A DNA stretch of 64,000 nt from Parolsenella massiliensis (lineage in GTDB: Bacteria; Actinomycetota; Coriobacteriia; Coriobacteriales; Atopobiaceae): contig NZ_LT671675.1 of the NCBI RefSeq assembly GCF_900143685.1, forward strand, positions 1,543,985 to 1,607,984, written 5' to 3'. Shown in pieces: positions 1-64,000 of this stretch. The notes below the pieces were generated by a model. The model ran no database searches and had not been told where the DNA came from. It saw nothing but the letters and a program-made list of their open reading frames with translations. Numbering within the stretch: position 1 is the first letter of the stretch; each line of letters opens with the position of its first letter. A program made the position numbers and the translations under genes.

Positions 1-174
1 CATGGCGGCGTGCGCCTTGGAGCCGCGGATGTCCTGGCGCCACATGCGCTTGTCAAACGGAAGCGACGCGCCGAAGCGCTCGAGCTCGCCGGTGGGGGCT
101 GCGGAGAAGCGGCCTCCCCACAGGGGCTTGGGGGCGTCGGTGCCGGTCGTTGCGGTGGCGTTCGTATCGCTCAT
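1..174 (-). CDS. argH: Argininosuccinate lyase, N-terminal part (runs off the left edge)
   Basis: Only the first 58 codons are in the window, reading leftwards from an ATG at 174. After a short polar leader the protein reads [19 protein letters not shown], followed by SLPFDKRMW. This is the conserved N-terminal signature of argininosuccinate lyase (KLWGGRF, then a 'FNASL..D.R'-like stretch). The enzyme splits argininosuccinate into arginine and fumarate in the last step of arginine synthesis. The active-site regions lie outside the window, so activity cannot be judged. The 127-bp gap to the upstream gene holds a terminator and a palindrome, so argH probably has its own promoter. Confidence 0.85.
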
Positions 175-195
175 GTCTTCGTCCTTGCCTGTGAG

Positions 196-229
196 AAAAG
201 CCCGCCCGGCACGCTGGCACCGGACGGGC
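196..229 (-). terminator. Rho-independent terminator downstream of the acyl-CoA dehydratase/activase gene
   Basis: Read on the minus strand, GCCCGTCCGG pairs with CCGGGCGGGC across a 10-nt loop and is followed by TTTT. It lies between the stop of the giant activase gene (301) and argH (start 174), in the correct orientation to end the activase transcript. Confidence 0.6.
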
Positions 230-267
230 AGGTGTTCTTGCCCCCTATGGTAGCGGGCTCGCGGAAG

Positions 268-296
268 CGTGAACAGGGGTACGTCCCCCGTTCACG
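268..296. repeat. Short GGGGAC-core palindrome P1, 4 bp past a stop codon
   Basis: CGTGAACAGGGG-tacgt-CCCCCGTTCACG is a near-perfect palindrome centred on GTACGTCCCC. It sits 4 bp beyond the stop codon of the gene ending at 301. It shares its GGGGAC/GTCCCC core and its position at a gene 3' end with palindromes at 14971, 23439, 30404 and 55352. Confidence 0.6.
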
Positions 297-300
297 GGCG

Positions 301-3300
301 CTACTCCTCCGTCTCGGAGGCTGCGCGCTCGGCAGCGGCGGCCTTGGCGGCCTCGATGCGGTCAAGCTGTGCGCGCGAGAGCGGCAGCGCGGCTGCGGCC
401 GCGACGTCTACCCTCTCGGCCGCGGTGCCACGTGCCTCGCGGAAGTTCTCCTTGGCCACCGAGATCATGAGCTTGATGCGGTTGAGCTGGTTGACCTCGG
501 AGGCGCCCGGGTCATAGTCCACGGCCACGATGTTGCTCTCGGGGTGCATCTCGCGCAGGCGCTTGATGACCGACTTGCCCACGACGTGGTTGGGCAGGCA
601 CGCGAACGGCGAGCAGCACACGATGTTGGGCGTACCCGTCTCAATGAGGTCGCACATCTCGGCCGTGAGCAGCCAGCCCTCGCCCATCGTGTTGCACAGC
701 GACAGGATCTGCTTGGCCTTGGCGGCGAGCTCGTAGATGTCAGGGTAGGGCTCGAAGCGCGTGGACTTCTCGAGCATGCGGTTGATGGGCTCGCGCATGG
801 CCTCGATGACCTTGATGCCCGTCTGATGCGTGAGGCGCTTGCGGAACTTGGTGCCCAGCTCGCCGCGCATGTTCATGGGGCTCGTCATGCCAAACAGGAA
901 GAAGTCGACAAGACCGGGGACCACGGCCTCGCAGCCCTCCTGCTCGATGACGCGCACGACCTCGTTGTTGGCCGTGGGGTGGAACTTGACGAGGATCTCT
1001 CCCACCACGCCCACGCGCGGCTTGGAGCGGTCGTCCACCACCGGCAGCGTCTCGAAGGCGTCCACCGTGTCCTGGCACAGCTTCAGGAACCCGCGCTGGC
1101 CGCAGCTGACGAGCTCGACCTTGGCGCGCTCCATGAGCCTCTCGTACAGGGCGTTGGCAGAGCCGGCCTCGGCCTCGTAGGGACGCACGCGATAGAGCGT
1201 CTGCATGATGAGGTCGCCGTAGAGCAGCGCGTAGATCGCGTGGATGATGAGGTCGGGTTTGAAGACGTTGAAGCCGGGGTTGTCCTCGTCAAGGCCGCTC
1301 GCCGCGGTGAGCGACACCACGGGGACCTCGGGATGCCCGGAGTCCTTGAGAGCCTTGCGGATGAGGGCGATGTAGTTCGTGGCGCGGCAGCCGCCGCCGG
1401 TCTGCGAGATGATGACGGCCGTGCGCGACAGGTCGTACTTGCCGCTCTCGATGGCCTCCATGATCTGGCCCGTCACGAGGATGGACGGGTAGCAGATGTC
1501 GTTGTTGACGTACTTGAGGCCCGCCTCTACCGCGCCGTGGTCGACGGAGGGCAGAAGCACCGCGTTGAAGCCGGCGTTGATGAGCAGCTGCTCCACGAGC
1601 TCGAAGTGGATGGGCGACATCTGCGGGCACAGCAGCGTGTAGCCGGCCTCCTGCATCTCCTTGGTGTAGCGCACCTTCTTGAACGCGGCGCTCTTGGCCT
1701 CGCGCCACACGGGCAGCTTGCCAGCCTCCACGGGCTTGGTGCGCTCGAGCGAGCCGTCGGCGCGGTGGACGTCCACGGGGCCCACGGGCGAAAGCTCGCC
1801 GGCCTCGGCCTTGCGCGCGAGCTCTTCGCGCTGCTCGGAGAGCGCCGCCATGAGCGAGCGCACGCGGATGCGTACGGCGCCAAGGTTGGACACCTCGTCG
1901 ATCTTGAGCGTGGTGTAGACCTTGCCGGAGGCCTCGAGGATCTCCTGGACCTGGTCGGTCGTGAGGGCGTCCAGGCCGCAGCCAAAGCTGTTGAGCTGGA
2001 TGAGGTCCAGGTCGTTGCGGGAGGCCACGAAGCGTGCCGCGCGGTAGAGGCGCGAGTGGTACATCCACTGGTCAACGACGCGGATGGGGCGCTCGGGGCG
2101 CATCTTGTGGGCCACGGAGTCCTCGGTGAGCACGGCGAAGCCAAAGCTGTTCACGAGCTCGGGGATGGCGTGGTTGATCTCGGGGTCGTTGTGGTAGGGG
2201 CGGCCCGCGAGCACGATGCCGTGGGCGTCATGGGCCTCCATCCAGGCGAGGGTCTCGTCGCCCTTGCGCTGCATGGCCTGCTTGAACTCCAGGTCTGCCT
2301 CCCAGGCGGCGTTCACGGCGCGGTCAACCTCGGCGCGCGTGATGTGCTGCCCGCGGAAGCGACCGCGACCGGCCTTGGCGTCCTCCTCGCGCTTCACGGA
2401 GATGAGCTCGTACAGGCGGCGCTTGAGCTCGCGCTTGTCGTCATAGGGCACGAAGGCGTCGAGGAACTCGACCTTGGGCGAGGAGAGCTCGTCGACGTTG
2501 AGCCCCAGCGCCTGCGGGTAGCTCATGACGATCGGGCAGTTGTAGTGGTTGCCGGCCGTCTCGTCCTCCTGGCGCTCCCAGCGAATGCAGGGCATCCAGA
2601 TGAAGTCGGGGTCCTTCTCGAGCAGGTTCATGATGTGGCCGTGGGAAAGCTTGGCCGGGTAGCACACGGACTCGGAGGGCATGGACTCGATGCCCGCCTC
2701 GTAGGTCTTCTTGTTGGACTGGTCCGAGAGCACCACCGAGAAGCCAAGCTCAGTGAAGAACGCGTGCCAGAACGGGTAGTTCTCGTACATGTTGAGGGCG
2801 CGCGGGATGCCCACCGTGCCGTGCGGAGCCGTCTTGGGGTCGAGCACGGGGCGGTCGAACAGCAGCTTGTTCTTGAACGCGAACAGGTTGGGGGCCTCGA
2901 CCTTGTTGCGCTTGTGGCCGGCGCCCTTCTCGCAGCGGTTGCCCGTGATGAACTTGTGGCCGTTGCCAAAGTTGTTGATCGTGAGCAGGCAGTTGTTGGA
3001 GCAGCGGCCGCAGTGGGCCTTCGTCTGCTTCACCTGCAGGTTGTCGATCTGGTCGCGGGAGAGCAGCGTGGAGGTGCCGTCCTCGCCGGCGCGATCGCGG
3101 GCCAGAAGCGCGGCGCCGTAGCAGCCCATGCAGCCGGCGATGTCGGGGCGGATGGCCTCGCGGCCCGTGAGCTTCTCAAACGCGCGCAGCGTGGCGTCGC
3201 TCATGAATGTACCGCCCTGGACCACGACGTAGGTGCCGATCTCCTCGGGGTCACGCATCTTGATGACCTTGAACAGGGCGTTCTTGATGACCGAGTAGGA

Positions 3301-4935
3301 CAGGCCGGCGGCGATGTCGCCCACCGTGGCGCCCTCCTTCTGGGCCTGCTTCACGCGCGAGTTCATGAACACGGTGCAGCGGCTGCCCAGGTCGACGGGC
3401 TTCTCGGCGCCCATGGCGGCCTTCGCGAACTCCTGGACCGTGAGACCCATGGAGTCGGCGAAGCTCTCGATGAAGCTGCCGCAGCCAGAGGAGCAGGCCT
3501 CGTTCAGCATGATGTGCTCGATGACGCCGTTGCGCACGCGCAGGCACTTCATGTCCTGACCGCCGATGTCGAGGATGAACTCGACGTCGGGCACGAAGGC
3601 CTTGGCGCCGCGCAGGTGCGCGACCGTCTCGATCTCGCCGGAGTCGGCGCGCAGGGCCTCGATGAGCAGGGCCTCGCCGTAGCCCGTCGTGGTGACGTGG
3701 CCGATCGTGCAGCCCTCGGGCAGCTTGTCATAGATGTCGTCCATGATGGTGCGCGCCGTGCCCAGCACGTCACCGCGGTTGTTGCCGTACCAGGTGTAGA
3801 GCAGCTCGCCGTCCTCGCCCACCACGGCGGCCTTCATCGTGGTGGAGCCGGCATCGATGCCGATGAACACGCGACCGCGGTAGCTCGCCAGGTCTCCCTT
3901 GGGGACGACCTGTGCGTCGTGGCGCGCGCGGAACTCGGCGAGCTCGTCGGGCGTGGCGAACAGGGCGTCGAGGCGCTGGACCTCGCTGCCCTGCATGTCA
4001 CCGAGGTTCTCGAGTGCGTCGATGACGCCAGCGAACGTCACGCGCTTGTCGGTCTCGCCGGCAAGCGCGGCGCCGGTGGCCACGAACAGGTGCGCGTTCG
4101 TGGGGACGATGCGGTGCTCCTCGTCCAGGTCGAGCGTCTCGTAGAAGCGGTGGCGCAGCTCGGAGAGGTACTGCAGGGGGCCGCCGAGGAAGGCCACGTA
4201 GCCGCGGATGGGGTGGCCGCACGCCAGGCCCGAGACCGTCTGGTTGGCCACGGCCTGGAAGATCGAGGCGGCGACGTCTGCGGGCGCGGCGCCCTCGTTG
4301 AGCAGCGGCTGGACGTCGGTCTTGGCAAAGACACCGCAGCGGCTGGCGATGGGATAGATGTGCGTGGCGCTCTTGGCGAGCTCATTGAGGCCGCCGGCGT
4401 CCGTGTGCAGAAGGCTCGCCATCTGGTCGATGAACGCGCCCGTGCCGCCCGCGCACGTGCCGTTCATGCGCTGCTCGATGCCGTTGTCGAAGTAGATGAT
4501 CTTGGCGTCCTCGCCGCCGAGCTCGATGGCGACATCGGTCTGGGGGATGAGGGTCTCGACGGCGCGCTTGCTCGCGATGACCTCCTGGACGAACTCGAGG
4601 TCGAGCCACTTGGCAAGCAGAAGGCCGCCCGAGCCCGTGATGGACACGCGCATGGAAGCGTCGCCGAGCACGGCGCGGGCGCCCTCGAACAGCTCCTTGG
4701 CCGTGGCACGGATGTCGGTGTGGTGGCGCTGGTAGTTGGCGTAGACGATGCGGTCGCGCTCGTCGATGACGGCGAGCTTGACGGTGGTGGAGCCCACGTC
4801 GATGCCCAGGCGCAGCTGGGCGCGCGAGAAGTCGGTCGGGTGGGCTGGCCGCAGCTCGGCGCCGTTGGCGACGAGCTCGATGCCGCGGGCCGCCTGGGCC
4901 TGCGCGGCGTTGGAGGCTGCCGGGTTGTTAGTCAT
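301..4935 (-). CDS. Giant 2-hydroxyacyl-CoA dehydratase activase/dehydratase-like fusion protein (COG1924-COG3580-COG3581 type)
   Basis: 1544 aa. Two ASKHA-type ATPase domains come first: GIDVGSTTVKLAV near residue 44 with TCAGGTGAF near 160, then GIDAGSTTMKAAVVG near 360 with ACSSGCGSF near 510. Each has the single Cys-containing loop that, in HgdC-type activators, helps bind a [4Fe-4S] cluster across a dimer. A Cys motif CGRCSNNC (near 640) and DUF2229/HgdB-like Fe-S domains follow (FGCGLDALT, NNDICYPS, CCSPFACLPNH). Members of this family couple ATP hydrolysis to low-potential electron transfer, but the substrate of the full-length fusions is not established. The start ATG at 4935 overlaps the stop of the upstream tetR-like gene by 8 nt, so translation is probably coupled. 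The length is normal for this fusion family. The protein is presumably cytoplasmic and oxygen-sensitive. Confidence 0.85.
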   Translation of the reverse strand: MTNNPAASNAAQAQAARGIELVANGAELRPAHPTDFSRAQLRLGIDVGSTTVKLAVIDERDRIVYANYQRHHTDIRATAKELFEGARAVLGDASMRVSITGSGGLLLAKWLDLEFVQEVIASKRAVETLIPQTDVAIELGGEDAKIIYFDNGIEQRMNGTCAGGTGAFIDQMASLLHTDAGGLNELAKSATHIYPIASRCGVFAKTDVQPLLNEGAAPADVAASIFQAVANQTVSGLACGHPIRGYVAFLGGPLQYLSELRHRFYETLDLDEEHRIVPTNAHLFVATGAALAGETDKRVTFAGVIDALENLGDMQGSEVQRLDALFATPDELAEFRARHDAQVVPKGDLASYRGRVFIGIDAGSTTMKAAVVGEDGELLYTWYGNNRGDVLGTARTIMDDIYDKLPEGCTIGHVTTTGYGEALLIEALRADSGEIETVAHLRGAKAFVPDVEFILDIGGQDMKCLRVRNGVIEHIMLNEACSSGCGSFIESFADSMGLTVQEFAKAAMGAEKPVDLGSRCTVFMNSRVKQAQKEGATVGDIAAGLSYSVIKNALFKVIKMRDPEEIGTYVVVQGGTFMSDATLRAFEKLTGREAIRPDIAGCMGCYGAALLARDRAGEDGTSTLLSRDQIDNLQVKQTKAHCGRCSNNCLLTINNFGNGHKFITGNRCEKGAGHKRNKVEAPNLFAFKNKLLFDRPVLDPKTAPHGTVGIPRALNMYENYPFWHAFFTELGFSVVLSDQSNKKTYEAGIESMPSESVCYPAKLSHGHIMNLLEKDPDFIWMPCIRWERQEDETAGNHYNCPIVMSYPQALGLNVDELSSPKVEFLDAFVPYDDKRELKRRLYELISVKREEDAKAGRGRFRGQHITRAEVDRAVNAAWEADLEFKQAMQRKGDETLAWMEAHDAHGIVLAGRPYHNDPEINHAIPELVNSFGFAVLTEDSVAHKMRPERPIRVVDQWMYHSRLYRAARFVASRNDLDLIQLNSFGCGLDALTTDQVQEILEASGKVYTTLKIDEVSNLGAVRIRVRSLMAALSEQREELARKAEAGELSPVGPVDVHRADGSLERTKPVEAGKLPVWREAKSAAFKKVRYTKEMQEAGYTLLCPQMSPIHFELVEQLLINAGFNAVLLPSVDHGAVEAGLKYVNNDICYPSILVTGQIMEAIESGKYDLSRTAVIISQTGGGCRATNYIALIRKALKDSGHPEVPVVSLTAASGLDEDNPGFNVFKPDLIIHAIYALLYGDLIMQTLYRVRPYEAEAGSANALYERLMERAKVELVSCGQRGFLKLCQDTVDAFETLPVVDDRSKPRVGVVGEILVKFHPTANNEVVRVIEQEGCEAVVPGLVDFFLFGMTSPMNMRGELGTKFRKRLTHQTGIKVIEAMREPINRMLEKSTRFEPYPDIYELAAKAKQILSLCNTMGEGWLLTAEMCDLIETGTPNIVCCSPFACLPNHVVGKSVIKRLREMHPESNIVAVDYDPGASEVNQLNRIKLMISVAKENFREARGTAAERVDVAAAAALPLSRAQLDRIEAAKAAAAERAASETEE

Positions 4936-5710
4936 GGTTGGGCTCCTTGGTCTGGGCGACGCCGGCGGACGTGGCCTTGCTTCTGTGAGACGGGGCGACC
5001 GGGGTGGCGGCACATGCCGCGCCCGAGCGCATGAGCTCCAGCGCGTAGGCTGGGACGTTGAGGTCGATCGTCTTGCCGTACAGGTCTCCGGGACGCACGA
5101 ACGTGAGCGCCGTCATCATGAGCGCCATGGTGCGCACGTCCTCGCGCATGCCGCCCGTGAGCCAGCGCGTGAGCACGCCCGCCTCGGCAGACACCGCGAA
5201 CGCCAGGTAGTAGTCGAGAAACGGCCCCATGGCGCGCGCGTCGATGCCATCGAGGGCGCGGGCGCGCACGGCGTCGCAGCACACGGCCTTGATCTTCTCG
5301 ACGAAGGCCGGGTCGCCGCCCTCACCCAGAAGCGCCGTGAGGCAGGCCGCGTTGTCGCGGAAGTAGCACAGCAGCTCGACGGCGCCGGGGGCCGGCTCCA
5401 GGCGGTGGAGCGCGGCGGTGAGGTCGTCGAGGCTGGAGGCGGCGATGCGGCCCACGAGACCGCGGACGTCGGCGAGGGCGTCTGCCTCCACGGCAGCGAC
5501 GAGGTCGGGGATGTCATGGAAGTGCGAGTAGAACGTTCGCCTCGTGAGGCCGGCGCGCTCGGTGACGGCCGTGACCGTGACGCGGGACAGGTCGCCGCAG
5601 GCAAGGATCTCCTCGGCGAGAGCGTCACGCAGCTGGGCGCGGCTCCTCTGGCTTCTCCGGTCGAGGCGGGGACGCTGCGTGGCGGGTGCGCTGGCGAGCA
5701 CGTCTGGCAC
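4928..5710 (-). CDS. TetR/AcrR family transcriptional regulator
   Basis: 260 aa from a GTG at 5710 preceded by GGAGG with 5-nt spacing; no upstream in-frame ATG has a ribosome site. An N-terminal HTH (about residues 30-60) contains VTAVTERAGLTRRTFYSHF, the canonical TetR recognition-helix pattern. The C-terminal half is helical and has no recognised ligand signature. The last codons overlap the start of the giant activase gene, so the two form one operon and the regulator probably controls it and itself. Palindromic candidate operators lie directly upstream (5765-5802). The inducer is unknown; an acyl-CoA or redox signal would fit the partner gene, but this is inference. Confidence 0.85.
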   Translation of the reverse strand: MPDVLASAPATQRPRLDRRSQRSRAQLRDALAEEILACGDLSRVTVTAVTERAGLTRRTFYSHFHDIPDLVAAVEADALADVRGLVGRIAASSLDDLTAALHRLEPAPGAVELLCYFRDNAACLTALLGEGGDPAFVEKIKAVCCDAVRARALDGIDARAMGPFLDYYLAFAVSAEAGVLTRWLTGGMREDVRTMALMMTALTFVRPGDLYGKTIDLNVPAYALELMRSGAACAATPVAPSHRSKATSAGVAQTKEPNHD

Positions 5711-5764
5711 GTGGTCCTCCCTGGTGTGACGGGTCGCGCCCGGTGGGGCGCGGCGGCTTTTATG

Positions 5765-5802
5765 TTGCACAGCCTGTGCAGTATTGCACAACGTGGGCAA
5801 TA
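5765..5802 (-). promoter_or_regulatory. Tandem palindromic operators upstream of the TetR gene
   Basis: Two adjacent palindromes read TTGCACA-gcc-TGTGCAg (5765-5781) and TATTGCACAacgTGGGCAATA (5782-5802, one mismatch per arm). Both carry the half-site TTGCACA/TGTGCAA. Tandem sites of this size immediately upstream of a tetR-type gene are typical of autoregulatory operators. Confidence 0.6.
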
Positions 5803-5966
5803 AGTGGGACACGCGCGGGCAAGCTCGCAGGGTGTACATATTGGTGGGGCACGTCTCCGGGCCGGCGCGGGGCGTGGGCGGGTGTGCCCCCCGTGCGACG
5901 ATTTCGTCGGGGTTGCCCGAGCGCGGCGGCGAGCCGCTAGGATGTAGGCCCGACGAGGGGAGGCTC

Positions 5967-7229
5967 ATGCCGCAGACGCCATACGACAACGACGGGTGGG
6001 ATGCCACGCAGCCCGCGGGGCGTCGCGAGCCCGTGCCCTCCCCGCCGCAGCAGAACCCCTACATACCGCGAGGTACCGCCCCTGCGCCGCTGCGCAGAAG
6101 GCCGCGACCCCAGGCCGCGGGCCGCACCCGCGCGCAGGGCGGCCGGGATGGACGCTATGTCGCCACCCCCGTCCAGGCACCTGCCGCCCCGCCGCAGGTG
6201 CCCGCCCCGCGCAGGCGTGGAAGGGCGCGTCACGGCTGCCTCTCCACGCTCCTGTGGCTCGTGATGGCCGGCGTCATGGCACTTCTCGCGATACGAATGC
6301 TCCCGAGCTCGCTCGCGAACGGCCCCGCGGTGCCCGAGCTCGTGTCGTTCGTCCCGCTTGCCCTCGTACCCAGTGCCACCTGCCTCGCACTCGCCGTGCT
6401 ATGGCGCAGACGCGTGCTTGCGCTCGCCTGCGTGCTCGCCCTTGCCCTGAACGGGTACTGGCACGCCGGCTACCTCGTTGGCAGGCAGCGCGTCTCCGCC
6501 GAGGCCCAGGTGGCCACGGCCGCGAGCGCCACCACAGCCGACTCCTACGCGCGCGTCATGACGCTCAACACCTACAACGGCCAGGCAAGCGCCGCGCAGA
6601 TCGTGTCGATCGTGCGCGAGAAGCACGTCGAGGTCCTGTGCCTTCAGGAGCTCACGGACGGAATGGTCAAGGACCTCGAGCGCGCCGGCATCGACGAGCT
6701 GCTCCCCTACCATGTTGTCTCCGAGGGCGCCTCCGCCATCAGCAATGGCGGGCGAAACGGCATCTGGACGGCGGCCGCGCAGGACAACGTCTCCAGGAAC
6801 CTGCTGCCCATCGATACGAGCGCCATGCCCGCCGCGAACATCCAGGTGGGAGGCACCACGGTGCGAATCGTGAGCGTGCACCCCAACTCCCCTGTGCGCG
6901 GTGCGCAGGACCTGTGGGACGAGGGGCTCTCTGTCATCGGGTCGCTCTCGGACTATGGGCACGCCTACCTCATCATGGGCGACTTCAACTCGACGTGGGA
7001 CCATGCGCGCTTCCGCGAGCTCCTTGGCAAGACGTTCTGCGACGCCGGCGAGTCGTCGGGCGAGGGGCTCCACATGACCTACCCGGCAAACGGTGCCATT
7101 CCGCCGCTCGTGGAGATCGACCACATCGTGTACTCGAGCGGCTCGGGCATCGTCGTGAGCTCGCTGGAGTGCGCCCAGGTGTCGGGCACGGACCACCTTG
7201 CGCTCATCGGGACGCTCGAGGCGAGGTAG
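5967..7229 (+). CDS. Membrane-anchored endonuclease/exonuclease/phosphatase (EEP) family protein
   Basis: 420 aa. The ATG at 5967 follows a GAGGGGAGG ribosome site. Residues 1-85 are Pro/Arg-rich and probably cytoplasmic. Three hydrophobic segments follow (about 93-110, 120-140, 145-165), then an extracytoplasmic EEP domain from about 190 to the end. EEP metal and catalytic motifs are visible: MTLNTYNG, LCLQEL (metal-binding Glu), VSVHPNSP, MGDFNST, and the terminal SGTDHLALIGTL (catalytic SDH-like His). This domain order matches actinobacterial membrane-linked EEP proteins that cleave phosphodiesters, but the substrate is unknown. The gene is flanked by the divergent tetR gene and is monocistronic. 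Confidence 0.8.
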   Translation: MPQTPYDNDGWDATQPAGRREPVPSPPQQNPYIPRGTAPAPLRRRPRPQAAGRTRAQGGRDGRYVATPVQAPAAPPQVPAPRRRGRARHGCLSTLLWLVMAGVMALLAIRMLPSSLANGPAVPELVSFVPLALVPSATCLALAVLWRRRVLALACVLALALNGYWHAGYLVGRQRVSAEAQVATAASATTADSYARVMTLNTYNGQASAAQIVSIVREKHVEVLCLQELTDGMVKDLERAGIDELLPYHVVSEGASAISNGGRNGIWTAAAQDNVSRNLLPIDTSAMPAANIQVGGTTVRIVSVHPNSPVRGAQDLWDEGLSVIGSLSDYGHAYLIMGDFNSTWDHARFRELLGKTFCDAGESSGEGLHMTYPANGAIPPLVEIDHIVYSSGSGIVVSSLECAQVSGTDHLALIGTLEAR

Positions 7230-7232
7230 GGA

Positions 7233-7484
7233 CTAGTACTCCTCGAGAATCAGCGAGGCGCCACCGCCGTGGGCGATGATGCCCCTGAGCAGGTCGTTCT
7301 CGAACTGCAGATCGGAGATGAGCAGCTTGAGCCTAAACGGGTCGTCCGGCATGAGCGCGACGTCGGCATCGAGCGCGAGACGCTTGGGCGCAGGTGCCGG
7401 GCTCGACTCCATGAAGTCGTTCGCGAGCTGCCTTGCCAGGCTCACGGGACGCCCCCGTCGATTTCCTCCACGCTGTGCCGCCAT
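7233..7484 (-). CDS. Small protein resembling an IS3-type transposase OrfA remnant
   Basis: 83 aa, convergent with the EEP gene (3-bp gap). The N-terminus is basic. The second half, MPDDPFRLKLLISDLQFEND followed by LLRGII, resembles the 'DDPEELK...FENDLLREVI' leucine-zipper tail of IS3-family OrfA proteins. The reading frame ends there with no downstream OrfB, so this is probably a decayed IS remnant, possibly co-opted as a small protein. A short palindrome (GCAAC-atataa-GTTGC, 7584-7599) lies in its putative promoter. It could equally be an unrelated small protein; confidence in the assignment is low. Confidence 0.35.
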   Translation of the reverse strand: MAAQRGGNRRGRPVSLARQLANDFMESSPAPAPKRLALDADVALMPDDPFRLKLLISDLQFENDLLRGIIAHGGGASLILEEY

Positions 7485-7634
7485 CGCTGCCCCATTTCTC
7501 CCTTAAAAGAGACTTAAAGGTAGGGCCCGGACGCAAGAAAATTGAGGGAGACTCCCCTTATTGCAACAGTCATGTCACAGTACGCAACATATAAGTTGCA
7601 TTCGAGCCGCCCGGGAGACTTCAGGCGGCATGAA

Positions 7635-7830
7635 TTGGCAGAAATACCCTTCGAGAGTGCGGTGGACGCCCGCCAGATGACCCACCGGAATCGGGCCCGC
7701 CGCTCAAAGCGCACATGCATGGCAGTGTTTCCGAACGAATTCATAAATTCGTTCGGAAACACGAAACGGCCAACCGGAATCGAAGGCGCTGATCGTCACC
7801 TCATCGCACACTCGAAGGGTATTTCTGCCA
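7635..7830. repeat. Nested inverted-repeat element E1
   Basis: Outer arms: GGCAGAAATACCCTTCGAGA-GTGCG (arm 7635-7661) and its near-perfect reverse complement (7805-7830). A perfect central palindrome of two 17-nt arms with a 4-nt loop (7725-7741 / 7746-7762, GTTTCCGAACGAATT core) lies near the middle. No protein-coding potential is apparent. It is followed 43 bp later by a second element of the same architecture (E2). Confidence 0.75.
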
Positions 7831-7872
7831 TCTTTCGCGTCCGATTCCCAGAGACCGGACATCTGAGGCGCG

Positions 7873-8077
7873 AATCTTGCAAAAACCACCAGAGGTTTGT
7901 GCGCTCAAGACACCGAGCGAGGCCGTACGAGACTCATCGATCTCCCCCGTCGCTGCGAGCAGAGACTCGTTTCCGAACGATTCAGAAGAATCGTTCGGAA
8001 ACGCACGCGAAAGCCCACTCGTGCTCGAGCCACGGTCGTTCGCCATCGCACAAACCTCTGGCCATTTTTGCAAGATT
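7873..8077. repeat. Nested inverted-repeat element E2
   Basis: Outer arms of about 31 nt start with AATCTTGCAAAAA and end with AGAGGTTTGTGCG (7873-7903), with their complement at 8047-8077. The central palindrome CGTTTCCGAACGATTC-agaa-GAATCGTTCGGAAACG (7968-7983 / 7988-8003) shares the TTTCCGAACGA core with E1. Together E1 and E2 fill most of the roughly 830-bp gap between the small protein gene and cysK. The remainder (8078-8317) holds only the cysK promoter region and a weak inverted repeat (CAACTAA...TTTAGTTG). Confidence 0.75.
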
Positions 8078-8317
8078 CCCCAGCGATACCGTCCGGCCGA
8101 CCCTCACGGGCCCTTCCGGCCCGCCAAAACAGCCGAAACAACTAATTCATAAATTCCTACTGGTTTAGTTGGTTTACAAGTGGCATACTATCGCCAACGA
8201 GCCGGGAGGCGGCCAGCCGCCACCACGGCACGCACCATGGACGGCATGCGCAAAGGCGCAACGAACCCGTCCGCCAGCCAGGGGCGTCCGCGCCCCGCCA
8301 CAACAAGGAGGCATCCC

Positions 8318-9244
<927 letters not shown>

Positions 9245-9306
9245 GTCACCCGCGGCGTCCCCGCGCCAATGCCAGCCCCGCCCTCCTCTCCTTCATCTGG
9301 GGCCCA

Positions 9307-9340
9307 CGCGCCATGCCACTGTCGGCATGGCGCGTTTTTT
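9307..9340 (+). terminator. Rho-independent terminator of cysK
   Basis: CGCGCCATGCC pairs with GGCATGGCGCG across a 6-nt loop and is followed by six Ts. Confidence 0.9.
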
Positions 9341-9485
9341 ATGCGAACGCATCAGGGGCAACGCGGCCAAACGAGCAGCTACGCTAGGCTGGAACGCAGC
9401 ATATTCATAGGCGCGGGAATACGACGGGGCCCGGCCCCGGAGCCGCGCCACGCACGGGCAAATGGTGACCCGAGAGGTGATTGAC

Positions 9486-12344
9486 ATGGGCGACACGCAG
9501 ACGCAGGGCCAGGCTCGCGAGTTCTTCGCGACCTGCCCCAAGGGATTCGAGCAGCTGCTGGCCGGCGAGCTTCGCAGCCTGGGGGCCGAGGGGGTGCGCA
9601 GCCTTCACGGCCAGGTGGCCTTCTCGGGCAGCCTCGAGGCGGCCTATCGCGCCTGCCTGTGGAGCCGCATCGCCTCGCGCATCGTCCTGGTGATCGCGCA
9701 CGCCGGCGCCGCGAACGCCGACGAGCTCTACGAGAGCCTCTACGAGCTGCCGTGGGAGAACCACGTCGCGCTCACCTCGACGTTCGCCGTGGACGCCCAC
9801 GGCATGAACGACGAGCTCAGAAATACCCAGTTCATCGCCCTGCGCGCCAAGGACGCCATCTGCGACCGCCTGCAGGCAAAGCTCGGAGCCCGTCCCAGCG
9901 TCGAGGTGAGAAACCCCGACGTCACGGTTGTGGTGCGCGTGCGCAACAACCGCCTCACCTGCGGCATCGACCTGTCCGGAGATCCCCTATTCCGCCGCGG
10001 CACCACGAGGCGCGCCGAGAACGACGGCCTGGGCGGCATGCGCCCCGACTACGCCGCGGCCATGCTCGCCGCCGGCGCCTGGCACCGCGCCGTCCGCCAC
10101 GGCTCGCCCACGCTCGTCGCGGCCTTCTCGGGCTCCGGCACGCTCGTCTCCGAGGCCGCCGGCATCGCCCTGGACCGTGCGCCCGGCCTGCTGCGCAGCC
10201 GCTGGGGCTTCACCGGCTGGCTCGGCCACGACGCCCAGGCGTGGGACACCCTGCTTGACGAGGCAGGCGAGCGCGCCGCCCGCGGTGCCGAGAAGGCCGG
10301 CGAGCTCTCTCTTATCGCCGTCGACCCGCGCCGCGGCTCGGCATCGGCCGCCAACGCCGCGCTGCGCGCGAGCGGCATCGACGCCAAGGTCACGCACCTG
10401 AGCGGCGCCGACGGCGTCGCCAACGCGCTCTCCGACGCCGAGGCGGACCGCACGCTCGCCACCATCGACCTCTCGTGGCTCGAGCCTGACGAACCCGCCC
10501 GCGAGGTCGAGGCCATCGCGCTCGCGACCACCGTCGCGGACGCACTGCCCGCGGGTGCCGGCATCGTCACGCTCTCGCAGGGACCCACGCTCGGCGCCGC
10601 GCTCTCGCTTGCGCTCACGGACTCCCTCGAGACCTTCCTCGGCAGGGACGCGGCAACCATCACCTCCTACGAAGCCGGCCGCGCGCTCGCCGGCGACGAC
10701 ACCGAGGCACCCGCCCCCGCGGCCGCCCGTGCCACCGTCACGCTCAAGGACGGCACGAAGGTCCCCGTGCTCGTTCCCCAGTCAGACCAGTTCGCCGCCC
10801 GCCTCGCCAAGGTCGCCAAGCTCCGCGCCAAGTGGGCCCGCCGCGAGGACGTCAGCTGCTACCGCGTCTACGACGCCGACCTGCCCGACTACGCCGTCGC
10901 CATCGACCTGTACGAGGCAAGCGAGCAGTCCCGCGGCGCAGACGCCCATGCCCGATGGCTCGTCGTGCAGGAGTACGCCGCGCCCAAGGACATCAATCAC
11001 GAGCTCGCGCACCGCCGCCTGCTCGACGTGCTCGCCATCGCCCCGCGCGTCATGGGCGTGGACGCCGGCAACGTCACCCTGCGCGTGCGCCGCCGTGCCA
11101 AGGGAGGCTCGCAGTACGCCAACGAGGGCAAGGCCGAGGAGCGCCGCAGCCGCCGCGACAGGCTCGCGCTCGCCCCCGGCGCGCACCTCGTGGACGAGGG
11201 CGGCCTCACGTTCGAGGTCAACCTCGCCGAGCGCCTCGACACGGGCCTGTTCCTCGACCACCGAGACGTGCGCGCCCGCGTGCGCGAGATGGCCAAGGAG
11301 ACGCAGGGCTCCAAGCGCTTCCTCAACCTGTTCGCCTACACAGGTACGGCCACGTGCTACGCGGCGGACGGCGGCGCCAAGAACACGACGACGGTGGACC
11401 TCTCCCGCACCTACCTCGACTGGGCCGAGCGCAACATGGAGCGCAACGGCTTCACGGGCCGCGAGCACGAGTTCGTGCAGGCCGACGTCGTGCGCTGGGT
11501 CACGGAGCAGCGCCACACCTACAACCGCTGGGACCTCGTCTTCTGCGATCCTCCCACGTTCTCGAACTCCAAGCGCATGGGACACGACGTCTTCGACGTG
11601 CAGCGCGACCACGCCGAGTTGCTCATTGGCATCTCGCGCCTGCTCACGGCCAACGGCGTCTGCCTGTTCTCGTGCAACCTGCGCGGCTTCGAGCCCGACG
11701 TCGAGAAGCTCGCCCGCGCCGGCGTGGAGATCCACGACGTCACGGAGGGCACCATCCCCGAGGACTTCAAGCGAAACGCCAAGATCCACCACGTCTACCT
11801 CGTGAAGCGCACGCCCAGGCCCGAGGCCAGCGCCGCGCCCGCCGCCCCGGCCCGCGCCGAGGGCACGCCGCAGAACAGCCCCGCCCGCACGGGCGAGCGT
11901 CGCGGCGGCTACGGATCTCGAGACGAGCGCTCCCGCTACGGTTCCGGCTCCCGAGACGATCGCGGCGGCCGCGGTGGCTACGGCTCTCGCGGCGGTCACG
12001 GCTCGCGCAGCGGACGCAATGACCGCACCGGCCGCCCCTACGGCTCCGCCCCCCGCAACGACCGCCCGCGCTACGACGACGCGCGCCCGGACGGCCCGCG
12101 CCCGCACACCGTGCGCTCGCAGGGCCCCATGCGCCCGCTCATGGGCAACGGCCCCAGGCCCTCGCAGCACGCGGGCAGCGCCGCCCGCCCGCGCCTTCAG
12201 GGCAACGGCCCGCGCCCGTCGCAGTTCGGCGACGGCCGCGGCCCCGGCAACAGTCACGGCCACGCCAACAGTCACGGCCACGGAAGCGGCCGCGGCACCG
12301 GACGCCCCGGCGGCTCTCGCAGCGGCAACGACAACCGCCGCTAG
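9486..12344 (+). CDS. rlmKL: Bifunctional 23S rRNA methyltransferase RlmKL with a degenerate RlmL half and an RGG-like tail
   Basis: 952 aa. The ATG at 9486 is preceded by GAGAGGTG at 8-nt spacing; an in-frame ATG 8 codons upstream lacks this. A THUMP domain covers about 50-160. The RlmL-type methyltransferase (m2G2445 in E. coli) follows: CGIDLSGDPLFRRG is conserved, but the SAM loop reads AAFSGSGT instead of DPMCGSGT and the catalytic NPPYGER is replaced by IDLSWLEP. The C-terminal RlmK half (m7G2069) looks intact: NLFAYTGTATCYAA, a TVDLS acidic loop and FCDPPTFSNSKRM. The last 150 or so residues are a Gly/Arg/Ser-rich disordered tail (repeats such as GGYGSR, NGPRPSQ, SHGH). The RlmK activity is likely retained and the RlmL activity doubtful. 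Confidence 0.9.
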   Translation: MGDTQTQGQAREFFATCPKGFEQLLAGELRSLGAEGVRSLHGQVAFSGSLEAAYRACLWSRIASRIVLVIAHAGAANADELYESLYELPWENHVALTSTFAVDAHGMNDELRNTQFIALRAKDAICDRLQAKLGARPSVEVRNPDVTVVVRVRNNRLTCGIDLSGDPLFRRGTTRRAENDGLGGMRPDYAAAMLAAGAWHRAVRHGSPTLVAAFSGSGTLVSEAAGIALDRAPGLLRSRWGFTGWLGHDAQAWDTLLDEAGERAARGAEKAGELSLIAVDPRRGSASAANAALRASGIDAKVTHLSGADGVANALSDAEADRTLATIDLSWLEPDEPAREVEAIALATTVADALPAGAGIVTLSQGPTLGAALSLALTDSLETFLGRDAATITSYEAGRALAGDDTEAPAPAAARATVTLKDGTKVPVLVPQSDQFAARLAKVAKLRAKWARREDVSCYRVYDADLPDYAVAIDLYEASEQSRGADAHARWLVVQEYAAPKDINHELAHRRLLDVLAIAPRVMGVDAGNVTLRVRRRAKGGSQYANEGKAEERRSRRDRLALAPGAHLVDEGGLTFEVNLAERLDTGLFLDHRDVRARVREMAKETQGSKRFLNLFAYTGTATCYAADGGAKNTTTVDLSRTYLDWAERNMERNGFTGREHEFVQADVVRWVTEQRHTYNRWDLVFCDPPTFSNSKRMGHDVFDVQRDHAELLIGISRLLTANGVCLFSCNLRGFEPDVEKLARAGVEIHDVTEGTIPEDFKRNAKIHHVYLVKRTPRPEASAAPAAPARAEGTPQNSPARTGERRGGYGSRDERSRYGSGSRDDRGGRGGYGSRGGHGSRSGRNDRTGRPYGSAPRNDRPRYDDARPDGPRPHTVRSQGPMRPLMGNGPRPSQHAGSAARPRLQGNGPRPSQFGDGRGPGNSHGHANSHGHGSGRGTGRPGGSRSGNDNRR

Positions 12345-12414
12345 CAGCAGGGACGCACCCGACAAAAATCGGGCCCGCATCTCCACACATTCCTAGCCAA
12401 ACAGTGCTACCTTA

Positions 12415-12456
12415 GGCTGCTTGGGCCTGGCTTTAAGCTAGGCCCAAGCAGCCTTT
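12415..12456 (+). terminator. Terminator of rlmKL / upstream hairpin of the kup leader
   Basis: GGCTGCTTGGGCCT pairs with AGGCCCAAGCAGCC (12415-12453), followed by TTTG. The 13-bp GC-rich stem is strong and the U-run is short. It may end rlmKL transcripts. Confidence 0.7.
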
Positions 12457-12500
12457 GCATGCGGTTGCCAAGTCGTTCAATATGGAGCAAACGCACCGCT

Positions 12501-12560
12501 AGACGGGCAGTCCCGGGTGAGAGTCCCGGATACACAGGCACGGGGCGCAAGCCCCCGTCT
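12501..12560 (+). ncRNA. Structured kup 5' leader: three-way junction with GCAA tetraloop
   Basis: P1 AGACG (12501) pairs with CGTCT (12556-12560). P2 is CCGGG-tgagagt-CCCGG (12513-12529). P3 is GGGGC-GCAA-GCCCC (12542-12555), capped by a GNRA tetraloop. P1 closes 11 nt before the AAGGAGAG ribosome site of kup. The compact shape directly before a potassium transporter suggests a cis-regulatory RNA. It lacks the CAGCTAACC-type core of the ydaO c-di-AMP riboswitch, and no known class was recognised. Confidence 0.45.
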
Positions 12561-12577
12561 CAAGGAGAGACACGAAC

Positions 12578-14893
12578 ATGGGAGTTTCCCTATCGGCGGA
12601 GAAGCCCGCTTCCAAGAAGCGCTCCTCCAAGGGCGGCATTCCGCTGTCGGCCGCAATGATCCTCGTCACGCTCGGCGTGGTCTACGGAGACATCGGCACG
12701 AGCCCGATGTACACACTCAAGGCCATCATGAGCGGCAACGGCGGCCTCACCACGATGAGCCAAGACGTCGTCATCGGCGCGCTGTCGCTCATCATCTGGA
12801 CCATGACCCTCATCACCACGGTCAAGTACGTCCTCGTGGCCATGAAGGCCGACAACCACAACGAGGGCGGCATCTTCGCGCTCTACAGCCTGGTCAAGCG
12901 CTGCGGCCGCTGGCTCATCATACCTGCCATGGTGGGCGGCGCGGCGCTGCTCGCCGACGGCATCCTCACGCCGGCCGTCACGGTCACCACGGCCATCGAG
13001 GGCCTGCGCACCATCGACTTCTTCCACGCCATCATCGGCGACAACCAGGGCATCGTGGTGCTCATCACCATCACAATCCTGTGCGTCCTGTTCTCCATGC
13101 AACGCGCCGGCACCTCCACCATCGGCAAGGCGTTCGGCCCCGTCATGACCGTGTGGTTCCTCTACCTGGGCATCGTCGGCCTCGTGAACGTGGGCGCAGA
13201 CCTCAACGTCTTCCGTGCGCTCAACCCGCTGCGCGGCATCACCTTCCTGTTCGACGGCAACCTCAACCGCGCCGGCCTCATGGTGCTGGGCAACGTGTTC
13301 CTCTGCACCACCGGCGCCGAGGCGCTCTACTCGGACATGGGACACGTGGGCAAGTCCAACATCTACGCCTCCTGGCCGTTCGTGAAGGCGTGCCTCATCC
13401 TCAACTACCTGGGCCAGGGCGCCTGGATCCTCGCGAACAACGGCAACGCCACACTCGCGGCCATGCCCGAGCTCAACCCGTTCTTCCAGATGCTGCCCGA
13501 GGGCGTGCGCGTCTTTGCCGTGGTGCTCTCCACGTTTGCCGCCATCATCGCCTCGCAGGCGCTCATCACGGGCTCCTACTCCATCATCTCCGAGGCCATT
13601 CGCCTCAACCTCATGCCGCACATGCGCATCGCCTACCCGTCCGAGACGAAGGGCCAGATCTACATCCCGCTCGTCAACAACATCATGTGGGTGAGCTGCA
13701 TCGGCGTGGTGCTGTTCTTCCAGACCTCCTCGCACATGGAGGCGGCCTACGGCCTGGCCATCACCGTCACGATGCTCATGACCACGCTGCTGCTGTTCAC
13801 GTACCTCTCGCGCATCCGCAAGAAGCCCGTGGTGGCCGTTCCGTTCATCGTGTTCTTCGTGGCGATCGAGGCGGCGTTCTTCTTCTCGAGCCTCACGAAG
13901 TTCATGCACGGCGGCTACGTCACCGTAATCCTGGCGGCGCTCATCTTCGCCGTGATGTACGTCTGGCGCCGTGGCACGGCCATCGAGCGCACGCAGAGCG
14001 TCTACCTGCCCGTGGGCGAGTACATCGGCCAGCTCGCCGAGCTGCGCGCCGACGACGAGATCCCCTACCTCGCCGACAACCTGGTGTTCCTCACGAACGA
14101 CTCCTCGCCCGACCACCTCGACCGCGACATCCTCTACTCGATCCTGGACAAGCGCCCTAAGCGCGCCCGCGCCTACTTCTTCCTGAACATCCAGGTCACC
14201 GATGAGCCCAACACCCACGAGTTCACGATCAACACGTTTGGCACGGACTTTCTGTTCAAGGTGCAGATCCGTCTGGGCTTCCGCGTGAACCAGCGCGTGA
14301 ACGAGTACCTCTACCAGATCGTCGAGAAGCTGGTCGAGGACAACATGATCGCCCCGCAGCACCACAAGTACTCGATCTACAAGAAGAAGAGCTCCGTGGG
14401 CGACTTCCGCTTCTGCCTCATCCGCAAGGTACCCTCCAGCTCCGCCGACATCTCCACGGTTGACCGCAACGTCATCATGGCCAAGTACATCATCCGCAGG
14501 TTCTGCGGCTCGCCATCGCACTGGTACGGCCTGGAGAACTCCTCGGTCCTGTTCGAGTACGTACCGCTGTTCGCCCGCACGAAGCGCCAGCACGTCCTCA
14601 AGTACGTCGAGCTGCCAGACGCCGTGAAGCGCGCGAACAAGGCGCTCGAGAAGGCCAACGACGAGTACCTGAGCCAGCAGAGCGGCAGCGAGGCCGTGCT
14701 CGAGGAGGGCGGCAAGCTCATCAACTCCGATGAGGACGAGGACGTCGACCTGTTCGACGCCGCGGTCCGCAAGGCCCACGACGACGAGGCCCGCTACGTC
14801 GAGGACAGCATCATCGGCGGCGACACGGCCGTGTTCCACCCCATCGTGCTCGACGATGAAGACGATGACGACGAGGAAGACTCCGACAACTAG
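12578..14893 (+). CDS. kup: KUP-family potassium uptake permease
   Basis: 771 aa. The start at 12578 has an AAGGAGAG site. Kup/HAK/KT proteins import K+ with H+ through about 12 membrane helices. The family signature GVVYGDIGTSPMY lies near residue 31, and GGIFALYSL, GADGILTPA-like (LLADGILTPAVTV) and GAEALYSDMGH motifs are present. Helices span roughly 20-460; the cytoplasmic C-terminal domain is about 470-700. A further acidic tail of about 60 residues (many Asp/Glu, ending DDDDEEDSDN) makes it about 150 aa longer than E. coli Kup. It is preceded by a structured leader and followed by its own terminator, so it is probably expressed alone. Confidence 0.95.
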   Translation: MGVSLSAEKPASKKRSSKGGIPLSAAMILVTLGVVYGDIGTSPMYTLKAIMSGNGGLTTMSQDVVIGALSLIIWTMTLITTVKYVLVAMKADNHNEGGIFALYSLVKRCGRWLIIPAMVGGAALLADGILTPAVTVTTAIEGLRTIDFFHAIIGDNQGIVVLITITILCVLFSMQRAGTSTIGKAFGPVMTVWFLYLGIVGLVNVGADLNVFRALNPLRGITFLFDGNLNRAGLMVLGNVFLCTTGAEALYSDMGHVGKSNIYASWPFVKACLILNYLGQGAWILANNGNATLAAMPELNPFFQMLPEGVRVFAVVLSTFAAIIASQALITGSYSIISEAIRLNLMPHMRIAYPSETKGQIYIPLVNNIMWVSCIGVVLFFQTSSHMEAAYGLAITVTMLMTTLLLFTYLSRIRKKPVVAVPFIVFFVAIEAAFFFSSLTKFMHGGYVTVILAALIFAVMYVWRRGTAIERTQSVYLPVGEYIGQLAELRADDEIPYLADNLVFLTNDSSPDHLDRDILYSILDKRPKRARAYFFLNIQVTDEPNTHEFTINTFGTDFLFKVQIRLGFRVNQRVNEYLYQIVEKLVEDNMIAPQHHKYSIYKKKSSVGDFRFCLIRKVPSSSADISTVDRNVIMAKYIIRRFCGSPSHWYGLENSSVLFEYVPLFARTKRQHVLKYVELPDAVKRANKALEKANDEYLSQQSGSEAVLEEGGKLINSDEDEDVDLFDAAVRKAHDDEARYVEDSIIGGDTAVFHPIVLDDEDDDDEEDSDN

Positions 14894-14920
14894 TCCGTCT
14901 CGCAACATGCCTAACGCAAA

Positions 14921-14962
14921 GCCGTCCGGCAGCCAATCGCAGGCTGCCGGGCGGCTTCTTTT
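14921..14962 (+). terminator. Rho-independent terminator of kup
   Basis: GCCGTCCGGCAGCC pairs with GGCTGCCGGGCGGC (14921-14955), followed by TTCTTTT. Confidence 0.9.
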
Positions 14963-14970
14963 CTCGCGGG

Positions 14971-14996
14971 CCCAAAGGGGACGTAGCCCTTTGGGA
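14971..14996. repeat. Short GGGGAC-core palindrome P2 between convergent genes
   Basis: CCCAAAGGG-gacgtag-CCCTTTGGG lies between the kup terminator and the stop of citrate synthase (15013). The same sequence occurs in opposite orientation at 55352-55380. Confidence 0.7.
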
Positions 14997-15012
14997 CACC
15001 CTTCGAGCAACG

Positions 15013-16494
15013 CTAGCGGCGCTCGAGCGGCTTGTACTCGTGCAGCTCGATGACCGAGTTGTACGCAGGGCGGATGATGCGGCCGCAGCCGTAGAGCTCC
15101 TCCATGCGGTGCGCCGTCCAGCCGGCGAGGCGCGACATGGCGAAGATCGGCGTGTAGAGGTCGGTCGGAATCCCCAGCATGGAGTAGACGAACCCCGTGT
15201 ACAGGTCAATGTTGGCGCAGATGGGCTTGCTCGTGCCACGAGCCGCGCGCACGATGTCGGGGCTCAGGCGCTCGATGCCCTCGATGAGCGCCAGCTTGTC
15301 CTCGCACCCCTTGAGCGCGGCGAGCTTTCTCGCGTAGTGCTTGACGAGGCGGGCGCGCGGGTCGCTCTTGGTGTAGACCGCGTGGCCCATGCCGAAGACG
15401 AGGCCCGTGTGGTCAAACGCCTTTCCCGCGGCGATCTGCTCGAGGTAGCTCGCGAGTTCGTCGTCGCTGTCCCAGCGGCTCACGTGGCTGGCGACGTCCT
15501 CGATCATGGCGCCCACCTTGGCGTTGGCGCCGCCGTGCTTGGGACCCTTGAGCGAGCCCATCGCCGCGGCGTAGGTGGAGTAGGCGTCCGTGCCCGAGCT
15601 CGACAGCACGCGGCACGTAAACGTCGAGTTGTTGCCGCCGCCATGCTCGGCGTGGAGCATGAGCATGACGTCGAGCATCATGGCCTCCTCGCGCGTGAAG
15701 CCCTCGGCGCCGCGCAGCACGTCCAGGACTGTCTCGGCCATGGAGTAGCCCTGGCGCACGGGCGGCACGAGCAGCTCCTCGCCGTCACGCGCCGAGACGG
15801 ACGCCTCGTGGGCGATGGCGGCGATGCGTGGCAGGCGCGCGAGCAAAGACAGCGCCACGTCAACCTCGTGCTGGGCGCCCGTGTCGTCGGGGTTCTCGTC
15901 GAAGGCGTAGAGCAGAAGCGTCGAGCGGGCGAGCACGTTCATAATCGAGCTCGACTCCGTGGTGCGCGGGAACAGGCTCAGGTAGCCCGTGGGCAGCTCG
16001 CGCCGCGAGTCGATGCGAGCGTTGAAGTCCGCGAGCTCGCCGGCGTTGGGCAGGCGGCCGGAGATGAGCAGGTAGGCCATCTCCTCGTAGCCAAAGCGGC
16101 CGGCGGCGTGCGTCTGGCCCACGAGGTCGTCAAGGTGGTAGCCACGGATCACGAGGTCGCCCTCGTCGGGGACCACCGCGCCGTCCACCTTGTTGTAGCC
16201 GTGGACGTCAGAGATCTTCGTGAGGCCCACGAGCACGCCCGAGCCGTCCGCGTTGCGCAGACCGCGCTTGACGTCGTACTCGCGGTAGAGCTCCTCGGGC
16301 ATGCGGTCGACGCGCGAAAAGCCCTCGTAGAGGCCATCGCTCACGGCCGGGCGGCCCAGCGCGGCCTCGTCAGACGGCATGGGCGTGACGTCGGTCTTGG
16401 AGAGCAGCGCCGAGGTGTCCTGCGAGCTGAGGATGCGGCGCGCCACGCGCTCGCGGGCACTGCGCGGCGTCAGGTGAGAGTTGAGGATTGCCAT
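15013..16494 (-). CDS. gltA: Citrate synthase family protein
   Basis: 493 aa. It condenses acetyl-CoA with oxaloacetate to give citrate. Catalytic motifs of the family are present: MLHAEHGGGNNSTF (His), SLKGPKHGGAN (His) and GMGHAVYTKSDPRA (His, Asp/Arg region). It has an N-terminal extension of about 60-100 residues relative to type II enzymes of about 430 aa. No other TCA-cycle gene is nearby, so in a fermenter it most likely supplies 2-oxoglutarate for glutamate. A 2-methylcitrate synthase role cannot be excluded. The ATG at 16494 lies 9 nt after the stop of the upstream ACT-domain gene, so the two are probably co-transcribed. Confidence 0.9.
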   Translation of the reverse strand: MAILNSHLTPRSARERVARRILSSQDTSALLSKTDVTPMPSDEAALGRPAVSDGLYEGFSRVDRMPEELYREYDVKRGLRNADGSGVLVGLTKISDVHGYNKVDGAVVPDEGDLVIRGYHLDDLVGQTHAAGRFGYEEMAYLLISGRLPNAGELADFNARIDSRRELPTGYLSLFPRTTESSSIMNVLARSTLLLYAFDENPDDTGAQHEVDVALSLLARLPRIAAIAHEASVSARDGEELLVPPVRQGYSMAETVLDVLRGAEGFTREEAMMLDVMLMLHAEHGGGNNSTFTCRVLSSSGTDAYSTYAAAMGSLKGPKHGGANAKVGAMIEDVASHVSRWDSDDELASYLEQIAAGKAFDHTGLVFGMGHAVYTKSDPRARLVKHYARKLAALKGCEDKLALIEGIERLSPDIVRAARGTSKPICANIDLYTGFVYSMLGIPTDLYTPIFAMSRLAGWTAHRMEELYGCGRIIRPAYNSVIELHEYKPLERR

Positions 16495-16503
16495 GCTGCG
16501 GCC

Positions 16504-16791
16504 CTAGAGGCGGTACATGAACTTGAAGACGTCCTCGCGCTGGATCGTGATCTGAACGCCAAGCTGCTTGGAGAGCGCATCGAAGCCGTCGTGGATGGCC
16601 GAGAAGTCGGCGCCGGCGAGGTCGACGAGCATCGTCATCGTGAACATGCCCTGCAGAATCGTCTGCGAGATGTCGAGGATGTTGACGTCACGCTCGGCAA
16701 GAAGGCTCGCGACCGCAGCAACGATGCCGGAGCGGTCGGCACCCAGGACGGAGATGATGGCACGATCGGTGGACTTGGTCTCGTCGCTCAT
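16504..16791 (-). CDS. ACT-domain protein, UPF0237 family
   Basis: 95 aa from an ATG at 16791 with a GAGGAG site. The whole protein is a tandem ACT-like fold of the UPF0237/GcvR-like type: AIISVLGADRSGIVAAVASL and LLAERDVNILDISQTILQG are the conserved ligand-binding and helix segments. Such small ACT proteins bind amino acids and are often next to UPF0210 (DUF711), but here the partner is citrate synthase. A role in sensing an amino acid to tune glutamate-precursor synthesis is possible but unproven. Confidence 0.9.
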   Translation of the reverse strand: MSDETKSTDRAIISVLGADRSGIVAAVASLLAERDVNILDISQTILQGMFTMTMLVDLAGADFSAIHDGFDALSKQLGVQITIQREDVFKFMYRL

Positions 16792-16886
16792 GTGCTCCTC
16801 GCAATCCGCGGCGCCGCGGGCGGCACCGCACGTCTCCAATGGATAGCGTGCCATTGTAGCGCAGCAGGGTTTCCGTCTCGTGACGC

Positions 16887-16917
16887 CCGGACAATAGAGC
16901 CAGGCCCTATTGTCCGG
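16887..16917 (-). terminator. Hairpin between the VanZ-RDD gene and the ACT/citrate synthase operon
   Basis: CCGGACAATAG pairs with CTATTGTCCGG across a 9-nt loop. A U-run is lacking, so this is either a Rho-assisted terminator or an operator in the ACT-gene promoter. Confidence 0.35.
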
Positions 16918-16933
16918 CTTCCTGCCCGCCGGT

Positions 16934-17027
16934 GTCGCCGAGAATGAGATTTGAGACATTCTCGGCCCCATCTTCCCGCGTTTTGTCAGGCCATTTGTCC
17001 CAAATCTCATTCTCGCGAGCTGGCGAC
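16934..17027. repeat. Long inverted repeat downstream of the VanZ-RDD gene
   Basis: A perfect 14-bp arm GAGAATGAGATTTG (16940-16953) pairs with CAAATCTCATTCTC (17001-17014). The stem is extended outward by GTCGCC/GGCGAC and inward by GAC/GTC. It lies 16 bp beyond the stop of the gene ending at 17043. The architecture (long arms around a loop of about 45 nt) resembles the other elements in the window, but the arm sequence is different. Confidence 0.6.
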
Positions 17028-17042
17028 ATGGCGCAGCCGGCC

Positions 17043-18212
17043 TCATTCCGCGCGCAGGGCCTCGATCTGCGGCAGCGTCATGAGGCGCGTGCCGCTCGCC
17101 CAGGCGTTGAGCAGAACGAGCGAGTGGCGGCGCAGCCCGCACGCAACGATGCGCACAAGGAGCGAGACGGCCCACGCGGCCCAGATGCCCCAGACGATGG
17201 CCTGCAGGCTCGCGATGCGGATGCCGTCCACCGAGCCGCCAGGGAACAGACGCAAGATCCAGCAAGGCAGCAGGTACAGGCCCCACCACAGCATGGTCTG
17301 GCGCGCGAGCACGCGGGCTCGCGGGGCATCGGCGCCGTCCTCGCGCACGACGCGCATGCGCAGCAGCCGCTGCCCCGGGGTGGCGCCGCAGGCCAGCAAC
17401 GGGCAGACGACGAGCGCGAGCGTCATGGCGAGCGTCTTGGTGCCGAGAAGGACGTCGGCGCCCAGGGCAACGCCACAGGCCACGGCCACGCGGCGCATCG
17501 CCCACGTGAGGACAGCGCAAGCCACAAGGTCGATGCCCAGCGCCAGGGCTCGGCGCGTAACGCTGGGATAGGAGCGGCCGCGCTCGCGGGCGCGAGCGTT
17601 GACGTCATCAATGCTCGGCAGCAGACGGCACGCGGGCAGCGTGCAGACATAGCCCACAAGCGCGCCCGTGGTGTTGACGATGAGGTCGTCCACGTCGAAG
17701 AGCCGGTAGGGGTGCGTGTAGATGCCATACAGGCCGCTTAGCTGCGTGAGTTCAAAGAACAGCGAGGTGAGAAAGCCTGCGAGCATCGCCTGCCACCAGC
17801 GCGCTCCGTACAGGTAGCGGGCATAGAACCCCACGGGGAACGTGAGCAGCACGTTGAACAGCGTCATGTAGACGTCGGGCGTGGAGAGAAACGCACGCCA
17901 GGTAGCGGGGCTCGCGAGCGAAAGGCCGCACGTCTGGGCCGCCTGCGCAAAGTCGCCCACGAACGAGAACGGCTTAAGCTGGGGTGTGGCGGCGTAGGCC
18001 ACGAACGCGTCGCGGCTCTCGGGGAGCGGCAGGATGACCAGGTAGTACGCGCACAGGGCGTACAGCAAAAGCGAGAACGCCACGAAGCTCTTCCACGCGG
18101 GAATTGCACCGTAGCGGCGGTACTCGTAGATCATGTACGGGACGAGCAGCACGAGCGCAGCGGCCGGAAACGTCACGGCGCCCGCCAGCACAACCCGCAC
18201 ATACCCGCTCAT
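17043..18212 (-). CDS. VanZ-like and RDD-domain integral membrane protein
   Basis: 389 aa. The N-terminal half (about 1-200) is a VanZ-like domain with several helices and motifs YYLVILPLPESRD and SLFFELTQLSGLYG, then YRLFDVDDLIVNTTGALVGY, the conserved D-D-N-T-G core. The C-terminal half (about 215-385) is an RDD domain (RRALALGIDLVACAVL, TPGQRLLRMRVV). VanZ-RDD fusions are common in actinobacteria and Firmicutes. VanZ confers modest teicoplanin resistance in enterococci, but the fusion's job is unknown. It stands alone, with long inverted repeats at both ends. Confidence 0.85.
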   Translation of the reverse strand: MSGYVRVVLAGAVTFPAAALVLLVPYMIYEYRRYGAIPAWKSFVAFSLLLYALCAYYLVILPLPESRDAFVAYAATPQLKPFSFVGDFAQAAQTCGLSLASPATWRAFLSTPDVYMTLFNVLLTFPVGFYARYLYGARWWQAMLAGFLTSLFFELTQLSGLYGIYTHPYRLFDVDDLIVNTTGALVGYVCTLPACRLLPSIDDVNARARERGRSYPSVTRRALALGIDLVACAVLTWAMRRVAVACGVALGADVLLGTKTLAMTLALVVCPLLACGATPGQRLLRMRVVREDGADAPRARVLARQTMLWWGLYLLPCWILRLFPGGSVDGIRIASLQAIVWGIWAAWAVSLLVRIVACGLRRHSLVLLNAWASGTRLMTLPQIEALRAE

Positions 18213-18296
18213 GACGCTCGCCTCCCCTCGCGGCCGTTCTTGCGCGTCTCAAGCATACGCTTGAGCTCGGACGGCAAGGGCGCAGGGCAACAATGG

Positions 18297-18424
18297 CAAA
18301 AGGTGAGCAGGCAAAACGAGGACCTTCCGAGTAGACCAAGATCGGCCAACCCGTCTACCAGGCGTTTTAGCTGCGGGCTTTCGCCGGCTACTCGGGCGAA
18401 CGCATTTTGTCTGCTCACCTTTTG
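18297..18424. repeat. Dispersed structured element, copy A (about 125 bp)
   Basis: Outer arms GGTGAGCAGGCAAAACG (about 18302-18317) and CGCATTTTGTCTGCTCACC (about 18401-18419) are flanked by AAAA/TTTT. An inner arm CCGAGTAG (18327-18334) pairs with CTACTCGG (18388-18395). Between them, GTAGAC can instead pair with GTCTAC (18352-18357), so two exclusive folds are possible. It shares ACCC-TCTACCAGGC with copy B. Confidence 0.75.
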
Positions 18425-18448
18425 GGGTCGCCACCCCGGCACACGCGT

Positions 18449-18567
18449 AAGTGAGCGGGCAAAACGCGAACCCACGAGTAGACCGAAAAACGGCAACCCA
18501 TCTACCAGGCATTTCCCCAGCGAGCGACACGCGTCTACTCGAGAGACCCCATTTTGCCCGCTCACTT
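18449..18567. repeat. Dispersed structured element, copy B (119 bp)
   Basis: Outer arms AAGTGAGCGGGCAAAACG (18449-18466) and CATTTTGCCCGCTCACTT (18550-18567); inner arms CGAGTAGAC (18475-18483) and GTCTACTCG (18533-18541). The outer arms match those of copy C at 61239. Copies A and B are separated by only 24 bp. They and the inverted repeat at 18593 fill the 509-bp gap 18213-18721, in which no gene was recognised. Confidence 0.8.
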
Positions 18568-18592
18568 TGTCGTCCCGTCCGTGTCAGCGGAA

Positions 18593-18649
18593 CGATTCGA
18601 ACAATCCGGACGCAAATCGGCACCGAAAACGTCCAGATAGTTCGAATCG
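18593..18649. repeat. 20-bp imperfect inverted repeat
   Basis: CGATTCGAACAATCCGGACG (18593-18612) pairs with CGTCCAGATAGTTCGAATCG (18630-18649) with few mismatches across a 17-nt loop. It lies between copy B and the terminator of the ABC operon. Confidence 0.6.
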
Positions 18650-18667
18650 CACGCCAGCGTCAGGTGA

Positions 18668-18707
18668 CAAAACGGCCCCGGCACCGGTGGCGCGGCGCCG
18701 GGGCCGT
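18668..18707 (-). terminator. Rho-independent terminator of the ABC transporter operon
   Basis: On the minus strand ACGGCCCCGGC pairs with GCCGGGGCCGT and is followed by TTTTG. It lies 15 bp past the stop at 18722. Confidence 0.85.
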
Positions 18708-18721
18708 AACGCGCCACGAAG

Positions 18722-20479
18722 CTACAGCGACCAGGCGTCGCCCTCGCGCTGCAGGGCCACCATGTGCGCGAACTCGCCGCCGGCGGCGAGCAGCTCGGCG
18801 GGCGTGCCCTGCTCGGCCACGCAGCCATCCCGCAGCACCACGACCTTGTCGGCGTTCTCCACCGTGCGCATGCGGTGCGCGATCACGATGACCGTCTTGC
18901 CCGCGAGCAGGCGGGAGAGCGCCTGCTGCACCTTCGTCTCGTTCTCCACGTCCAGGCTCGCCGTGGCCTCGTCGAGCAGCACGATCGGCGCGTCCTTGAG
19001 CAGCGCTCGAGCGATCGAGATGCGCTGGCGCTCGCCGCCGGAGAGCTTGGAGCCGTTCTCGCCAATCATCGTCTGGTAGCCGTCCGGCATGCGGCTCACG
19101 AACTCGTCGCAGTTGGCGGCACGTGCGGCGGCCAGCACCTCCTCGTCCGTGGCATCGCGCCTGCCCAGGCGGATGTTGCCCATCACCGTGTCGTCGAACA
19201 GCAAGACGTCCTGGAACACCACCGCATAGTCACGCAGCAGCACCTCGGGGTCCACGCCCGAGACGTCCACGCCGCCCACGCTCACGCGGCCGGCCGTGGC
19301 GTCCCAGAAGCGGGCCGCGAGTCTGGCGCACGTGGACTTGCCCGAGCCAGACGGCCCCACGAGCGCCGTGACCTGGCCCTCGCGCGCCGTGAAGCTCACG
19401 TCACGCAGCACCTGCTCGCCGGCGCGGCCGTCCTCGCCCGCGCCATAGCCAAAGGCCACGTGATCGAACACCACGTCGTGGCCTGCCGACGCAAACTCCG
19501 CCGCGCCCGTGGCGACCGGCTCCTCCATGATGGAGCGCATGCGCTTGGCAGAGGCCTCGGCCGCGAACAGCTCGCTCACGAGCATGAGCGCCTGGTCGAA
19601 CGGCGCATAGATGCGGCTCACCATGAGCAGGTAGGCAAACATCACCATGAAATCGATCTGGCCCGCAAGCACCAGGTTCGCGCCCACGATGAGCGTCGTT
19701 GCCATGCCCAGGCGAAGCACCACGAACGCGGAGTTCACGAGCAGCCCGTTCGTGAGCTCGCCCTTCGTGGTCTGGGCCTCCTCGGCGTCAATGGTGGCGG
19801 CAAGGCCCGCCAGGTAGTGCTCCTGCTGGTTGGTGGCGCGAATCTCGCGCACGCAGTCGAGCGTCTCCTGGATGCGCTCGGTCACGCACACCTTGGCGGC
19901 TCGCACGCCGTCAAACACCGGCGCCATGGGGCCGCGCGTGGCAAAGAGCAGCGCAAACGCCACGGGCACGCTCCAAAACGCCGCAAGCGACAGCTGCCAG
20001 CAGAAGAAGAGCGACCCCAAAAACACGATGCCCGTGGAGATCACGGCGCCCCACAGCTCGGCCAGAACGTGGCTGTAGGCGTGCTCCATGGTCTGCACGT
20101 CGCCCAGGATCGTCTCGGTGAGGTCGGCCAGGTCGCGGCGGCCAAAGAAGGACAGCGGCAGCTTGCGCAGGCGCTCGGCGATCTCGATGCGCTGGTTGCC
20201 GCACTCCTCGTAGTAGATGCAGTACGTGTAGTAGTACTGCTGCCAGTTCGAGACGAACAGCAGCGCGAGAAACGCGACGAGCCCCGCGATCAGCGGCACA
20301 GCGTCGGGAAGGCGCGCGCCCTTGGCCAGGTGCGCCACGAAGCCGCCCACGCCCCAGAACAGAAACGCCATGCCCGACGTCACGATGACGTTGGTGAGCG
20401 CGGTCCAGAAGACGCCGCGGCGCACACCGACCATGCCCTTGTCGGACAGAAAGTACTTCTCCTTGAACGAGGCGAACAT
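18722..20479 (-). CDS. ABC transporter half-molecule, permease-ATPase (YbtQ/IrtB-like)
   Basis: 585 aa. An N-terminal type IV exporter-fold membrane domain (six helices, about 20-310) precedes an ATPase (about 340-575) with Walker A GPSGSGKST, signature LSGGERQ and Walker B VLLDEATASLD. The ATG at 20479 directly follows the upstream half-transporter's stop codon. Two tandem half-molecules next to a divergent AraC regulator match the layout of the YbtPQ (yersiniabactin) and IrtAB importers, which have an exporter fold but import Fe-siderophores. Export of a drug or peptide is the main alternative. No siderophore synthesis genes are nearby. Confidence 0.85.
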   Translation of the reverse strand: MFASFKEKYFLSDKGMVGVRRGVFWTALTNVIVTSGMAFLFWGVGGFVAHLAKGARLPDAVPLIAGLVAFLALLFVSNWQQYYYTYCIYYEECGNQRIEIAERLRKLPLSFFGRRDLADLTETILGDVQTMEHAYSHVLAELWGAVISTGIVFLGSLFFCWQLSLAAFWSVPVAFALLFATRGPMAPVFDGVRAAKVCVTERIQETLDCVREIRATNQQEHYLAGLAATIDAEEAQTTKGELTNGLLVNSAFVVLRLGMATTLIVGANLVLAGQIDFMVMFAYLLMVSRIYAPFDQALMLVSELFAAEASAKRMRSIMEEPVATGAAEFASAGHDVVFDHVAFGYGAGEDGRAGEQVLRDVSFTAREGQVTALVGPSGSGKSTCARLAARFWDATAGRVSVGGVDVSGVDPEVLLRDYAVVFQDVLLFDDTVMGNIRLGRRDATDEEVLAAARAANCDEFVSRMPDGYQTMIGENGSKLSGGERQRISIARALLKDAPIVLLDEATASLDVENETKVQQALSRLLAGKTVIVIAHRMRTVENADKVVVLRDGCVAEQGTPAELLAAGGEFAHMVALQREGDAWSL

Positions 20480-22327
20480 CTAGGCCTCGCCTCCTTCCTG
20501 GGCTAGGCCCTCGCAAACCGGCTGCGCCGGCCGCCCCTCGGCAGAGATCTTCCAGCTTGCGGCTTGCTCGTAGTCGGCCCACATGCGGGCGTACAGGCCG
20601 CCGGCGGCAAGCAGCTCGGCGTGTGCGCCCGTCTCGGCCACATGACCGTGGTCGAGCACGACGATGTTGTCGGCGCCCACGACGGCCGAGAGCCTGTGGG
20701 CAATCATGATGACGGTACGGCCAGCCGCCAGGCGTGCGAACGCACGCTGGATGAGGGCCTCGTTTTCGGGGTCGGCGAAGGCCGTGGCCTCGTCGAGCAC
20801 CACGATGGGCGCGTCCTTGAGGATGGCACGGGCCAGGGCCACGCGCTGTACCTCGCCGCCGGAGAGGTAGGCGCCGCCGGCGCCGAGCATGGTGTCGATG
20901 CCCTGGGGCAGCTTGGCCACGATGTCGTCGCACTGGGCGGCGGACAGAGCCGCGAGCACCTGCTCGTCCGTGGCGCTCGGACGCGCGGCACGCACGTTGT
21001 CTGCCAGCGTGGCCGAGAACAGCCTGTTCGTCTGGAACACGAAGGCCACCTGGTCCATGAGCTCGCGCGGGTCCATGTCGCGCACGTCCACGCCGCCCAC
21101 GAGCACCCGGCCCGCGTCAACGTCCCAGAAGCGCGGCACGAGGCTCGCGCACGTGGACTTGCCGCCGCCGGAGGGGCCAACGAGCGCCAGCGTGGAGCCG
21201 GCGGGCACCGAGAAGCTCACGTGCTCCACGGCCGGGACCTCGGCGCCCTCGTAGGTGAACGTCACGTCCTCGAAGCGCACGTCGTTGCCGGCAGGGTGCC
21301 TGGGGCTCGCCGCCACGGGCAGCGGCTTGGCCTTGAGCACGCCGCGGACGCGGCCCATGGAGTCGCCCGCCATCTGCGAGGCCTCGGAGACGAACATGAG
21401 CTTGGACATGGCCGTGGGGATCACGGCCGAGAAGATCGCGTAGAACGCGAAGTTCGTGACGAAGCGCGAGAAGTCAGCCTCGCCCGGCGCAAGCAGCAGC
21501 GCCACGGGCAGTAGGAACGCCACAAGGCCGTTGAGCGCCGTGAGGTTCACGACCTGTGGCACGCGGCAGAACGTGCCGGCATACTCCTGGGCCATGCGCG
21601 CGTACTCGGTGATGGAGTCGTGGAAGGCCTTGAATGAGTGGACCGTCTGCTGGAACACCTTGACCACGGGAATGCCACGCACGTACTCGGTGCCCGTCTT
21701 GTTCATGCTCATGAGCGCGCCCATATACTGCTTCATGAACTCCATGCCCTTGCCGCTCATCATGGCCATGAGCGAGGCAAGCGACACCACCACGGCCACC
21801 ATGCACGCCGCACCCAGGCGCCAGTCGAACACAAAGAGCAGCACGAGCATGCCGGCCACCATGGCGACGGAGCCCGCGACGTCGGGCAGCATGTGGGCAA
21901 GGAGCGTCTCGGTGGAGGCGGCGCAGCCGTCCACGATGCGGCGGAGCTCGCCGGTGGCGTGCGTGTCAAAGTAGCCGAGCGGCAGGCTCATGAGTTGCTC
22001 GGTCACCTGCTTGCGCATGTTGGACGCGCAGCGAAACGCCGACAGGTGCGTGCACATGAGCGCAAGGAAGTACACGGCGATGCTCGCCACCGCCAGGCCC
22101 ACGGCCCACCACCCGTACGCCGCGATGCTCGTGGCCACGCTCCAGTTGGGCGCCACGGCGATGAGGTCGCGCGCGGCGAGCCAGATGCACACGTAGGGCC
22201 CAAAGCCCAGCAGCTGCGAGACGGCCGAGAGCGCACAGCCCAGGTACGTGAGGCCGCGGCGGTCGCCGGCGAAGTCGAGGATCTGCGCCACGTCCGAGCG
22301 CTTCTTCTCGCCCTTGTTGTGGGACAT
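20480..22327 (-). CDS. ABC transporter half-molecule, permease-ATPase (YbtP/IrtA-like)
   Basis: 615 aa. The ATG at 22327 has a purine-rich GGGGGAAC site. A membrane domain spans about 25-320. The ATPase has Walker A GPSGGGKST, signature LSGGEVQR and Walker B VVLDEATAFADPENE. The FADPENE D-loop replaces the usual SALD and is typical of the heterodimeric siderophore-importer-like ABC subunits. It is the first gene of the two-gene operon. Its promoter holds two copies of an 18-bp palindrome that also occurs before the DUF3793-flavodoxin genes, which supports an iron-linked role. Confidence 0.85.
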   Translation of the reverse strand: MSHNKGEKKRSDVAQILDFAGDRRGLTYLGCALSAVSQLLGFGPYVCIWLAARDLIAVAPNWSVATSIAAYGWWAVGLAVASIAVYFLALMCTHLSAFRCASNMRKQVTEQLMSLPLGYFDTHATGELRRIVDGCAASTETLLAHMLPDVAGSVAMVAGMLVLLFVFDWRLGAACMVAVVVSLASLMAMMSGKGMEFMKQYMGALMSMNKTGTEYVRGIPVVKVFQQTVHSFKAFHDSITEYARMAQEYAGTFCRVPQVVNLTALNGLVAFLLPVALLLAPGEADFSRFVTNFAFYAIFSAVIPTAMSKLMFVSEASQMAGDSMGRVRGVLKAKPLPVAASPRHPAGNDVRFEDVTFTYEGAEVPAVEHVSFSVPAGSTLALVGPSGGGKSTCASLVPRFWDVDAGRVLVGGVDVRDMDPRELMDQVAFVFQTNRLFSATLADNVRAARPSATDEQVLAALSAAQCDDIVAKLPQGIDTMLGAGGAYLSGGEVQRVALARAILKDAPIVVLDEATAFADPENEALIQRAFARLAAGRTVIMIAHRLSAVVGADNIVVLDHGHVAETGAHAELLAAGGLYARMWADYEQAASWKISAEGRPAQPVCEGLAQEGGEA

Positions 22328-22355
22328 CCGTTCCCCCTTCTTCTCGAGGTTGATA

Positions 22356-22408
22356 AGTTAGCCACTGCGAACTTATCATGAGAGCAGAAGGGTTAGCCTT
22401 GGCTTACT
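22356..22408. promoter_or_regulatory. Two operator-like palindromes between the ABC operon and the AraC gene
   Basis: Sites AGTTAGCCACTGCGAACT (22356-22373) and GGTTAGCCTTGGCTTACT (22391-22408) fit a consensus AGTTARCC-N-TGGCTAACT. The first lies within a perfect wider palindrome TGATAAGTT-N10-AACTTATCA (22351-22378). Matching sites occur at 24978 and 25019. Confidence 0.6.
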
Positions 22409-22453
22409 AGAGCCTTGGACGAACCGGAAAGAGTCCTGGACGAAACGAGCGGC

Positions 22454-23437
22454 ATGGCGTCACCCGGCATCGACATAACGCAGCTCTACGCCCCGCAGTT
22501 CGAGCAGTTTGGTCTCACGCTGCACTCACGCGGCGCCGTCTTCACCGGCGACGTGGACAACGAGAAGGCCGCCGGGCGCGCCTGGATCATGCCCCTCTCG
22601 GACTCGTGCCTGGTCATGGAGCACTTCATCACGCCGCGCCACGACATGCAGCTGTCCGAGTTCACGCCCGTGCCCTACGCCTGCGTGACCGAGGTGAGCG
22701 CGCCCACGCTCGCTTGCATGCCCGAGGCCGGCATCCGCCCGGCGAACCTCACGCCGGCGCGCGGTCCCTGGCCGGAGAGCTGCGTGTGCAGCTTCATTCA
22801 GGACACGTGCGGCGAGGAGCTCTCCCCTCTCGTGGCGGGGTCCATGTACCACTCGCGCTCCGTGCTGTTTCTGCCCAGCTACTTCGAGGAACTCGAGCGC
22901 AGCTACGCCGGCGAGTTCTCGGGGCTGTTCGAGGCCTTCTCCGCCCAGTGGGACGAGGAGGCGAGGCTTGCCATTTCGGCGGCGCTTCGGCGCATCGGCG
23001 AGCGACGCGCGAGGCAGACGGCCGCCCACGTCTACATGCGTGGCGTCGTCGAGACGATGGTGGCCGAGCTCGCGCGCACGCACGCGGCGGAAGGACAGGC
23101 GAGCCGCCAGGCCGGCTCGAGACGCGGCGTGCGGCTCGCCGAGCAGGCGACCGCCATCATCGAGCGGGCGCTCGACGAGGGGCGCGGCATCGGCGTGGAG
23201 GAGCTCGCGGAGCGCCTGTACACGAGCCGCTCGCGCCTGTGCGCCACGTTCAAGGCCGAGGCGGGCGAGTCCGTGGGCGCCTACGTGCGCAGGCGGCGCA
23301 TGGAGCGCGCGTGCGACCTGCTCGCTGGCGGCATGCCGGCCGGCGTGGTGGCCGAGCACCTGGGATACCCCCAGCAGGCGGCGTTTGCCCAGGCGTTCAG
23401 GCGCGCTATGGGCGTCTCGCCCAGCGCCTGGCGCTAG
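22454..23437 (+). CDS. AraC family transcriptional regulator
   Basis: 327 aa from an ATG at 22454; an in-frame TTG at 22415 has no ribosome site and would abut the operator. The N-terminal two thirds is a sensor region without a recognised fold. The C-terminal double HTH (about 225-327) contains GIGVEELAERLYTSRSRLCATF and ends with the AraC signature AEHLGYPQQAAFAQAFRRAM followed by GVSPSAWR. It is divergent from the tandem ABC genes, like YbtA beside ybtPQ. It probably controls them, perhaps with the metallophore as co-effector (inference). Confidence 0.85.
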   Translation: MASPGIDITQLYAPQFEQFGLTLHSRGAVFTGDVDNEKAAGRAWIMPLSDSCLVMEHFITPRHDMQLSEFTPVPYACVTEVSAPTLACMPEAGIRPANLTPARGPWPESCVCSFIQDTCGEELSPLVAGSMYHSRSVLFLPSYFEELERSYAGEFSGLFEAFSAQWDEEARLAISAALRRIGERRARQTAAHVYMRGVVETMVAELARTHAAEGQASRQAGSRRGVRLAEQATAIIERALDEGRGIGVEELAERLYTSRSRLCATFKAEAGESVGAYVRRRRMERACDLLAGGMPAGVVAEHLGYPQQAAFAQAFRRAMGVSPSAWR

Positions 23438-23438
23438 C

Positions 23439-23510
23439 GTGCCATTGGGGACGGGTCCCGTTGGCACGCGGCTCACTTCCGGTGCCAGGGGAACCCGTCC
23501 CCAATGGCAC
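23439..23510. repeat. GGGGAC-core palindrome P3 between convergent genes
   Basis: GTGCCATTGGGGACGGGT (23439-23456) is complementary to ACCCGTCCCCAATGGCAC (23493-23510). A second inner pair GTTGGCAC/GTGCCAgG lies within. It begins 2 bp after the AraC stop and ends 8 bp before the lipase stop, so it may act as a bidirectional terminator. Confidence 0.75.
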
Positions 23511-23517
23511 ACCGCCG

Positions 23518-24909
23518 TCACATCGAGAGCGCGGCGGCGCTCACCGACTGCATCCAGGCGATGTAGGTGTTGGGATAGTGGCCGCACAGCACGCGTCCCA
23601 CATCCATCTTCTGCACGAGCGCCTCAGCAAGCGCCGTGACCCCGCCAACGGAGAGAAAGTCCGCCTGCGTGGGGACCTTCTCGGCCAGGCCGTTCTCGAC
23701 GTCCGTGACCGTCGTGACGTCCGCGGGGTCATACGGGCTCTCCACGCCCACGTTTGCCAGGAATCGGCGGCGCATCTCGTCGTAGCTCGCCTCGAACGCT
23801 GCGCTGCCGTACGCCGGCAGCCGCACGTCACGGCCGTAGCGCGCATAGCCCCATGTGGAAAGGGGCAGGCGTGGCACGAGGTCGGAGGGGTTGAGCACGT
23901 TGAAGATGTTGTCGTACGGGGCGCCCGTGGCACCCGGGGCGGTCGTGGTGCGCGGCACGGCGAACGCATAGCAGTAGATGGAGGACAGCGGCGCAAGCAC
24001 GTGCGGGCCGTTCGCCATCTCGTCGGCGTAGGCGGCGGCGATGTTTGCGGCCGCGCCACCGCGCGAGTGGCCACAGAACAGGATGGCGAGGTCGTCGGTG
24101 GAGCCGCCCTTCTCGACGTAGGCCGCCACACCTCGGGAGATCTGCTCGATGACCTCCTCGGCCGCCACGCTGAAGCCCTCGTGGTCCAGCTCGGCGGAGT
24201 CTATGTCCACGGCGTCGCCAAAGTTGGCGTCGCTGATCCACTCCGAGCCGTAGCTGCCACGGATGCTCACGAGCATGAGGGTCTTGGTGGCGCCCGTCTC
24301 GCTCGAGGTCACGCGCTTGGTGGCGATTGAGTAGGCCGTGACGTCGTTGGTGTTCGTGAGGAAGTTCACGACCTCGTCGACGATCTCGGAGCGATAACGG
24401 TACGACGCCGTGGAGATGTCGGTGAAGCCCAGCTGGGCCAGCGCCTCCTCCATGTAGGCGGGCGCGCCCGTGCCGGCCTGGTAGTAGTTGCTCTCGGAGT
24501 TGGCGATGGCGGCGAGCACCGAGCAGGTGGTCGCGAGCTCGTGGTTGTAGGCGTCCGGATCAGCGAAGAACCAGTTGTCGTCCCACAGGACTTCGGTCGA
24601 GACCTTCTGGTCTGCGGGGGCGGCCATGCTCGTGTAGTCAACGGTTGCCGAGAAGCGCCCCGTGCGGTTCGTGGTGTCGTCGATGCGCTCGAGCGTCGAT
24701 GGCGCGTCGACCGCCCCCACCCCGCGGCGCTCCATCGTGAGGCGCCACGTGACGACGCTGTAGAGCCCCGCCACCATGGCGAGAACGGCCAGGAACGTGA
24801 CGAAGGCCGCGACCTTGGGTCCGCGGTGGCGCGCCGTGAGGCCAAAGCGGAGGCCCTCCGCGGCGGGCGTGGGGCCGCCGGTGCTGTCTGCGCTCTTGGC
24901 CTGGCTCAA
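23518..24909 (-). CDS. Membrane-anchored class 3-like lipase (alpha/beta hydrolase)
   Basis: 463 aa from a TTG at 24909 preceded by GGAGGG at 6-nt spacing; upstream in-frame starts would cross the divergent promoter. One N-terminal membrane anchor (about 32-54, VAAFVTFLAVLAMVAGLYSV) is followed by an extracytoplasmic domain. The nucleophile elbow is FCGHSRGGAAANIA (Ser of GHSRG), with later Asp (NPSDLVPRLPL) and His (CGHYPNTY) that fit the triad of fungal-type class 3 lipases. The substrate is unknown. It is divergent from the DUF3793 gene and shares its operator region, so it may be part of the same regulon. Confidence 0.8.
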   Translation of the reverse strand: MSQAKSADSTGGPTPAAEGLRFGLTARHRGPKVAAFVTFLAVLAMVAGLYSVVTWRLTMERRGVGAVDAPSTLERIDDTTNRTGRFSATVDYTSMAAPADQKVSTEVLWDDNWFFADPDAYNHELATTCSVLAAIANSESNYYQAGTGAPAYMEEALAQLGFTDISTASYRYRSEIVDEVVNFLTNTNDVTAYSIATKRVTSSETGATKTLMLVSIRGSYGSEWISDANFGDAVDIDSAELDHEGFSVAAEEVIEQISRGVAAYVEKGGSTDDLAILFCGHSRGGAAANIAAAYADEMANGPHVLAPLSSIYCYAFAVPRTTTAPGATGAPYDNIFNVLNPSDLVPRLPLSTWGYARYGRDVRLPAYGSAAFEASYDEMRRRFLANVGVESPYDPADVTTVTDVENGLAEKVPTQADFLSVGGVTALAEALVQKMDVGRVLCGHYPNTYIAWMQSVSAAALSM

Positions 24910-24977
24910 GCGGACCCTCCGGATTTGCTGGCTTGCACGTCCCCCGATGGTAGCGCACCGCCAGATTTCAAGCACAC

Positions 24978-25036
24978 AGTTGACCATGGCTAACTTTATG
25001 GCTACCCTTGGCATCGTAAGTTAACCGTGGCTGACT
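24978..25036. promoter_or_regulatory. Two operator-like palindromes before the DUF3793-flavodoxin operon
   Basis: AGTTGACCATGGCTAACT (24978-24995) and AGTTAACCGTGGCTGACT (25019-25036), centres 41 bp apart, match the motif at 22356 and 22391. The second lies just before the GAGGGAG ribosome site of the DUF3793 gene, so bound protein would block transcription. Confidence 0.6.
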
Positions 25037-25053
25037 ATCACGAGGGAGCACGC

Positions 25054-25686
25054 ATGACGCTGGACAGGGACGGGCTCGAACACGCCATCGTCAGGCACTG
25101 CTCGCCCACGCTCGTGGGAATCAAACCCGCGTGCCTGTTCAACGTTCCCGGCGACTTCTCGCCCTCACCGGCCACGGAACTGCGGGTCGCAAGGCTCGAC
25201 GCGCTCGTTGCGCGAGCGAACCGACAGCTTGCGGGCACGAGCGTCCACGTTCGCGTGCTTGCCCGAAGGGGCTGCGGCGCGCTCGTGCTCGTGTATCAAC
25301 CACAGCTGCTCGCGCGCGGGCTCTCCGCACCGCGTGCCGCCGCGACGCTTGGCGCCTGGGGCTACGAGACGTGTGGAGCCGGCTGGCTCGAGGCGGCGCT
25401 CGCGCGACTGGGCCGCAGGCTCGAGAGCTGCCAGCGGCATGGCCCCGACGAGGGCTTCCCCCACGAGGTGGGGCTCTTCCTCGGCTACCCCTACGACGAC
25501 GTCATGGCCTTCATCGAGCACGAGGGGCGCGACTACCTGTGCTGCGGCTGCTGGAAGGTCTACTCCAACCGGGAGAGCGCCGAGGCGTGCTTCGCGAGGT
25601 ACAAGCGCTGCACGAGGGATTGCGAGGCGATGCTTGGCCGCGGGGCCTCGCTCGCGGAGCTGGCGGGCATGCGCATTGCGGCGTAG
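25054..25686 (+). CDS. DUF3793 family protein
   Basis: 210 aa from an ATG at 25054 with a GAGGGAG site, preferred over an in-frame GTG at 25027 that lies inside the operator. Family features: an early HCSPTLVGIKPACLFN, then HEVGLFLGYPYDDVMAFIEH in the middle and CCGCWKVYSNRESAEACFAR near 170-190. DUF3793 genes are commonly paired with a flavodoxin and linked to iron supply in Firmicutes and Coriobacteriia. Biochemical function is not established. The Cys/His-rich segments suggest metal or heme handling (inference). The flavodoxin gene follows after 55 bp. Confidence 0.85.
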   Translation: MTLDRDGLEHAIVRHCSPTLVGIKPACLFNVPGDFSPSPATELRVARLDALVARANRQLAGTSVHVRVLARRGCGALVLVYQPQLLARGLSAPRAAATLGAWGYETCGAGWLEAALARLGRRLESCQRHGPDEGFPHEVGLFLGYPYDDVMAFIEHEGRDYLCCGCWKVYSNRESAEACFARYKRCTRDCEAMLGRGASLAELAGMRIAA

Positions 25687-25741
25687 CGGCCACACAAGGA
25701 ACCACACCCGGCAGGCGGGTTGGCATACGAAAGGACGAACC

Positions 25742-26161
25742 ATGAGCAAGATCGCAGTCGTGTACTGGAGCGGAACGGGCAACACCGAGACCATGGCCGG
25801 CGCCGTGGCCGAGGGCGCGCGTGCGGCCGGCGCCGAGGTCGACGAGGTCCAGGCCGCCGACTTTGCCGCCGACGCCGTCGCGGGCTATGACGCGATTGCG
25901 TTTGGCTGCCCGGCCATGGGCGACGAGTCGCTCGAGGAGGACGAGTTCGAGCCCATGTTCGAGGCCGCCGAAGGTGCGCTCTCCGGCAAGAAGGTCGGCC
26001 TGTTCGGTAGCTACGACTGGGGAACCGGCGACTGGATGGACTCCTGGCGCGAGCGCACCGAGGGCGACGGCGCCGAGGTCGTCGACACGGTCATCGCCAA
26101 CCTCGAGCCCGACGACGACGCGCTTGCCGCCTGCAAGGCCCTCGGCGCCGCGCTGGCGTAA
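25742..26161 (+). CDS. Flavodoxin
   Basis: 139 aa, short-chain type. An FMN phosphate loop SGTGNTETMA is at residues 10-19, with isoalloxazine-contacting loops GCPAMGDESLEEDEFEPMF and GSYDWGTGDWMD. Flavodoxins carry one electron at low potential and replace ferredoxin when iron is scarce. Together with DUF3793 and operators shared with the ABC/AraC promoter, this argues for an iron-limitation regulon. The AAAGGACGAACC site precedes the ATG. Confidence 0.95.
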   Translation: MSKIAVVYWSGTGNTETMAGAVAEGARAAGAEVDEVQAADFAADAVAGYDAIAFGCPAMGDESLEEDEFEPMFEAAEGALSGKKVGLFGSYDWGTGDWMDSWRERTEGDGAEVVDTVIANLEPDDDALAACKALGAALA

Positions 26162-26199
26162 CGTTTTCGAGGCCACCCGAGAGTTCAAATCCGCCTTTG

Positions 26200-26362
26200 T
26201 GGCAGAAATGACCCTCGAGAGTGCGATGCGAGCAGTCTAAAGCCACCGAATTACAGATCAAGGGGCCAGAATCCTGTCGATTCTGGCCCCTTGCGCTTAT
26301 ATTTATCTATTCCGGCCCGCGCCGGGGGCTGTTCACCGCACTCTCGAAGGCAAAAACTGCCA
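26200..26362. repeat. Nested inverted-repeat element E3, related to E1
   Basis: Outer arms TGGCAGAAATGACCCTCGAG + AGTGCG (26200-26225) and CGCACTCTCGAAGGCAAAAACTGCCA (26337-26362) match the E1 arms closely. The centre is a different perfect palindrome, AAGGGGCCAGAATC-ctgtc-GATTCTGGCCCCTT (26260-26292). It lies between convergent genes, so the centre may serve as a bidirectional terminator. Confidence 0.7.
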
Positions 26363-26385
26363 TAAGGTTGACACGATCTCGTCGT

Positions 26386-26931
26386 CTACTGCAAATCATC
26401 CTCGTAGGGCATGACCTCGGCCAGGAAGCCCTTCTCGCGCAGGGCCGCCTCGATCTCGTCGAGCTGCTCCTCGCTCTCGGCGGCGATGCGATGGAAGTGA
26501 TAGCCGCTCGTGACCGTGAGCAGCGGGAAGCTCTTTCCGCTGCGGATGTTCTCGAGGTAGCGCTCGACGTCACGACGGTTGCGGATGTCGAGGTCGCCCG
26601 TGATTTTTCCGTACACGCGGTGGTTCACCATGACGTTGAGCACCGCGCCGCCCAGGTCCACGATCGTCGTGAGCTCGTCGGCGAGGTCGTCGACGCCATG
26701 GCACACCTTCACGAGGCGCGTAGGCACCTGGGACTTGCCGCGCCCGTCGAGCAACACGTAGCCGCGGCTCGTCGCCACGACGTCATGGCCGTCCGCACGC
26801 AGAAGTGCGATGTCCTGGACCACGACCTGCCTGCTCACACCCACGGCCTTGGCGAGCGAGCTGCCCGAGACGGGCCCGCCCGCACCCCTGAGCTCACGGA
26901 TGATGGCGTCCCTGCGCTCGCTGCCCTTCAT
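26386..26931 (-). CDS. niaR: Nicotinate-responsive repressor NiaR
   Basis: 181 aa. An N-terminal HTH_11 domain (about 6-55: ELRGAGGPVSGSSLAKAVGV, then SRQVVVQDIALLR) precedes a 3H domain with the defining histidines: VCHGVDD, VNHRVYG and SGYHFHRI. NiaR (YrxA) represses NAD synthesis genes when nicotinate is plentiful and binds a metal through the 3H histidines. It is the last gene of nadABC-niaR, overlapping nadC by 4 nt (ATGA), so it would control its own operon. Confidence 0.9.
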   Translation of the reverse strand: MKGSERRDAIIRELRGAGGPVSGSSLAKAVGVSRQVVVQDIALLRADGHDVVATSRGYVLLDGRGKSQVPTRLVKVCHGVDDLADELTTIVDLGGAVLNVMVNHRVYGKITGDLDIRNRRDVERYLENIRSGKSFPLLTVTSGYHFHRIAAESEEQLDEIEAALREKGFLAEVMPYEDDLQ

Positions 26932-27797
26932 CGAGACCCCTCGGCGTCAAGCATCCGCAGGTGCTTGAGAGAAAGGTCGAGGATGGGCGCCGAGTGCGTG
27001 AGGGCGCCCGACGAGATGTAGTCCACGCCCAGGTCGGCGAGGCCGCGGATGTTGCCTGCGTCCACGTTGCCCGAGGCCTCCGTCTTGGCACGTCCGTCGA
27101 TGAGCGCAATGGCCTCGCGCATGGCGTCGTGGTCCATGTTGTCGAGCATGATGATGTCGGCGCCCGCCTCGACGGCCTCGCGCACCATGTCGAGGTTCTC
27201 GCACTCGACCTCGACGGTGCAGGTGAACGACGCGTGGGCCCGCGCCATGGCGATGGCCTTGGCCACGCCGCCCGCCGCGTCGATGTGGTTGTCCTTGAGC
27301 ATGACGGCCGTCGAGAGGTTGTAGCGGTGGTTGCGCCCGCCGCCGATCTCCACGGCGGCTTTCTCGAACACGCGCAGGCCCGGCGTGGTCTTGCGGGTGT
27401 CCACGAGCACGGTGCCCGTGCCCTCGAGCGCGGCGGCCATCTCGTGCGTGTAGGTGGCAATACCACTCATGCGCTGCAGGAAGTTGAGTGCCACACGCTC
27501 GCCGGACAGCAGCACGCGCGCGTCGCCGTACACGATGGCGAGGCGCTGGCCGGCCGTCACGGCGTCGCCGTCGGCCACGGTGGCCTCGACGCGCGTCTCG
27601 GGGTCGAGCAGCGCAAACGTCCTCGCGAACACGTCGAGGCCGGCGATGACGCCGTCCGCCTTGGCGATGAGCTGTACCTCGGCAGGACGCGCCGCAGGGC
27701 ACACGGAGGCCGTGCTCACGTCCTCGAACGTGATGTCCTCGCGAAGCGCGCCGGTGATGATGTCGTCGGCGACGAGCCTCATGGCGATGGCGTCCAT
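26928..27797 (-). CDS. nadC: Nicotinate-nucleotide pyrophosphorylase (quinolinate phosphoribosyltransferase)
   Basis: 289 aa, typical length. It converts quinolinate and PRPP to nicotinate mononucleotide and CO2. Motifs include LNFLQRMSGIAT, VDTRKTTPGLR (Arg/Lys for quinolinate), GGGRNHRYNL, LKDNHI, VEVECEN, IMLDNM and the terminal VDYISSGALTHSAP. The ATG at 27797 follows the nadB stop after 3 nt and the 3' end overlaps niaR, showing tight coupling. Confidence 0.95.
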   Translation of the reverse strand: MDAIAMRLVADDIITGALREDITFEDVSTASVCPAARPAEVQLIAKADGVIAGLDVFARTFALLDPETRVEATVADGDAVTAGQRLAIVYGDARVLLSGERVALNFLQRMSGIATYTHEMAAALEGTGTVLVDTRKTTPGLRVFEKAAVEIGGGRNHRYNLSTAVMLKDNHIDAAGGVAKAIAMARAHASFTCTVEVECENLDMVREAVEAGADIIMLDNMDHDAMREAIALIDGRAKTEASGNVDAGNIRGLADLGVDYISSGALTHSAPILDLSLKHLRMLDAEGSR

Positions 27798-27800
27798 ACC

Positions 27801-29228
27801 CTATGCCTCCCCCGCGGCCACAGCCGCATCAAGCGCAATCGTGTCGATGTCGACGGGCGCCTCGCCAAAGGCGGGGGCGTCGCCTGCGCACGTGCCGTCA
27901 TTCTTGCACAGCGCGTCGATAGCAAGTGAGCCGTCTCCCACCACGCGGTGCAACCCGTCAAGTACAGGCGAGCCCGCCACCTCCACCAGCAGCGAGTCGC
28001 CGCCCGCCATGCGCCGCGCAGCGCGCCTCGCGAACACAAGCGACTCCAGCAGGCTGTTGCTGGCAAGGCGGTTCTTGCCGTGCACGCCGTTGCAGCATGT
28101 CTCGCCCGAGGCAAACAGCCCCGGCATGCTCGTGGCCGAGTCGCGGTCCACCCAGACGCCACCCATGAAGTAGTGCTGCGTGGGCACCACGGGAATGGGC
28201 TCGCACACGATGTCGCGGCCGTCCTCGAGGCAGCGCTCGCGAATGTTGGCAAAGTGGTTCACGACGACCTCGCGCTCGACGGGGGCAAAGCTCAGCCACT
28301 CGTGGGGCATGTCGTCCTTGCGCATCTGCTCGCGAATGGCCGCGGCCACGACGTCACGCGGCTGCAGCTCGTCGGTGAAGCGGCGGCAGTCGCGGTTGAG
28401 CAGCACGGCGCCCTCCCCGCGGCAGCTCTCAGAGATGAGGAACGTCCGGCCCGGCTGGGGCGAGAACAGCCCCGTGGGGTGGATCTGCACGTAGTCGAGG
28501 TGCTCACACGTGACGCCGTGCTTCGTGGCGATGTAGCAGGCATCGCCCGTGAGCTGCGGGAAGTTGGTGGAGTGGTCGTACATGCCGCCGATGCCACCCG
28601 TGGCCCACAGCGTGGACGCCGCCCGGATCGCAAACGACGCGGCCGAGGAGAGCTCGTCGGCAGGCGTCACGGAGTCCTGCTCGCTCACGTCGGTTGCGCG
28701 CACGCCCATGCAGCGCACGGCGCCGTCGACGCGCTCGGTGAGGATGTCGGTCATGGCGACGTGCTCGAGGATGCGCACGTTGGGCAGGCGACGCACGGCA
28801 GCCAGGAGCTTCTCCGTGATCTCGCGCCCGGTGATGTCGGCGTGGAAGGCGATGCGCGGGCGGCTGTGCGCGCCCTCGCGCGTGAAGTCCAGCGATCCGT
28901 CCTCGCGGCGCTCGAAGTCCACGCCCAGCGCGATGAGGTCGTTGATGACCGAGCGGCTCGAGCGAATCATGATGTCGACGCTCTCGCGGCGGTTCTCGTA
29001 GTGGCCGGCGCGCAGCGTGTCGGCAAAGAACGCCTCGTAGTCCTCGGCCTCAGGCAGCACGCAGATGCCGCCCTGGGCAAGCATCGAGTCGCACTCGTCG
29101 ACGTTTCCCTTCGAGAGCATGACGACGTCCGTGCTCGTGGGCAGGTTGAGCGCCGCGTACAGCCCGGCCACGCCACACCCCACGATCACGACGTCGCAGC
29201 TCATGTCCTCGTGCTTGTTCTCGGCCAT
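27801..29228 (-). CDS. nadB: L-aspartate oxidase
   Basis: 475 aa from an ATG at 29228 with GAGGAG at 9-nt spacing; the ATG 3 codons upstream sits inside that ribosome site. The flavoenzyme oxidises aspartate to iminoaspartate for quinolinate synthesis; under anaerobiosis fumarate can be the electron acceptor. FAD-binding VVIVGCGVAGLYAAL lies at the N-terminus. SMLAQGGI, HPTGLF, ESCRGEGAVLLNRD, HYFMGGV and GVHGKNRLASNSLLE are conserved. It is shorter than E. coli NadB (540 aa) because the C-terminal helical domain is cut down. Confidence 0.95.
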   Translation of the reverse strand: MAENKHEDMSCDVVIVGCGVAGLYAALNLPTSTDVVMLSKGNVDECDSMLAQGGICVLPEAEDYEAFFADTLRAGHYENRRESVDIMIRSSRSVINDLIALGVDFERREDGSLDFTREGAHSRPRIAFHADITGREITEKLLAAVRRLPNVRILEHVAMTDILTERVDGAVRCMGVRATDVSEQDSVTPADELSSAASFAIRAASTLWATGGIGGMYDHSTNFPQLTGDACYIATKHGVTCEHLDYVQIHPTGLFSPQPGRTFLISESCRGEGAVLLNRDCRRFTDELQPRDVVAAAIREQMRKDDMPHEWLSFAPVEREVVVNHFANIRERCLEDGRDIVCEPIPVVPTQHYFMGGVWVDRDSATSMPGLFASGETCCNGVHGKNRLASNSLLESLVFARRAARRMAGGDSLLVEVAGSPVLDGLHRVVGDGSLAIDALCKNDGTCAGDAPAFGEAPVDIDTIALDAAVAAGEA

Positions 29229-29288
29229 GTGGCCCATCTCCTCATCAGCACGGCGACGGGGCCCAAGCGGCCCACGCCCCTGCGGTCC

Positions 29289-30323
29289 CTACTTGGCGGC
29301 GTACTCCAGCATGCGGTCGAGCGTGAGCTTGGCGCGCTCCGCGGCCTCTGGGCCCACGCCGATCTTGACCTCGCCCGAGCCGCTCGCCAGGCACGCCACG
29401 AGCTTGCGAAGGCTGATCATGTCCATGTTCACGCAGGTGGGGCGCGTGGCCGGGAAGTAGAACCGCTTGCCCGAGCCCGCCGTGCGGCGCTCGAGCTCGT
29501 ACAGCACGCCGGCAACCGTCACGATGATGAACTCGGAGGCGTCGCTCTCCTCGGCATACTTGATGATGCCGGCGGTGGAGCCTATGTAGTCGGCCTCGGC
29601 GAGCACCTCGGCCTTGCACTCGGGGTGCGCGAGGACAAGCGCGTCGGGGTGCGCAAGCGTCGCGGCCTCCACCTGGTCGGCCGTGATGACGTGGTGGCGG
29701 GGGCAGTAGCCGTTGTTGAGGATGACGTGCTTGCCCGGGACCTGCTCGGCCACGTAGCGGCCAAGGTTCTGGTCGGGGATGAACAGCACGTGGTGCTGCG
29801 GCAGCTCGGAGACGATCTTCACGGCGTTGGAGCTCGTGACGCACACGTCGCTCCAGCTCTTGATCTCAACCGTTGAGTTCACGTAGCACACGACGGCCAG
29901 GTCGTCGCCGTACTGCTCGCGCGCGGCGTCGACCGTCTCGCGCTTGACCATGTGGGCCATGGGGCAGTCCGCGGCAGGCTCCGGCAGCAGCACGTGCTTG
30001 TTGGGGTTGAGGAGCTTCGCGCTCTCGCCCATGAACTCGACGCCGCACAGGACGATGGCCTGCTGCGGCAGCGACTTTGCGAGCTTGGCAAGGTAGAAGG
30101 AGTCTCCCACGTAGTCCGCAACCGCCTGGACCTCGGGGGCCACGTAATAATGCGCGAGAATCACGGCGTCTCGCTGCTCCTTGAGACGCTCGATAGCGCC
30201 GGAGAGCTCGGCGGGAATGAGCGCGGCGCGCTCGGCAGCTGTTGTGCACGAGCCCACGCCGTCGGCCACAAGCTGGGCCAGGTCCTCGGCGTTTGCGCCG
30301 CTAGATGCATTGATGCTGGCCAA
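29289..30323 (-). CDS. nadA: Quinolinate synthase (Fe-S)
   Basis: 344 aa. It condenses iminoaspartate with dihydroxyacetone phosphate to quinolinate at a [4Fe-4S] cluster. The three cluster cysteines are recognisable in IVLCGVEFMGESAK, NNGYCPRHHV and TRPTCVNMDMISLRKL. HPECKAEV and ILAHYYVAPEVQ are further family motifs. First gene of nadABC-niaR; a cluster of TGTC/GACA palindromes upstream is the probable NiaR operator region. Confidence 0.95.
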   Translation of the reverse strand: MASINASSGANAEDLAQLVADGVGSCTTAAERAALIPAELSGAIERLKEQRDAVILAHYYVAPEVQAVADYVGDSFYLAKLAKSLPQQAIVLCGVEFMGESAKLLNPNKHVLLPEPAADCPMAHMVKRETVDAAREQYGDDLAVVCYVNSTVEIKSWSDVCVTSSNAVKIVSELPQHHVLFIPDQNLGRYVAEQVPGKHVILNNGYCPRHHVITADQVEAATLAHPDALVLAHPECKAEVLAEADYIGSTAGIIKYAEESDASEFIIVTVAGVLYELERRTAGSGKRFYFPATRPTCVNMDMISLRKLVACLASGSGEVKIGVGPEAAERAKLTLDRMLEYAAK

Positions 30324-30360
30324 TCTGGCCCCTCTCTTCCGAGAATACTGGGGGACAGTA

Positions 30361-30400
30361 TGGCACGTGTCATGTCAGCTGACAAGACACCTGTAAAGAC
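30361..30400 (-). promoter_or_regulatory. Candidate NiaR operator region upstream of nadA
   Basis: A palindrome TGTCAGCTGACA (30373-30384) is flanked by GGCACGTGTCA and AGACACCTGT (30385-30394), then AGACAGTGTG. Repeated ACAGGTGT/ACACCTGT-like half-sites just upstream of nadA fit the kind of site recalled for NiaR/YrxA. Exact matching to the published motif was not possible. Confidence 0.45.
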
Positions 30401-30403
30401 AGT

Positions 30404-30433
30404 GTGATAAACGGGGACGGGGTCGTTTGTCAC
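30404..30433. repeat. GGGGAC-core palindrome P4 at the trmB 3' end
   Basis: GTGATAAACGGGGACGGGGT + CGTTTGTCAC forms a palindrome (outer 10-bp arms with one mismatch) starting 4 bp past the trmB stop. Confidence 0.6.
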
Positions 30434-30436
30434 CGG

Positions 30437-31276
30437 CTACAGCGTGATGCCGTCTGCCCAGTCTCCGTCCTTCTTGGCGGCGCGGTTGCGCAGGTTCTGA
30501 ATCGTGGCCTCCATGCCGTGGGGCGCGTAGCCGTCAAAGTTCGAGAGGTCCTGCGGGATGTAGGCCGCCAGGCTCATCTCGGCCGTCTGGACGGGATTTG
30601 CGGGCGCAGGGCCGGGCACGGCCTCGTAGGCGCACACGCGGGCTCCCTTGGCCCCCAGCTTCACCTCATACTCGCTCGTGGGCTCGTCGGGACGGTCAGC
30701 CCGGGCATCGCGGCTGCTCCACGCAAGCTCATAGCCCGCGATGGGCAGCTGCGTGAGGGCGAAGTCGAACAGCGGCTGGCTGTCCGTGCGCAGGCGCACG
30801 GCACCGTCCAGCGCCAGCACGTCTCGGTAGTCCATGAGCCGCTCGAAGTTCACGAGGCGCTTGTGCGACTCCTTCTTGCGCGGGAACGGCGTGGGGAAGT
30901 TGACGTAGATGCACGCAAGCTCGCCAGGTGCAAACATCTCCTTGATGCGCATGCCCGTGCCCGGCACGAACACCACGTTGGGAAGGCCGCTCTCGCAGCC
31001 CGCCTGAGCCGCGTAGGCGATGCAGATGGGCTCGGAGTCCATGCCAATGAACAGCACGTCTGGCTCGCGGCGCGCCATCTCAACGGTGAACGACCCACGC
31101 CCGCAGCCCAGGTCGAGGCGAACCTCGCGAAACGCCGGCGAGCCCACCGGGGCACACGCCCAGGCCCACGTGTCACGCCACGCATAGGGGTTGGGCTCGA
31201 TGGAAGCGGCATAGCGCTCAAGGCGCTCCTCGAGCACGAAGTTCTTGGGCAGGCGTATGTGCAGACCGTGCGGCAT
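30437..31276 (-). CDS. trmB: tRNA (guanine-N7-)-methyltransferase
   Basis: 279 aa. It makes m7G46 in the tRNA variable loop using SAM. The SAM-binding motif VRLDLGCGRGSFTVEMA lies near 52-68; FIGMDSEP is motif II; VNFPTPFPRKKESHKRLVN is the catalytic region (NFPDPWPKKRH in E. coli). The C-terminus has TSEYEVK (family TxFExK-like) plus an extension of about 50 residues beyond usual TrmB proteins. It is monocistronic, with no ribosome site conflicts. Confidence 0.9.
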   Translation of the reverse strand: MPHGLHIRLPKNFVLEERLERYAASIEPNPYAWRDTWAWACAPVGSPAFREVRLDLGCGRGSFTVEMARREPDVLFIGMDSEPICIAYAAQAGCESGLPNVVFVPGTGMRIKEMFAPGELACIYVNFPTPFPRKKESHKRLVNFERLMDYRDVLALDGAVRLRTDSQPLFDFALTQLPIAGYELAWSSRDARADRPDEPTSEYEVKLGAKGARVCAYEAVPGPAPANPVQTAEMSLAAYIPQDLSNFDGYAPHGMEATIQNLRNRAAKKDGDWADGITL

Positions 31277-31363
31277 GGGATTCCCGTCAACGAAGGGTAG
31301 GACCTCAGACCATACCAGCCGCGCCCGAGCAAAACGCCGGCCGGCCGCAAGTTCCCAAAAGCG

Positions 31364-31585
31364 TCAGAGACTTTTGGTCCCACCTGGCTCGTAGTCAAGT
31401 AAATCCCCAGGTTTGCAGTCAAGCTCCTTGCATAGAGCCTCGAGCGTAGAGAACCTGATTCCCCTGACCTTTCCCGTTTTGATGCGAGACAGGTTGACGG
31501 GTGAGATGCCCACCTTATCGGCGAGCTCATTTGAGCTTATCTTGCGTTCGACCAGCATTCGATCGAGATGAATGGTGATGGGCAT
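31364..31585 (-). CDS. XRE-family (Cro/C1) helix-turn-helix regulator
   Basis: 73 aa, essentially one HTH: KISSNELADKVGISPVNLSR followed by IKTGKV and a YozG/YvaO-like tail STLEALCKELDCKPGDLLDY. The start has a GGAGATCC site. It is the downstream partner of the DUF2975 membrane protein gene (84-bp gap), a pairing common in low-GC Gram-positives. Base composition is clearly lower in GC than the flanking genes. Confidence 0.9.
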   Translation of the reverse strand: MPITIHLDRMLVERKISSNELADKVGISPVNLSRIKTGKVRGIRFSTLEALCKELDCKPGDLLDYEPGGTKSL

Positions 31586-31669
31586 GGATCTCCAAATACA
31601 TGGATAGCTTGATATCAGGAGTTTAACAGCCAGCCATGTGGAGGTCTTGTCAACCCTGAATTCAGTCGA

Positions 31670-32182
31670 CTAAATGATGCTATCTGAGTCTTGGTAGAGC
31701 TCGTTAGCATAGTGGAACATAACCGCAAGACAAACGAGAAAGGCACCAAATCCAACGTAAAGGAGCCATGCTCCTGGGTAGCTAAACTGAGTCGAAACAG
31801 GATCAACCATATACATCAGCTTCGGAAGGCTGTTGACCCATTCAGATCCAAACTCGCCGATGAATCCATACAAGGCAATTAGCAGCCCATTAACGGCAAG
31901 CAGCACAATCTGCGCACGACCAAAGGGTGAACGGCTCCCTTTTCCACAGGCCAAATAGAACACGTCGAACAGGACAAAGATCGCAAGCCTATATGTGCTC
32001 ATAAATGCCTTATATGCGAGCGGCACCCTAGCCGTCTTCATATCCCAGTCGCAAAGCATGCCGGAGATGTCACCGATTGCATAAGCAAGTACAACCAACG
32101 TAATGAGGCTCATGACAACAATGCAGAACTTCGACGCCCTTGTCACGATTGCCCTGTCTTGTTCAACGGAAGAAACTGCCAT
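31670..32182 (-). CDS. DUF2975-like four-helix membrane protein
   Basis: 170 aa. Four hydrophobic segments (about 18-40, 60-80, 88-108, 138-160) give a small integral membrane protein. An excellent GAGGAGGAT ribosome site precedes the ATG at 32182. DUF2975 proteins are typically encoded with an XRE regulator like the one downstream. Function unknown; an immunity or sensory role is possible. Its AT-rich sequence sets it apart from the neighbouring genes. Confidence 0.7.
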   Translation of the reverse strand: MAVSSVEQDRAIVTRASKFCIVVMSLITLVVLAYAIGDISGMLCDWDMKTARVPLAYKAFMSTYRLAIFVLFDVFYLACGKGSRSPFGRAQIVLLAVNGLLIALYGFIGEFGSEWVNSLPKLMYMVDPVSTQFSYPGAWLLYVGFGAFLVCLAVMFHYANELYQDSDSII

Positions 32183-32204
32183 CTTATCCTCCTCAAAATA
32201 ATGT

Positions 32205-32233
32205 TTGACATTAGCTACTTATCATATTACATT
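32205..32233 (+). promoter_or_regulatory. Sigma-70-type promoter for the secreted small protein gene
   Basis: Perfect -35 TTGACA (32205-32210), 17-bp spacer, -10 TACATT (32228-32233), about 65 bp before the start codon at 32300. Confidence 0.65.
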
Positions 32234-32299
32234 AATTTCAGAGCTAGACAAGGCCTTGTCGCATTTTGCTCCCCAGCCTTTTAGAGAATGGGAGAACGA

Positions 32300-32692
32300 A
32301 TGAAAGCCCTCAAGAAAGTGCTTGTCGCAAGCTTGGCAACCACAACGCTGCTTGCTGGCAGCATCACTCCCGCACTCGCCAGCACCTACGCCCAATCAGA
32401 AGTGATCGAAGCCACATCTCATGAGGCACGACGAAGCTTCTTACAGCTGGAGGAAACCGTTGGTTTCAGTTGTGGAATCAAACTAAAAGTAAGGTACACG
32501 TATAACGACAGCAATGGGACAATCTCGGGAATCAACGGAATCACAATGACAAGGTGCCCATCCAACATTGGTAGAGTTAGCTGGACTTACACAAGAATGA
32601 ACGGCGGAGAGTATTACCTCATCTACGTTCATTTCACCAGAAATGGAACCCCAGATTCTGATAAGGCATATTTCTGGGCTGACCCCGCATAA
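32300..32692 (+). CDS. Small secreted protein of unknown function
   Basis: 130 aa from an ATG at 32300 with a GGAGAA site. It has a clear signal peptide (MKALKKVLVA, hydrophobic core, cleavage likely after ALA near residue 24). The mature protein is about 105 aa with two cysteines that could form a disulfide and a Tyr/Asn/Thr-rich beta-type sequence ending in AYFWADPA. No family recognised. It is divergent from the DUF2975-XRE pair, has a near-consensus promoter and is AT-rich. A bacteriocin-like or toxin role with DUF2975 as immunity is speculation. Confidence 0.7.
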   Translation: MKALKKVLVASLATTTLLAGSITPALASTYAQSEVIEATSHEARRSFLQLEETVGFSCGIKLKVRYTYNDSNGTISGINGITMTRCPSNIGRVSWTYTRMNGGEYYLIYVHFTRNGTPDSDKAYFWADPA

Positions 32693-32712
32693 GTTTGCCA
32701 CGTAAAGCCACC

Positions 32713-32758
32713 AAAAAAGGACGCGCCCGCAGACTCCCCCCTGAGCCTACGGGCGTGT
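32713..32758 (-). terminator. Terminator of the phosphoketolase gene
   Basis: On the minus strand ACGCCCGTAGGCTC pairs with GAGTCTGCGGGCGCGT and is followed by CCTTTTTT. A second hairpin GGGAACGCCGCC/GGCGGTGCGGCGTCCC lies closer to the stop (about 32771-32805). Confidence 0.8.
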
Positions 32759-32844
32759 TGCCTTATGGGTTGGGAACGCCGCCTCCTTGGCGGTGCGGCG
32801 TCCCCGGGAAAACGCTAGCGAGTCACGCTCGCGACAGGCGAGTC

Positions 32845-35355
32845 TTACTCGTTGTCGCCGGCGGTCATCTGGGTAGCGGAGAGCTCGCCCTCAGAGGCGG
32901 CAGCGGCGTCGGGCCAGACCCAGCTGGTGAAGGCGGGGTGGTCGTAGCCTTCGTCGACGGCGAACTGGAAGGCCTCCTCGCGGAAGTTCTCCCACTCCTC
33001 GATCTTGGCGGCGAACTTCTCGGCGTCGACCATGCGAAGGGCGTCGGCAGCAAGGGCCCAGCGGTCCATGTTGTTGAGGCGCAGCATGTCGAACGGCGTG
33101 GTCGTGGAGCCCTTCTCCTCGTAGCCGTGGACGTTCCAGGAGTCGTGGCCCGGACGGTCCCACACGAGACGACGGATGGTGCCGGCGTAGGCATGGAAGG
33201 CGAAGAGGACCGGCTTCTCGCCGTTGCCGAAGAGCTCGGCGAAGCGCTCGTCGGAGATGGCCTGGTCGTTCTCGGAGGCGTTCTGGATCTTCAGCAGGTC
33301 AACGACGTTGACGAACTTGGCCTTGACGCCCTCGCCCTTGAGCATGTCGAGGGCAGCGAGGGCCTCGAGCGCAGGCACGTCACCGCAGGTGCCGAGCACG
33401 ATGTCGGCATCCTCGAGGGACTCGGCGCTGCTGGCCCACTTCCACTCGGCGACGCCCTCGGCCAGCTCGGCCTTGGCCTCGTCGACCGTGAGGAACGTCG
33501 GGGCGGGCTGCTTGCCACAGAAGATGGCGTTCACGCAGTTCGTGGACTGGTAGCACTTCTCGGCCACGGCGAGCGCCATGTTGGCGTCGCAGGGGTAGTA
33601 GGCGTTGACGACGTGCGTGTCGTTGGCCTTGTTGAGCAGCAGGTCCACGAAGCCCGGGTCCTGGTGGGAGAAGCCGTTGTGGTCCTGGCGCCAGACGTGG
33701 CTGGACAGCAGGATGTTGAGGCCGGCGATGGGCTTGCGCCAAGGGATCTCGCGGACGGTGGCCTCGAGCCACTTGCAGTGCTGGTTGATCATCGAGTCGA
33801 CGACGTGGATGAAGGACTCGTAGGAGCTCCACACGCCGTGACGGCCGGTGAGCACGTAGGCCTCGAGGAAGCCCTCGCACTGGTGCTCGGAGAGCTGCTC
33901 GACGACCTTGCCCTGCGGGGCGAGGAGCTCGTCGTTGTCAGCGTCGGCGTAGAAGCCGCCCTCCCACTGCTTCTGGGTGTACTTGTAGGCGTCCTGGAGA
34001 CGGTTGGAAGCGGTCTCGTCCGGGCCAAAGATGCGGAAGTTCTCCATGTTGTTGGCGAGAACGTCGGCGGTGTAGGCACCGAAGACGCGAGCGGCCTCGG
34101 TGGCGCCCCAGCCGTGGCCCTTCTCGGCCACGGGGACCTCGTGGGCGTGGATGTCGGGCAGGACCAGGTCCTCACGCACGAGACCACCGTTGGCGTTGGG
34201 GTTGGCGCCGATGCGCAGGTCGCCCTCGGGCATGAAGGCGGTGACCTCCGGACGGATGGCACCCTTCTCGTCGAAGAGCTCCTCGGGCTTGTAGGACTTC
34301 AGCCAGCCGCGGAGCACGCGGAAGTGCTCGTGGGTGTCCTTGGCAGACGCCAGCGGCACCTGGTGGGCACGCCAGGAGCCCTCGGTCTTCTTGCCGTCGA
34401 TGTGCTTGGGGCACGTCCAGCCCTTGGGGGTGCGGAAGACGATCATCGGGTAGACCGGGCGGGTCTCGTCGCCAGCCTCGGCAGCGGCCTTGATGTCGCA
34501 GATGTCGTCGAAGACCTCCTCGAGCAGCGCGGCGAAGCGGGCGTGGATGGAGGCGTGGGACTCGTTGTCGAAGCCGGCAACGAAGAAGTGCGGGTCATAG
34601 CCCATGCCCTCGAAGAACTCGGTGAGCTCGTCGTCGGAGATGCGGGACAGGATCGTGGGGTTGGCGATCTTGTAGCCGTTGAGGTGCAGGATCGGCAGCA
34701 CGATGCCGTCGGTCTTGGGGTTCACGAGCTTGTTGGACTGCCAGGACGTGGCGAGCGGGCCCGTCTCGGACTCACCGTCGCCCACGACGGCGACAGCGAG
34801 AAGGCTGGGGTTGTCCATGACGGCGCCGTAGGCGTGGGACAGCGTGTAGCCAAGCTCGCCGCCCTCGTGGATGGAGCCGGGGGTCTCGGGGGCGTAGTGA
34901 GAGGGGATGCCGCCGGGGTAGGAGAACTGACGGAAGAACTTCTGCAGGCCAGCCTCGTCGTTGGTGATGTCCGGACGGATGTCATAGTAGGTGCCGTCGA
35001 GCAGGGACTGCGCGGTGCCGGCCGGGCCACCGTGACCAGGGCCCATGAGGAACACGGCGTTCTGCTGGTGGTCGGCGATGAGGCGGTTCACGTGGCCGAA
35101 CAGGAAGTTCACGCCGGGCGTGGTGCCCCAGTGGCCAACGAGACGGTGCTTGACGTCGGGACGGCCGAAGTCGCGGGTCTCGCCGGTCTTCTCATCGGTC
35201 CAGTCGGAGCGCATGAGGGGGTTGGAGCGCAGGTAGATCTGGCCGACGGACAGGTAGTTCGCCGCGCGCCAGTACTTCTCGACGCCCTCGAGCTCCTGCT
35301 CGGAAACGGGGCCGTCAAGCTTCTGCCAGGGGGTGCCGATGACGGGATGTGCCAT
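32845..35355 (-). CDS. xfp: Xylulose-5-phosphate/fructose-6-phosphate phosphoketolase
   Basis: 836 aa from an ATG at 35355 with a GAGGAGAGG site. The ThDP-dependent enzyme splits xylulose-5-P (and/or fructose-6-P) with phosphate into acetyl-P and a triose/tetrose-P, the core of heterofermentative or bifid-type sugar use. Motifs: [52 protein letters not shown] (ThDP-binding GDGE...), [18 protein letters not shown] and YYPCDANM. Full length. The leader holds stacked hairpins and CpG-centred palindromes just downstream of a lacI-type gene, suggesting catabolite-type control. Confidence 0.95.
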
Positions 35356-35373
35356 GTGCCTCTCCTCTTCCTG

Positions 35374-35457
35374 CACGGCATCTCAGCCGTGCGTCGTTAT
35401 GCCCTTGCGGGCATGTAAGCGCGAACCGGTCTTGGGGGTTGGTTCGCGCCCTTTTTG
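35374..35457 (-). other. Three-hairpin 5' leader of xfp
   Basis: Reading with the gene: GGCGCGAACC/GGTTCGCGC (about 35422-35455), TGCCC-GCAA-GGGCA (about 35400-35413) and GCACGGC/GCCGTGC (35374-35393). The last ends 19 nt before the start codon, just before the ribosome site. They may stabilise the highly expressed mRNA or attenuate it. Confidence 0.5.
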
Positions 35458-35480
35458 ACTGACCGGGACGGAGTATAGGG

Positions 35481-35577
35481 AGGTAAATCGTTTTACCTAG
35501 TCGTGAACGCAATTTGCTTACAATTTGCCTAAGCGTTTAACTCCGCGAACGGTAGCTATTGAGCCGCGAACGGTAGC
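35481..35577 (-). promoter_or_regulatory. LacI-type operators and direct repeats in the xfp promoter
   Basis: AGGTAAATCGTTTTACCT (35481-35498) is an 18-bp palindrome with a central CG and one mismatch per arm, the hallmark of LacI-family operators. A weaker CG-centred site CTAAGCGTTTAA lies at 35529-35540. Two 14-bp direct repeats CCGCGAACGGTAGC (35543-35556, 35564-35577), 21 bp apart, sit further upstream and could be activator sites. Confidence 0.55.
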
Positions 35578-35667
35578 GCTTCGTAACGAAACGTAACCGA
35601 AACAAGGGGATGAAACTTACCCGCGGATTACCTTCGTGGCAGGTTCGATGGCACGGCGCGTCGAAGG

Positions 35668-36690
35668 CTATCCCAGGCGCCTCACGCTGTGCTTGAGCAC
35701 GAGCTTGGGGTCGAGCACGATCTCATCGGGGCCGCCGAGCTCGCCGGTCTCGGACTCCGCGATGCGCCTGAACAGCAGGTCGAGCGCCGCCTGGGAGAGC
35801 TCGGGCACGTTCTGCTCGATGGAGGTGAGCGCCGGCTCGAACAGCACGTCCGCGGCCGAGTTGTCGTAGCTCACTACCGAATAGTCCCTGGGAACGCGCA
35901 GGTCATGGGCGTAGAGGCGCTTCAGCAGGCCAAGCGCGATGTTGTCCGAGCTCGCAAAGACCGCCGTGGCGTCGGTCTGTAGCAGGCGCGCGGCCGCCTC
36001 GTAGGCACTCGCGATGTAGTAGTCGCTGCCCAAGACGTAGTCGGCGCGCACGGGGATGCCCCGCTCGCCCAGCGCGCGCACGTAGCCGTCGAGACGCTCG
36101 CGGCCGGTGTTCGAGCGCGGGTTCACGATGCAGGCGATCCTCTCGTGGCCCTGGTCAAGCAGGTGGCGCGTGGCGAGGTAGCCGCCCAGCTCGTTGTTGA
36201 AGCGCACCTTGTCGCAGAACAGCCCCTCGATGAAGCGGTCGACCATGACGAAGGGCGTGGGCAGGTGCGAGAGGTCGGCGAGGAGCTGCTCGTCGGTGGC
36301 GAACTCGTCGGAGACAACGATGAGCAGGCCGTCGACGCCGCGGTTGATGAGCAGGCGAACGAGCTTGGCGTCGTTCTCGGGGCTGTCATCGGAGTTGGTG
36401 ATGATGAGTGCATAACCGCGCTCACGGCACTTGAGCTCGATGTTCTTTGCCAGCGAGGCAAAGAAGCGGCTCTCGATGTTGGGGATGATGAGGCCGATGG
36501 TGTTCGTGTGCTGCATGACGAGGCTGCGCGCGATCTGGTTGGGGACGTAGCCCTTGCGCCGCGCGGCCTCCAAGATCTTGCGGCGACTCGCCTCCGAGAC
36601 CTTGCAGGGGCGGTCGTTGAGCACGAGCGAGACCGACGTCACGGAGAGGCCCACCTCACGCGCGATGTCCTTGAGCGTGACCTTCGCCAC
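35668..36690 (-). CDS. LacI-family transcriptional regulator
   Basis: 340 aa from a GTG at 36690 with a GGGAGGGGAGG site. N-terminal LacI HTH (VTLKDIAREVGLSVTSVSLV, hinge YVPNQIARSLVMQ) precedes a periplasmic-binding-protein-like sensor (about 60-335: IGLIIPNIESRFFASLAKNI, TAVFASSDNIALGLL). The DNA-binding helix and hinge are intact. It lies upstream of xfp in the same direction with CpG-centred palindromes in between, so xfp is the likely target. The ligand is unknown; the SDDSPENDAKLVRLLINRGV stretch is typical of sugar-responsive members. Confidence 0.9.
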   Translation of the reverse strand: MAKVTLKDIAREVGLSVTSVSLVLNDRPCKVSEASRRKILEAARRKGYVPNQIARSLVMQHTNTIGLIIPNIESRFFASLAKNIELKCRERGYALIITNSDDSPENDAKLVRLLINRGVDGLLIVVSDEFATDEQLLADLSHLPTPFVMVDRFIEGLFCDKVRFNNELGGYLATRHLLDQGHERIACIVNPRSNTGRERLDGYVRALGERGIPVRADYVLGSDYYIASAYEAAARLLQTDATAVFASSDNIALGLLKRLYAHDLRVPRDYSVVSYDNSAADVLFEPALTSIEQNVPELSQAALDLLFRRIAESETGELGGPDEIVLDPKLVLKHSVRRLG

Positions 36691-36868
36691 GGCGCCTCCC
36701 CTCCCGTCTCGATTGATTGCCCAGACATCGTAACCCGCACGATGGTGCGCGGCCATGCGAGACGGCGGGATTGCCCAGGAGCTGCGAGTGTTGCGCAACG
36801 GCACAGGAGTCAATGCCGTATCCTTAGCATCAGCTGAAGCGCAGCGACGGCATGACCAAGGAGGAGCC

Positions 36869-37925
36869 ATGTTTTGTAGGAAGTGCGGCACGAAGAATGC
36901 CGATGGAGCCAAGTTCTGCATAAACTGCGGCGCCGAGCTCGCAAGCCCCCAGCCCGCCCCGCAGCCGGGAGCACCCGTGCCCCCTCATCCTCCCCTCGAG
37001 AATCTCGTCGCGTTTTGTTTTCTGCAAGGGCCGCGCGACCCCGAGTACCCCCCCCCCTCTTTTGCCCGGCGGCGTCAGTGTTGAAAAAGAGCCCCCCCCG
37101 CAGCCGGGAGCACCCGTGCCCCCTCAGGCCACCGTTCCTCAGGCCGCCCCCGTGCCGCCCGCCGGCGCACCCGCCGCTCCGCAGGGCATGCCGCAGTCGT
37201 CCTACCAGCAGCCCTACGGCGCAAGCCCGCAGCCCGTCTGCCAGCAGCCGGTCCCCGCAAAGAAGAGCAAGGCGCCCATCATCATCGGCGCCGTCGTGGC
37301 CGTCTTCGCCATCCTCGCCGTGGTGGCGTTCGTCGTGATGCCCGTGCTCAACCGCGGCCCGTGGACCGGTTCCATGACGCTCGACGGCGTCTCGGCCTCC
37401 TATAACCACGAGTTCGGCATCAAGACCGACGGCAAGACCATGACGATCTATGACCAGGACGACGTTGTCACCGGCACCATCAAGAGCACGACCGAGCAGG
37501 ACGACCAGACCGTCTACAAGGTGGGCGACGTGAGCTGGGGCAGCTGGGGCGGCAGCAGCTTCTCTGCCAGCAGCGTCACCGACAAGACGCTGACCGTCAT
37601 GGTGCCCAAGCAGGCAAGCGCCGCCAAGCCCTACGGCCGCTGGACCATGCTCGTCACCGCAACCGACACCGCAGACGATGACTGCCCGCTCTACGTTCGC
37701 AGCACCACGCTTGAGCTCGACGAGGACGGCACGGGCTACTACGAGTTTGGCAGCGAGTGGGGCAAGAGCCACAGCGACGTCGACGTGGCCGACCCCACCT
37801 CCCCCTCCTACGACCCGGCCAGCTCCGGCTGGAAGAAGCCGCTCACCGCAGACGGCTCCAACGGCTCGTATGACGTCGCATTCGACGGCGACACGTTTGA
37901 CCTCACGTTCACCGACGGCAAGTAG
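36869..37925 (+). pseudogene. Zinc-ribbon membrane protein gene disrupted by a 139-bp direct-repeat insertion
   Basis: An ATG at 36869 (AAGGAGGAGCC site) opens a zinc ribbon MFCRKCGTKNADGAKFCINC-GAEL and a Pro-rich linker, but this frame stops at 37084. The rest of the protein is intact in another frame to 37925: Pro/Gln-rich linker, one membrane helix (KAPIIIGAVVAVFAILAVVA) and an extracytoplasmic beta-rich domain. A 36-bp segment (36952-36987) is repeated at 37091-37126 with one mismatch, around 103 bp of unrelated sequence. Removing one repeat plus the intervening DNA (139 bp) joins the two frames exactly. Either a real insertion/duplication or an assembly error; C10 and C8 runs are present. 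Confidence 0.75.
36952..37126. repeat. 36-bp direct repeat flanking a 103-bp insertion
   Basis: Copies at 36952-36987 and 37091-37126 (35 of 36 identical). The 103 bp between contains CGAGAatcTCG, a run of ten Cs (37048-37057) and CTCTTTT/AAAAGAG arms. It disrupts the zinc-ribbon gene. Confidence 0.85.
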
Positions 37926-37950
37926 CTAACCAATCGCATTGGCACGAAAA

Positions 37951-37991
37951 GCCGCCCGCCTGTCACGCGACAGACGGGCGGCCCTCTTTTT
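37951..37991. terminator. Bidirectional terminator between convergent zinc-ribbon genes
   Basis: GCCGCCCGCCTGTC-acgc-GACAGACGGGCGGC followed by CCTCTTTTT on the plus strand and by TTTTCG on the minus strand, serving both converging genes. Confidence 0.9.
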
Positions 37992-38008
37992 GCGCCATGC
38001 GAGAAGAG

Positions 38009-38833
38009 CTACGAGAGACGGGTGCCGCAGCCCATGCAGAAGGCGTCACCAGGCTCGTAGGGCGTGCCGCAGTTGGGGCACACGTTCGCGGCGGGCTCGG
38101 AAGCCGGCGCGGCAACGGGCTCGGCAACGGGCTCGGGCTCGGGGGCAGGCTCCGGCTCCGCGACAGGCTCAGGGGCCACGGCGGACTCAGGGGCCGCGGC
38201 AGGCTCGGGCTCGGGCTCAAAAGCGGGAGCAACGACCGGCTCGACAATCTCCTCGGCCACGGGCTCGGGAGCAACCGCAGGCGCGGGCGCCACGACGGGC
38301 TCGGGGGCCGCAGCCGCAGCGAGGTTATACCCGCAACTCATGCAGAAGGCGTCGCCCGCGTTGACGGGAGCGCCGCACTGCGGGCACGTGGCCCCGCCGG
38401 CAACGGGGGCAGGAGCGGCAGCAGCCTGCTGCTGGGCCGAGAGGGCGGCCGTGATGTCTGCCATCGACTTGCCACAGCCGCTGCAGAACAGGTCGGTCGT
38501 CATGACGTGGGAGCCACAGAAGGGACAAACGTAGTAGGAGTTGGCGGCCGTCGCGGCGGCAGACTCGGCCTCGATGCGCTCGATCTCTGCCTGGTAGCCG
38601 GCGCGCTCCGCGTCACACGCGGCGATGCCGTCATAGAGGGCCTCGCGACCGGCGCGCAGGGTGGCGTCGTCCTTCGTGACCTCATACAGGCTGGCGCCAA
38701 GCTGGGCGGCGAGCGCCTGGCGACGCTTGAGCGCCTCGCTCATCTGGGCCTTGAGCTTCATCGTCGAGGTTGCGCGGTTCGTGGCGGCAACGCCACGGTT
38801 GACCGATGACTGAAGACTGTCGAGAAAACCCAT
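38009..38833 (-). CDS. Cytosolic multi-zinc-ribbon coiled-coil protein
   Basis: 274 aa. Residues 1-90 are alpha-helical with coiled-coil character (SVNRGVAATNRATSTMKLKA). Three zinc ribbons follow: CPFCGSHVM...FCSGCG (about 103-120), CPQCGAPVNAGDAFCMSCG (about 150-168) and CPNCGTPYEPGDAFCMGCG at the C-terminus. They are separated by Ala/Pro/Glu repeats (PEPVAEPEPAPEPEP). No catalytic domain. Such proteins are frequent in Coriobacteriia and Firmicutes; function unknown, probably scaffolding. No signal peptide. Confidence 0.75.
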   Translation of the reverse strand: MGFLDSLQSSVNRGVAATNRATSTMKLKAQMSEALKRRQALAAQLGASLYEVTKDDATLRAGREALYDGIAACDAERAGYQAEIERIEAESAAATAANSYYVCPFCGSHVMTTDLFCSGCGKSMADITAALSAQQQAAAAPAPVAGGATCPQCGAPVNAGDAFCMSCGYNLAAAAAPEPVVAPAPAVAPEPVAEEIVEPVVAPAFEPEPEPAAAPESAVAPEPVAEPEPAPEPEPVAEPVAAPASEPAANVCPNCGTPYEPGDAFCMGCGTRLS

Positions 38834-38925
38834 GAGTTCCTCCTAAGCGAGCTTGATGCAATAAAACACATGGTAGCGCAAGCAACGGACACAGGCTCCG
38901 CCCCAATCGGCGCGCCAGCCGCGCC

Positions 38926-40593
38926 CTAGCCCCAAAACAGCGCGCACAGGCCCTTGCCCGAGGCAACCCACGCCGGATAGCGGTGCTCAAACCAGACGGT
39001 GAGCGCGCCCATGAGCGCCGTGGCCACATTGTTGGCAACGGGAAGCACCCATCCTGCGAACGCGTTGCCAAGCAGCGCCGTCCACAACGCGATGAGCAGG
39101 TACAGCACGCCCCATGCCGAGGCCAGGATGCGGTTCGTCCGCATGAAGATGGGATTCGCGAGGGCGTCTTCGCCACCGTAACCGTACTTGACGTAGGCCG
39201 CGCACAATGGCTCGCGCGTGGGCACAGATCCCAACCACAGCAGGCCAAAGGCCGCATAGCTCGCAACATAGAGCAGGCCGGTGGCGCCCGACACGACCAT
39301 GGCCACCGAGAGCGCCCCCACCACGCCCAGCGAGATTCGGTCATAGAGACACAGCTCGTGGCGCGCCATCGCAAGCGGCAGCAGCGCGCACACGGCAAGA
39401 GACACGACAGGGCCCACGGCTGCGTCCACGCCCACGGCCACCCACAGCACGATCCAGGCAACGAGCATCGTCACCATCGAGGGCGGCCTGAGGCCAGCGC
39501 CGGACCCAGGTGCGGGCGCAGCTTCGCCCACTGGCGCATCGGCCGCATCCGCGCCTCCCGTCCCTGCCGCGCCGAACACGCTATCCCAGCTCATCATGAG
39601 GCCGAAGTCTCCCTCAACCGCATAGAGCCGCCTGCCAAGGGCCTCGTCGCCGCGTATCTCGCCGCGCGCGATGGCGCGCCACACGTCCCAGGGCGTGTCA
39701 ACGATGGTCGTGGGCTCAACGAACCCCTCGGTGAGCACACGGCTCCCCTCGCGGCCGAGCACGACCTGACAGCGGACACCCCGGTCGCGATAGCGCATCT
39801 CGAGCACGCGATCATGCCCATCCCAGGTCGAGGGATCATAGAGGGCTGCCATCTGCCGCGTGAGGGAGACGGCCTCGTCCTCGCGTTCGCCGTTCTCGTC
39901 CACGCCCCAGCTCGCGTCCGCCATGCGCTCGAACGTCTCGCGCGCGAAGAGTGGCTCGCGAAGCTTCTCCCTCGTGTCGGCGGAGATGCCGCCCGCGGCA
40001 TACTCGGCGCCGGCCCGTTCCACAAGGGCGAGATAGGCATCGGCGCGCGAGGAGAGCTCGGGAACGGAGAACAGCTCGCCCTGGCCGCAGAAGATGGCGT
40101 CCCAGACGCCGGCACCCGGCCAGTGGTCAAGTGCGCGAGCCACGGCGTCGTAGTTGTTCTCGGCAGTGTAGAAGCCGCAGGTGGAGATGGCCACATAGCG
40201 CGTGCGTGCCATCTCGGGGTAGCGCAGCGGATGGGCGCCGCTACCCGCGGCAGCGGAGTCGTCTGCCATGAAGGGCAGGCTCGTGGGAAGCTGACGGTCG
40301 ATCATGGTCTTGAGCGGACCGGGCACGTTGAAGTAGTAGAGCGGAAAGCTCAGCACCACGAGGTCGGCGGCGCGCTCGAGCTCGATGACGCGCGCCATGT
40401 CATCACGGATGCAGCAGGTACCCGGCGTGGCCTTCCAGCAGGCGAAGCAGCCGCGACATGGCTCGATGCGCAGGTCGCACAGGTCCACGCGCTCGAGCTC
40501 AACCTCGCCCAGGCCGCGCACGAACGCCTCGGCCAGCTTGAGCGAGTTGCTACGGGAGCCGCGCGGGCTCGCGTTGATCAGCAGGGTCCTCAT
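38926..40593 (-). CDS. Flavodoxin-like NAD(P)H oxidoreductase / SCP2-like / membrane fusion protein
   Basis: 555 aa. Residues 1-200 are an NADPH-dependent FMN reductase-like fold: LLINASPRGSRSNSLKLAEA (phosphate loop), CRGCFACWKATPGTC (two Cys pairs) and SFPLYYFNVPGPLKTMIDR. A middle section (about 245-345) with SRQ-MAALYDPSTW, VLGREGSRVLTEGFVEP, PWDVWRAIARGEIRG and YAVEGDFGLMM resembles an SCP2 sterol/lipid-carrier domain. The C-terminal 180 residues contain about five or six membrane helices. This domain order is unusual; a membrane-bound quinone or lipid-substrate reductase is a possible role (inference). Confidence 0.7.
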   Translation of the reverse strand: MRTLLINASPRGSRSNSLKLAEAFVRGLGEVELERVDLCDLRIEPCRGCFACWKATPGTCCIRDDMARVIELERAADLVVLSFPLYYFNVPGPLKTMIDRQLPTSLPFMADDSAAAGSGAHPLRYPEMARTRYVAISTCGFYTAENNYDAVARALDHWPGAGVWDAIFCGQGELFSVPELSSRADAYLALVERAGAEYAAGGISADTREKLREPLFARETFERMADASWGVDENGEREDEAVSLTRQMAALYDPSTWDGHDRVLEMRYRDRGVRCQVVLGREGSRVLTEGFVEPTTIVDTPWDVWRAIARGEIRGDEALGRRLYAVEGDFGLMMSWDSVFGAAGTGGADAADAPVGEAAPAPGSGAGLRPPSMVTMLVAWIVLWVAVGVDAAVGPVVSLAVCALLPLAMARHELCLYDRISLGVVGALSVAMVVSGATGLLYVASYAAFGLLWLGSVPTREPLCAAYVKYGYGGEDALANPIFMRTNRILASAWGVLYLLIALWTALLGNAFAGWVLPVANNVATALMGALTVWFEHRYPAWVASGKGLCALFWG

Positions 40594-40719
40594 CGCACGT
40601 CCCTTCGCCAGCGTGTGTCAGCTGGCCACAGTATCGCAGACCACGTCATCCATGGCCGCGCGCAAGGGCCCCGCACCCGACCAGGGGTGGCCGGCCATAC
40701 GCAGCCGAACGCCAAGGAC

Positions 40720-41484
40720 CTACACGCGGGCAAGCCAGGGGCGGCCCGCAAGGCGCCTCACGAGCGCGTTGCGCGTAAAGGCGGGAAGCGCTCCCGGCGC
40801 CAGGCGCAGGCTCACCGAGCACTGCACCCCATACACATCCGTGCCCGAGAAGAACACGCGGGGTGGGATGTCAGGGTTGAGCAACTCGCGTATCTCGCGC
40901 GCAGCGTCCAGGATCTCTCCCTCCACCACAGCCAGGTCCGCGCCATGCGCAGCCACAAGGCTCACCTCGCACAGGGACTCCGTCTCCAGGGTGAGGTGCT
41001 CGAGCGCCGTCTTGTTGAGCACGGAGTTGGGAATGACCTGCTCGTCTCCCAGGCGGTTGCGCACGGTGGTGGCACGCCAGCTGACGTCGGTGACCTCGCC
41101 CACGAAGCCCGCCACGTCCACGAGGTCGCCCGGCTTCACGACGCGCCCCACCATGAGGCTGAGGCCGCCGATGAGGTTGGAGATGGTGTCCTGCAGGCCA
41201 AGCGACAGCGCCAGGGACGTGACGCCCAGCGCCGTGACGAACGCCGTGGGCTCGATGCCAAACACCGGCTGCAGCACCGAGAGGACCGCAAGGGCCCACA
41301 CCAGGCCGCGGCCGATGTTCACGAAGATGCTCGCGCTGGGAACGTCCGTGGCGTCGAGGGCACGGCGCAGGGCGCGGGCGAGCGCATGCGAGGCCAGCGC
41401 CGCCAACAGCAGCGCGATCGCGAGAAACGCGACCCTGCGCGCAAAGTCTGGCAGCGTGAGCCCAAGGATGAGAACGTCGTCCAC
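40720..41484 (-). CDS. mscS: Small-conductance mechanosensitive channel (MscS family)
   Basis: 254 aa from a GTG at 41484. The GAGGGG ribosome site lies in the last codons of pcrA (gap 4 nt), so the genes are co-transcribed. Three membrane helices: about 8-30, 52-72, and the pore helix TALGVTSLALSLGLQDTISN followed by LIGGL (TM3). The beta-domain signature GRVVKPGDLVDVAGFVGEV and RNRLGDEQVIPNSVL follow. The channel opens on hypo-osmotic shock. The C-terminal cytoplasmic domain is of normal size. Confidence 0.9.
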   Translation of the reverse strand: MDDVLILGLTLPDFARRVAFLAIALLLAALASHALARALRRALDATDVPSASIFVNIGRGLVWALAVLSVLQPVFGIEPTAFVTALGVTSLALSLGLQDTISNLIGGLSLMVGRVVKPGDLVDVAGFVGEVTDVSWRATTVRNRLGDEQVIPNSVLNKTALEHLTLETESLCEVSLVAAHGADLAVVEGEILDAAREIRELLNPDIPPRVFFSGTDVYGVQCSVSLRLAPGALPAFTRNALVRRLAGRPWLARV

Positions 41485-41488
41485 GGCG

Positions 41489-44209
41489 CTACCCCTCGAC
41501 TTTCACGATGGGGGCAAAGCCCTTCATGAGCTTCTTGACCTTGCCCGTGCGCGTGAACTTGACCTCGATGACGTCTCCCGTGGCAGACAGCACCACGCCC
41601 GGACCGAACGTCTTGTGCGAGACGTGGTCGCCCTTCGCGAAGCCCTCCTGGGCCTTCGCGGCGTCGCGACGGATACCGCCGGCGGGGTTGCTCGCAAACG
41701 GGTCCGCCTCGCGCGTGCGCACGTGGCCCGAGCCAATCACGCGGCCTTCGCCCACGGCGGGGGCGGAGCCAAACGTACGCGGCCCCGAGACGCCGCGGCC
41801 GGCAAGCGCGGACAGCGGTAGGCCCTGGCCAGACGGCACGCTCGAGCCGCGGCCCGACCCAGACGCACCCGCGCGAAACGTCACGCCGCCAAAGCGCTCC
41901 TGGGCGTTGCCGCCGGCAGAGCGCGTGGCCGAGCCAAAGACGGCGCCGCCATACGCCTGCGTGCCGCTGCCATACGTGCCCCTGCGGTCTCCGCGCTTCT
42001 CCCAGCCAACGCCCGAGAAGCCCTCCGAGCCCACGCCCACGAGCTGGATGTCCTCGTCGGGAATCTCGCGCAGGAAGCGGCTCGGCGGGTTTGCCGTCGT
42101 GGTGCCGTACGTACGGCGCGTCGCGGCGTAGGTGAGGAACAGCTGGCGCTCGGCTCGCGTGATGGCGACGTAGGCCAGGCGGCGCTCCTCCTCCACACCG
42201 GTCGGGTCGTCCTCATGACCCTGATGGGGGAAGATTCCCTCCTCCATGCCGGCGACGAACACGACGGGGAACTCCAGGCCCTTCGCCGAGTGCACCGTCA
42301 TCATCGTCACGGCGCTCGTGGAGCCCGCGAGCGCGTCCAGGTCACTGCGCAGGGCGAGCCACTCCATGAACGCGGGGAGCTTCTCGGCGGCCACGGTGAC
42401 GCCCTCGTCGACGGGCTGCGCGGGCCCGACCGGCAGGCCCACCTCGCCCGGCGCGGCGTCAAGCGCCCCGGCCTCGCGCAGCTGCGCCAGGCTCTCGAGC
42501 GTCTCGGCCACGTCGTCGTGCGTCTCGTCGAACTCCTGGGCCACGCCGAGGAACTCTCGGATGTTCTCGATGCGACCGTCCGCCTCGACGGCGTGCTCGG
42601 CCTCGAGGGCAGCGATGAGGCCGGCGTCGTCCACGATGGACTCGACGACGCGCGCAAGCTCGCCGCTCTTTGCGCGGGCACGCTCGATGACGCTCGTGAA
42701 CTGGCCCAGGGCGTTTCTCACCTTGGCCGTGAGCAGGCCCTCCTCGGCCACGCATGCCTGGCACGCGGCCAGAAATGGTATGCCGTGCGTGAGCGCGTAG
42801 CTCTGGATCTTCGCCACGCTCGTGGAGCCAATGCCGCGGCGGGGCGTGTTCACGACACGCAGGGCGCTCACGTCATCCGACGGGTTCACGACGAGCTTGA
42901 GGTAGGCCATGACATCGCGAATCTCCGCGCGGTCGAAGAAGCGCGTGCCACCCACGATCTTGTAGGGGACGCCGGCGCGCAGCAGCATGTCCTCGAGGAT
43001 GCGGCTCTGCGCGTTCGTGCGGTAGAAGACGGCCATGTCGTCATAGCTCGTGCCCGTCTCGTGGATCTTCTCGATCTGGGCACCGATCCAGCGGCCCTCG
43101 TCTCGCTCGTCGCTTGCCTGGTAGGCCTGGACGAGCTCGCCGTCTCCGCGGCTGGTGTACAGGCGCTTGGCCTTGCGGCGGCTGTTATTGGCCACCACGG
43201 CGTTCGCGGCGTTCAGGATGTGGCCCGTGGAGCGGTAGTTCTCCTCGAGCTTCACGACCTTGGCATCGGGGTAGTCCTTCTCGAAGTCGAGGATGTTCTG
43301 GATGTCCGCGCCTCGCCAGCTGTAGATCGACTGGTCGTCGTCGCCCACGACCATGAGGTTGCGGCGCGCGGCGGCGAGCATGTTCGTGATCTCGTACTGG
43401 ACGTGGTTCGTGTCCTGGTACTCGTCCACGCTGATCTGGACGAAGCGGCGCTGGTACTTCTCGAGCACGTCGGGGTGGTCCCGCAGCAGCTTGTGGGCGT
43501 TGATGAGCAGGTCGTCGAAGTCCATGGCGTTCGCGCGCTCGAGGCGCACCTGCAGCTCGCGGTAGACGCGAGCGGCGGCCGTGAGAGGTGGGGTGTTCGC
43601 GAGGCCCTCGAACTCGTCCGGCAAGACGAGCGCGTTCTTGGCGCTCGAGATGCGCGAGCGGATGCCGTTGATGGGGAACTGCTTGGGCTCGATGCCCAGG
43701 TCGCTCATGATCGACTTCACGAGGCGCTTGGAGTCGTCATCGTCATAGATGGTGAAGTTGGGGCGGAATCCCAGCTTGTCCGCGTCCTCGCGCAGGATGC
43801 GCACGCACATGGCGTGGAAGGTGCACACCCACATGCCGCGCGTGCCGCCGGGCAAGAGGGCGCCCAGACGCTCGCGCATCTCGGCCGCGGCCTTGTTCGT
43901 GAACGTGATGGCGAGCACCTGCCAGGGACGAACGCCCTCGTCGGCGATCATGTGGGCGATGCGGTACGTGAGCACGCGCGTCTTGCCCGAGCCGGCGCCG
44001 GCGAGCACGAGCAGCGGGCCGTGCGTGCACTCGGCCGCCTCGCGCTGGGCGGGGTTGAGGCCCGAGAGGTCGATCGTGGCCACGGGCGGCACGTAGGCGG
44101 GACGCGCGGACACGGACGGTGCGGACGTGGCGCCAGGCGCCACCCCCTGCGTGGCGAATATGGGCAGCGTGAGGTCTGCGGCGGTCCTTCTGTTCGTTCC
44201 CTGCGTCAT
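41489..44209 (-). CDS. pcrA: ATP-dependent DNA helicase PcrA/UvrD
   Basis: 906 aa from an ATG at 44209 (GGGAGA site); longer upstream starts would cover a terminator. SF1A helicase acting 3'-5' in repair and replication. It has an N-terminal extension of about 45 aa, the Q motif NPAQREAA, Walker A LAGAGSGKTRVL, motif Ia ITFTNKAA, motif II DEYQD, motif III GDDDQSIYSWRGA, motif IV EENYRS, motif V VHSAKGLEF and motif VI AYVAITRA. A Gly/Arg-rich linker leads to a C-terminal SH3-like module (GDHVSHKTFGPGVVLSATGD) that contacts RNA polymerase in PcrA. Followed at 4 nt by mscS. Confidence 0.95.
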   Translation of the reverse strand: MTQGTNRRTAADLTLPIFATQGVAPGATSAPSVSARPAYVPPVATIDLSGLNPAQREAAECTHGPLLVLAGAGSGKTRVLTYRIAHMIADEGVRPWQVLAITFTNKAAAEMRERLGALLPGGTRGMWVCTFHAMCVRILREDADKLGFRPNFTIYDDDDSKRLVKSIMSDLGIEPKQFPINGIRSRISSAKNALVLPDEFEGLANTPPLTAAARVYRELQVRLERANAMDFDDLLINAHKLLRDHPDVLEKYQRRFVQISVDEYQDTNHVQYEITNMLAAARRNLMVVGDDDQSIYSWRGADIQNILDFEKDYPDAKVVKLEENYRSTGHILNAANAVVANNSRRKAKRLYTSRGDGELVQAYQASDERDEGRWIGAQIEKIHETGTSYDDMAVFYRTNAQSRILEDMLLRAGVPYKIVGGTRFFDRAEIRDVMAYLKLVVNPSDDVSALRVVNTPRRGIGSTSVAKIQSYALTHGIPFLAACQACVAEEGLLTAKVRNALGQFTSVIERARAKSGELARVVESIVDDAGLIAALEAEHAVEADGRIENIREFLGVAQEFDETHDDVAETLESLAQLREAGALDAAPGEVGLPVGPAQPVDEGVTVAAEKLPAFMEWLALRSDLDALAGSTSAVTMMTVHSAKGLEFPVVFVAGMEEGIFPHQGHEDDPTGVEEERRLAYVAITRAERQLFLTYAATRRTYGTTTANPPSRFLREIPDEDIQLVGVGSEGFSGVGWEKRGDRRGTYGSGTQAYGGAVFGSATRSAGGNAQERFGGVTFRAGASGSGRGSSVPSGQGLPLSALAGRGVSGPRTFGSAPAVGEGRVIGSGHVRTREADPFASNPAGGIRRDAAKAQEGFAKGDHVSHKTFGPGVVLSATGDVIEVKFTRTGKVKKLMKGFAPIVKVEG

Positions 44210-44345
44210 GCGCGCGTCTCCCGTGTCCGCGGCGGCCCGGCCGCCCCTCGTCACCAATGCGGGGCCCAAAGGCCGAGCCCCAAATCTGAGCCCTACCAGT
44301 CTAGCCGCCATCCCGGACAAGAAGTCCGCGCCACCGTGGCGAACA

Positions 44346-44370
44346 GAAAAGGGGCGCACGCCGACGCCCC
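44346..44370 (-). terminator. Terminator downstream of the zinc-ribbon membrane protein gene
   Basis: On the minus strand GGGGCG-tcggcgtg-CGCCCC is followed by TTTTCTG, about 45 bp after the stop at 44415. Confidence 0.7.
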
Positions 44371-44414
44371 GCAAGGGGGCCGGCGCGCGCCCGGCACAAA
44401 GTCTGTGACCAGTC

Positions 44415-44978
44415 CTACTTCTTCGCGAGCGAGGCGATGCCCAGCGCCGCGAGCGCGAGGCCCGCGAGGAGGTAGAGGTAGAAGCCAATCTCGAGCGTGG
44501 CGTACGAGCCGGCGTCTCCTATGGCCTGGTTCTGCCACAGCAGCAGAAAGCCGATCGTGAGCACGCCGGACACGATGCCGCCAATGGCGCCCGCACGACC
44601 GGGCAGCAGCGCCAAGACAAGCGCGAGCACGCCGATGGCGAGGAACAGGAAGTTCTCGCCCTGGCCGTCCATGTCAAAGCCCATGACCTGGGTGCCCGCG
44701 GCCATCTGCATCGGGCTCATCGACGCGCTGATGCCAAACGCGCCAAACGAGACAATCGGCAGGAAGAACGCGATGATCGCCACGGCGGCGGCCACGATGC
44801 GGCCGATCTTGAGGACGTCGGTGCCGGGCGTGGCCTTCACCGGCGCGACATAGGGCGAGGCCACGGGCTGCGTCGCGGGCACCGCGGCAGGGGCCGGGGC
44901 CTGGCCGAGCTGGGAGCCGCACTTGGGGCAGAACTTCGAGCCGTCTGGAATCTGGTTTCCGCAGTTGGGACAGAACAT
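44415..44978 (-). CDS. Zinc-ribbon membrane protein
   Basis: 187 aa; AAGGAGG precedes the ATG. N-terminal zinc ribbon MFCPNCGNQIPDGSKFCPKC-G, a Pro/Ala linker, then four hydrophobic helices (about 60-80, 108-128, 130-150, 160-182). No enzymatic motif. Such 'zinc ribbon + helices' proteins are common in Coriobacteriia and the family role is unknown; it is the third zinc-ribbon protein within 8 kb. Confidence 0.8.
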   Translation of the reverse strand: MFCPNCGNQIPDGSKFCPKCGSQLGQAPAPAAVPATQPVASPYVAPVKATPGTDVLKIGRIVAAAVAIIAFFLPIVSFGAFGISASMSPMQMAAGTQVMGFDMDGQGENFLFLAIGVLALVLALLPGRAGAIGGIVSGVLTIGFLLLWQNQAIGDAGSYATLEIGFYLYLLAGLALAALGIASLAKK

Positions 44979-45099
44979 GGTCGTCCTCCTTGGGTTGCAT
45001 CGTCAGGGCGGCATCGCTGCCGTCAAGGCCCAGTGTAGACCAATAGAGGGGACAGCAATTCCCCCGTGGCGCCTCGGCTACGCGTCGAGGCGGCGGGAC

Positions 45100-46032
45100 C
45101 TACGCCAGGCCCAGTGCAGGCGCCACGACGAGGAAGTACGCGAGCACGACGACGCCCAGGACGATGCGATACCAGCCGAAGACCTTGAAGTCGTGCCTTC
45201 GCACGAAGCCCGTGAGCCAGCGGATGGCGGCGAGCGACACCGCGAAGGCCACGACGAGCCCCACAGCCATGATGCCCCACTCGTTTGCCCCCATCGCGGC
45301 GCCCTTGAGCAGGAACTTCACGACCTTGAGCAGGCTGGCACCAAACATGACGGGGATGGCGAGGTAGAACGTGAACTCGGCCGCCACGGCGCGCGTGCAG
45401 CCAAGCAGAAGGCCGCCGATGATCGTGGAGCCCGAGCGAGACGTGCCCGGCACGAGCGACAGCACCTGGAAGCAGCCGATGCCAAAGGCCGTCTTGTAGC
45501 TGATGTCCTCGATGCTCGAGATGGCGCCAAAGTCCGCGTCCTGCTCGGCCTGCCCGGCCGCGTCAGGCGCGAAGTGGGCGCCGCGCGGGCGCTCGACGGC
45601 CAGCTCGGAGCGCTTGCGGGCACGCCAATTCTCGATGGCGATGAACGCGATGCCGTAGACGATGAGGGCGCCGGCCACCACGTAGGAGTTGTAGAAGTGC
45701 TCGTCCATGAAGTCGCTGAGCGGGATGCCGATCGCGGCGGCGGGGATGCAGCCCAGCACGATCTTGCCCCACAGGTTCCACGTGGCGCGACGGCCCTCGC
45801 GGCCCTTGCTCGGGCTGAAGGGGTTGAGCTGGTGGAAGTACAGCACGCACACCGACAGGATGGCGCCAAGCTGGATGACGACGAGGAACATGTTCCAGAA
45901 CTCGGCGGACACGTCCATCTTCACGAACTCGTCCACGAGAATCATGTGGCCCGTCGAGGAGATGGGCAGCCACTCGGTAATGCCCTCGACGAGACCGAGG
46001 AACGCCGACTTGATGAGGTCGATGATGTTCAT
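45100..46032 (-). CDS. uppP: Undecaprenyl-diphosphatase
   Basis: 310 aa from an ATG at 46032 that begins MNIIDLIKSAFLGLVEGITE, the family start. It dephosphorylates undecaprenyl diphosphate to recycle the lipid carrier for peptidoglycan; overproduction gives bacitracin resistance. The two active-site motifs are GITEWLPISSTGHM (about 17-30) and PGTSRSGSTIIGGL. About eight membrane helices. A loop of about 35 residues between helices (RPRGAHFAPDAAGQAEQDAD) is a lineage-specific insertion. Monocistronic. A small GGGGAcagcaaTTCCCCC palindrome lies about 32 bp past the stop. Confidence 0.95.
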   Translation of the reverse strand: MNIIDLIKSAFLGLVEGITEWLPISSTGHMILVDEFVKMDVSAEFWNMFLVVIQLGAILSVCVLYFHQLNPFSPSKGREGRRATWNLWGKIVLGCIPAAAIGIPLSDFMDEHFYNSYVVAGALIVYGIAFIAIENWRARKRSELAVERPRGAHFAPDAAGQAEQDADFGAISSIEDISYKTAFGIGCFQVLSLVPGTSRSGSTIIGGLLLGCTRAVAAEFTFYLAIPVMFGASLLKVVKFLLKGAAMGANEWGIMAVGLVVAFAVSLAAIRWLTGFVRRHDFKVFGWYRIVLGVVVLAYFLVVAPALGLA

Positions 46033-46251
46033 GCGAGCCTTTCTGCCGCGGGGCGGAGGCACCCCTTGTCTGCAGCGCCCCATTATGACGCGGACATAGC
46101 GGCAGAGACGGACCTTCACACACCGCCCACCGACACATGACGCCGGACGGCGGCGCCGCGCCCGCAAATTTCGGGACTGGGTATACCACCACCAAGAGAC
46201 GCCCGAGCGGACCGGGCCCGGGGCACCGGTCACACAGAGAAGGGGTTCATC

Positions 46252-46701
46252 ATGGCAACTCTCAACGACATGGGCTACAAGAGGGTCTTCGTCTCCCTGG
46301 ACGGCACGGAGCAGCAGGACAAGGTGCTTGAGCGCGCCATCGTCGTGGCGGCGAACAACAACGCCGAGCTCTACATCGGCCACGTCATCGACTCCACGAT
46401 TCTCGAGACGTCCGGCTCCTACCCCACCGACCTCATCCCCGGCCTCGACAAGGCGTTCCGCGACTCCATCGCAGACCTTCTCGCCAAGGCCGAGCAGAAC
46501 CCGGACATCCCCAAGGTCGAGGTCCAGGTCAAGACCGGCCGCATCCGCGAGACGCTCAAGGAGGAGATGCTCGACGTCATCAAGCCCGACCTCGTGCTGT
46601 GCGGCGCGCGCGGCCTCTCGAGCATCAAGTACGCCCTGCTCGGGTCCATCTCGACGTTTTTGCTGCGCAACACCGCGTGCGACATCCTCGTCGTCAAGTA
46701 G
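46252..46701 (+). CDS. Universal stress protein (UspA family)
   Basis: 149 aa, one Usp domain. The fold starts KRVFVSLDGTEQQDKVLERA; the nucleotide-binding signature is GARGLSSIKYALLGSIS (G-2x-G-9x-G-S/T-like), so it probably binds ATP. Usp proteins accumulate under starvation or stress. AGAAGGGG is the ribosome site. It ends in its own terminator. Confidence 0.9.
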   Translation: MATLNDMGYKRVFVSLDGTEQQDKVLERAIVVAANNNAELYIGHVIDSTILETSGSYPTDLIPGLDKAFRDSIADLLAKAEQNPDIPKVEVQVKTGRIRETLKEEMLDVIKPDLVLCGARGLSSIKYALLGSISTFLLRNTACDILVVK

Positions 46702-46749
46702 CGGAGCCGCGCGGGCGAACGCTCGCAAGACATGGGCACACAACCAGCC

Positions 46750-46785
46750 GGGAGGGCGCCCCGCCAGGGCGTCCTCCCTTCTTTC
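46750..46785 (+). terminator. Terminator of the universal stress protein gene
   Basis: GGGAGGGCGCCC pairs with GGGCGTCCTCCC, followed by TTCTTTCT. Confidence 0.85.
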
Positions 46786-46962
46786 TCGAGCTAGACGGCA
46801 TGCCCGAACCTGGTAAATGTGTGTAGAGGGGCCAACGCGCGATAAAATTCTCGTCGTATGCCTACCGAAGAGGGGTCAAGTGCCCGTCTCGGACGGGGCC
46901 CAGGCCCCAGGCTAGAAGGGGTCGCAGGCACGCGCGGTCCTCAGACCAACGACAGGAACCGG

Positions 46963-48009
46963 ATGAGACTTCGCAACGCCCACGCCAAGGCCCGCACCGT
47001 CATCGTGGCGGGCCTCGCAACGGCACTCCTGTGCTCCTCCGCACTCGCGCCCGCCAGCGCCTACGCCGTGACGGCAGACGAGCTCCAGAGCAGGGTCGAC
47101 GCGGCAACGCAGGCCTACAGCGACGCCACCGCGAAGGTGGGCGAGCTCCAGGCCAAGATCGACGAGTCGCAGGAGAAGATCGACGAGGTCACGGCGAAGC
47201 TCCCCGAGCAGCGCGAGCGCGCCGAGCAGTCCCTGAGCTCGCTGTACAAGATGCAGCAGGGCACGCCCGGACTCGTGAGCCTTCTGCTCTCCTCGGACAG
47301 CTTCGCCGACTTCTTCACGACGTACCAGTACCTCAACGCCGTCCAGCGCTCCAACACCGACGCGCTGGTCGAGCTCAACAAGATGGAGGGCGAGCTGTCC
47401 GCCGCCCAGCAGACGCTGCAGGCCGCCAAGGAGGAGGCAAGCGCCCGACAGCAGCAGGCACAGACCTCCATGACCGAGGCCCAGACCGCCCTCGACGAGC
47501 TCAACGCCCAGATCGCCGCACAGCAGGCCGCGGAGGCCGCCGCAAAGGCGCAGGCAGAGGCAGACGCGCAGGCCAAGGCGCAGACGGACGCCTCCTCCAC
47601 GCCAGACTCAAGCAGCTCGAGCTCCTCGCCGAGCACGCCGAGCGCAAGCACCCCGAGCAACCCCAGCGCCACGGACGGCTCCGAGGTCAAGAGCGACGGC
47701 GAGTGGATGATCGGCATGGCCTCGGCCTACTCCATCGACAACAACACGGGCGGAAACGCCACGGCCTCGGGAGACGAGCTCACGGACGACTCCATGTCCG
47801 TCGCCGTCCCGCTGAGCCAGCGCTACCTGCTTGGCCGCTCCGTCCAGATTCGCTACAACGGCAAGACGATCACGGCCGTCGTGAACGACGTGGGAGGATT
47901 CGCCGCCTACGGTCGCGTGCTCGACCTGGCCGGCGGCTGCTGGAAGGCGTTCGGCTGCTCGAGCGCCGGCGAGTGGGGCGTGCGCGCCGTCCAGTACCGC
48001 TTCCTGTAG
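46963..48009 (+). CDS. Secreted coiled-coil protein with C-terminal RlpA/3D-like domain
   Basis: 348 aa from an ATG at 46963 with an AGGAAC site. Signal peptide (ARTVIVAGLATALLCSSALA, cleavage near ASA-YA). A long coiled coil (about 40-200) has PcsB/CwlO-like features (VTADELQSRVDAATQAYSDA, SLYKMQQGTPGLVSLLLSSD), then Ala/Gln repeats and a Ser/Pro linker. The C-terminal 100 residues (GMASAYSIDNNTGGNATASG, VVNDVGGFAAYGRVLDLAGG) match a double-psi beta-barrel of the RlpA/3D type. Probably a peptidoglycan-remodelling or cell-division factor. About 100 nt of leader before it was not assigned a known riboswitch. Confidence 0.8.
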   Translation: MRLRNAHAKARTVIVAGLATALLCSSALAPASAYAVTADELQSRVDAATQAYSDATAKVGELQAKIDESQEKIDEVTAKLPEQRERAEQSLSSLYKMQQGTPGLVSLLLSSDSFADFFTTYQYLNAVQRSNTDALVELNKMEGELSAAQQTLQAAKEEASARQQQAQTSMTEAQTALDELNAQIAAQQAAEAAAKAQAEADAQAKAQTDASSTPDSSSSSSSPSTPSASTPSNPSATDGSEVKSDGEWMIGMASAYSIDNNTGGNATASGDELTDDSMSVAVPLSQRYLLGRSVQIRYNGKTITAVVNDVGGFAAYGRVLDLAGGCWKAFGCSSAGEWGVRAVQYRFL

Positions 48010-48040
48010 ACAGCCGCTCGAACGAGACAGTCACTCACGC

Positions 48041-48076
48041 GAGCCCAAAGGCCCCCGGCGCCTTTGGGCTCGTTTT
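48041..48076 (+). terminator. Terminator between the secreted protein and DMT permease genes
   Basis: GAGCCCAAAGGC pairs with GCCTTTGGGCTC followed by GTTTTC; lies between convergent genes. Confidence 0.85.
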
Positions 48077-48976
48077 CTATGCCGTGAGGTAGACCATCGC
48101 GATGATCATGGCAAAGCCGGCGAGGTCCGTGGGTGCAAACGACGTGCCCAGCCACAGCATCGAGAACACGGTGGCGGCGATGGGCTCGGAGGTGCCGAGC
48201 ATGCTCGCGCGCAGCGGTCCCAGGTCCTTGACGCCCTGCATGTAGAGCGCATACGCCAGAAACGTGCCCACGACCACGATCGCCACGACGCCCGCCACGC
48301 CGGCGGCGTCGAGCGCCGGGACGCTCTCCCACGGACGCGTCGCCACGAGCAGCACCGTTCCCGAGGCAAGCATCGTGATGCCGTTCACGGCCGGGCTCCC
48401 CCACCGCTTGAGCAGCCCCTCGGGCACGGCGCTGTACAGCGCGTAGGTGGCGCACGTCGCCAGGCCCCACGCGAGGCCCTCGGCCGGCATGGCGAGGTGC
48501 GTGGGGTCTCCTCCCGTCGCGATGAGGTAGGTGCCGCCAAGCGCTAGGAAAAGGCCCGCGAGCTCGCGATGCCTGGGGCCACGCCGCTTGCGCATGCAGC
48601 TGTAGACCATGAGCACGACGAGCGCGAGCGTCTGCAGCACCGTCGCCGTCGCGGAGTTTGTGACCTTCACGGTCACGATGTAGCACACCGAGTTCACCAT
48701 CATGCACGCGGCCGTCACGGCCACGAGCGCAAGCGTCCTCCAGTTGTGGCAGGCCTCGCGCACAAGCCCTGCGGGCTGCTTGCGGTCCACGGGCGACGCA
48801 AAGGCCGCCGCCAGGAACAGCCACGAGGCAAAGAACTGCCGCACGCACACGATCCACACGGGGTCCACCCCATAGCCATCCATGAGGAACTTGGCGCACG
48901 TGCCCGAGAACCCCCAGCACGTGCCGCCTATGAGCGTGGCCACCACGCCACGCGTCGTCTTGCTCGCCTTAGCCAT
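48077..48976 (-). CDS. EamA/DMT-superfamily transporter
   Basis: 299 aa from an ATG at 48976; earlier in-frame starts lack support. Ten hydrophobic helices in two EamA repeats: GGTCWGFSGTCAKFLM near the N-terminus (first repeat) and GLAWGLATCATYALYS (second repeat). The last repeat ends GFAMIIAMVYLTA. Such permeases usually export amino acids or metabolites; the substrate is unknown. Weak ribosome site. Confidence 0.85.
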   Translation of the reverse strand: MAKASKTTRGVVATLIGGTCWGFSGTCAKFLMDGYGVDPVWIVCVRQFFASWLFLAAAFASPVDRKQPAGLVREACHNWRTLALVAVTAACMMVNSVCYIVTVKVTNSATATVLQTLALVVLMVYSCMRKRRGPRHRELAGLFLALGGTYLIATGGDPTHLAMPAEGLAWGLATCATYALYSAVPEGLLKRWGSPAVNGITMLASGTVLLVATRPWESVPALDAAGVAGVVAIVVVGTFLAYALYMQGVKDLGPLRASMLGTSEPIAATVFSMLWLGTSFAPTDLAGFAMIIAMVYLTA

Positions 48977-49109
48977 TGGGCCATCCAATCCGTCCGGCCG
49001 CCTGGCTCGGAAGTACATTCGGCGCGCCCAGGCACCACCACGCGCGCGGGGCAAATATCGTCCGCGGCGCGTGCTACAGTCTCTTGCAAACAATGAGAAA
49101 GGTAGCACC

Positions 49110-52046
49110 ATGAGCCAAGACTTCGCCACCCCCAACCCGGCACTCGCAGCCGGGACCACCCACGCGGGCTTCACCGTGGAGCGCGCCGAGCCCCTGCCCG
49201 AGCTCTCCGGCTGCGCCTACGTCCTTCGCCATAACGCCACGGGCGCCCGCGTCATGTGGCTCGCCTGTGCCGACAACAACAAGGCGTTCGCCATCTCGTT
49301 CAAGACCCCGCCCACGAACGACACGGGCGTCTTCCACATTCTCGAGCACTCCGTGCTGTGCGGCTCGGACCGCTTCCCCGTCAAGGAGCCGTTCGTCCAC
49401 CTGCTCAAGAGCTCCATGCAGACGTTTCTCAACGCCCTCACGTTCCCGGACAAGACGATGTACCCCGTGGCCTCCACGAACGACCGCGACCTCGAGAACC
49501 TCATGGACATCTACCTCGACGCTGTGCTGCACCCGGCGATCTATCGCCGCCGGCGGATCTTCGAGCAGGAGGGCTGGCACTACGAGGTAGCCGCCTCGCA
49601 GCCAGACGCGCCCCTCACGCTCAACGGCGTCGTCTACAACGAGATGAAGGGCGCCCTGTCCACGCCCGAGGAGATCCTCATCAACGGCATGATGCGCTCG
49701 CTGTTCGGGCAGACGCCCTACGGCTTCGTCTCGGGCGGAGACCCCGAGGCCATCCCCACGCTCACCTACGAGGAGTTCCTGCGCACGCACGAGCGCCACT
49801 ACCAGCTGGCGAACTCCTACACCATCCTGTACGGAGACCTCGACATCGAGGAGAAGCTCGCCTTTCTCGGCACGCGCTTTGACGCCGCGCGCCCGAGCAC
49901 GGCCGGCGCGCCCAACGAGCTGCCCTATTGCCCGCCCCGCACGTGCGACCTCTTGAGCGTCCCCATGCAGACCACGCCCGACAACGCCTGCGCGGGCGTG
50001 GCCTACGTCTTCGCCAAGGCCGGCGAGCGCGAGCGCGTACTGGCGGCAGACATCCTCGTCGACGCGCTCGTGGGCTCCAACGAGGCGCCGCTCAAGCGCG
50101 CGGTGCTCGAGAGCGGCCTGAGCAGCGACGTGCTGGGCTACCTGTACGACGGCATCCTGCAGCCGTGCCTCATCTTCGAGCTCAAGGGTGCCAAGCCCGG
50201 CGTGGCCAAGCAGTTCGAGAAGCTCGTGGAGGACACGTGCGCGCGCCTCGTGGAGCAGGGCCTTGGCCAGGACAACCTCGAGGCCTCCATCGCCCAGGCT
50301 GAGTTCAACCTGCGCGAGGGCGACTTTGGCTACCCGGACGGCGTGGGCCTTGCCATCCAGGCCATGAGCGGCTGGCTGTACAGCGACGATGACGCCACGA
50401 GCTACCTGCGCTACGAGGACGCGCTCGCCCACATCCGCGAGGAGGTGGCCGCCGGCGGGTTCGAGCGCCTGCTTGACGAGGCCGTCTGCCACAACGACCA
50501 CCGCTGCTGCGTGGAGGTGGTGCCCACCGCCACGAGCGAGGAGTCGGCCGAGACGCGCCGCCTGGCCGAGAAGCGCGCCACGCTCACGGACGAGGAGCTG
50601 GCCGCCATCGCCGCCGAGGCCGAGGCCCTGCACGCCGAGCAGGCCGCGCCCGACACGCCCGAGGCGCTCGCCACGCTTCCGCACCTGTCGCTCTCAGACA
50701 TCGGCGAGGGGCCGCAGGACCCCAAGACCCGCAAGGTCGAGGCGCTCGTGCCGTGCTATCACCACCTCATCGATGCGCACCGCATTGGCTACGCATACTG
50801 GTACTTCGACCTGGGCGGCGTCAGCTTCGAGGAGCTTCCCTACGTCAGCGTGCTCGCCAACCTCCTCGGCAAGCTCGACACCGAGAAGCACAGCGCCTAT
50901 GACCTCGACACCATCTGCGAGGCCAAGCTCGGCGGCCTGTCGTTCTTCACGGAGGTCTACAGCACCGACGACGACCCGGAAAGCGCCCGCCCCAAGTTCG
51001 TCGTGGGCGCAAGCGCCCTGTCCGAGAACGCCCGCTGGCTCGCCGAGCTGCCCGCCGAGGTGTGGGGCTCCACGAGGCTCGCTGACACGCAGAGGATCCG
51101 CGACATCCTCGAGCAGCGGCGCGTCGGGATGGAGCAGGCCTTCGTCGAGGGCGGCCACGCGGCGGCGCTCTCGCGCGTGAGCTCGCAGTTCCTCGCAAGT
51201 TCCGTGGTGTCCGAACAGCTGGGCGGTGTGGACTTCTACCGCTTCCTGTGCGATCTGCTCGCCAACTTCGACGCGCGTGCGGACGCCCTCGTGGCCAAGC
51301 TCGAGGACCTGCGCCGCCGGATCTTCTCGCGCGGAAACTGCGAGATGAGCTTCACGGGAGACGAGGCGGACCTCGACGCGTTCTGGGGCGCCGCCGCAGA
51401 CCTTGGGCTGTCGAACGCCGCGCAGGGAGCCGGCGAGCTCGTCGTGCCCAAGCCGCACGCGCGCGCCGAGGCGTTCGTCGTGCCCTCGAACGTCTGCTAC
51501 GTGGGCGAGGGCATGGCGGGCGTCCCCGCAGGCACCTCGCTCAACGGCGCCTGGCGCGTGGCGTCGCAGGCGCTCAGCTACGACTACCTCTGGAACGAGG
51601 TCCGCGTGCTGGGCGGCGCCTACGGCTGCGGCTTCCGCTGCACGGCCGACTCGCTGCTGCAGTTCTACTCCTACCGCGACCCGGCCGTCGACCCCACCGT
51701 CGAGCGCTTCGAGCGCGCGGCCGAGTGGATCGCCGCCTGGGACCCCACGCCCGCCGAGCTCGACGGATTCATCGTCGCGGGCGTCTCCGGCATGGACGCG
51801 CCCGTGAAGCCCCGCTCGCTCGGGCGCAGGCTCGACGCAGCCCGCCTCTCTGGGCGCACGCCCGAGTGGCGCCAGCGCATCCGCCGCGAGATGCTCGAGA
51901 CCACGGTGGGCGACGTCCGCGCCCTCGCCAAGCCGCTCGCCAGGCTTGGGCAGTTCCGCGGCATGTGCGTGTTCGGCGGCCGCGAGCAGATCGAGGCCAG
52001 CAAGCTCGACCTCGACGTCTGCGAGCTCATCGCCAGCCAGAAGTAG
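49110..52046 (+). CDS. M16C zinc peptidase (presequence protease / insulinase-like)
   Basis: 978 aa from an ATG at 49110 (AAAGGTAG site). Inverted zinc-binding motif HxxEH = HILEH at residues 76-80, third zinc ligand in NGVVYNEMKGALSTPEE (about 176). Four M16 half-domains in the order typical of PreP-type M16C enzymes (FVHLLKSSMQTFLNALTFPD, YQLANSYTILYGDLD, AYWYFDLGGVSFEELPYVSV, FSRGNCEMSF). It degrades unstructured peptides in a closed chamber; the bacterial form is cytosolic. No signal peptide. Confidence 0.95.
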   Translation: MSQDFATPNPALAAGTTHAGFTVERAEPLPELSGCAYVLRHNATGARVMWLACADNNKAFAISFKTPPTNDTGVFHILEHSVLCGSDRFPVKEPFVHLLKSSMQTFLNALTFPDKTMYPVASTNDRDLENLMDIYLDAVLHPAIYRRRRIFEQEGWHYEVAASQPDAPLTLNGVVYNEMKGALSTPEEILINGMMRSLFGQTPYGFVSGGDPEAIPTLTYEEFLRTHERHYQLANSYTILYGDLDIEEKLAFLGTRFDAARPSTAGAPNELPYCPPRTCDLLSVPMQTTPDNACAGVAYVFAKAGERERVLAADILVDALVGSNEAPLKRAVLESGLSSDVLGYLYDGILQPCLIFELKGAKPGVAKQFEKLVEDTCARLVEQGLGQDNLEASIAQAEFNLREGDFGYPDGVGLAIQAMSGWLYSDDDATSYLRYEDALAHIREEVAAGGFERLLDEAVCHNDHRCCVEVVPTATSEESAETRRLAEKRATLTDEELAAIAAEAEALHAEQAAPDTPEALATLPHLSLSDIGEGPQDPKTRKVEALVPCYHHLIDAHRIGYAYWYFDLGGVSFEELPYVSVLANLLGKLDTEKHSAYDLDTICEAKLGGLSFFTEVYSTDDDPESARPKFVVGASALSENARWLAELPAEVWGSTRLADTQRIRDILEQRRVGMEQAFVEGGHAAALSRVSSQFLASSVVSEQLGGVDFYRFLCDLLANFDARADALVAKLEDLRRRIFSRGNCEMSFTGDEADLDAFWGAAADLGLSNAAQGAGELVVPKPHARAEAFVVPSNVCYVGEGMAGVPAGTSLNGAWRVASQALSYDYLWNEVRVLGGAYGCGFRCTADSLLQFYSYRDPAVDPTVERFERAAEWIAAWDPTPAELDGFIVAGVSGMDAPVKPRSLGRRLDAARLSGRTPEWRQRIRREMLETTVGDVRALAKPLARLGQFRGMCVFGGREQIEASKLDLDVCELIASQK

Positions 52047-52146
52047 CGCCGGCGCCCGGCTTGCCCAGGCCCAAGCGTCAAAGCCCTTTGGGTCCGTGAC
52101 GCCTTGGGGCACAGGCGATCGCCACCCCGGCTCACGTGCCCACCCC

Positions 52147-52185
52147 ATCGCCCCGCCTCCAATTGACCACGGGAGGCGGGGCGAT
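52147..52185 (+). terminator. Hairpin overlapping the promoter of the dehydratase-like operon
   Basis: ATCGCCCCGCCTCC (52147-52160) pairs with GGAGGCGGGGCGAT (52172-52185), 100 bp after the M16C peptidase stop. There is no U-run on the plus strand. Confidence 0.5.
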
Positions 52186-52208
52186 ATTATGTAAAGCTGT
52201 TACTTTAC
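52163..52208 (+). promoter_or_regulatory. Promoter and operator of the dehydratase-like operon
   Basis: -35 TTGACC (52163-52168), 16-bp spacer, -10 TATTAT (52185-52190). Immediately after it GTAAAG-ctgtta-CTTTAC (52191-52208) is an inverted repeat covering the likely transcription start. A GGGGAGG ribosome site follows at about 52209. Confidence 0.6.
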
Positions 52209-52221
52209 GGGGAGGCATGGC

Positions 52222-53583
52222 ATGGCAGACAGGCCCAGCATGGGGACGCAGGTCGTCGATCGCCTTGGCAAGCTGGTCACGGGCATGGTCGACGAGCATC
52301 CTAGGCGCGCCGCGGCGCTTCTGCACACGGGGTTTGCGGCAAAGCGCTTCCAGACGCGCCACCTGCCGGAGTCCCGACAGCTCCGCAGCGGCCAGATGAG
52401 CGCCCGCATCGCGCTCGAGAGCGTCACGGGCGCACTCGACCGGCCAAACGACGCCGTGCTCACGAGCATGTTCATGCCAAACGAGCTCTTCCTCGCGCTT
52501 GGCCTGCGCCCCCTCATCGCCGAGGCGCTCGCGGAGTTCACGACGGGCGCCTGGGCCGAGGAGGGCTTCGTCCGCGTGGCCGAGCAGGCCGGCGTTCCCG
52601 AGACGTACTGCTCGTTTCACAAGGTCCTCATCGGCAGTGCCATGGCAGGCTCGCTCGATCCGCCGCGCTTCATCGCGAACTGCTCCGTGGCGTGCGACGC
52701 CAACAACATCACGTTCAAGTGGCTCGCCAACAAGCTTGGAAGCCCGCACTTCTACGTGGACGTCCCCTACGAGTACAGCGAGGACGCCTGTGCCTACGTG
52801 GCAGACCAGCTCCGCGAGCTCGCAGGCCAGCTCGAGCAGGCCTGCGGCCGCACGCTCGACGAGGAGAGGCTGCGCACCCACGTGGCCCGCTCCCAGGAGA
52901 CGCTCGACGCGCTCGTCCGCGGCCTGCCGCTGAGGCGCGGGCGCTTCCTTCACAACGACATGGGTCTCGAGATGCAGCAGGCGCTCGCCGCTCACATCGC
53001 GCTCGGCACGCAGGACACGCTCGCCATGGCGCGTCAGCAGTTCGACGACCTCGCCCGCGCCGAGGGCTACCAGGGGCTGTCGCTTGCATGGATGCACACG
53101 GCCCCGTTCTTCTCGACATCCCTGCAGCAGCTCGTGGACTACAACCAGCGCGCCCAGATCATCGTGAGCGACATGTGCTTTGACCAGGTAAGCCTTGAGG
53201 GATGGAGCCTGGAGGACGGCGTGTGGCGCCAAGACCCGAGCGTGGCGCCCTGGGCGCACGCGGCCGACGAGCCGTGGGAGGCCATGGCCGAGCGGCTCAT
53301 CAAGAACGTGTTCAACGGCCCCGGCGAGCGGCGCGTCGAGCGCGTGCGCCGCATCGCGCAGGTCGCGGGGGCAGACGGCGTCGTGTGCTTCTGCCACTGG
53401 GGGTGCAAGGAGACCATGGGCATCTCGCAGCTCGCAAAGCGAGAGCTCGAGGACGCCGGCATCCCCACGCTCGTGCTCGACGGAGACTGCGTGCAGCGCT
53501 CGAACAACGCCGAGGGACAGGCATCGACCCGCATGGGCGCCTTCCTCGAGATGCTCGAGACGCGCCGAGAGGAGGCACGCTAG
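52222..53583 (+). CDS. 2-hydroxyacyl-CoA dehydratase subunit D-like / double-cubane-cluster-type protein
   Basis: 453 aa. HgdB/HgdD-like fold with an unusually large set of cysteines: ETYCSFHK (about 131), FIANCSVACDANN (about 154-158), SDMCFDQ (about 317), VVCFCHWGCKE (three Cys, about 392-398) and LDGDCVQRS. HgdB-type subunits usually hold three cluster cysteines; the extra ones resemble double-cubane [8Fe-9S] proteins (DCCP), which use an ATPase reductase. Substrate unknown. Its stop abuts the next gene's ATG, so the two work together. It differs from the giant fusion at 301-4935, a separate paralogue. Confidence 0.75.
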   Translation: MADRPSMGTQVVDRLGKLVTGMVDEHPRRAAALLHTGFAAKRFQTRHLPESRQLRSGQMSARIALESVTGALDRPNDAVLTSMFMPNELFLALGLRPLIAEALAEFTTGAWAEEGFVRVAEQAGVPETYCSFHKVLIGSAMAGSLDPPRFIANCSVACDANNITFKWLANKLGSPHFYVDVPYEYSEDACAYVADQLRELAGQLEQACGRTLDEERLRTHVARSQETLDALVRGLPLRRGRFLHNDMGLEMQQALAAHIALGTQDTLAMARQQFDDLARAEGYQGLSLAWMHTAPFFSTSLQQLVDYNQRAQIIVSDMCFDQVSLEGWSLEDGVWRQDPSVAPWAHAADEPWEAMAERLIKNVFNGPGERRVERVRRIAQVAGADGVVCFCHWGCKETMGISQLAKRELEDAGIPTLVLDGDCVQRSNNAEGQASTRMGAFLEMLETRREEAR

Positions 53584-55329
53584 ATGGCACCGACCACCAG
53601 AGACGCCGAGGAGGACCTCGTCGTCCACTACCCGTGCAAGTACGTCCCCGTCGAGCTGCTCGCCGGCTTTGGCGCGGGCTGCTGGCCCTGCACGTACGAG
53701 GCGGAGTCGTTCGACCACGCCGACGAGCTGGCGCACCCCAACCTCTGCGGCTACGGCAAGTCGCTGCTCGCCCACGCCCTTGACCCGAGCGTCCACGCAC
53801 TCGTGCTCACGAGCTGCTGCGACGTCATGCGCCGCGTCTACGACATCGTCAAGCGCGAGGGGTGCGTCAAGTTCCTGTGGCTGCTCGACCTGCCGCACCT
53901 ACGGGGCCCGCGCGAGGTGCGGAGGTTTCGCGGCGAGCTCAAGCGACTTGCCGAGGCGTTCGCCGCTTGGAGCGGCCACGAGTTTAGCCTCGACGCCGCG
54001 CTCGCGAGCTTTGCGCCACCCGTGCCGCGCACGGACGAGCGCGTGACGCTTTTGGGCGCCCATGCGCCGCTCTCGCTCGCCGACACGTGCCGAGGCGAGC
54101 TGTCGCTGCACGTGGAGAACGGCACGTGCACGGGCTTTCGCCAGGTAGCGAGCCCGCCGTCCACACTTGCGAGGGCACCGCGCCCAGACTGCCACGCATG
54201 CGGTGACGCCGGCGACGAGGCCAGCGACCTCGACCGCTTCCTCGACTGGTACGCGGAGGCGCTCCTGGGCCAGCTGCCCTGTATGCGCATGGACGACGTG
54301 GCGGCCCGCAAGGCGCTCGTGGGCGCCAGGGGCCAGCAAGGCGTCATCTACCACACCATGAAGTTCTGCGACTACTACGGCTTCGAGTATCTCGAGGCCA
54401 CGCGAGCAAGCGAGGTTCCCATGCTCAAGATCGAGACGGACGGCACGCGCCAGAGCGCGGGCCAGCTCAGGACGCGCCTCAAGGCCTTCGACGAGACGCT
54501 CCACGGCATGGCCGAGACGGGCGACGCCGAGCGCGCTCGCGTGGACGGCCCCGTCTACGTGCTGGGCGTCGACTCGGGCTCCACGTCGACGGACGCCGTC
54601 ATCGTGGACGGCAGCGGCGCCATCGTGGCGAGCGCCATCGTTCCCACGGGTGCCAAGGCCTCGGCGGGCGCACAGAGGGCGATCGACGAGGTTCTCGGCC
54701 AGGCCGGCCTCACCAACGACGAGCTCACGCTGCACGTCGCCACGGGGTACGGTCGCAACGCCATCGAGGGGGTGGACTCGGCGATCACCGAGATCACGTG
54801 CCACGCGCGTGGCGCGCACTTCCTCGCGCCCGAGGCGCACACCATCATCGACATCGGTGGCCAAGACTCAAAGGTGATTCACCTCGACGAGGCGGGCGGC
54901 GTCACGAACTTCGTCATGAACGACAAGTGCGCCGCCGGCACCGGCCGCTTCCTCGAGGCAACGGCACGTGCCATGGAGCTGTCGCTTGCGGAGTTCTGCC
55001 GCGTGGGCCTGGACTGGAAGCATGACGTGAAGATCTCGAGCATGTGCACCGTGTTTGCGGAGAGCGAGGTGGTCTCGCTCGTCGCGGACGACACCCCCAT
55101 CGCCGACATCGTCCACGGCCTCGACATGAGCGTCGCCGGAAAGACCGCCTCGCTCGCCAAGCGCGTGAAGGCCGAGCCTCCCTACCTCATGACGGGCGGC
55201 GTGGCCCAGAACGTGGGTGTCGTGCGCGCGCTGGAGGACGTCCTTGGCGCCCCGGTTGCCACGCACGAGGACTCGCAGCTGTGCGGGGCCATCGGCGCGG
55301 CGCTGCTCGGGCTGGAGTCGCTCGGCTAG
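53584..55329 (+). CDS. Fused dehydratase-subunit / HgdC-type ATPase activator
   Basis: 581 aa. Residues 1-310 are HgdA/HgdB-like (YPCKYVPVELLAGFGAGC, LTSCCDVMRRVYDIV, a DCHACGDAGDE Cys pair, KFCDYYGFEY). Residues 320-580 are an ASKHA ATPase activator: VLGVDSGSTSTDAVIVDGSG, IDIGGQDSKVIHL, DKCAAGTGRFLEA (the cluster-bridging Cys in the activator loop) and LMTGGVAQNVGVVRAL. Fusion of electron-donor ATPase and partner subunit in one chain is uncommon. With the preceding gene it gives a complete two-gene ATP-driven low-potential reductase or dehydratase. No CoA-transferase or acid-reduction genes flank it, so a fermentation substrate cannot be named. Confidence 0.8.
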   Translation: MAPTTRDAEEDLVVHYPCKYVPVELLAGFGAGCWPCTYEAESFDHADELAHPNLCGYGKSLLAHALDPSVHALVLTSCCDVMRRVYDIVKREGCVKFLWLLDLPHLRGPREVRRFRGELKRLAEAFAAWSGHEFSLDAALASFAPPVPRTDERVTLLGAHAPLSLADTCRGELSLHVENGTCTGFRQVASPPSTLARAPRPDCHACGDAGDEASDLDRFLDWYAEALLGQLPCMRMDDVAARKALVGARGQQGVIYHTMKFCDYYGFEYLEATRASEVPMLKIETDGTRQSAGQLRTRLKAFDETLHGMAETGDAERARVDGPVYVLGVDSGSTSTDAVIVDGSGAIVASAIVPTGAKASAGAQRAIDEVLGQAGLTNDELTLHVATGYGRNAIEGVDSAITEITCHARGAHFLAPEAHTIIDIGGQDSKVIHLDEAGGVTNFVMNDKCAAGTGRFLEATARAMELSLAEFCRVGLDWKHDVKISSMCTVFAESEVVSLVADDTPIADIVHGLDMSVAGKTASLAKRVKAEPPYLMTGGVAQNVGVVRALEDVLGAPVATHEDSQLCGAIGAALLGLESLG

Positions 55330-55351
55330 GCGAACGCCAGGCGCCGGAGAC

Positions 55352-55380
55352 GTCCCAAAGGGCTACGTCCCCTTTGGGAC
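55352..55380. repeat. GGGGAC-core palindrome P5 between convergent genes
   Basis: GTCCCAAAGGGctacgtCCC-CTTTGGGAC, the inverse of the element at 14971. It lies 3 bp before the nitroreductase stop (55384) and 22 bp past the activator stop. Confidence 0.75.
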
Positions 55381-55383
55381 GCC

Positions 55384-56010
55384 CTACACGAGGACGTCTG
55401 CGAGCGAGCGCTTGGGCACGTGGTGCACGCTCGCCTCGTCTCGCCAGTAGTTCGTGGAGCCGTCCGGCGAGGAAGAGAGTGGCTCGAGGCGGACGTCCTC
55501 AGCGGGGCGCCCGAGCGCGATGACCATGAGCGGCGCCACGCCGGCGGCCTCGAGGCCCAGCGCCTGCGTCACGCCGGCCTTGTTGAACGCGTGCAGCATG
55601 CAGCCACCATAGCCCGCCTGGGTTGCCGCGAGCACGATCGTCTGGGCGGCGATGCCCTCGTCCACCTGCGTCGTGGCGCCATGGCCCGCGTCACACACCA
55701 CGATGTAGCCCGTCGGGCGCTCGCCCGCCTCGGGACCGTCCCACTCGGGCAGGGCACCCGCCCACTTGAGCTGGGAGAACACGGCATCACGCTCGGCGGC
55801 TGCGCTCACGATGCGATAGCGCAGTGGCATGCGGTTGGCCCCGCTGCCCACGGCGCGCGCCAGGTTCACGAGCTCGATGAGCAGGGCCTCGGGGATGGGG
55901 TCTCCCTCGTCGAAGCGGCGGTAGCTGCGGCACGTGCGCACGGTGCGCGCGAACTCGCCCAGGTCAAAGTCCTTCTCGGCCTTTGCGGCCAGCACGTCAA
56001 ACTCGCTCAT
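55384..56010 (-). CDS. Nitroreductase family protein
   Basis: 208 aa from an ATG at 56010. FMN-binding NADPH oxidoreductase fold: TCRSYRRFDEGDPIPEALLI (FMN phosphate), AVGSGANRMPLRY, TTQVDEGIAAQTIVLAATQA and GYGGCMLHAF. Substrates vary (nitroaromatics, quinones, flavins). HVPKRSL at the C-terminus is typical of small family members. Stands alone; ends beside a 3'-end palindrome. Confidence 0.9.
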   Translation of the reverse strand: MSEFDVLAAKAEKDFDLGEFARTVRTCRSYRRFDEGDPIPEALLIELVNLARAVGSGANRMPLRYRIVSAAAERDAVFSQLKWAGALPEWDGPEAGERPTGYIVVCDAGHGATTQVDEGIAAQTIVLAATQAGYGGCMLHAFNKAGVTQALGLEAAGVAPLMVIALGRPAEDVRLEPLSSSPDGSTNYWRDEASVHHVPKRSLADVLV

Positions 56011-56071
56011 GGAACTTCCCTTCTCGAATAGGGCAAGTAAAGCCGCTTCCGGCATCCCGTCCCTTGTCCCG

Positions 56072-56866
56072 TCAGTCGATGAGGCCAAAGTGGCGCAGCG
56101 CCTTGACGATGCCGCCTTGGTCGATGTCATCGGTCACGTAGTCCGCGGCCGCCTTTGCCTCCGCGCCGCCGTTGCCCATGGCCACGCCCACCGTGCAGTA
56201 CTGAAGCATCGTGGCGTCGTTGCCGCCGTCGCCGAACGCGATCGTCCCGGCGTCCGGGATGCCAAAGTGGTCGAGCGTCGCCTGAACGCCCGCCGGCTTG
56301 CTGCTGTTGGCGGGGACGATATCGCAGAACAGGTCGCACCAGCGCGTCACGATGCAGTCGGTCATGACGTCCTCCACGATGTGCTGCCTCTCGGGCGGCA
56401 GGAAGGCGCAGAACTGGTAGATGGGGCGCTTGAGCATCTCGTGGATGTCCTGAATGGGATAGTCGTAGGCAACCATGCGCGTGAGCTCGTGGACCTTCTC
56501 GGAGTCGCGGTTCGCGAAGGCGCCCTCGGAGTCGAGCGTGAGGCAGTCGAACAGTCCCTCGTCGACCAGGCCCGCGAAGCGCTCAGCAGTCTCGTGGTCG
56601 ATGGGGGTGTCTGCGTAGACGCCCTGGGCGTCGTAGCACAGCGAGCCCGTGAGGACCACGTAGGCGTCGAAGCCTCCCTCGAAGCCGGGGAACCCGTCAC
56701 GGATGCACCACGGGAGCTGCGCCTTGGGCCGGCCCGAGCAAATGCAGCACTTCACGCCGCGGCGGCGCAGCTCGACGAGCGCGTCCTTGGTGCTCTGCGG
56801 TATGACGTGGTCCGTCCTGTTGCTCAGAAGCGTGCCGTCGATGTCAAAGAATGCGGCCTGTATCAC
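56072..56866 (-). CDS. HAD-superfamily Cof-type phosphatase
   Basis: 264 aa from a GTG at 56866, placed directly before AAFFDIDGTLL. HAD motif I FFDIDGTL (nucleophile Asp), motif II CSGRPKA, motif III Lys in NSSKPAGV and motif IV FGDGGNDATML are all present, with a C2-type Cof cap. Such enzymes dephosphorylate sugar phosphates or PLP; substrate not known. The ribosome site is a run of nine Gs (56873-56881 on the minus strand), a homopolymer that could slip. Confidence 0.9.
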   Translation of the reverse strand: MIQAAFFDIDGTLLSNRTDHVIPQSTKDALVELRRRGVKCCICSGRPKAQLPWCIRDGFPGFEGGFDAYVVLTGSLCYDAQGVYADTPIDHETAERFAGLVDEGLFDCLTLDSEGAFANRDSEKVHELTRMVAYDYPIQDIHEMLKRPIYQFCAFLPPERQHIVEDVMTDCIVTRWCDLFCDIVPANSSKPAGVQATLDHFGIPDAGTIAFGDGGNDATMLQYCTVGVAMGNGGAEAKAAADYVTDDIDQGGIVKALRHFGLID

Positions 56867-56989
56867 GTGGCTCCCCCCCCCTTGCGATTGGCTTTCCGCA
56901 AGAAGCATAGCAGCCGGCCCGGACAGCGGGACCACGCCAAGCCATCTGGGCCGGAAGTATCAAACAAATGGGGCAGGCTGCCGCGCGCC

Positions 56990-58198
56990 CTAGCGGCGGC
57001 GCTTGAGCAGTCGCAGCGTCACGATGACGAGCGCCAGGGCCACGAGCGCGAACGCCCCGCCCACGAGGCCCACGCTCGCGATACCCGGGCCACTCACCAC
57101 GGCGCCGCCCGCCGCCGTGCCAAACGCGATGCCGATGTTGAACGACATGGGCTCCAGCGAGCTCGCAAGCGTGAGCGCCTTGGGGTGGCTGCGACGCGCC
57201 GTCTCCATGAACGCCGAGATACACGGCACGCTCGCCACGTACATGAGCAGCGCGATCCCCATGACCACCACAAGCGCGGCGGGCATGGCGGGGCCCAGCG
57301 CCCACAGGCCAAACAGCAGCGCGGCCAGGACGGGGAACGTCACGATGAGCGCCCTCATCCCAAAGCGCGCGTCCACCCAACCAGACAGCAGGTTCGAGAA
57401 GAAGCACACGACGCCATAACCCATGAGCGCGGCCGACGCACCCATGGGAGACAGGCCAAGCACCTGCTCGAGGTAGGGCGTCACGTAGCCGTAGAACACG
57501 TACACGCTGCCCACGCCAAACACGAAGATCAGGATGCCCGTGATAATCTGCGGCTCGGCGAGAAGCCCGGCCTGCTCGGCCATCGTCGCCGGCTCGTCCG
57601 TGGCTCCCTCGCGCGGCAGCAGCGCCACGAGCAGGGCGCACGTCACCACCGCGAGCACGAGCGACGCCCACATGGCGATGCGCCACGTGAGCAGCTCGGC
57701 CACCATCTTGCCGGCAGACGTCGCGATGACCATGGCTACGGAGAACGCCGCGTAGACCACCGAGATGCCCATGGACATGCGCTCGGGCCCCAGGAGCTCG
57801 GGGATGTAGGTGACGCCCACGGCCAGAAACGCCCCCGAGACCGCCCCGATGAGCACGCGCGAGAGCAGAAGCACGGCAAACGTGGGCGCCATGGCCTGCA
57901 CGAGGTTCGCCGCGCAGAACACGGCGGCGTAGGCCACGAGCAGCTGGAAGCGCCGGAAGCGCCCCGTCGCGATCGCCAGCACGGGCGTGAGGACGGCATA
58001 CGTGATCGCAAACGAGCTGATGAGCTCGCCGGCCTGCGCGAGCGACACTGAGAAGGCGTCGGCGATGTTTCCCTCGATGCCGATGACGATGAACTCCGAG
58101 CAGCCAAGCGAGAAGCCCAGCAGCACGAGCAGCCCCACGCACAGAAGTCGCATGGGCCTTGAGAGGTCGGCGGCGGTCGAGGCGGTCTTTGCGCTCAC
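56990..58198 (-). CDS. Major facilitator superfamily transporter (AraJ-like)
   Basis: 402 aa from a GTG at 58198 with a GAGGAGGGAAG site. Twelve hydrophobic helices; early motif LLVLLGFSLGCSEFIVIGIE and GIATGRFRRFQ-like loop (AIATGRFRRFQLLV), LSRVLIGAVSGAFLAVGVTY in helix 4. Resembles AraJ/YdhP sugar-arabinose or drug efflux pumps. Stands in a minus-strand series with HAD and nitroreductase but with gaps. Substrate unknown. Confidence 0.9.
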   Translation of the reverse strand: MSAKTASTAADLSRPMRLLCVGLLVLLGFSLGCSEFIVIGIEGNIADAFSVSLAQAGELISSFAITYAVLTPVLAIATGRFRRFQLLVAYAAVFCAANLVQAMAPTFAVLLLSRVLIGAVSGAFLAVGVTYIPELLGPERMSMGISVVYAAFSVAMVIATSAGKMVAELLTWRIAMWASLVLAVVTCALLVALLPREGATDEPATMAEQAGLLAEPQIITGILIFVFGVGSVYVFYGYVTPYLEQVLGLSPMGASAALMGYGVVCFFSNLLSGWVDARFGMRALIVTFPVLAALLFGLWALGPAMPAALVVVMGIALLMYVASVPCISAFMETARRSHPKALTLASSLEPMSFNIGIAFGTAAGGAVVSGPGIASVGLVGGAFALVALALVIVTLRLLKRRR

Positions 58199-58315
58199 GT
58201 TCTTCCCTCCTCGAGGTCGACGGCGCATGGGCGGCGCCGCGCATGAAAAGGCGCCTGCGCGAACGCCCATGGCGGCGTCTGCGCAGGCGCGGGATTCTCG
58301 TCCCTGTCTGTCGCC

Positions 58316-59485
58316 CTACTCTACACGGACAAGCTCGTCTGCCAGGGCCTCGATCTGGGTGCGCACCGAATCGTCAACGGCGCCGCGCACCGTCACGACG
58401 TTCTCGGCAAGCGTGATGTCGCTCATCTGCTCCACCTGCGCGCGCATGACCTTCGCGGCCATGGGAGCCCAGGTGCCAGACTCGACGAGCGCCACCGTGC
58501 GCTTCTGGTAGGCGTGCTCGGCGAGCGTGTGGATGAACGTGCTCATGTGCGGGAAGATGCCACCTGCGTAGGTGATGCTCGCGAGCACAAGGCGGTCGTA
58601 CTCGAACGCCGAATCCACGGCCTCGGCCATGTCGTCGCGGGCGAGGTCGAACGTGGCGACGGTCTGGCCACGCTTCTCGAGCGCCGAGGCAAGCTCCAGG
58701 GCCGCAGCCTTCGTGTTGCCGTAGACGGAGGAGTAGGCGATGGTCACGCCCTTGTCCTCGGGCTCGTAGCTCGACCAGGTGTTGTAGAGGTCCAGGTAGT
58801 AGCCGAGGTTCTCGGACAGCACGGGACCATGCAGCGGGCAGATGTGCTCGATGTCCAGGCCCGCGGCCTTACTTAGCACAGCCTGCACGTTCTTGCCGAA
58901 CTTGCCCACGATGCCAAAGTAGTAGCGGCGCGCCTCGCAGGCCCAACCCTCCGGGTCCTCGACGTCCAACGCGCCGAACTTGCCGAAGCCGTCCGCGGAG
59001 AACAGCACCTTGTCCTCGGGAACGTAGGAGAACATGACCTCGGGCCAGTGCACGTTGGGCGCGCCCACGAACGTGAGCGTGCGACCGCCCAGGTCAAGCG
59101 TGGAGCCCTCCTTCACGATGACCCTGCGGTCGGCGAAGTCCGTGCCAAAGTAGGCGGCCATCATCTTGAACGCCATGGCAGACGCCACGACGGTCACCTG
59201 GGGATAGCGTTCCATGAAGGTGGCGATGCCGGCCGAGTGGTCGGGCTCCATGTGGTGGACCACGAGGTAGTCGGGTGTGCGGCCGGCGAGCGCGCCGTCG
59301 AGCTTGCCGAGCCACTCGTCCACGAAGTGGGCGTCGACCGTGTCGGTGACGGCGACCTTCTCGGCGCCGAACACAACGTAGGAGTTGTACGACATGCCGT
59401 TCTTGCGCACGTCGTACTGGCCCTCGAACAGGTCGATGTCATGGTCGTTCACGCCCACGTAGGCGATGTTGTCTGTGATGTTCAT
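58316..59485 (-). CDS. fprA: Flavodiiron protein (A-type flavoprotein, oxygen/NO reductase)
   Basis: 389 aa, the class A length, from an ATG at 59485. N-terminal metallo-beta-lactamase-like diiron domain: ligands HHMEPDHS (HxExDH), NVHWPEV, SADGFG and CPLHGP are present. C-terminal flavodoxin domain (about 250-389): VTIAYSSVYGNTKAAALELA binds FMN. It reduces O2 to water or NO to N2O, protecting an anaerobe. A rubredoxin or NADH:rubredoxin reductase gene is not adjacent. Divergent from the permease at 59702. Confidence 0.95.
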   Translation of the reverse strand: MNITDNIAYVGVNDHDIDLFEGQYDVRKNGMSYNSYVVFGAEKVAVTDTVDAHFVDEWLGKLDGALAGRTPDYLVVHHMEPDHSAGIATFMERYPQVTVVASAMAFKMMAAYFGTDFADRRVIVKEGSTLDLGGRTLTFVGAPNVHWPEVMFSYVPEDKVLFSADGFGKFGALDVEDPEGWACEARRYYFGIVGKFGKNVQAVLSKAAGLDIEHICPLHGPVLSENLGYYLDLYNTWSSYEPEDKGVTIAYSSVYGNTKAAALELASALEKRGQTVATFDLARDDMAEAVDSAFEYDRLVLASITYAGGIFPHMSTFIHTLAEHAYQKRTVALVESGTWAPMAAKVMRAQVEQMSDITLAENVVTVRGAVDDSVRTQIEALADELVRVE

Positions 59486-59701
59486 GTCTCCCCCGTCTTC
59501 TGCGGTCTGCAACGCGGCTATTCTAGCGTGCAAATATTAAGAGACTGTTGAGACAAGGCTTGGGGAATTCTTGGCGTATATCCAATACCAAAATGGAGAG
59601 ATGGCCGCCCAGTCCCGCATTTACGCCGTTTGACGCAGCGTGTTTACATAATCGAAACGCAATCTGCTATAACTCTTATTTCCATGCTGAAAGAGGTGTT
59701 T

Positions 59702-61138
59702 ATGCAAAAAGACAACGGTAGCAAGATCAAGTGGTATGTCCTGAGCTTCATGGCGTTCTCGACCCTGTGGAGCTTCGGCAACGTCGCGAACGGCTTCATG
59801 TACTTCAACGGCACCCAGGTCATCTTCTCCTGGCTGCTCATGTTCGTGCTGTACTTCATCCCGTATGCCCTGATGGTGGGCGAGCTCGGCAGCGCCTTCA
59901 AGAACGAGGGCGGCGGCGTCACGTCCTGGATCAAGGGCACGTCCACGGCCAAGCTCGCGTTCTTTGCGGGCTGGACGTACTGGGCTGTGCACGTCTCCTA
60001 CATCGCCTCGAAGGGCTCCGGCGGCCTCAAGGCCCTGAGCTGGATGGTGTTCCAGAACCACGAGGTGTACGACTCGCTTCCCACGCTTGGCATCCAGCTC
60101 GCCACGCTTGGCGTGTTCCTGCTGTTCTGCTGGGTCGCCAGCCGTGGCCTCAACCCGCTCAAGAAGCTCGCGACCATCGCCGGCTCCAGCATGTTCGTCA
60201 TGAGCCTGCTGTTCATCCTCATGATGTTCGCGGCGCCCGCCATCAACCCCGCCGGCGGCTACCTGTCCGTCGACCTGTCGCCCGACAAGCTCGTCCCCAC
60301 GTTCGACTGGACCTACGTCACGAACCTGTCCATCCTCGTCTTCGCCGTGGGTGGCATCGAGAAGATCAGCCCCTACGTCAACAAGACGGCCGGAAACCCC
60401 GCGCGTCAGTTCCCCAAGGCCATCATCTTCACCGTGGCCATGGTGCTCGTGTGCGCCCTTCTCGGCACGGTGGCCATGGGCATGATGTTCGACCCGGCCG
60501 AGGTGAACGCCAACTTCAACTCCTACGTTGCCAACGGCGCGTACTGGGCGTTCCAGAGGCTTGGCAACTACTACGGCGTGGGCAACCTGCTCATGATCAT
60601 CTACGCCGCATGCAACGCCATCGGCCAGTTCTCGACGCTCGTCGTCTCCATTGACGCGCCGCTGCGCATGCTGCTCGGCGACGAGAACGCGCGCCAGTTC
60701 GTGCCCAAGGGCCTGCTCAAGCAGAACGACAAGGGTGCCTACATCAACGGCATCAAGATGGTGGTCGTGCTGTGCGGCTCCATCATCCTCGCCCAGATCG
60801 TCGTGCCTGGCGCGGCCGCGGTGCTCACGCAGCTCAACAAGCTCAACTCCGTGTGCATGCCGCTGCGCTACCTGTGGGTGTTCGTGGCCTACTTCATGCT
60901 CAAGAAGGACGGCGCGCTCGACGCCGAGTACAAGTTCGTCAAGGGCAAGACGCTCGGCATGGTGCTTGGCGGCTGGTGCTTCCTCGTGACGCTGGCCTGC
61001 TGCGTGCTGGGCATGTACTCGACCGATCCGTTCACGATGGTGCTCAACGTCGTGACGCCGCTCGTGCTCGTGGCACTGGGTTTCATCCTGCCCAAGATTC
61101 GCAAGCGCCAGGACGCCAAGGAGCTCGAAGAGGCCTAG
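59702..61138 (+). CDS. APC-superfamily amino-acid permease
   Basis: 478 aa from an ATG at 59702 with an AAAGAGGTG site; longer in-frame starts have no ribosome site. About twelve membrane helices: FSTLWSFGNVANGFMYF (helix 1 with the unwound region), ELGSAFKNEGGGVTSWIKG typical of glutamate:GABA-antiporter-like permeases (YjeM/GadC group), VGGIEKISPYVNK (helix 6 region). A possible -10 TATAAC lies at 59668-59673. Likely transports an acidic or neutral amino acid; the exact substrate cannot be told. Confidence 0.9.
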   Translation: MQKDNGSKIKWYVLSFMAFSTLWSFGNVANGFMYFNGTQVIFSWLLMFVLYFIPYALMVGELGSAFKNEGGGVTSWIKGTSTAKLAFFAGWTYWAVHVSYIASKGSGGLKALSWMVFQNHEVYDSLPTLGIQLATLGVFLLFCWVASRGLNPLKKLATIAGSSMFVMSLLFILMMFAAPAINPAGGYLSVDLSPDKLVPTFDWTYVTNLSILVFAVGGIEKISPYVNKTAGNPARQFPKAIIFTVAMVLVCALLGTVAMGMMFDPAEVNANFNSYVANGAYWAFQRLGNYYGVGNLLMIIYAACNAIGQFSTLVVSIDAPLRMLLGDENARQFVPKGLLKQNDKGAYINGIKMVVVLCGSIILAQIVVPGAAAVLTQLNKLNSVCMPLRYLWVFVAYFMLKKDGALDAEYKFVKGKTLGMVLGGWCFLVTLACCVLGMYSTDPFTMVLNVVTPLVLVALGFILPKIRKRQDAKELEEA

Positions 61139-61164
61139 CCGCTCGCAGACCCGCTTGAAACGCC

Positions 61165-61203
61165 AAGGCCGGTGGCCCACAAAACGGGCCACCGGCCTTT
61201 TTC
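61165..61203 (+). terminator. Terminator of the amino-acid permease gene
   Basis: AAGGCCGGTGGCCC-acaaaac-GGGCCACCGGCCTT followed by TTTCG. Confidence 0.9.
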
Positions 61204-61238
61204 GTGCCTCGAGAGTGCCACGAGACACATTCAATTCG

Positions 61239-61361
61239 CTAAGTGAGCGGGCAAAACCCAACTCTCTGAGTAGTCCCCGATTTTTTGCTCGAAAAAGTCC
61301 TGCTAGACGAGCTGCCGTTTTTCACCCTACTCACGCAGGCGCGTTTTGCCCGCTCACTTAG
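61239..61361. repeat. Dispersed structured element, copy C (123 bp)
   Basis: Perfect 19-bp outer arms CTAAGTGAGCGGGCAAAAC (61239-61257) and GTTTTGCCCGCTCACTTAG (61343-61361). Inner arms GAGTAG (61268-61273) and CTACTC (61327-61332). It lies between convergent genes. The outer arms match copy B at 18449 almost perfectly although the internal sequence differs. Confidence 0.85.
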
Positions 61362-61387
61362 CACACGAGTCCCGCAATAAGCCGTCA

Positions 61388-62449
61388 CTAGCTATCGAAT
61401 AGCGTCGTCCAATTCGAAAAGAGCTCGGCGAATAGGGCGTTTTGAGCCCGAATGGTACGAGCGTCTGGAACCGGGCACCTCTGGCCCACACGCTCGGCGA
61501 TAAATCGAAGCATCTCCTCGCGCTGATTGGCATCTCTGAGCTGCCTACTCGTCAGGAACAGAACGTCATGGCCCATTCGCTGAAGTGCGGCCAGTCTATC
61601 TGCGTCAGAGAGGACCGACTCGTTCGAGGCATGCGCAGCCATGCCTTGGCATTCAATCGAAAGAGGTCTTCCTCCCTCGACGCCCTCATGAAACAGGTCG
61701 ACATAACAAACATCTTGAGCCGCCATCGCCCGTGATGAAGAGCTCAGCTCGATTCGTCTGTTGTTCTCGAACCCTACAAGTCCGCAGCCGCCAACGGCCT
61801 TGGGAAACGTCAGCAGAGCACTCACTTGGACCTCTAGCGGTGACGCGACAACCCCGTTGACCATGGAAAGCGCCCTTTCGAGCTTCTTTGCGCCACGGAT
61901 TCCAGAGGCGACCTTGGAGAACTCAAGCAACTCGCCAATCTCGACAAGCGGCTTCCTCTGCCACAGATTCGTTGGCCTTCCGACGGAATCAATCACCCGT
62001 CGCCACGGGCAAGGCACGCGGGCCGCGATATCCGCTCGGCAATCCGCAAGCATGCGCTCGATATGAGCGGGCGGCTCAAACACGGAGAAGTAGCCTGTCA
62101 TCTCATATGCCGCAAGCGCAAGCTTTGTAACCGTCAGCTTTCTCCCCATCGTGAGCAAGGTAAGCCCCGGATTCGCCACCCGGAGGCCGAGGTCGCTCTC
62201 AACAATCGAGCCAAAGGGCAGATCGCCTTGGACAAGCTGCCAATCAATACCCCTGGAACTCGATCTGGCCGCACGACTCCGAGCCAGACAAGACAGGGGC
62301 AATCCAAGCACGCCGCGCACGAGAGGATGGGAATAGAGCGCCTCGCGATGGACGTCGCGCGCCTGGGAGATGGGTGGCAGCAGCCCAAGCACCTGAGGCG
62401 GGACGCGATAAAAGCGAAACGCAGAGGTGCCCGCGAGGACGGGTGGCAT
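61388..62449 (-). CDS. Orphan protein with possible nuclease-like C-terminal domain
   Basis: 353 aa, ATG at 62449 with a GGGAGGGACC site. No family recognised with confidence. The C-terminal part SIECQGMAAHASNESVLSDA followed by DRLAALQRMGHDVLFLTSRQ has the E-x-Q/G, then 'D...R..AL...G..V' layout of DUF559/Vsr-like PD-(D/E)XK nuclease folds found in actinobacterial AbiEi-type orphans. Catalytic residues cannot be assigned. No partner toxin or restriction gene is adjacent. The gene is less GC-rich in third positions and sits beside repeat copy C, suggesting acquired DNA. Confidence 0.55.
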   Translation of the reverse strand: MPPVLAGTSAFRFYRVPPQVLGLLPPISQARDVHREALYSHPLVRGVLGLPLSCLARSRAARSSSRGIDWQLVQGDLPFGSIVESDLGLRVANPGLTLLTMGRKLTVTKLALAAYEMTGYFSVFEPPAHIERMLADCRADIAARVPCPWRRVIDSVGRPTNLWQRKPLVEIGELLEFSKVASGIRGAKKLERALSMVNGVVASPLEVQVSALLTFPKAVGGCGLVGFENNRRIELSSSSRAMAAQDVCYVDLFHEGVEGGRPLSIECQGMAAHASNESVLSDADRLAALQRMGHDVLFLTSRQLRDANQREEMLRFIAERVGQRCPVPDARTIRAQNALFAELFSNWTTLFDS

Positions 62450-62763
62450 GTTGGTCCCTCCCCTTTCGCCAGACAGCGAGTCAATGCTAGGGGATGCGTG
62501 CGCCCTTCAAGAGTGCGCGGTCCATCGGCACCCAACAGGAACCTGACAAAACCTGACAGCTGTTTTTTCGCATGAGAACGAACAAAGTCGCAGGTACGAG
62601 CCGCGTCGATTACAGCATGGTTGTGAAGGCAGCATGAACGAGAGCGCCATAAACCACTCAGCGATTGGCCCTTGCAATTTCCTTACAGACAGACTCGTCC
62701 CGCTTTGCTATCATGCCCATGTCATCGAGACGGCCACGTGCCCAGACACCGAGGAGGTGCCCC
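62450..62763. other. Intergenic region upstream of the mgtA leader
   Basis: About 310 bp. A direct repeat CCTGACAAAACCTGACAGCTG followed by six Ts (about 62541-62567) could be a weak terminator or operator. The mgtA promoter is probably near 62683-62714 (TTACAG ... TATCAT, spacing longer than ideal). No gene was recognised. Confidence 0.4.
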
Positions 62764-62865
62764 ATGTCCGAAGGTTCCAGTCACAGTCACAGTCGCAGAA
62801 CCCAGGTCCCACAGTCCGTGGAGGAGGCGACCGCCCTCGGGATGGCGGTCGCTCGTCGCGCGTAG
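62764..62865 (+). CDS. 33-codon leader ORF upstream of mgtA
   Basis: Starts with ATG at 62764 after a very good GAGGAGGTG ribosome site and encodes MSEGSSHSHSRRTQVPQ then SVEEATALGMAVARRA. The last third lies in a strong hairpin (GCGACCGCC-ctcgggat-GGCGGTCGC, 62827-62852). Further hairpins follow before mgtA: GCACAT-g-ATGTGC (62886-62898) and GGGCCC...GGGCCC (62904-62928). The layout (short ORF, hairpin, Mg2+ ATPase) recalls MgtL-type leader control, but it is not homologous to MgtL. Confidence 0.55.
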   Translation: MSEGSSHSHSRRTQVPQSVEEATALGMAVARRA

Positions 62866-62958
62866 CCGCAGGCCGTCGCGCGGTCGCACATGATGTGCCT
62901 CCAGGGCCCAGGCGTCTAGCCGGGGCCCTTCTCGTATCCCGGGATTGCGAGGTGCGCC

Positions 62959-64000
62959 ATGACGATGCGCAACCTCTTCGTCCGCGTGGACAAGAACAGC
63001 CAGAGCCCCGCAAGGAGGGGCAACCAGGCGGCCGGCCAACAGCAGTGGCTGCGCCACGCCGCAACTGCCGCGATGCCCGAGCTCTTCGCCGAGCTCAGCA
63101 GCTCCGAGGAGGGCCTCGCCTCCGAGCAGGTCGACGCCGCCCGTGAGTTCTATGGCGCAAACGCCGTGGCCCAGGCCACCAAGCGCCCGCTGCCGCTTCG
63201 CCTGCTCGCCGCGTTCGCGGACCCCTTCACCTACATCCTCGTATTCATCGCGGCGGTCTCGGTCCTCACGGACTGGATCTTCGCCACCGGCGCCGACCGA
63301 GACCTTTCCACCCCGCTCATCATTGGCACGATGGTGCTCGTCTCAGGCGTGCTCCGCTTCATTCAGGACGAGAAGAGCACCGTGGCCGCCGAGGCGCTGG
63401 CCGAGATGGTCGAGTCCACCGCCGAGGTCGAGCGAGACGGCGATGGCGGCAACGAGACACCCATCGACGAGATCGTCGTCGGCGACGTCGTGCACCTCTC
63501 CTCGGGCGACGTCGTCCCTGCCGACCTGCGCATTTTCTCCGCCCGCGACCTCTTCGTGAGCCAGGCCTCGCTCACCGGCGAGTCCGAGCCCGTCGAGAAG
63601 CGCGCGAGCCTGGCCGCAGACGCCAGCACCACGGCCACCGCCAGCGCCCCCGCCCTCACCGACCTCGAAAGCCTCGCGTTCATGGGCTCCACCGTCATCT
63701 CGGGAAACGCACGCGGCATCGTCGTGGCAACCGGCGCGCGCACGATGTTCGGCGAGGCCACCGGCACGCTCGCCGGCCGCAAGCGCGAGACCTCGTTCGA
63801 CGCAGGCATCAAGTCCACGAGCCACCTGCTCGTGCGCCTCATGCTCGCCATGCTGCCCGTGGTGTTCGTCGTCTCGGGCGCCACGAAGGGTGACTGGGTC
63901 TCCGCGCTGCTCTTCTCGCTGTCCGTCGCCGTGGGGCTCACCCCGGAGATGCTGCCCATGCTCGTCACCACCTGCCTGGGCAAGGGCGCCGTCGACCTCT
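62959..64000 (+). CDS. mgtA: Magnesium-translocating P-type ATPase, N-terminal part (runs off the right edge)
   Basis: First 347 codons from an ATG at 62959 with a GAGGTG site. MgtA/MgtB-type importer: a basic N-terminus, LSSSEEGLASEQVDAAREFY (MgtA N-domain), DPFTYILVFIAAVS (first membrane pair), LSSGDVVPADLRIFSARDLF (A domain), the conserved LTGESEPVEKR, and GLTPEMLPMLVTTCLGKGAVD just before the phosphorylation site. DKTGTL and the remainder lie outside the window. The class imports Mg2+ down its gradient and is normally induced by low Mg2+; the leader above is the likely control. Confidence 0.95.
   Translation, partial: MTMRNLFVRVDKNSQSPARRGNQAAGQQQWLRHAATAAMPELFAELSSSEEGLASEQVDAAREFYGANAVAQATKRPLPLRLLAAFADPFTYILVFIAAVSVLTDWIFATGADRDLSTPLIIGTMVLVSGVLRFIQDEKSTVAAEALAEMVESTAEVERDGDGGNETPIDEIVVGDVVHLSSGDVVPADLRIFSARDLFVSQASLTGESEPVEKRASLAADASTTATASAPALTDLESLAFMGSTVISGNARGIVVATGARTMFGEATGTLAGRKRETSFDAGIKSTSHLLVRLMLAMLPVVFVVSGATKGDWVSALLFSLSVAVGLTPEMLPMLVTTCLGKGAVDL

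Follow-up and report, generated by a model that had tools for sequence, protein, structure and literature searches.

Copies A and B, two tandem palindromic sequences in the genome of Parolsenella massiliensis, were found to belong to a widespread family of short palindromic DNA repeats located between the genes of Olsenella- and Collinsella-related gut bacteria. The reading that we favour, with about even confidence, is a BIME-1-like dispersed non-coding DNA element in which putative lineage-specific protein sites (the arms) are arranged around a class-wide core site. The genome (G000) is one contig of 2,009,306 bp, and the window, which is the whole stretch of 64,000 bp that was analysed, spans positions 1,543,985–1,607,984 of it. 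Another genome of the same genus is referred to as G001.

The element consists of two inverted outer arms of ~18 bp, an inner inverted pair and a core of ~22 bp in the middle. Copy A spans 18300–18421 (122 bp) on the plus strand, which is the strand reading the core as CAACCCGTCTACCAGGCGTTTT, and corresponds to the covariance-model match G000:C1:1562284-1562405 (110.5 bits). The sequence and the alignment of copies place its outer left arm at 18303–18318, inner left arm GAGTAGAC at 18329–18336, inner right arm GGCTACTC at 18386–18393 and outer right arm at 18405–18418, and the sequence and the core profile place its central core at 18347–18368, all on the plus strand. On the same strand and by the same means, copy B spans 18448–18568 (121 bp; G000:C1:1562432-1562552, 116.3 bits) with the outer left arm at 18451–18466, inner left arm GAGTAGAC at 18476–18483, central core at 18494–18515, inner right arm GTCTACTC at 18533–18540 and outer right arm at 18552–18565; an ABC gene adjoins this copy. 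A third copy of 121 bp lies on the minus strand at 61240–61360 (G000:C1:1605224-1605344:-, 118.3 bits), its core being read from the sequence at 61293–61314 on that strand. The initial annotation had put A and B at 18297–18424 and 18449–18567 and a third copy at 61239, and had described outer inverted arms, inner GAGTAG/CTACTC arms and a central TCTACC, all of which were confirmed with the model boundaries given here. Beside the third copy, the codon-based gene finder called no gene over more than 1.8 kb (61139–62958), a region that may code with unusual composition.

The nucleotide search of G000 returned eight matches at six places, amounting to seven copies. The exact-arm pattern GTGAGCGGGCAAA-N76..92-TTTGCCCGCTCAC was present at six places in G000 and had no match in G001. 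The single-strand DNA folds of A and B gave z-scores between -3.1 and -6.5, and because these scores were accompanied by six exact-arm matches against 0 for the reversed control, the repeats stand far above chance. More than ten intergenic copies, sought with a covariance model, had been named beforehand as support for the repeat, and a model built from the seven own copies found 15 places in G000 at E ≤ 1e-4 (14 full and one partial), a count to be taken as at least 15 since 150 of the 306 first-look candidates were scored. The full copies were 121 bp long in 12 cases, 120 bp in one and 122 bp in one. Across the family, matches at E ≤ 0.001 were obtained in 33 of 140 genomes and 8 of 35 genera under strict filters with 25 candidates scored per genome, and the copy number was low, about 5–20 per genome. 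No description of this repeat family was found among the literature titles and abstracts searched; subscription papers lie outside that set, and one may be in print there.

Copies with unrelated arm sequences share one anatomy, in that inverted arms surround a conserved core, near CAAGCCGTCTACCTGCGGTTTT, at a fixed spacing. Small palindromic repeats usually keep their ends while the middle drifts. Here, the alignment showed outer arms that differ wholly between lineages (GTGAGCGGGCAAA, GAAATTCCGAGGCTAAA, GGGTACTTTTT and AAACCTGCGGCTTAATAGCA), yet are complementary inside each copy, around a conserved centre, and the first 16 arm pairs of 80 distinct copies were Watson-Crick in 1184 of 1280 cells, as terminal inverted repeats would be. 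The core profile, made from 85 distinct windows, was strongest at T(C)TACC(T)GC and the T run after it. The offset of the core was 49 in 34 of the 36 copies of 121 bp, 40 in all 20 copies of 103 bp and 36 in all seven copies of 87 bp. Element length is nearly locked within a lineage, at 120–122 bp in G000. Lengths scatter more in genus g33 (112–125 bp), where the member G087 has nine copies of 121 bp and one of 120 bp, and where in some copies (L062, L064 and L067) the sequence of the outer arm recurs in the inner arms, which puts a hairpin on each side of the core.

In genus g34, which we infer to be Tractidigestivibacter and its relatives, the arm pattern AACYTGCGGSTTAATWGCA was present in seven of eight genomes with 0 matches of the reversed control. 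Among the arm pairs listed there (at least 51, non-overlapping and inverted), 50 were exactly 80 bp apart and one 81 bp, and over 80 partly overlapping loci the spacing was 80 in 87 of 97 pairs. The inner arms are of GAGTAG type in G000 and of GAGAAG type in Tractidigestivibacter, and three more arm types were found in the Collinsella copies, whose anatomy is the same. Two side observations concern the arms. A nest of four arms (+, +, -, -) in L354 (G119:C25 near 351.6 kb) looks like the recombination product of two elements. At one orthologous place in Collinsella (L266 versus L213), another palindrome (TGCGGTGAAATA...) has hairpins CGGACTG or GTTCCTG, the two arms having changed at once.

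The initial annotation had read A and B as a structured RNA, whether riboswitch, attenuator or small RNA, whose stems are mutually exclusive, and the strong folding of both copies is in keeping with this. When the long structure was followed in the seven own copies, both sides had changed in 3 of 23 pairs, which was matched by 1 of 500 shuffles, with two of the three in copy A, and the RNAalifold covariation term was 0.07. In the same seven copies, the long inner stem paired in 89.8% of cells with one both-sided pair, and the short alternative stem (GTAGAC with the core GTCTAC) paired in 81% of cells with 0 both-sided changes. Both of the proposed folds can be drawn, but the alternative stem shows no covariation and is not conserved as a pairing (GAGTAG against GAGAAG inner arms). 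The evidence for compensatory change, which had been expected of the arms, is mixed, with these three pairs on one side and largely independent change in the sister copies on the other. Among 59 distinct g34 copies, all with a spacing of exactly 80, the arms mostly changed independently, the observed agreement against that expected under independence being 44/42.4 at position 11, 34/29.7 at position 12, 48/44.1 at position 16, 48/48.1 at position 20 and 30/34.4 at position 22; concordance above independence was found at positions 5 (51/36.6) and 18 (43/31.8).

An RNA that is read from a single strand would be expected to have more G-T than A-C mismatches, yet among the 1280 cells mentioned above 29 were G-T, 24 A-C and 43 other, and a strand-specific RNA from the element is thus unlikely. 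The position of the copies relative to genes pointed the same way. By a codon-based gene finder, 93 of 94 copies were intergenic, and the gaps were tandem for 47, convergent for 26 and divergent for 20, as compared with 116, 46 and 60, respectively, for background gaps >150 bp at the same loci; these 94 are a subset of all places found and include orthologous copies in related species, so that the counts are not independent events. In the tandem gaps, 18 copies were in gene sense and 29 opposite, rather than in the same-strand placement expected of a riboswitch, and no clear orientation preference was apparent. The Rfam search of the repeats gave just two hits, at chance level (E 7.1 and 7.7). 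These results make the structured-RNA reading highly improbable and lend no support to its riboswitch or attenuator form. The intergenic position without clear orientation, the lack of strand asymmetry and the mostly independent arms agree better with a DNA repeat of MITE or BIME type. Of the initial annotation, a repeat family of more than ten intergenic copies, a conserved inverted anatomy and the alternative of a MITE-like element were upheld. We read the arms as duplicate DNA sites, mostly drifting apart with some coordinate change. In view of the both-sided changes and the concordance at arm positions 5 and 18, pairing of the arms may be needed, for example as a DNA hairpin.

The manner in which the element spreads was examined by comparing genomes. 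G001 and G000 share three places, at 1609715, 1101692 and 1117904, the G000 copy at the last being partial. At three collinear loci, G001 is without the element (the tandem pair 762389/762548, 778866 and 1671558), and neither a target duplication nor a base-exact junction could be read at these three loci because the intergenic flanks have diverged. The genes flanking A and B are also missing in G001. Positions differ between genera, since among the flanking proteins of the 94 copies only one pair, of high identity, had the same gene end (G000_1270037 and L155, 71%), and many copies in genus g34 are at positions common to sister species. The empty-site comparison in Collinsella gave no clean site, L266 having a general loss of about 250 bp.

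A rival reading is a MITE, a non-autonomous DNA transposon whose outer arms would be terminal inverted repeats on which a transposase from another locus acts, with the core as an internal passenger or a second transposase site. The near-perfect arms, the scatter in intergenic DNA, the presence or absence at three loci between two species and the near lack of positions common to genera all agree with it. MITEs conserve their ends while the inside drifts. Here, however, the inside core is kept between genera and the ends are exchanged, and no target duplication was seen at the loci lacking the element in G001. A larger element with the same ends was not found in G000 either, where every one of the seven arm matches without mismatch, and each element-related match with one mismatch, belonged to a pair of 99–100 bp, in a check that took in part of the one-mismatch single arms. 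We therefore regard a MITE as rather unlikely.

Mobilisation by a RAYT, an IS200-like tyrosine transposase, would make the repeat a REPIN- or TIR-type element. Of the 140 family genomes, 95 had a Y1_Tnp match, 28 of the 33 element-bearing ones among them. In G014 and G016, an arsC-like and RAYT gene pair has the 87-bp form on both sides as direct repeats, and the arms of this form are hairpins of RAYT type. A check for REP units (20–40 bp, unpaired GTAG at one end) found GTAG in the inner arms and, reversed, in the core, the outer arms pairing across the element. Against the RAYT reading, Y1_Tnp had no match in five of the 33 element-bearing genomes (G015, G084, G087, G096 and G134), both RAYT genes of G000 have inverted repeats of their own that are unlike the element arms, and the g34 arms differ from the repeats around the g34 RAYT genes. 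RAYT is a local and not a general partner of the element, because it is linked in G014 and G016 and its repeats in G000 and g34 differ from the arms; as a universal mobiliser it was rejected, the association being found in genus g9 only. The RAYT reading as a whole is accordingly improbable. As further observations on these genes, the arsC-like and RAYT genes in L132 (G016) and L136 (G014) are flanked by directly repeated 150-bp clusters, each of RAYT-type hairpins together with the core, like a small composite transposon, and L147 (959–1109, G000:C1 near 1374509) contains a perfect 75-bp duplication that includes one RAYT-gene terminal repeat.

The core extends well beyond the palindromes. 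With ≤3 mismatches, the core 22-mer was present in 91 of the 140 genomes of the family, which represent 27 of its 35 genera (reversed control 0/140), in 11 of 24 genomes of the order's other families and in 4 of 46 of the class's other orders (control matches 2/79). In the phylum's other classes, it matched 5 of 74 genomes and the control also matched four. Because the matches exceed the control inside the class and are about equal to it elsewhere in the phylum, the core is a motif of the whole class and does not reach beyond it. When the exact 19-mer was searched against one genome per species (84,980 species), 57 stretches matched, 45 of them with record names of Collinsella, Tractidigestivibacter, Olsenella, Atopobiaceae, Eggerthellaceae or Coriobacteria type, and at least eight others look like chance matches, some apparently in sigma-factor genes. 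The core was also found alone, without arms, in family genomes. Its strands were mixed in G087, which bears on a replication polarity of Ter or KOPS type. Three cores of the same orientation, spaced 169 bp apart, lie inside a tandem repeat in L319 (G007:C11). A coding function of the core was rejected by eye, as the frequent CTAGC variants introduce a stop codon in one of the frames, while in another frame the position that varies most is a second codon position. Integron-like cassette arrays, hinted at by same-orientation core pairs in one contig, were rejected on the genes seen at seven of the nine loci inspected: by translations, five (L308, L309, L315, L316 and L318) have ordinary-looking genes between the core copies, and L310 and L311 contain integrases.

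The core occurs in eight viral stretches, and in four of the six whose genes were inspected an integrase-type ORF lies within 600 bp of it. The integrase ORF matches PF00589 in L270, L272 and L277, which are mutually related, and in L275 the integrase SAM domain is above its cut-off and PF00589 below its own. The viral stretches examined in L274 and L276 contained no integrase, the core of L276 being between two non-integrase genes. In L271 and L273 (IMG/VR), arms reading GGGGGAT/ATCCCCC enclose the core in an AT-rich viral contig, and phages too may therefore have the anatomy. Taking viral and bacterial loci together, the core is 46–590 bp from integrase ORFs in L270, L272, L277, L275, L234, L310 (twice) and L311. 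Among the bacterial loci, a PF00589 ORF is near the core in L234 (228 bp), in L225 (about 1.2 kb), which comes from the same region of the record as L311, and at each of the two cores of L310. In L310 and L311, an integrase-bearing stretch has a core on either side; by eye, no integrase was noticed in five of the seven bacterial core loci inspected. Furthermore, a core-like copy lies about 50–90 bp downstream of a xerD-like gene (PF00589 with SAM domain) in G001, G059 and G000, with 3, 5 and 7 mismatches, respectively, and a full element takes this place in G115 and G119. We take the gene to be xerD, with pyrG as the probable upstream gene. A core-like copy or full element after the xerD-like gene was noted in L373, L374, L375, L378 and L379, which represent three genera.

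The core might on these grounds be an attachment site of tyrosine recombinases, attP in the phages and attB in the palindromes, the latter being chromosomal landing sites. Its closeness to integrase genes, the core pairs around the integrase-bearing stretches of L310 and L311, and the core copy or full element after the xerD-like gene are all consistent with this. No integrated element was found splitting a palindrome at its core, however, and in L234, L274 and L311 crossover is likelier at a tRNA fragment that adjoins the core. The viral core of L276 has non-integrase genes on either side, L270, L272 and L277 are not three independent cases as they are related, and the matches on the xerD side are weak at 3 to 7 mismatches. 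An attachment site proper consequently seems quite unlikely to us.

To return to the BIME-1-like element that we favour, a protein particular to each lineage would bind the outer arms and a factor common to the class would bind the core, and the fixed spacing would hold both in one compact looped or bent complex, by analogy with IHF between the inverted REPs of E. coli BIME-1. New copies would arise by transposition or recombination and then be inherited. Since phages carry the same core near integrase genes, the core factor may also serve in site-specific recombination. Several findings count against such a complex: the core also occurs alone, which a purely nucleoprotein complex does not predict, whole arms change together between lineages, the empty loci of G001 are not base-exact and have no target duplication, and lengths vary in g33. 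As a further step, an as yet undescribed factor found throughout Coriobacteriia could recognise the 22-bp core as an assembly point common to host palindromes, phage attachment regions and the site near xerD, which we suggest tentatively, as possible rather than probable. The model predicts a core-binding factor common to Coriobacteriia and lineage-specific arm-binding partners, and it would also account for a motif common to host chromosomes and phages. If this is true, the palindromes would represent a new type of modular nucleoprotein site in the chromosome, with a universal centre and ends that evolve with the partner protein of the lineage. Coriobacteriia are common in the human gut and, to our knowledge, little is known of their chromosome-organising and recombination factors.

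When compared with known systems, the elements share with the attP regions of phage tyrosine integrases the core motif that lies 46–590 bp from integrase genes in several mobile elements; the palindromes, in contrast, lack an integrase, and none was found to contain an inserted phage. They resemble MITEs in being short, non-coding, dispersed between genes and bounded by inverted terminal arms, and differ from them in the conserved centre and exchangeable ends, with no target duplication seen and no parent transposon noticed in G000. With the REPINs, REPtrons and TIRtrons of RAYT systems (PMC3733652), they have in common inverted dimers of palindromic repeats in intergenic DNA, around a RAYT gene in some cases (genus g9), whereas the arms in G000 and g34 are unlike RAYT-flanking repeats and the core spacer is conserved across genera. 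That source had 0 occurrences of Coriobacter, Eggerthella or Actinobacteria, and a term search in PMC6006769 likewise gave 0 occurrences. BIME-1 of E. coli (RIB/RIP) has two inverted REPs flanking an IHF-binding sequence (PMC2817692), and the elements described here are like it in their intergenic position and in two close inverted palindromic units with a site between them, at a fixed core offset; host-factor binding is known for BIME-1 from the same source. They differ from BIME-1 in having no REP sequence, in lineage-specific arms that pair across the element, and in being strict in length and few in each genome. The 22-bp core is presumably also unlike the IHF consensus. What sets the family apart from the usual small palindromic repeats is the class-wide centre, the ends swapped between lineages and the near-fixed spacing.
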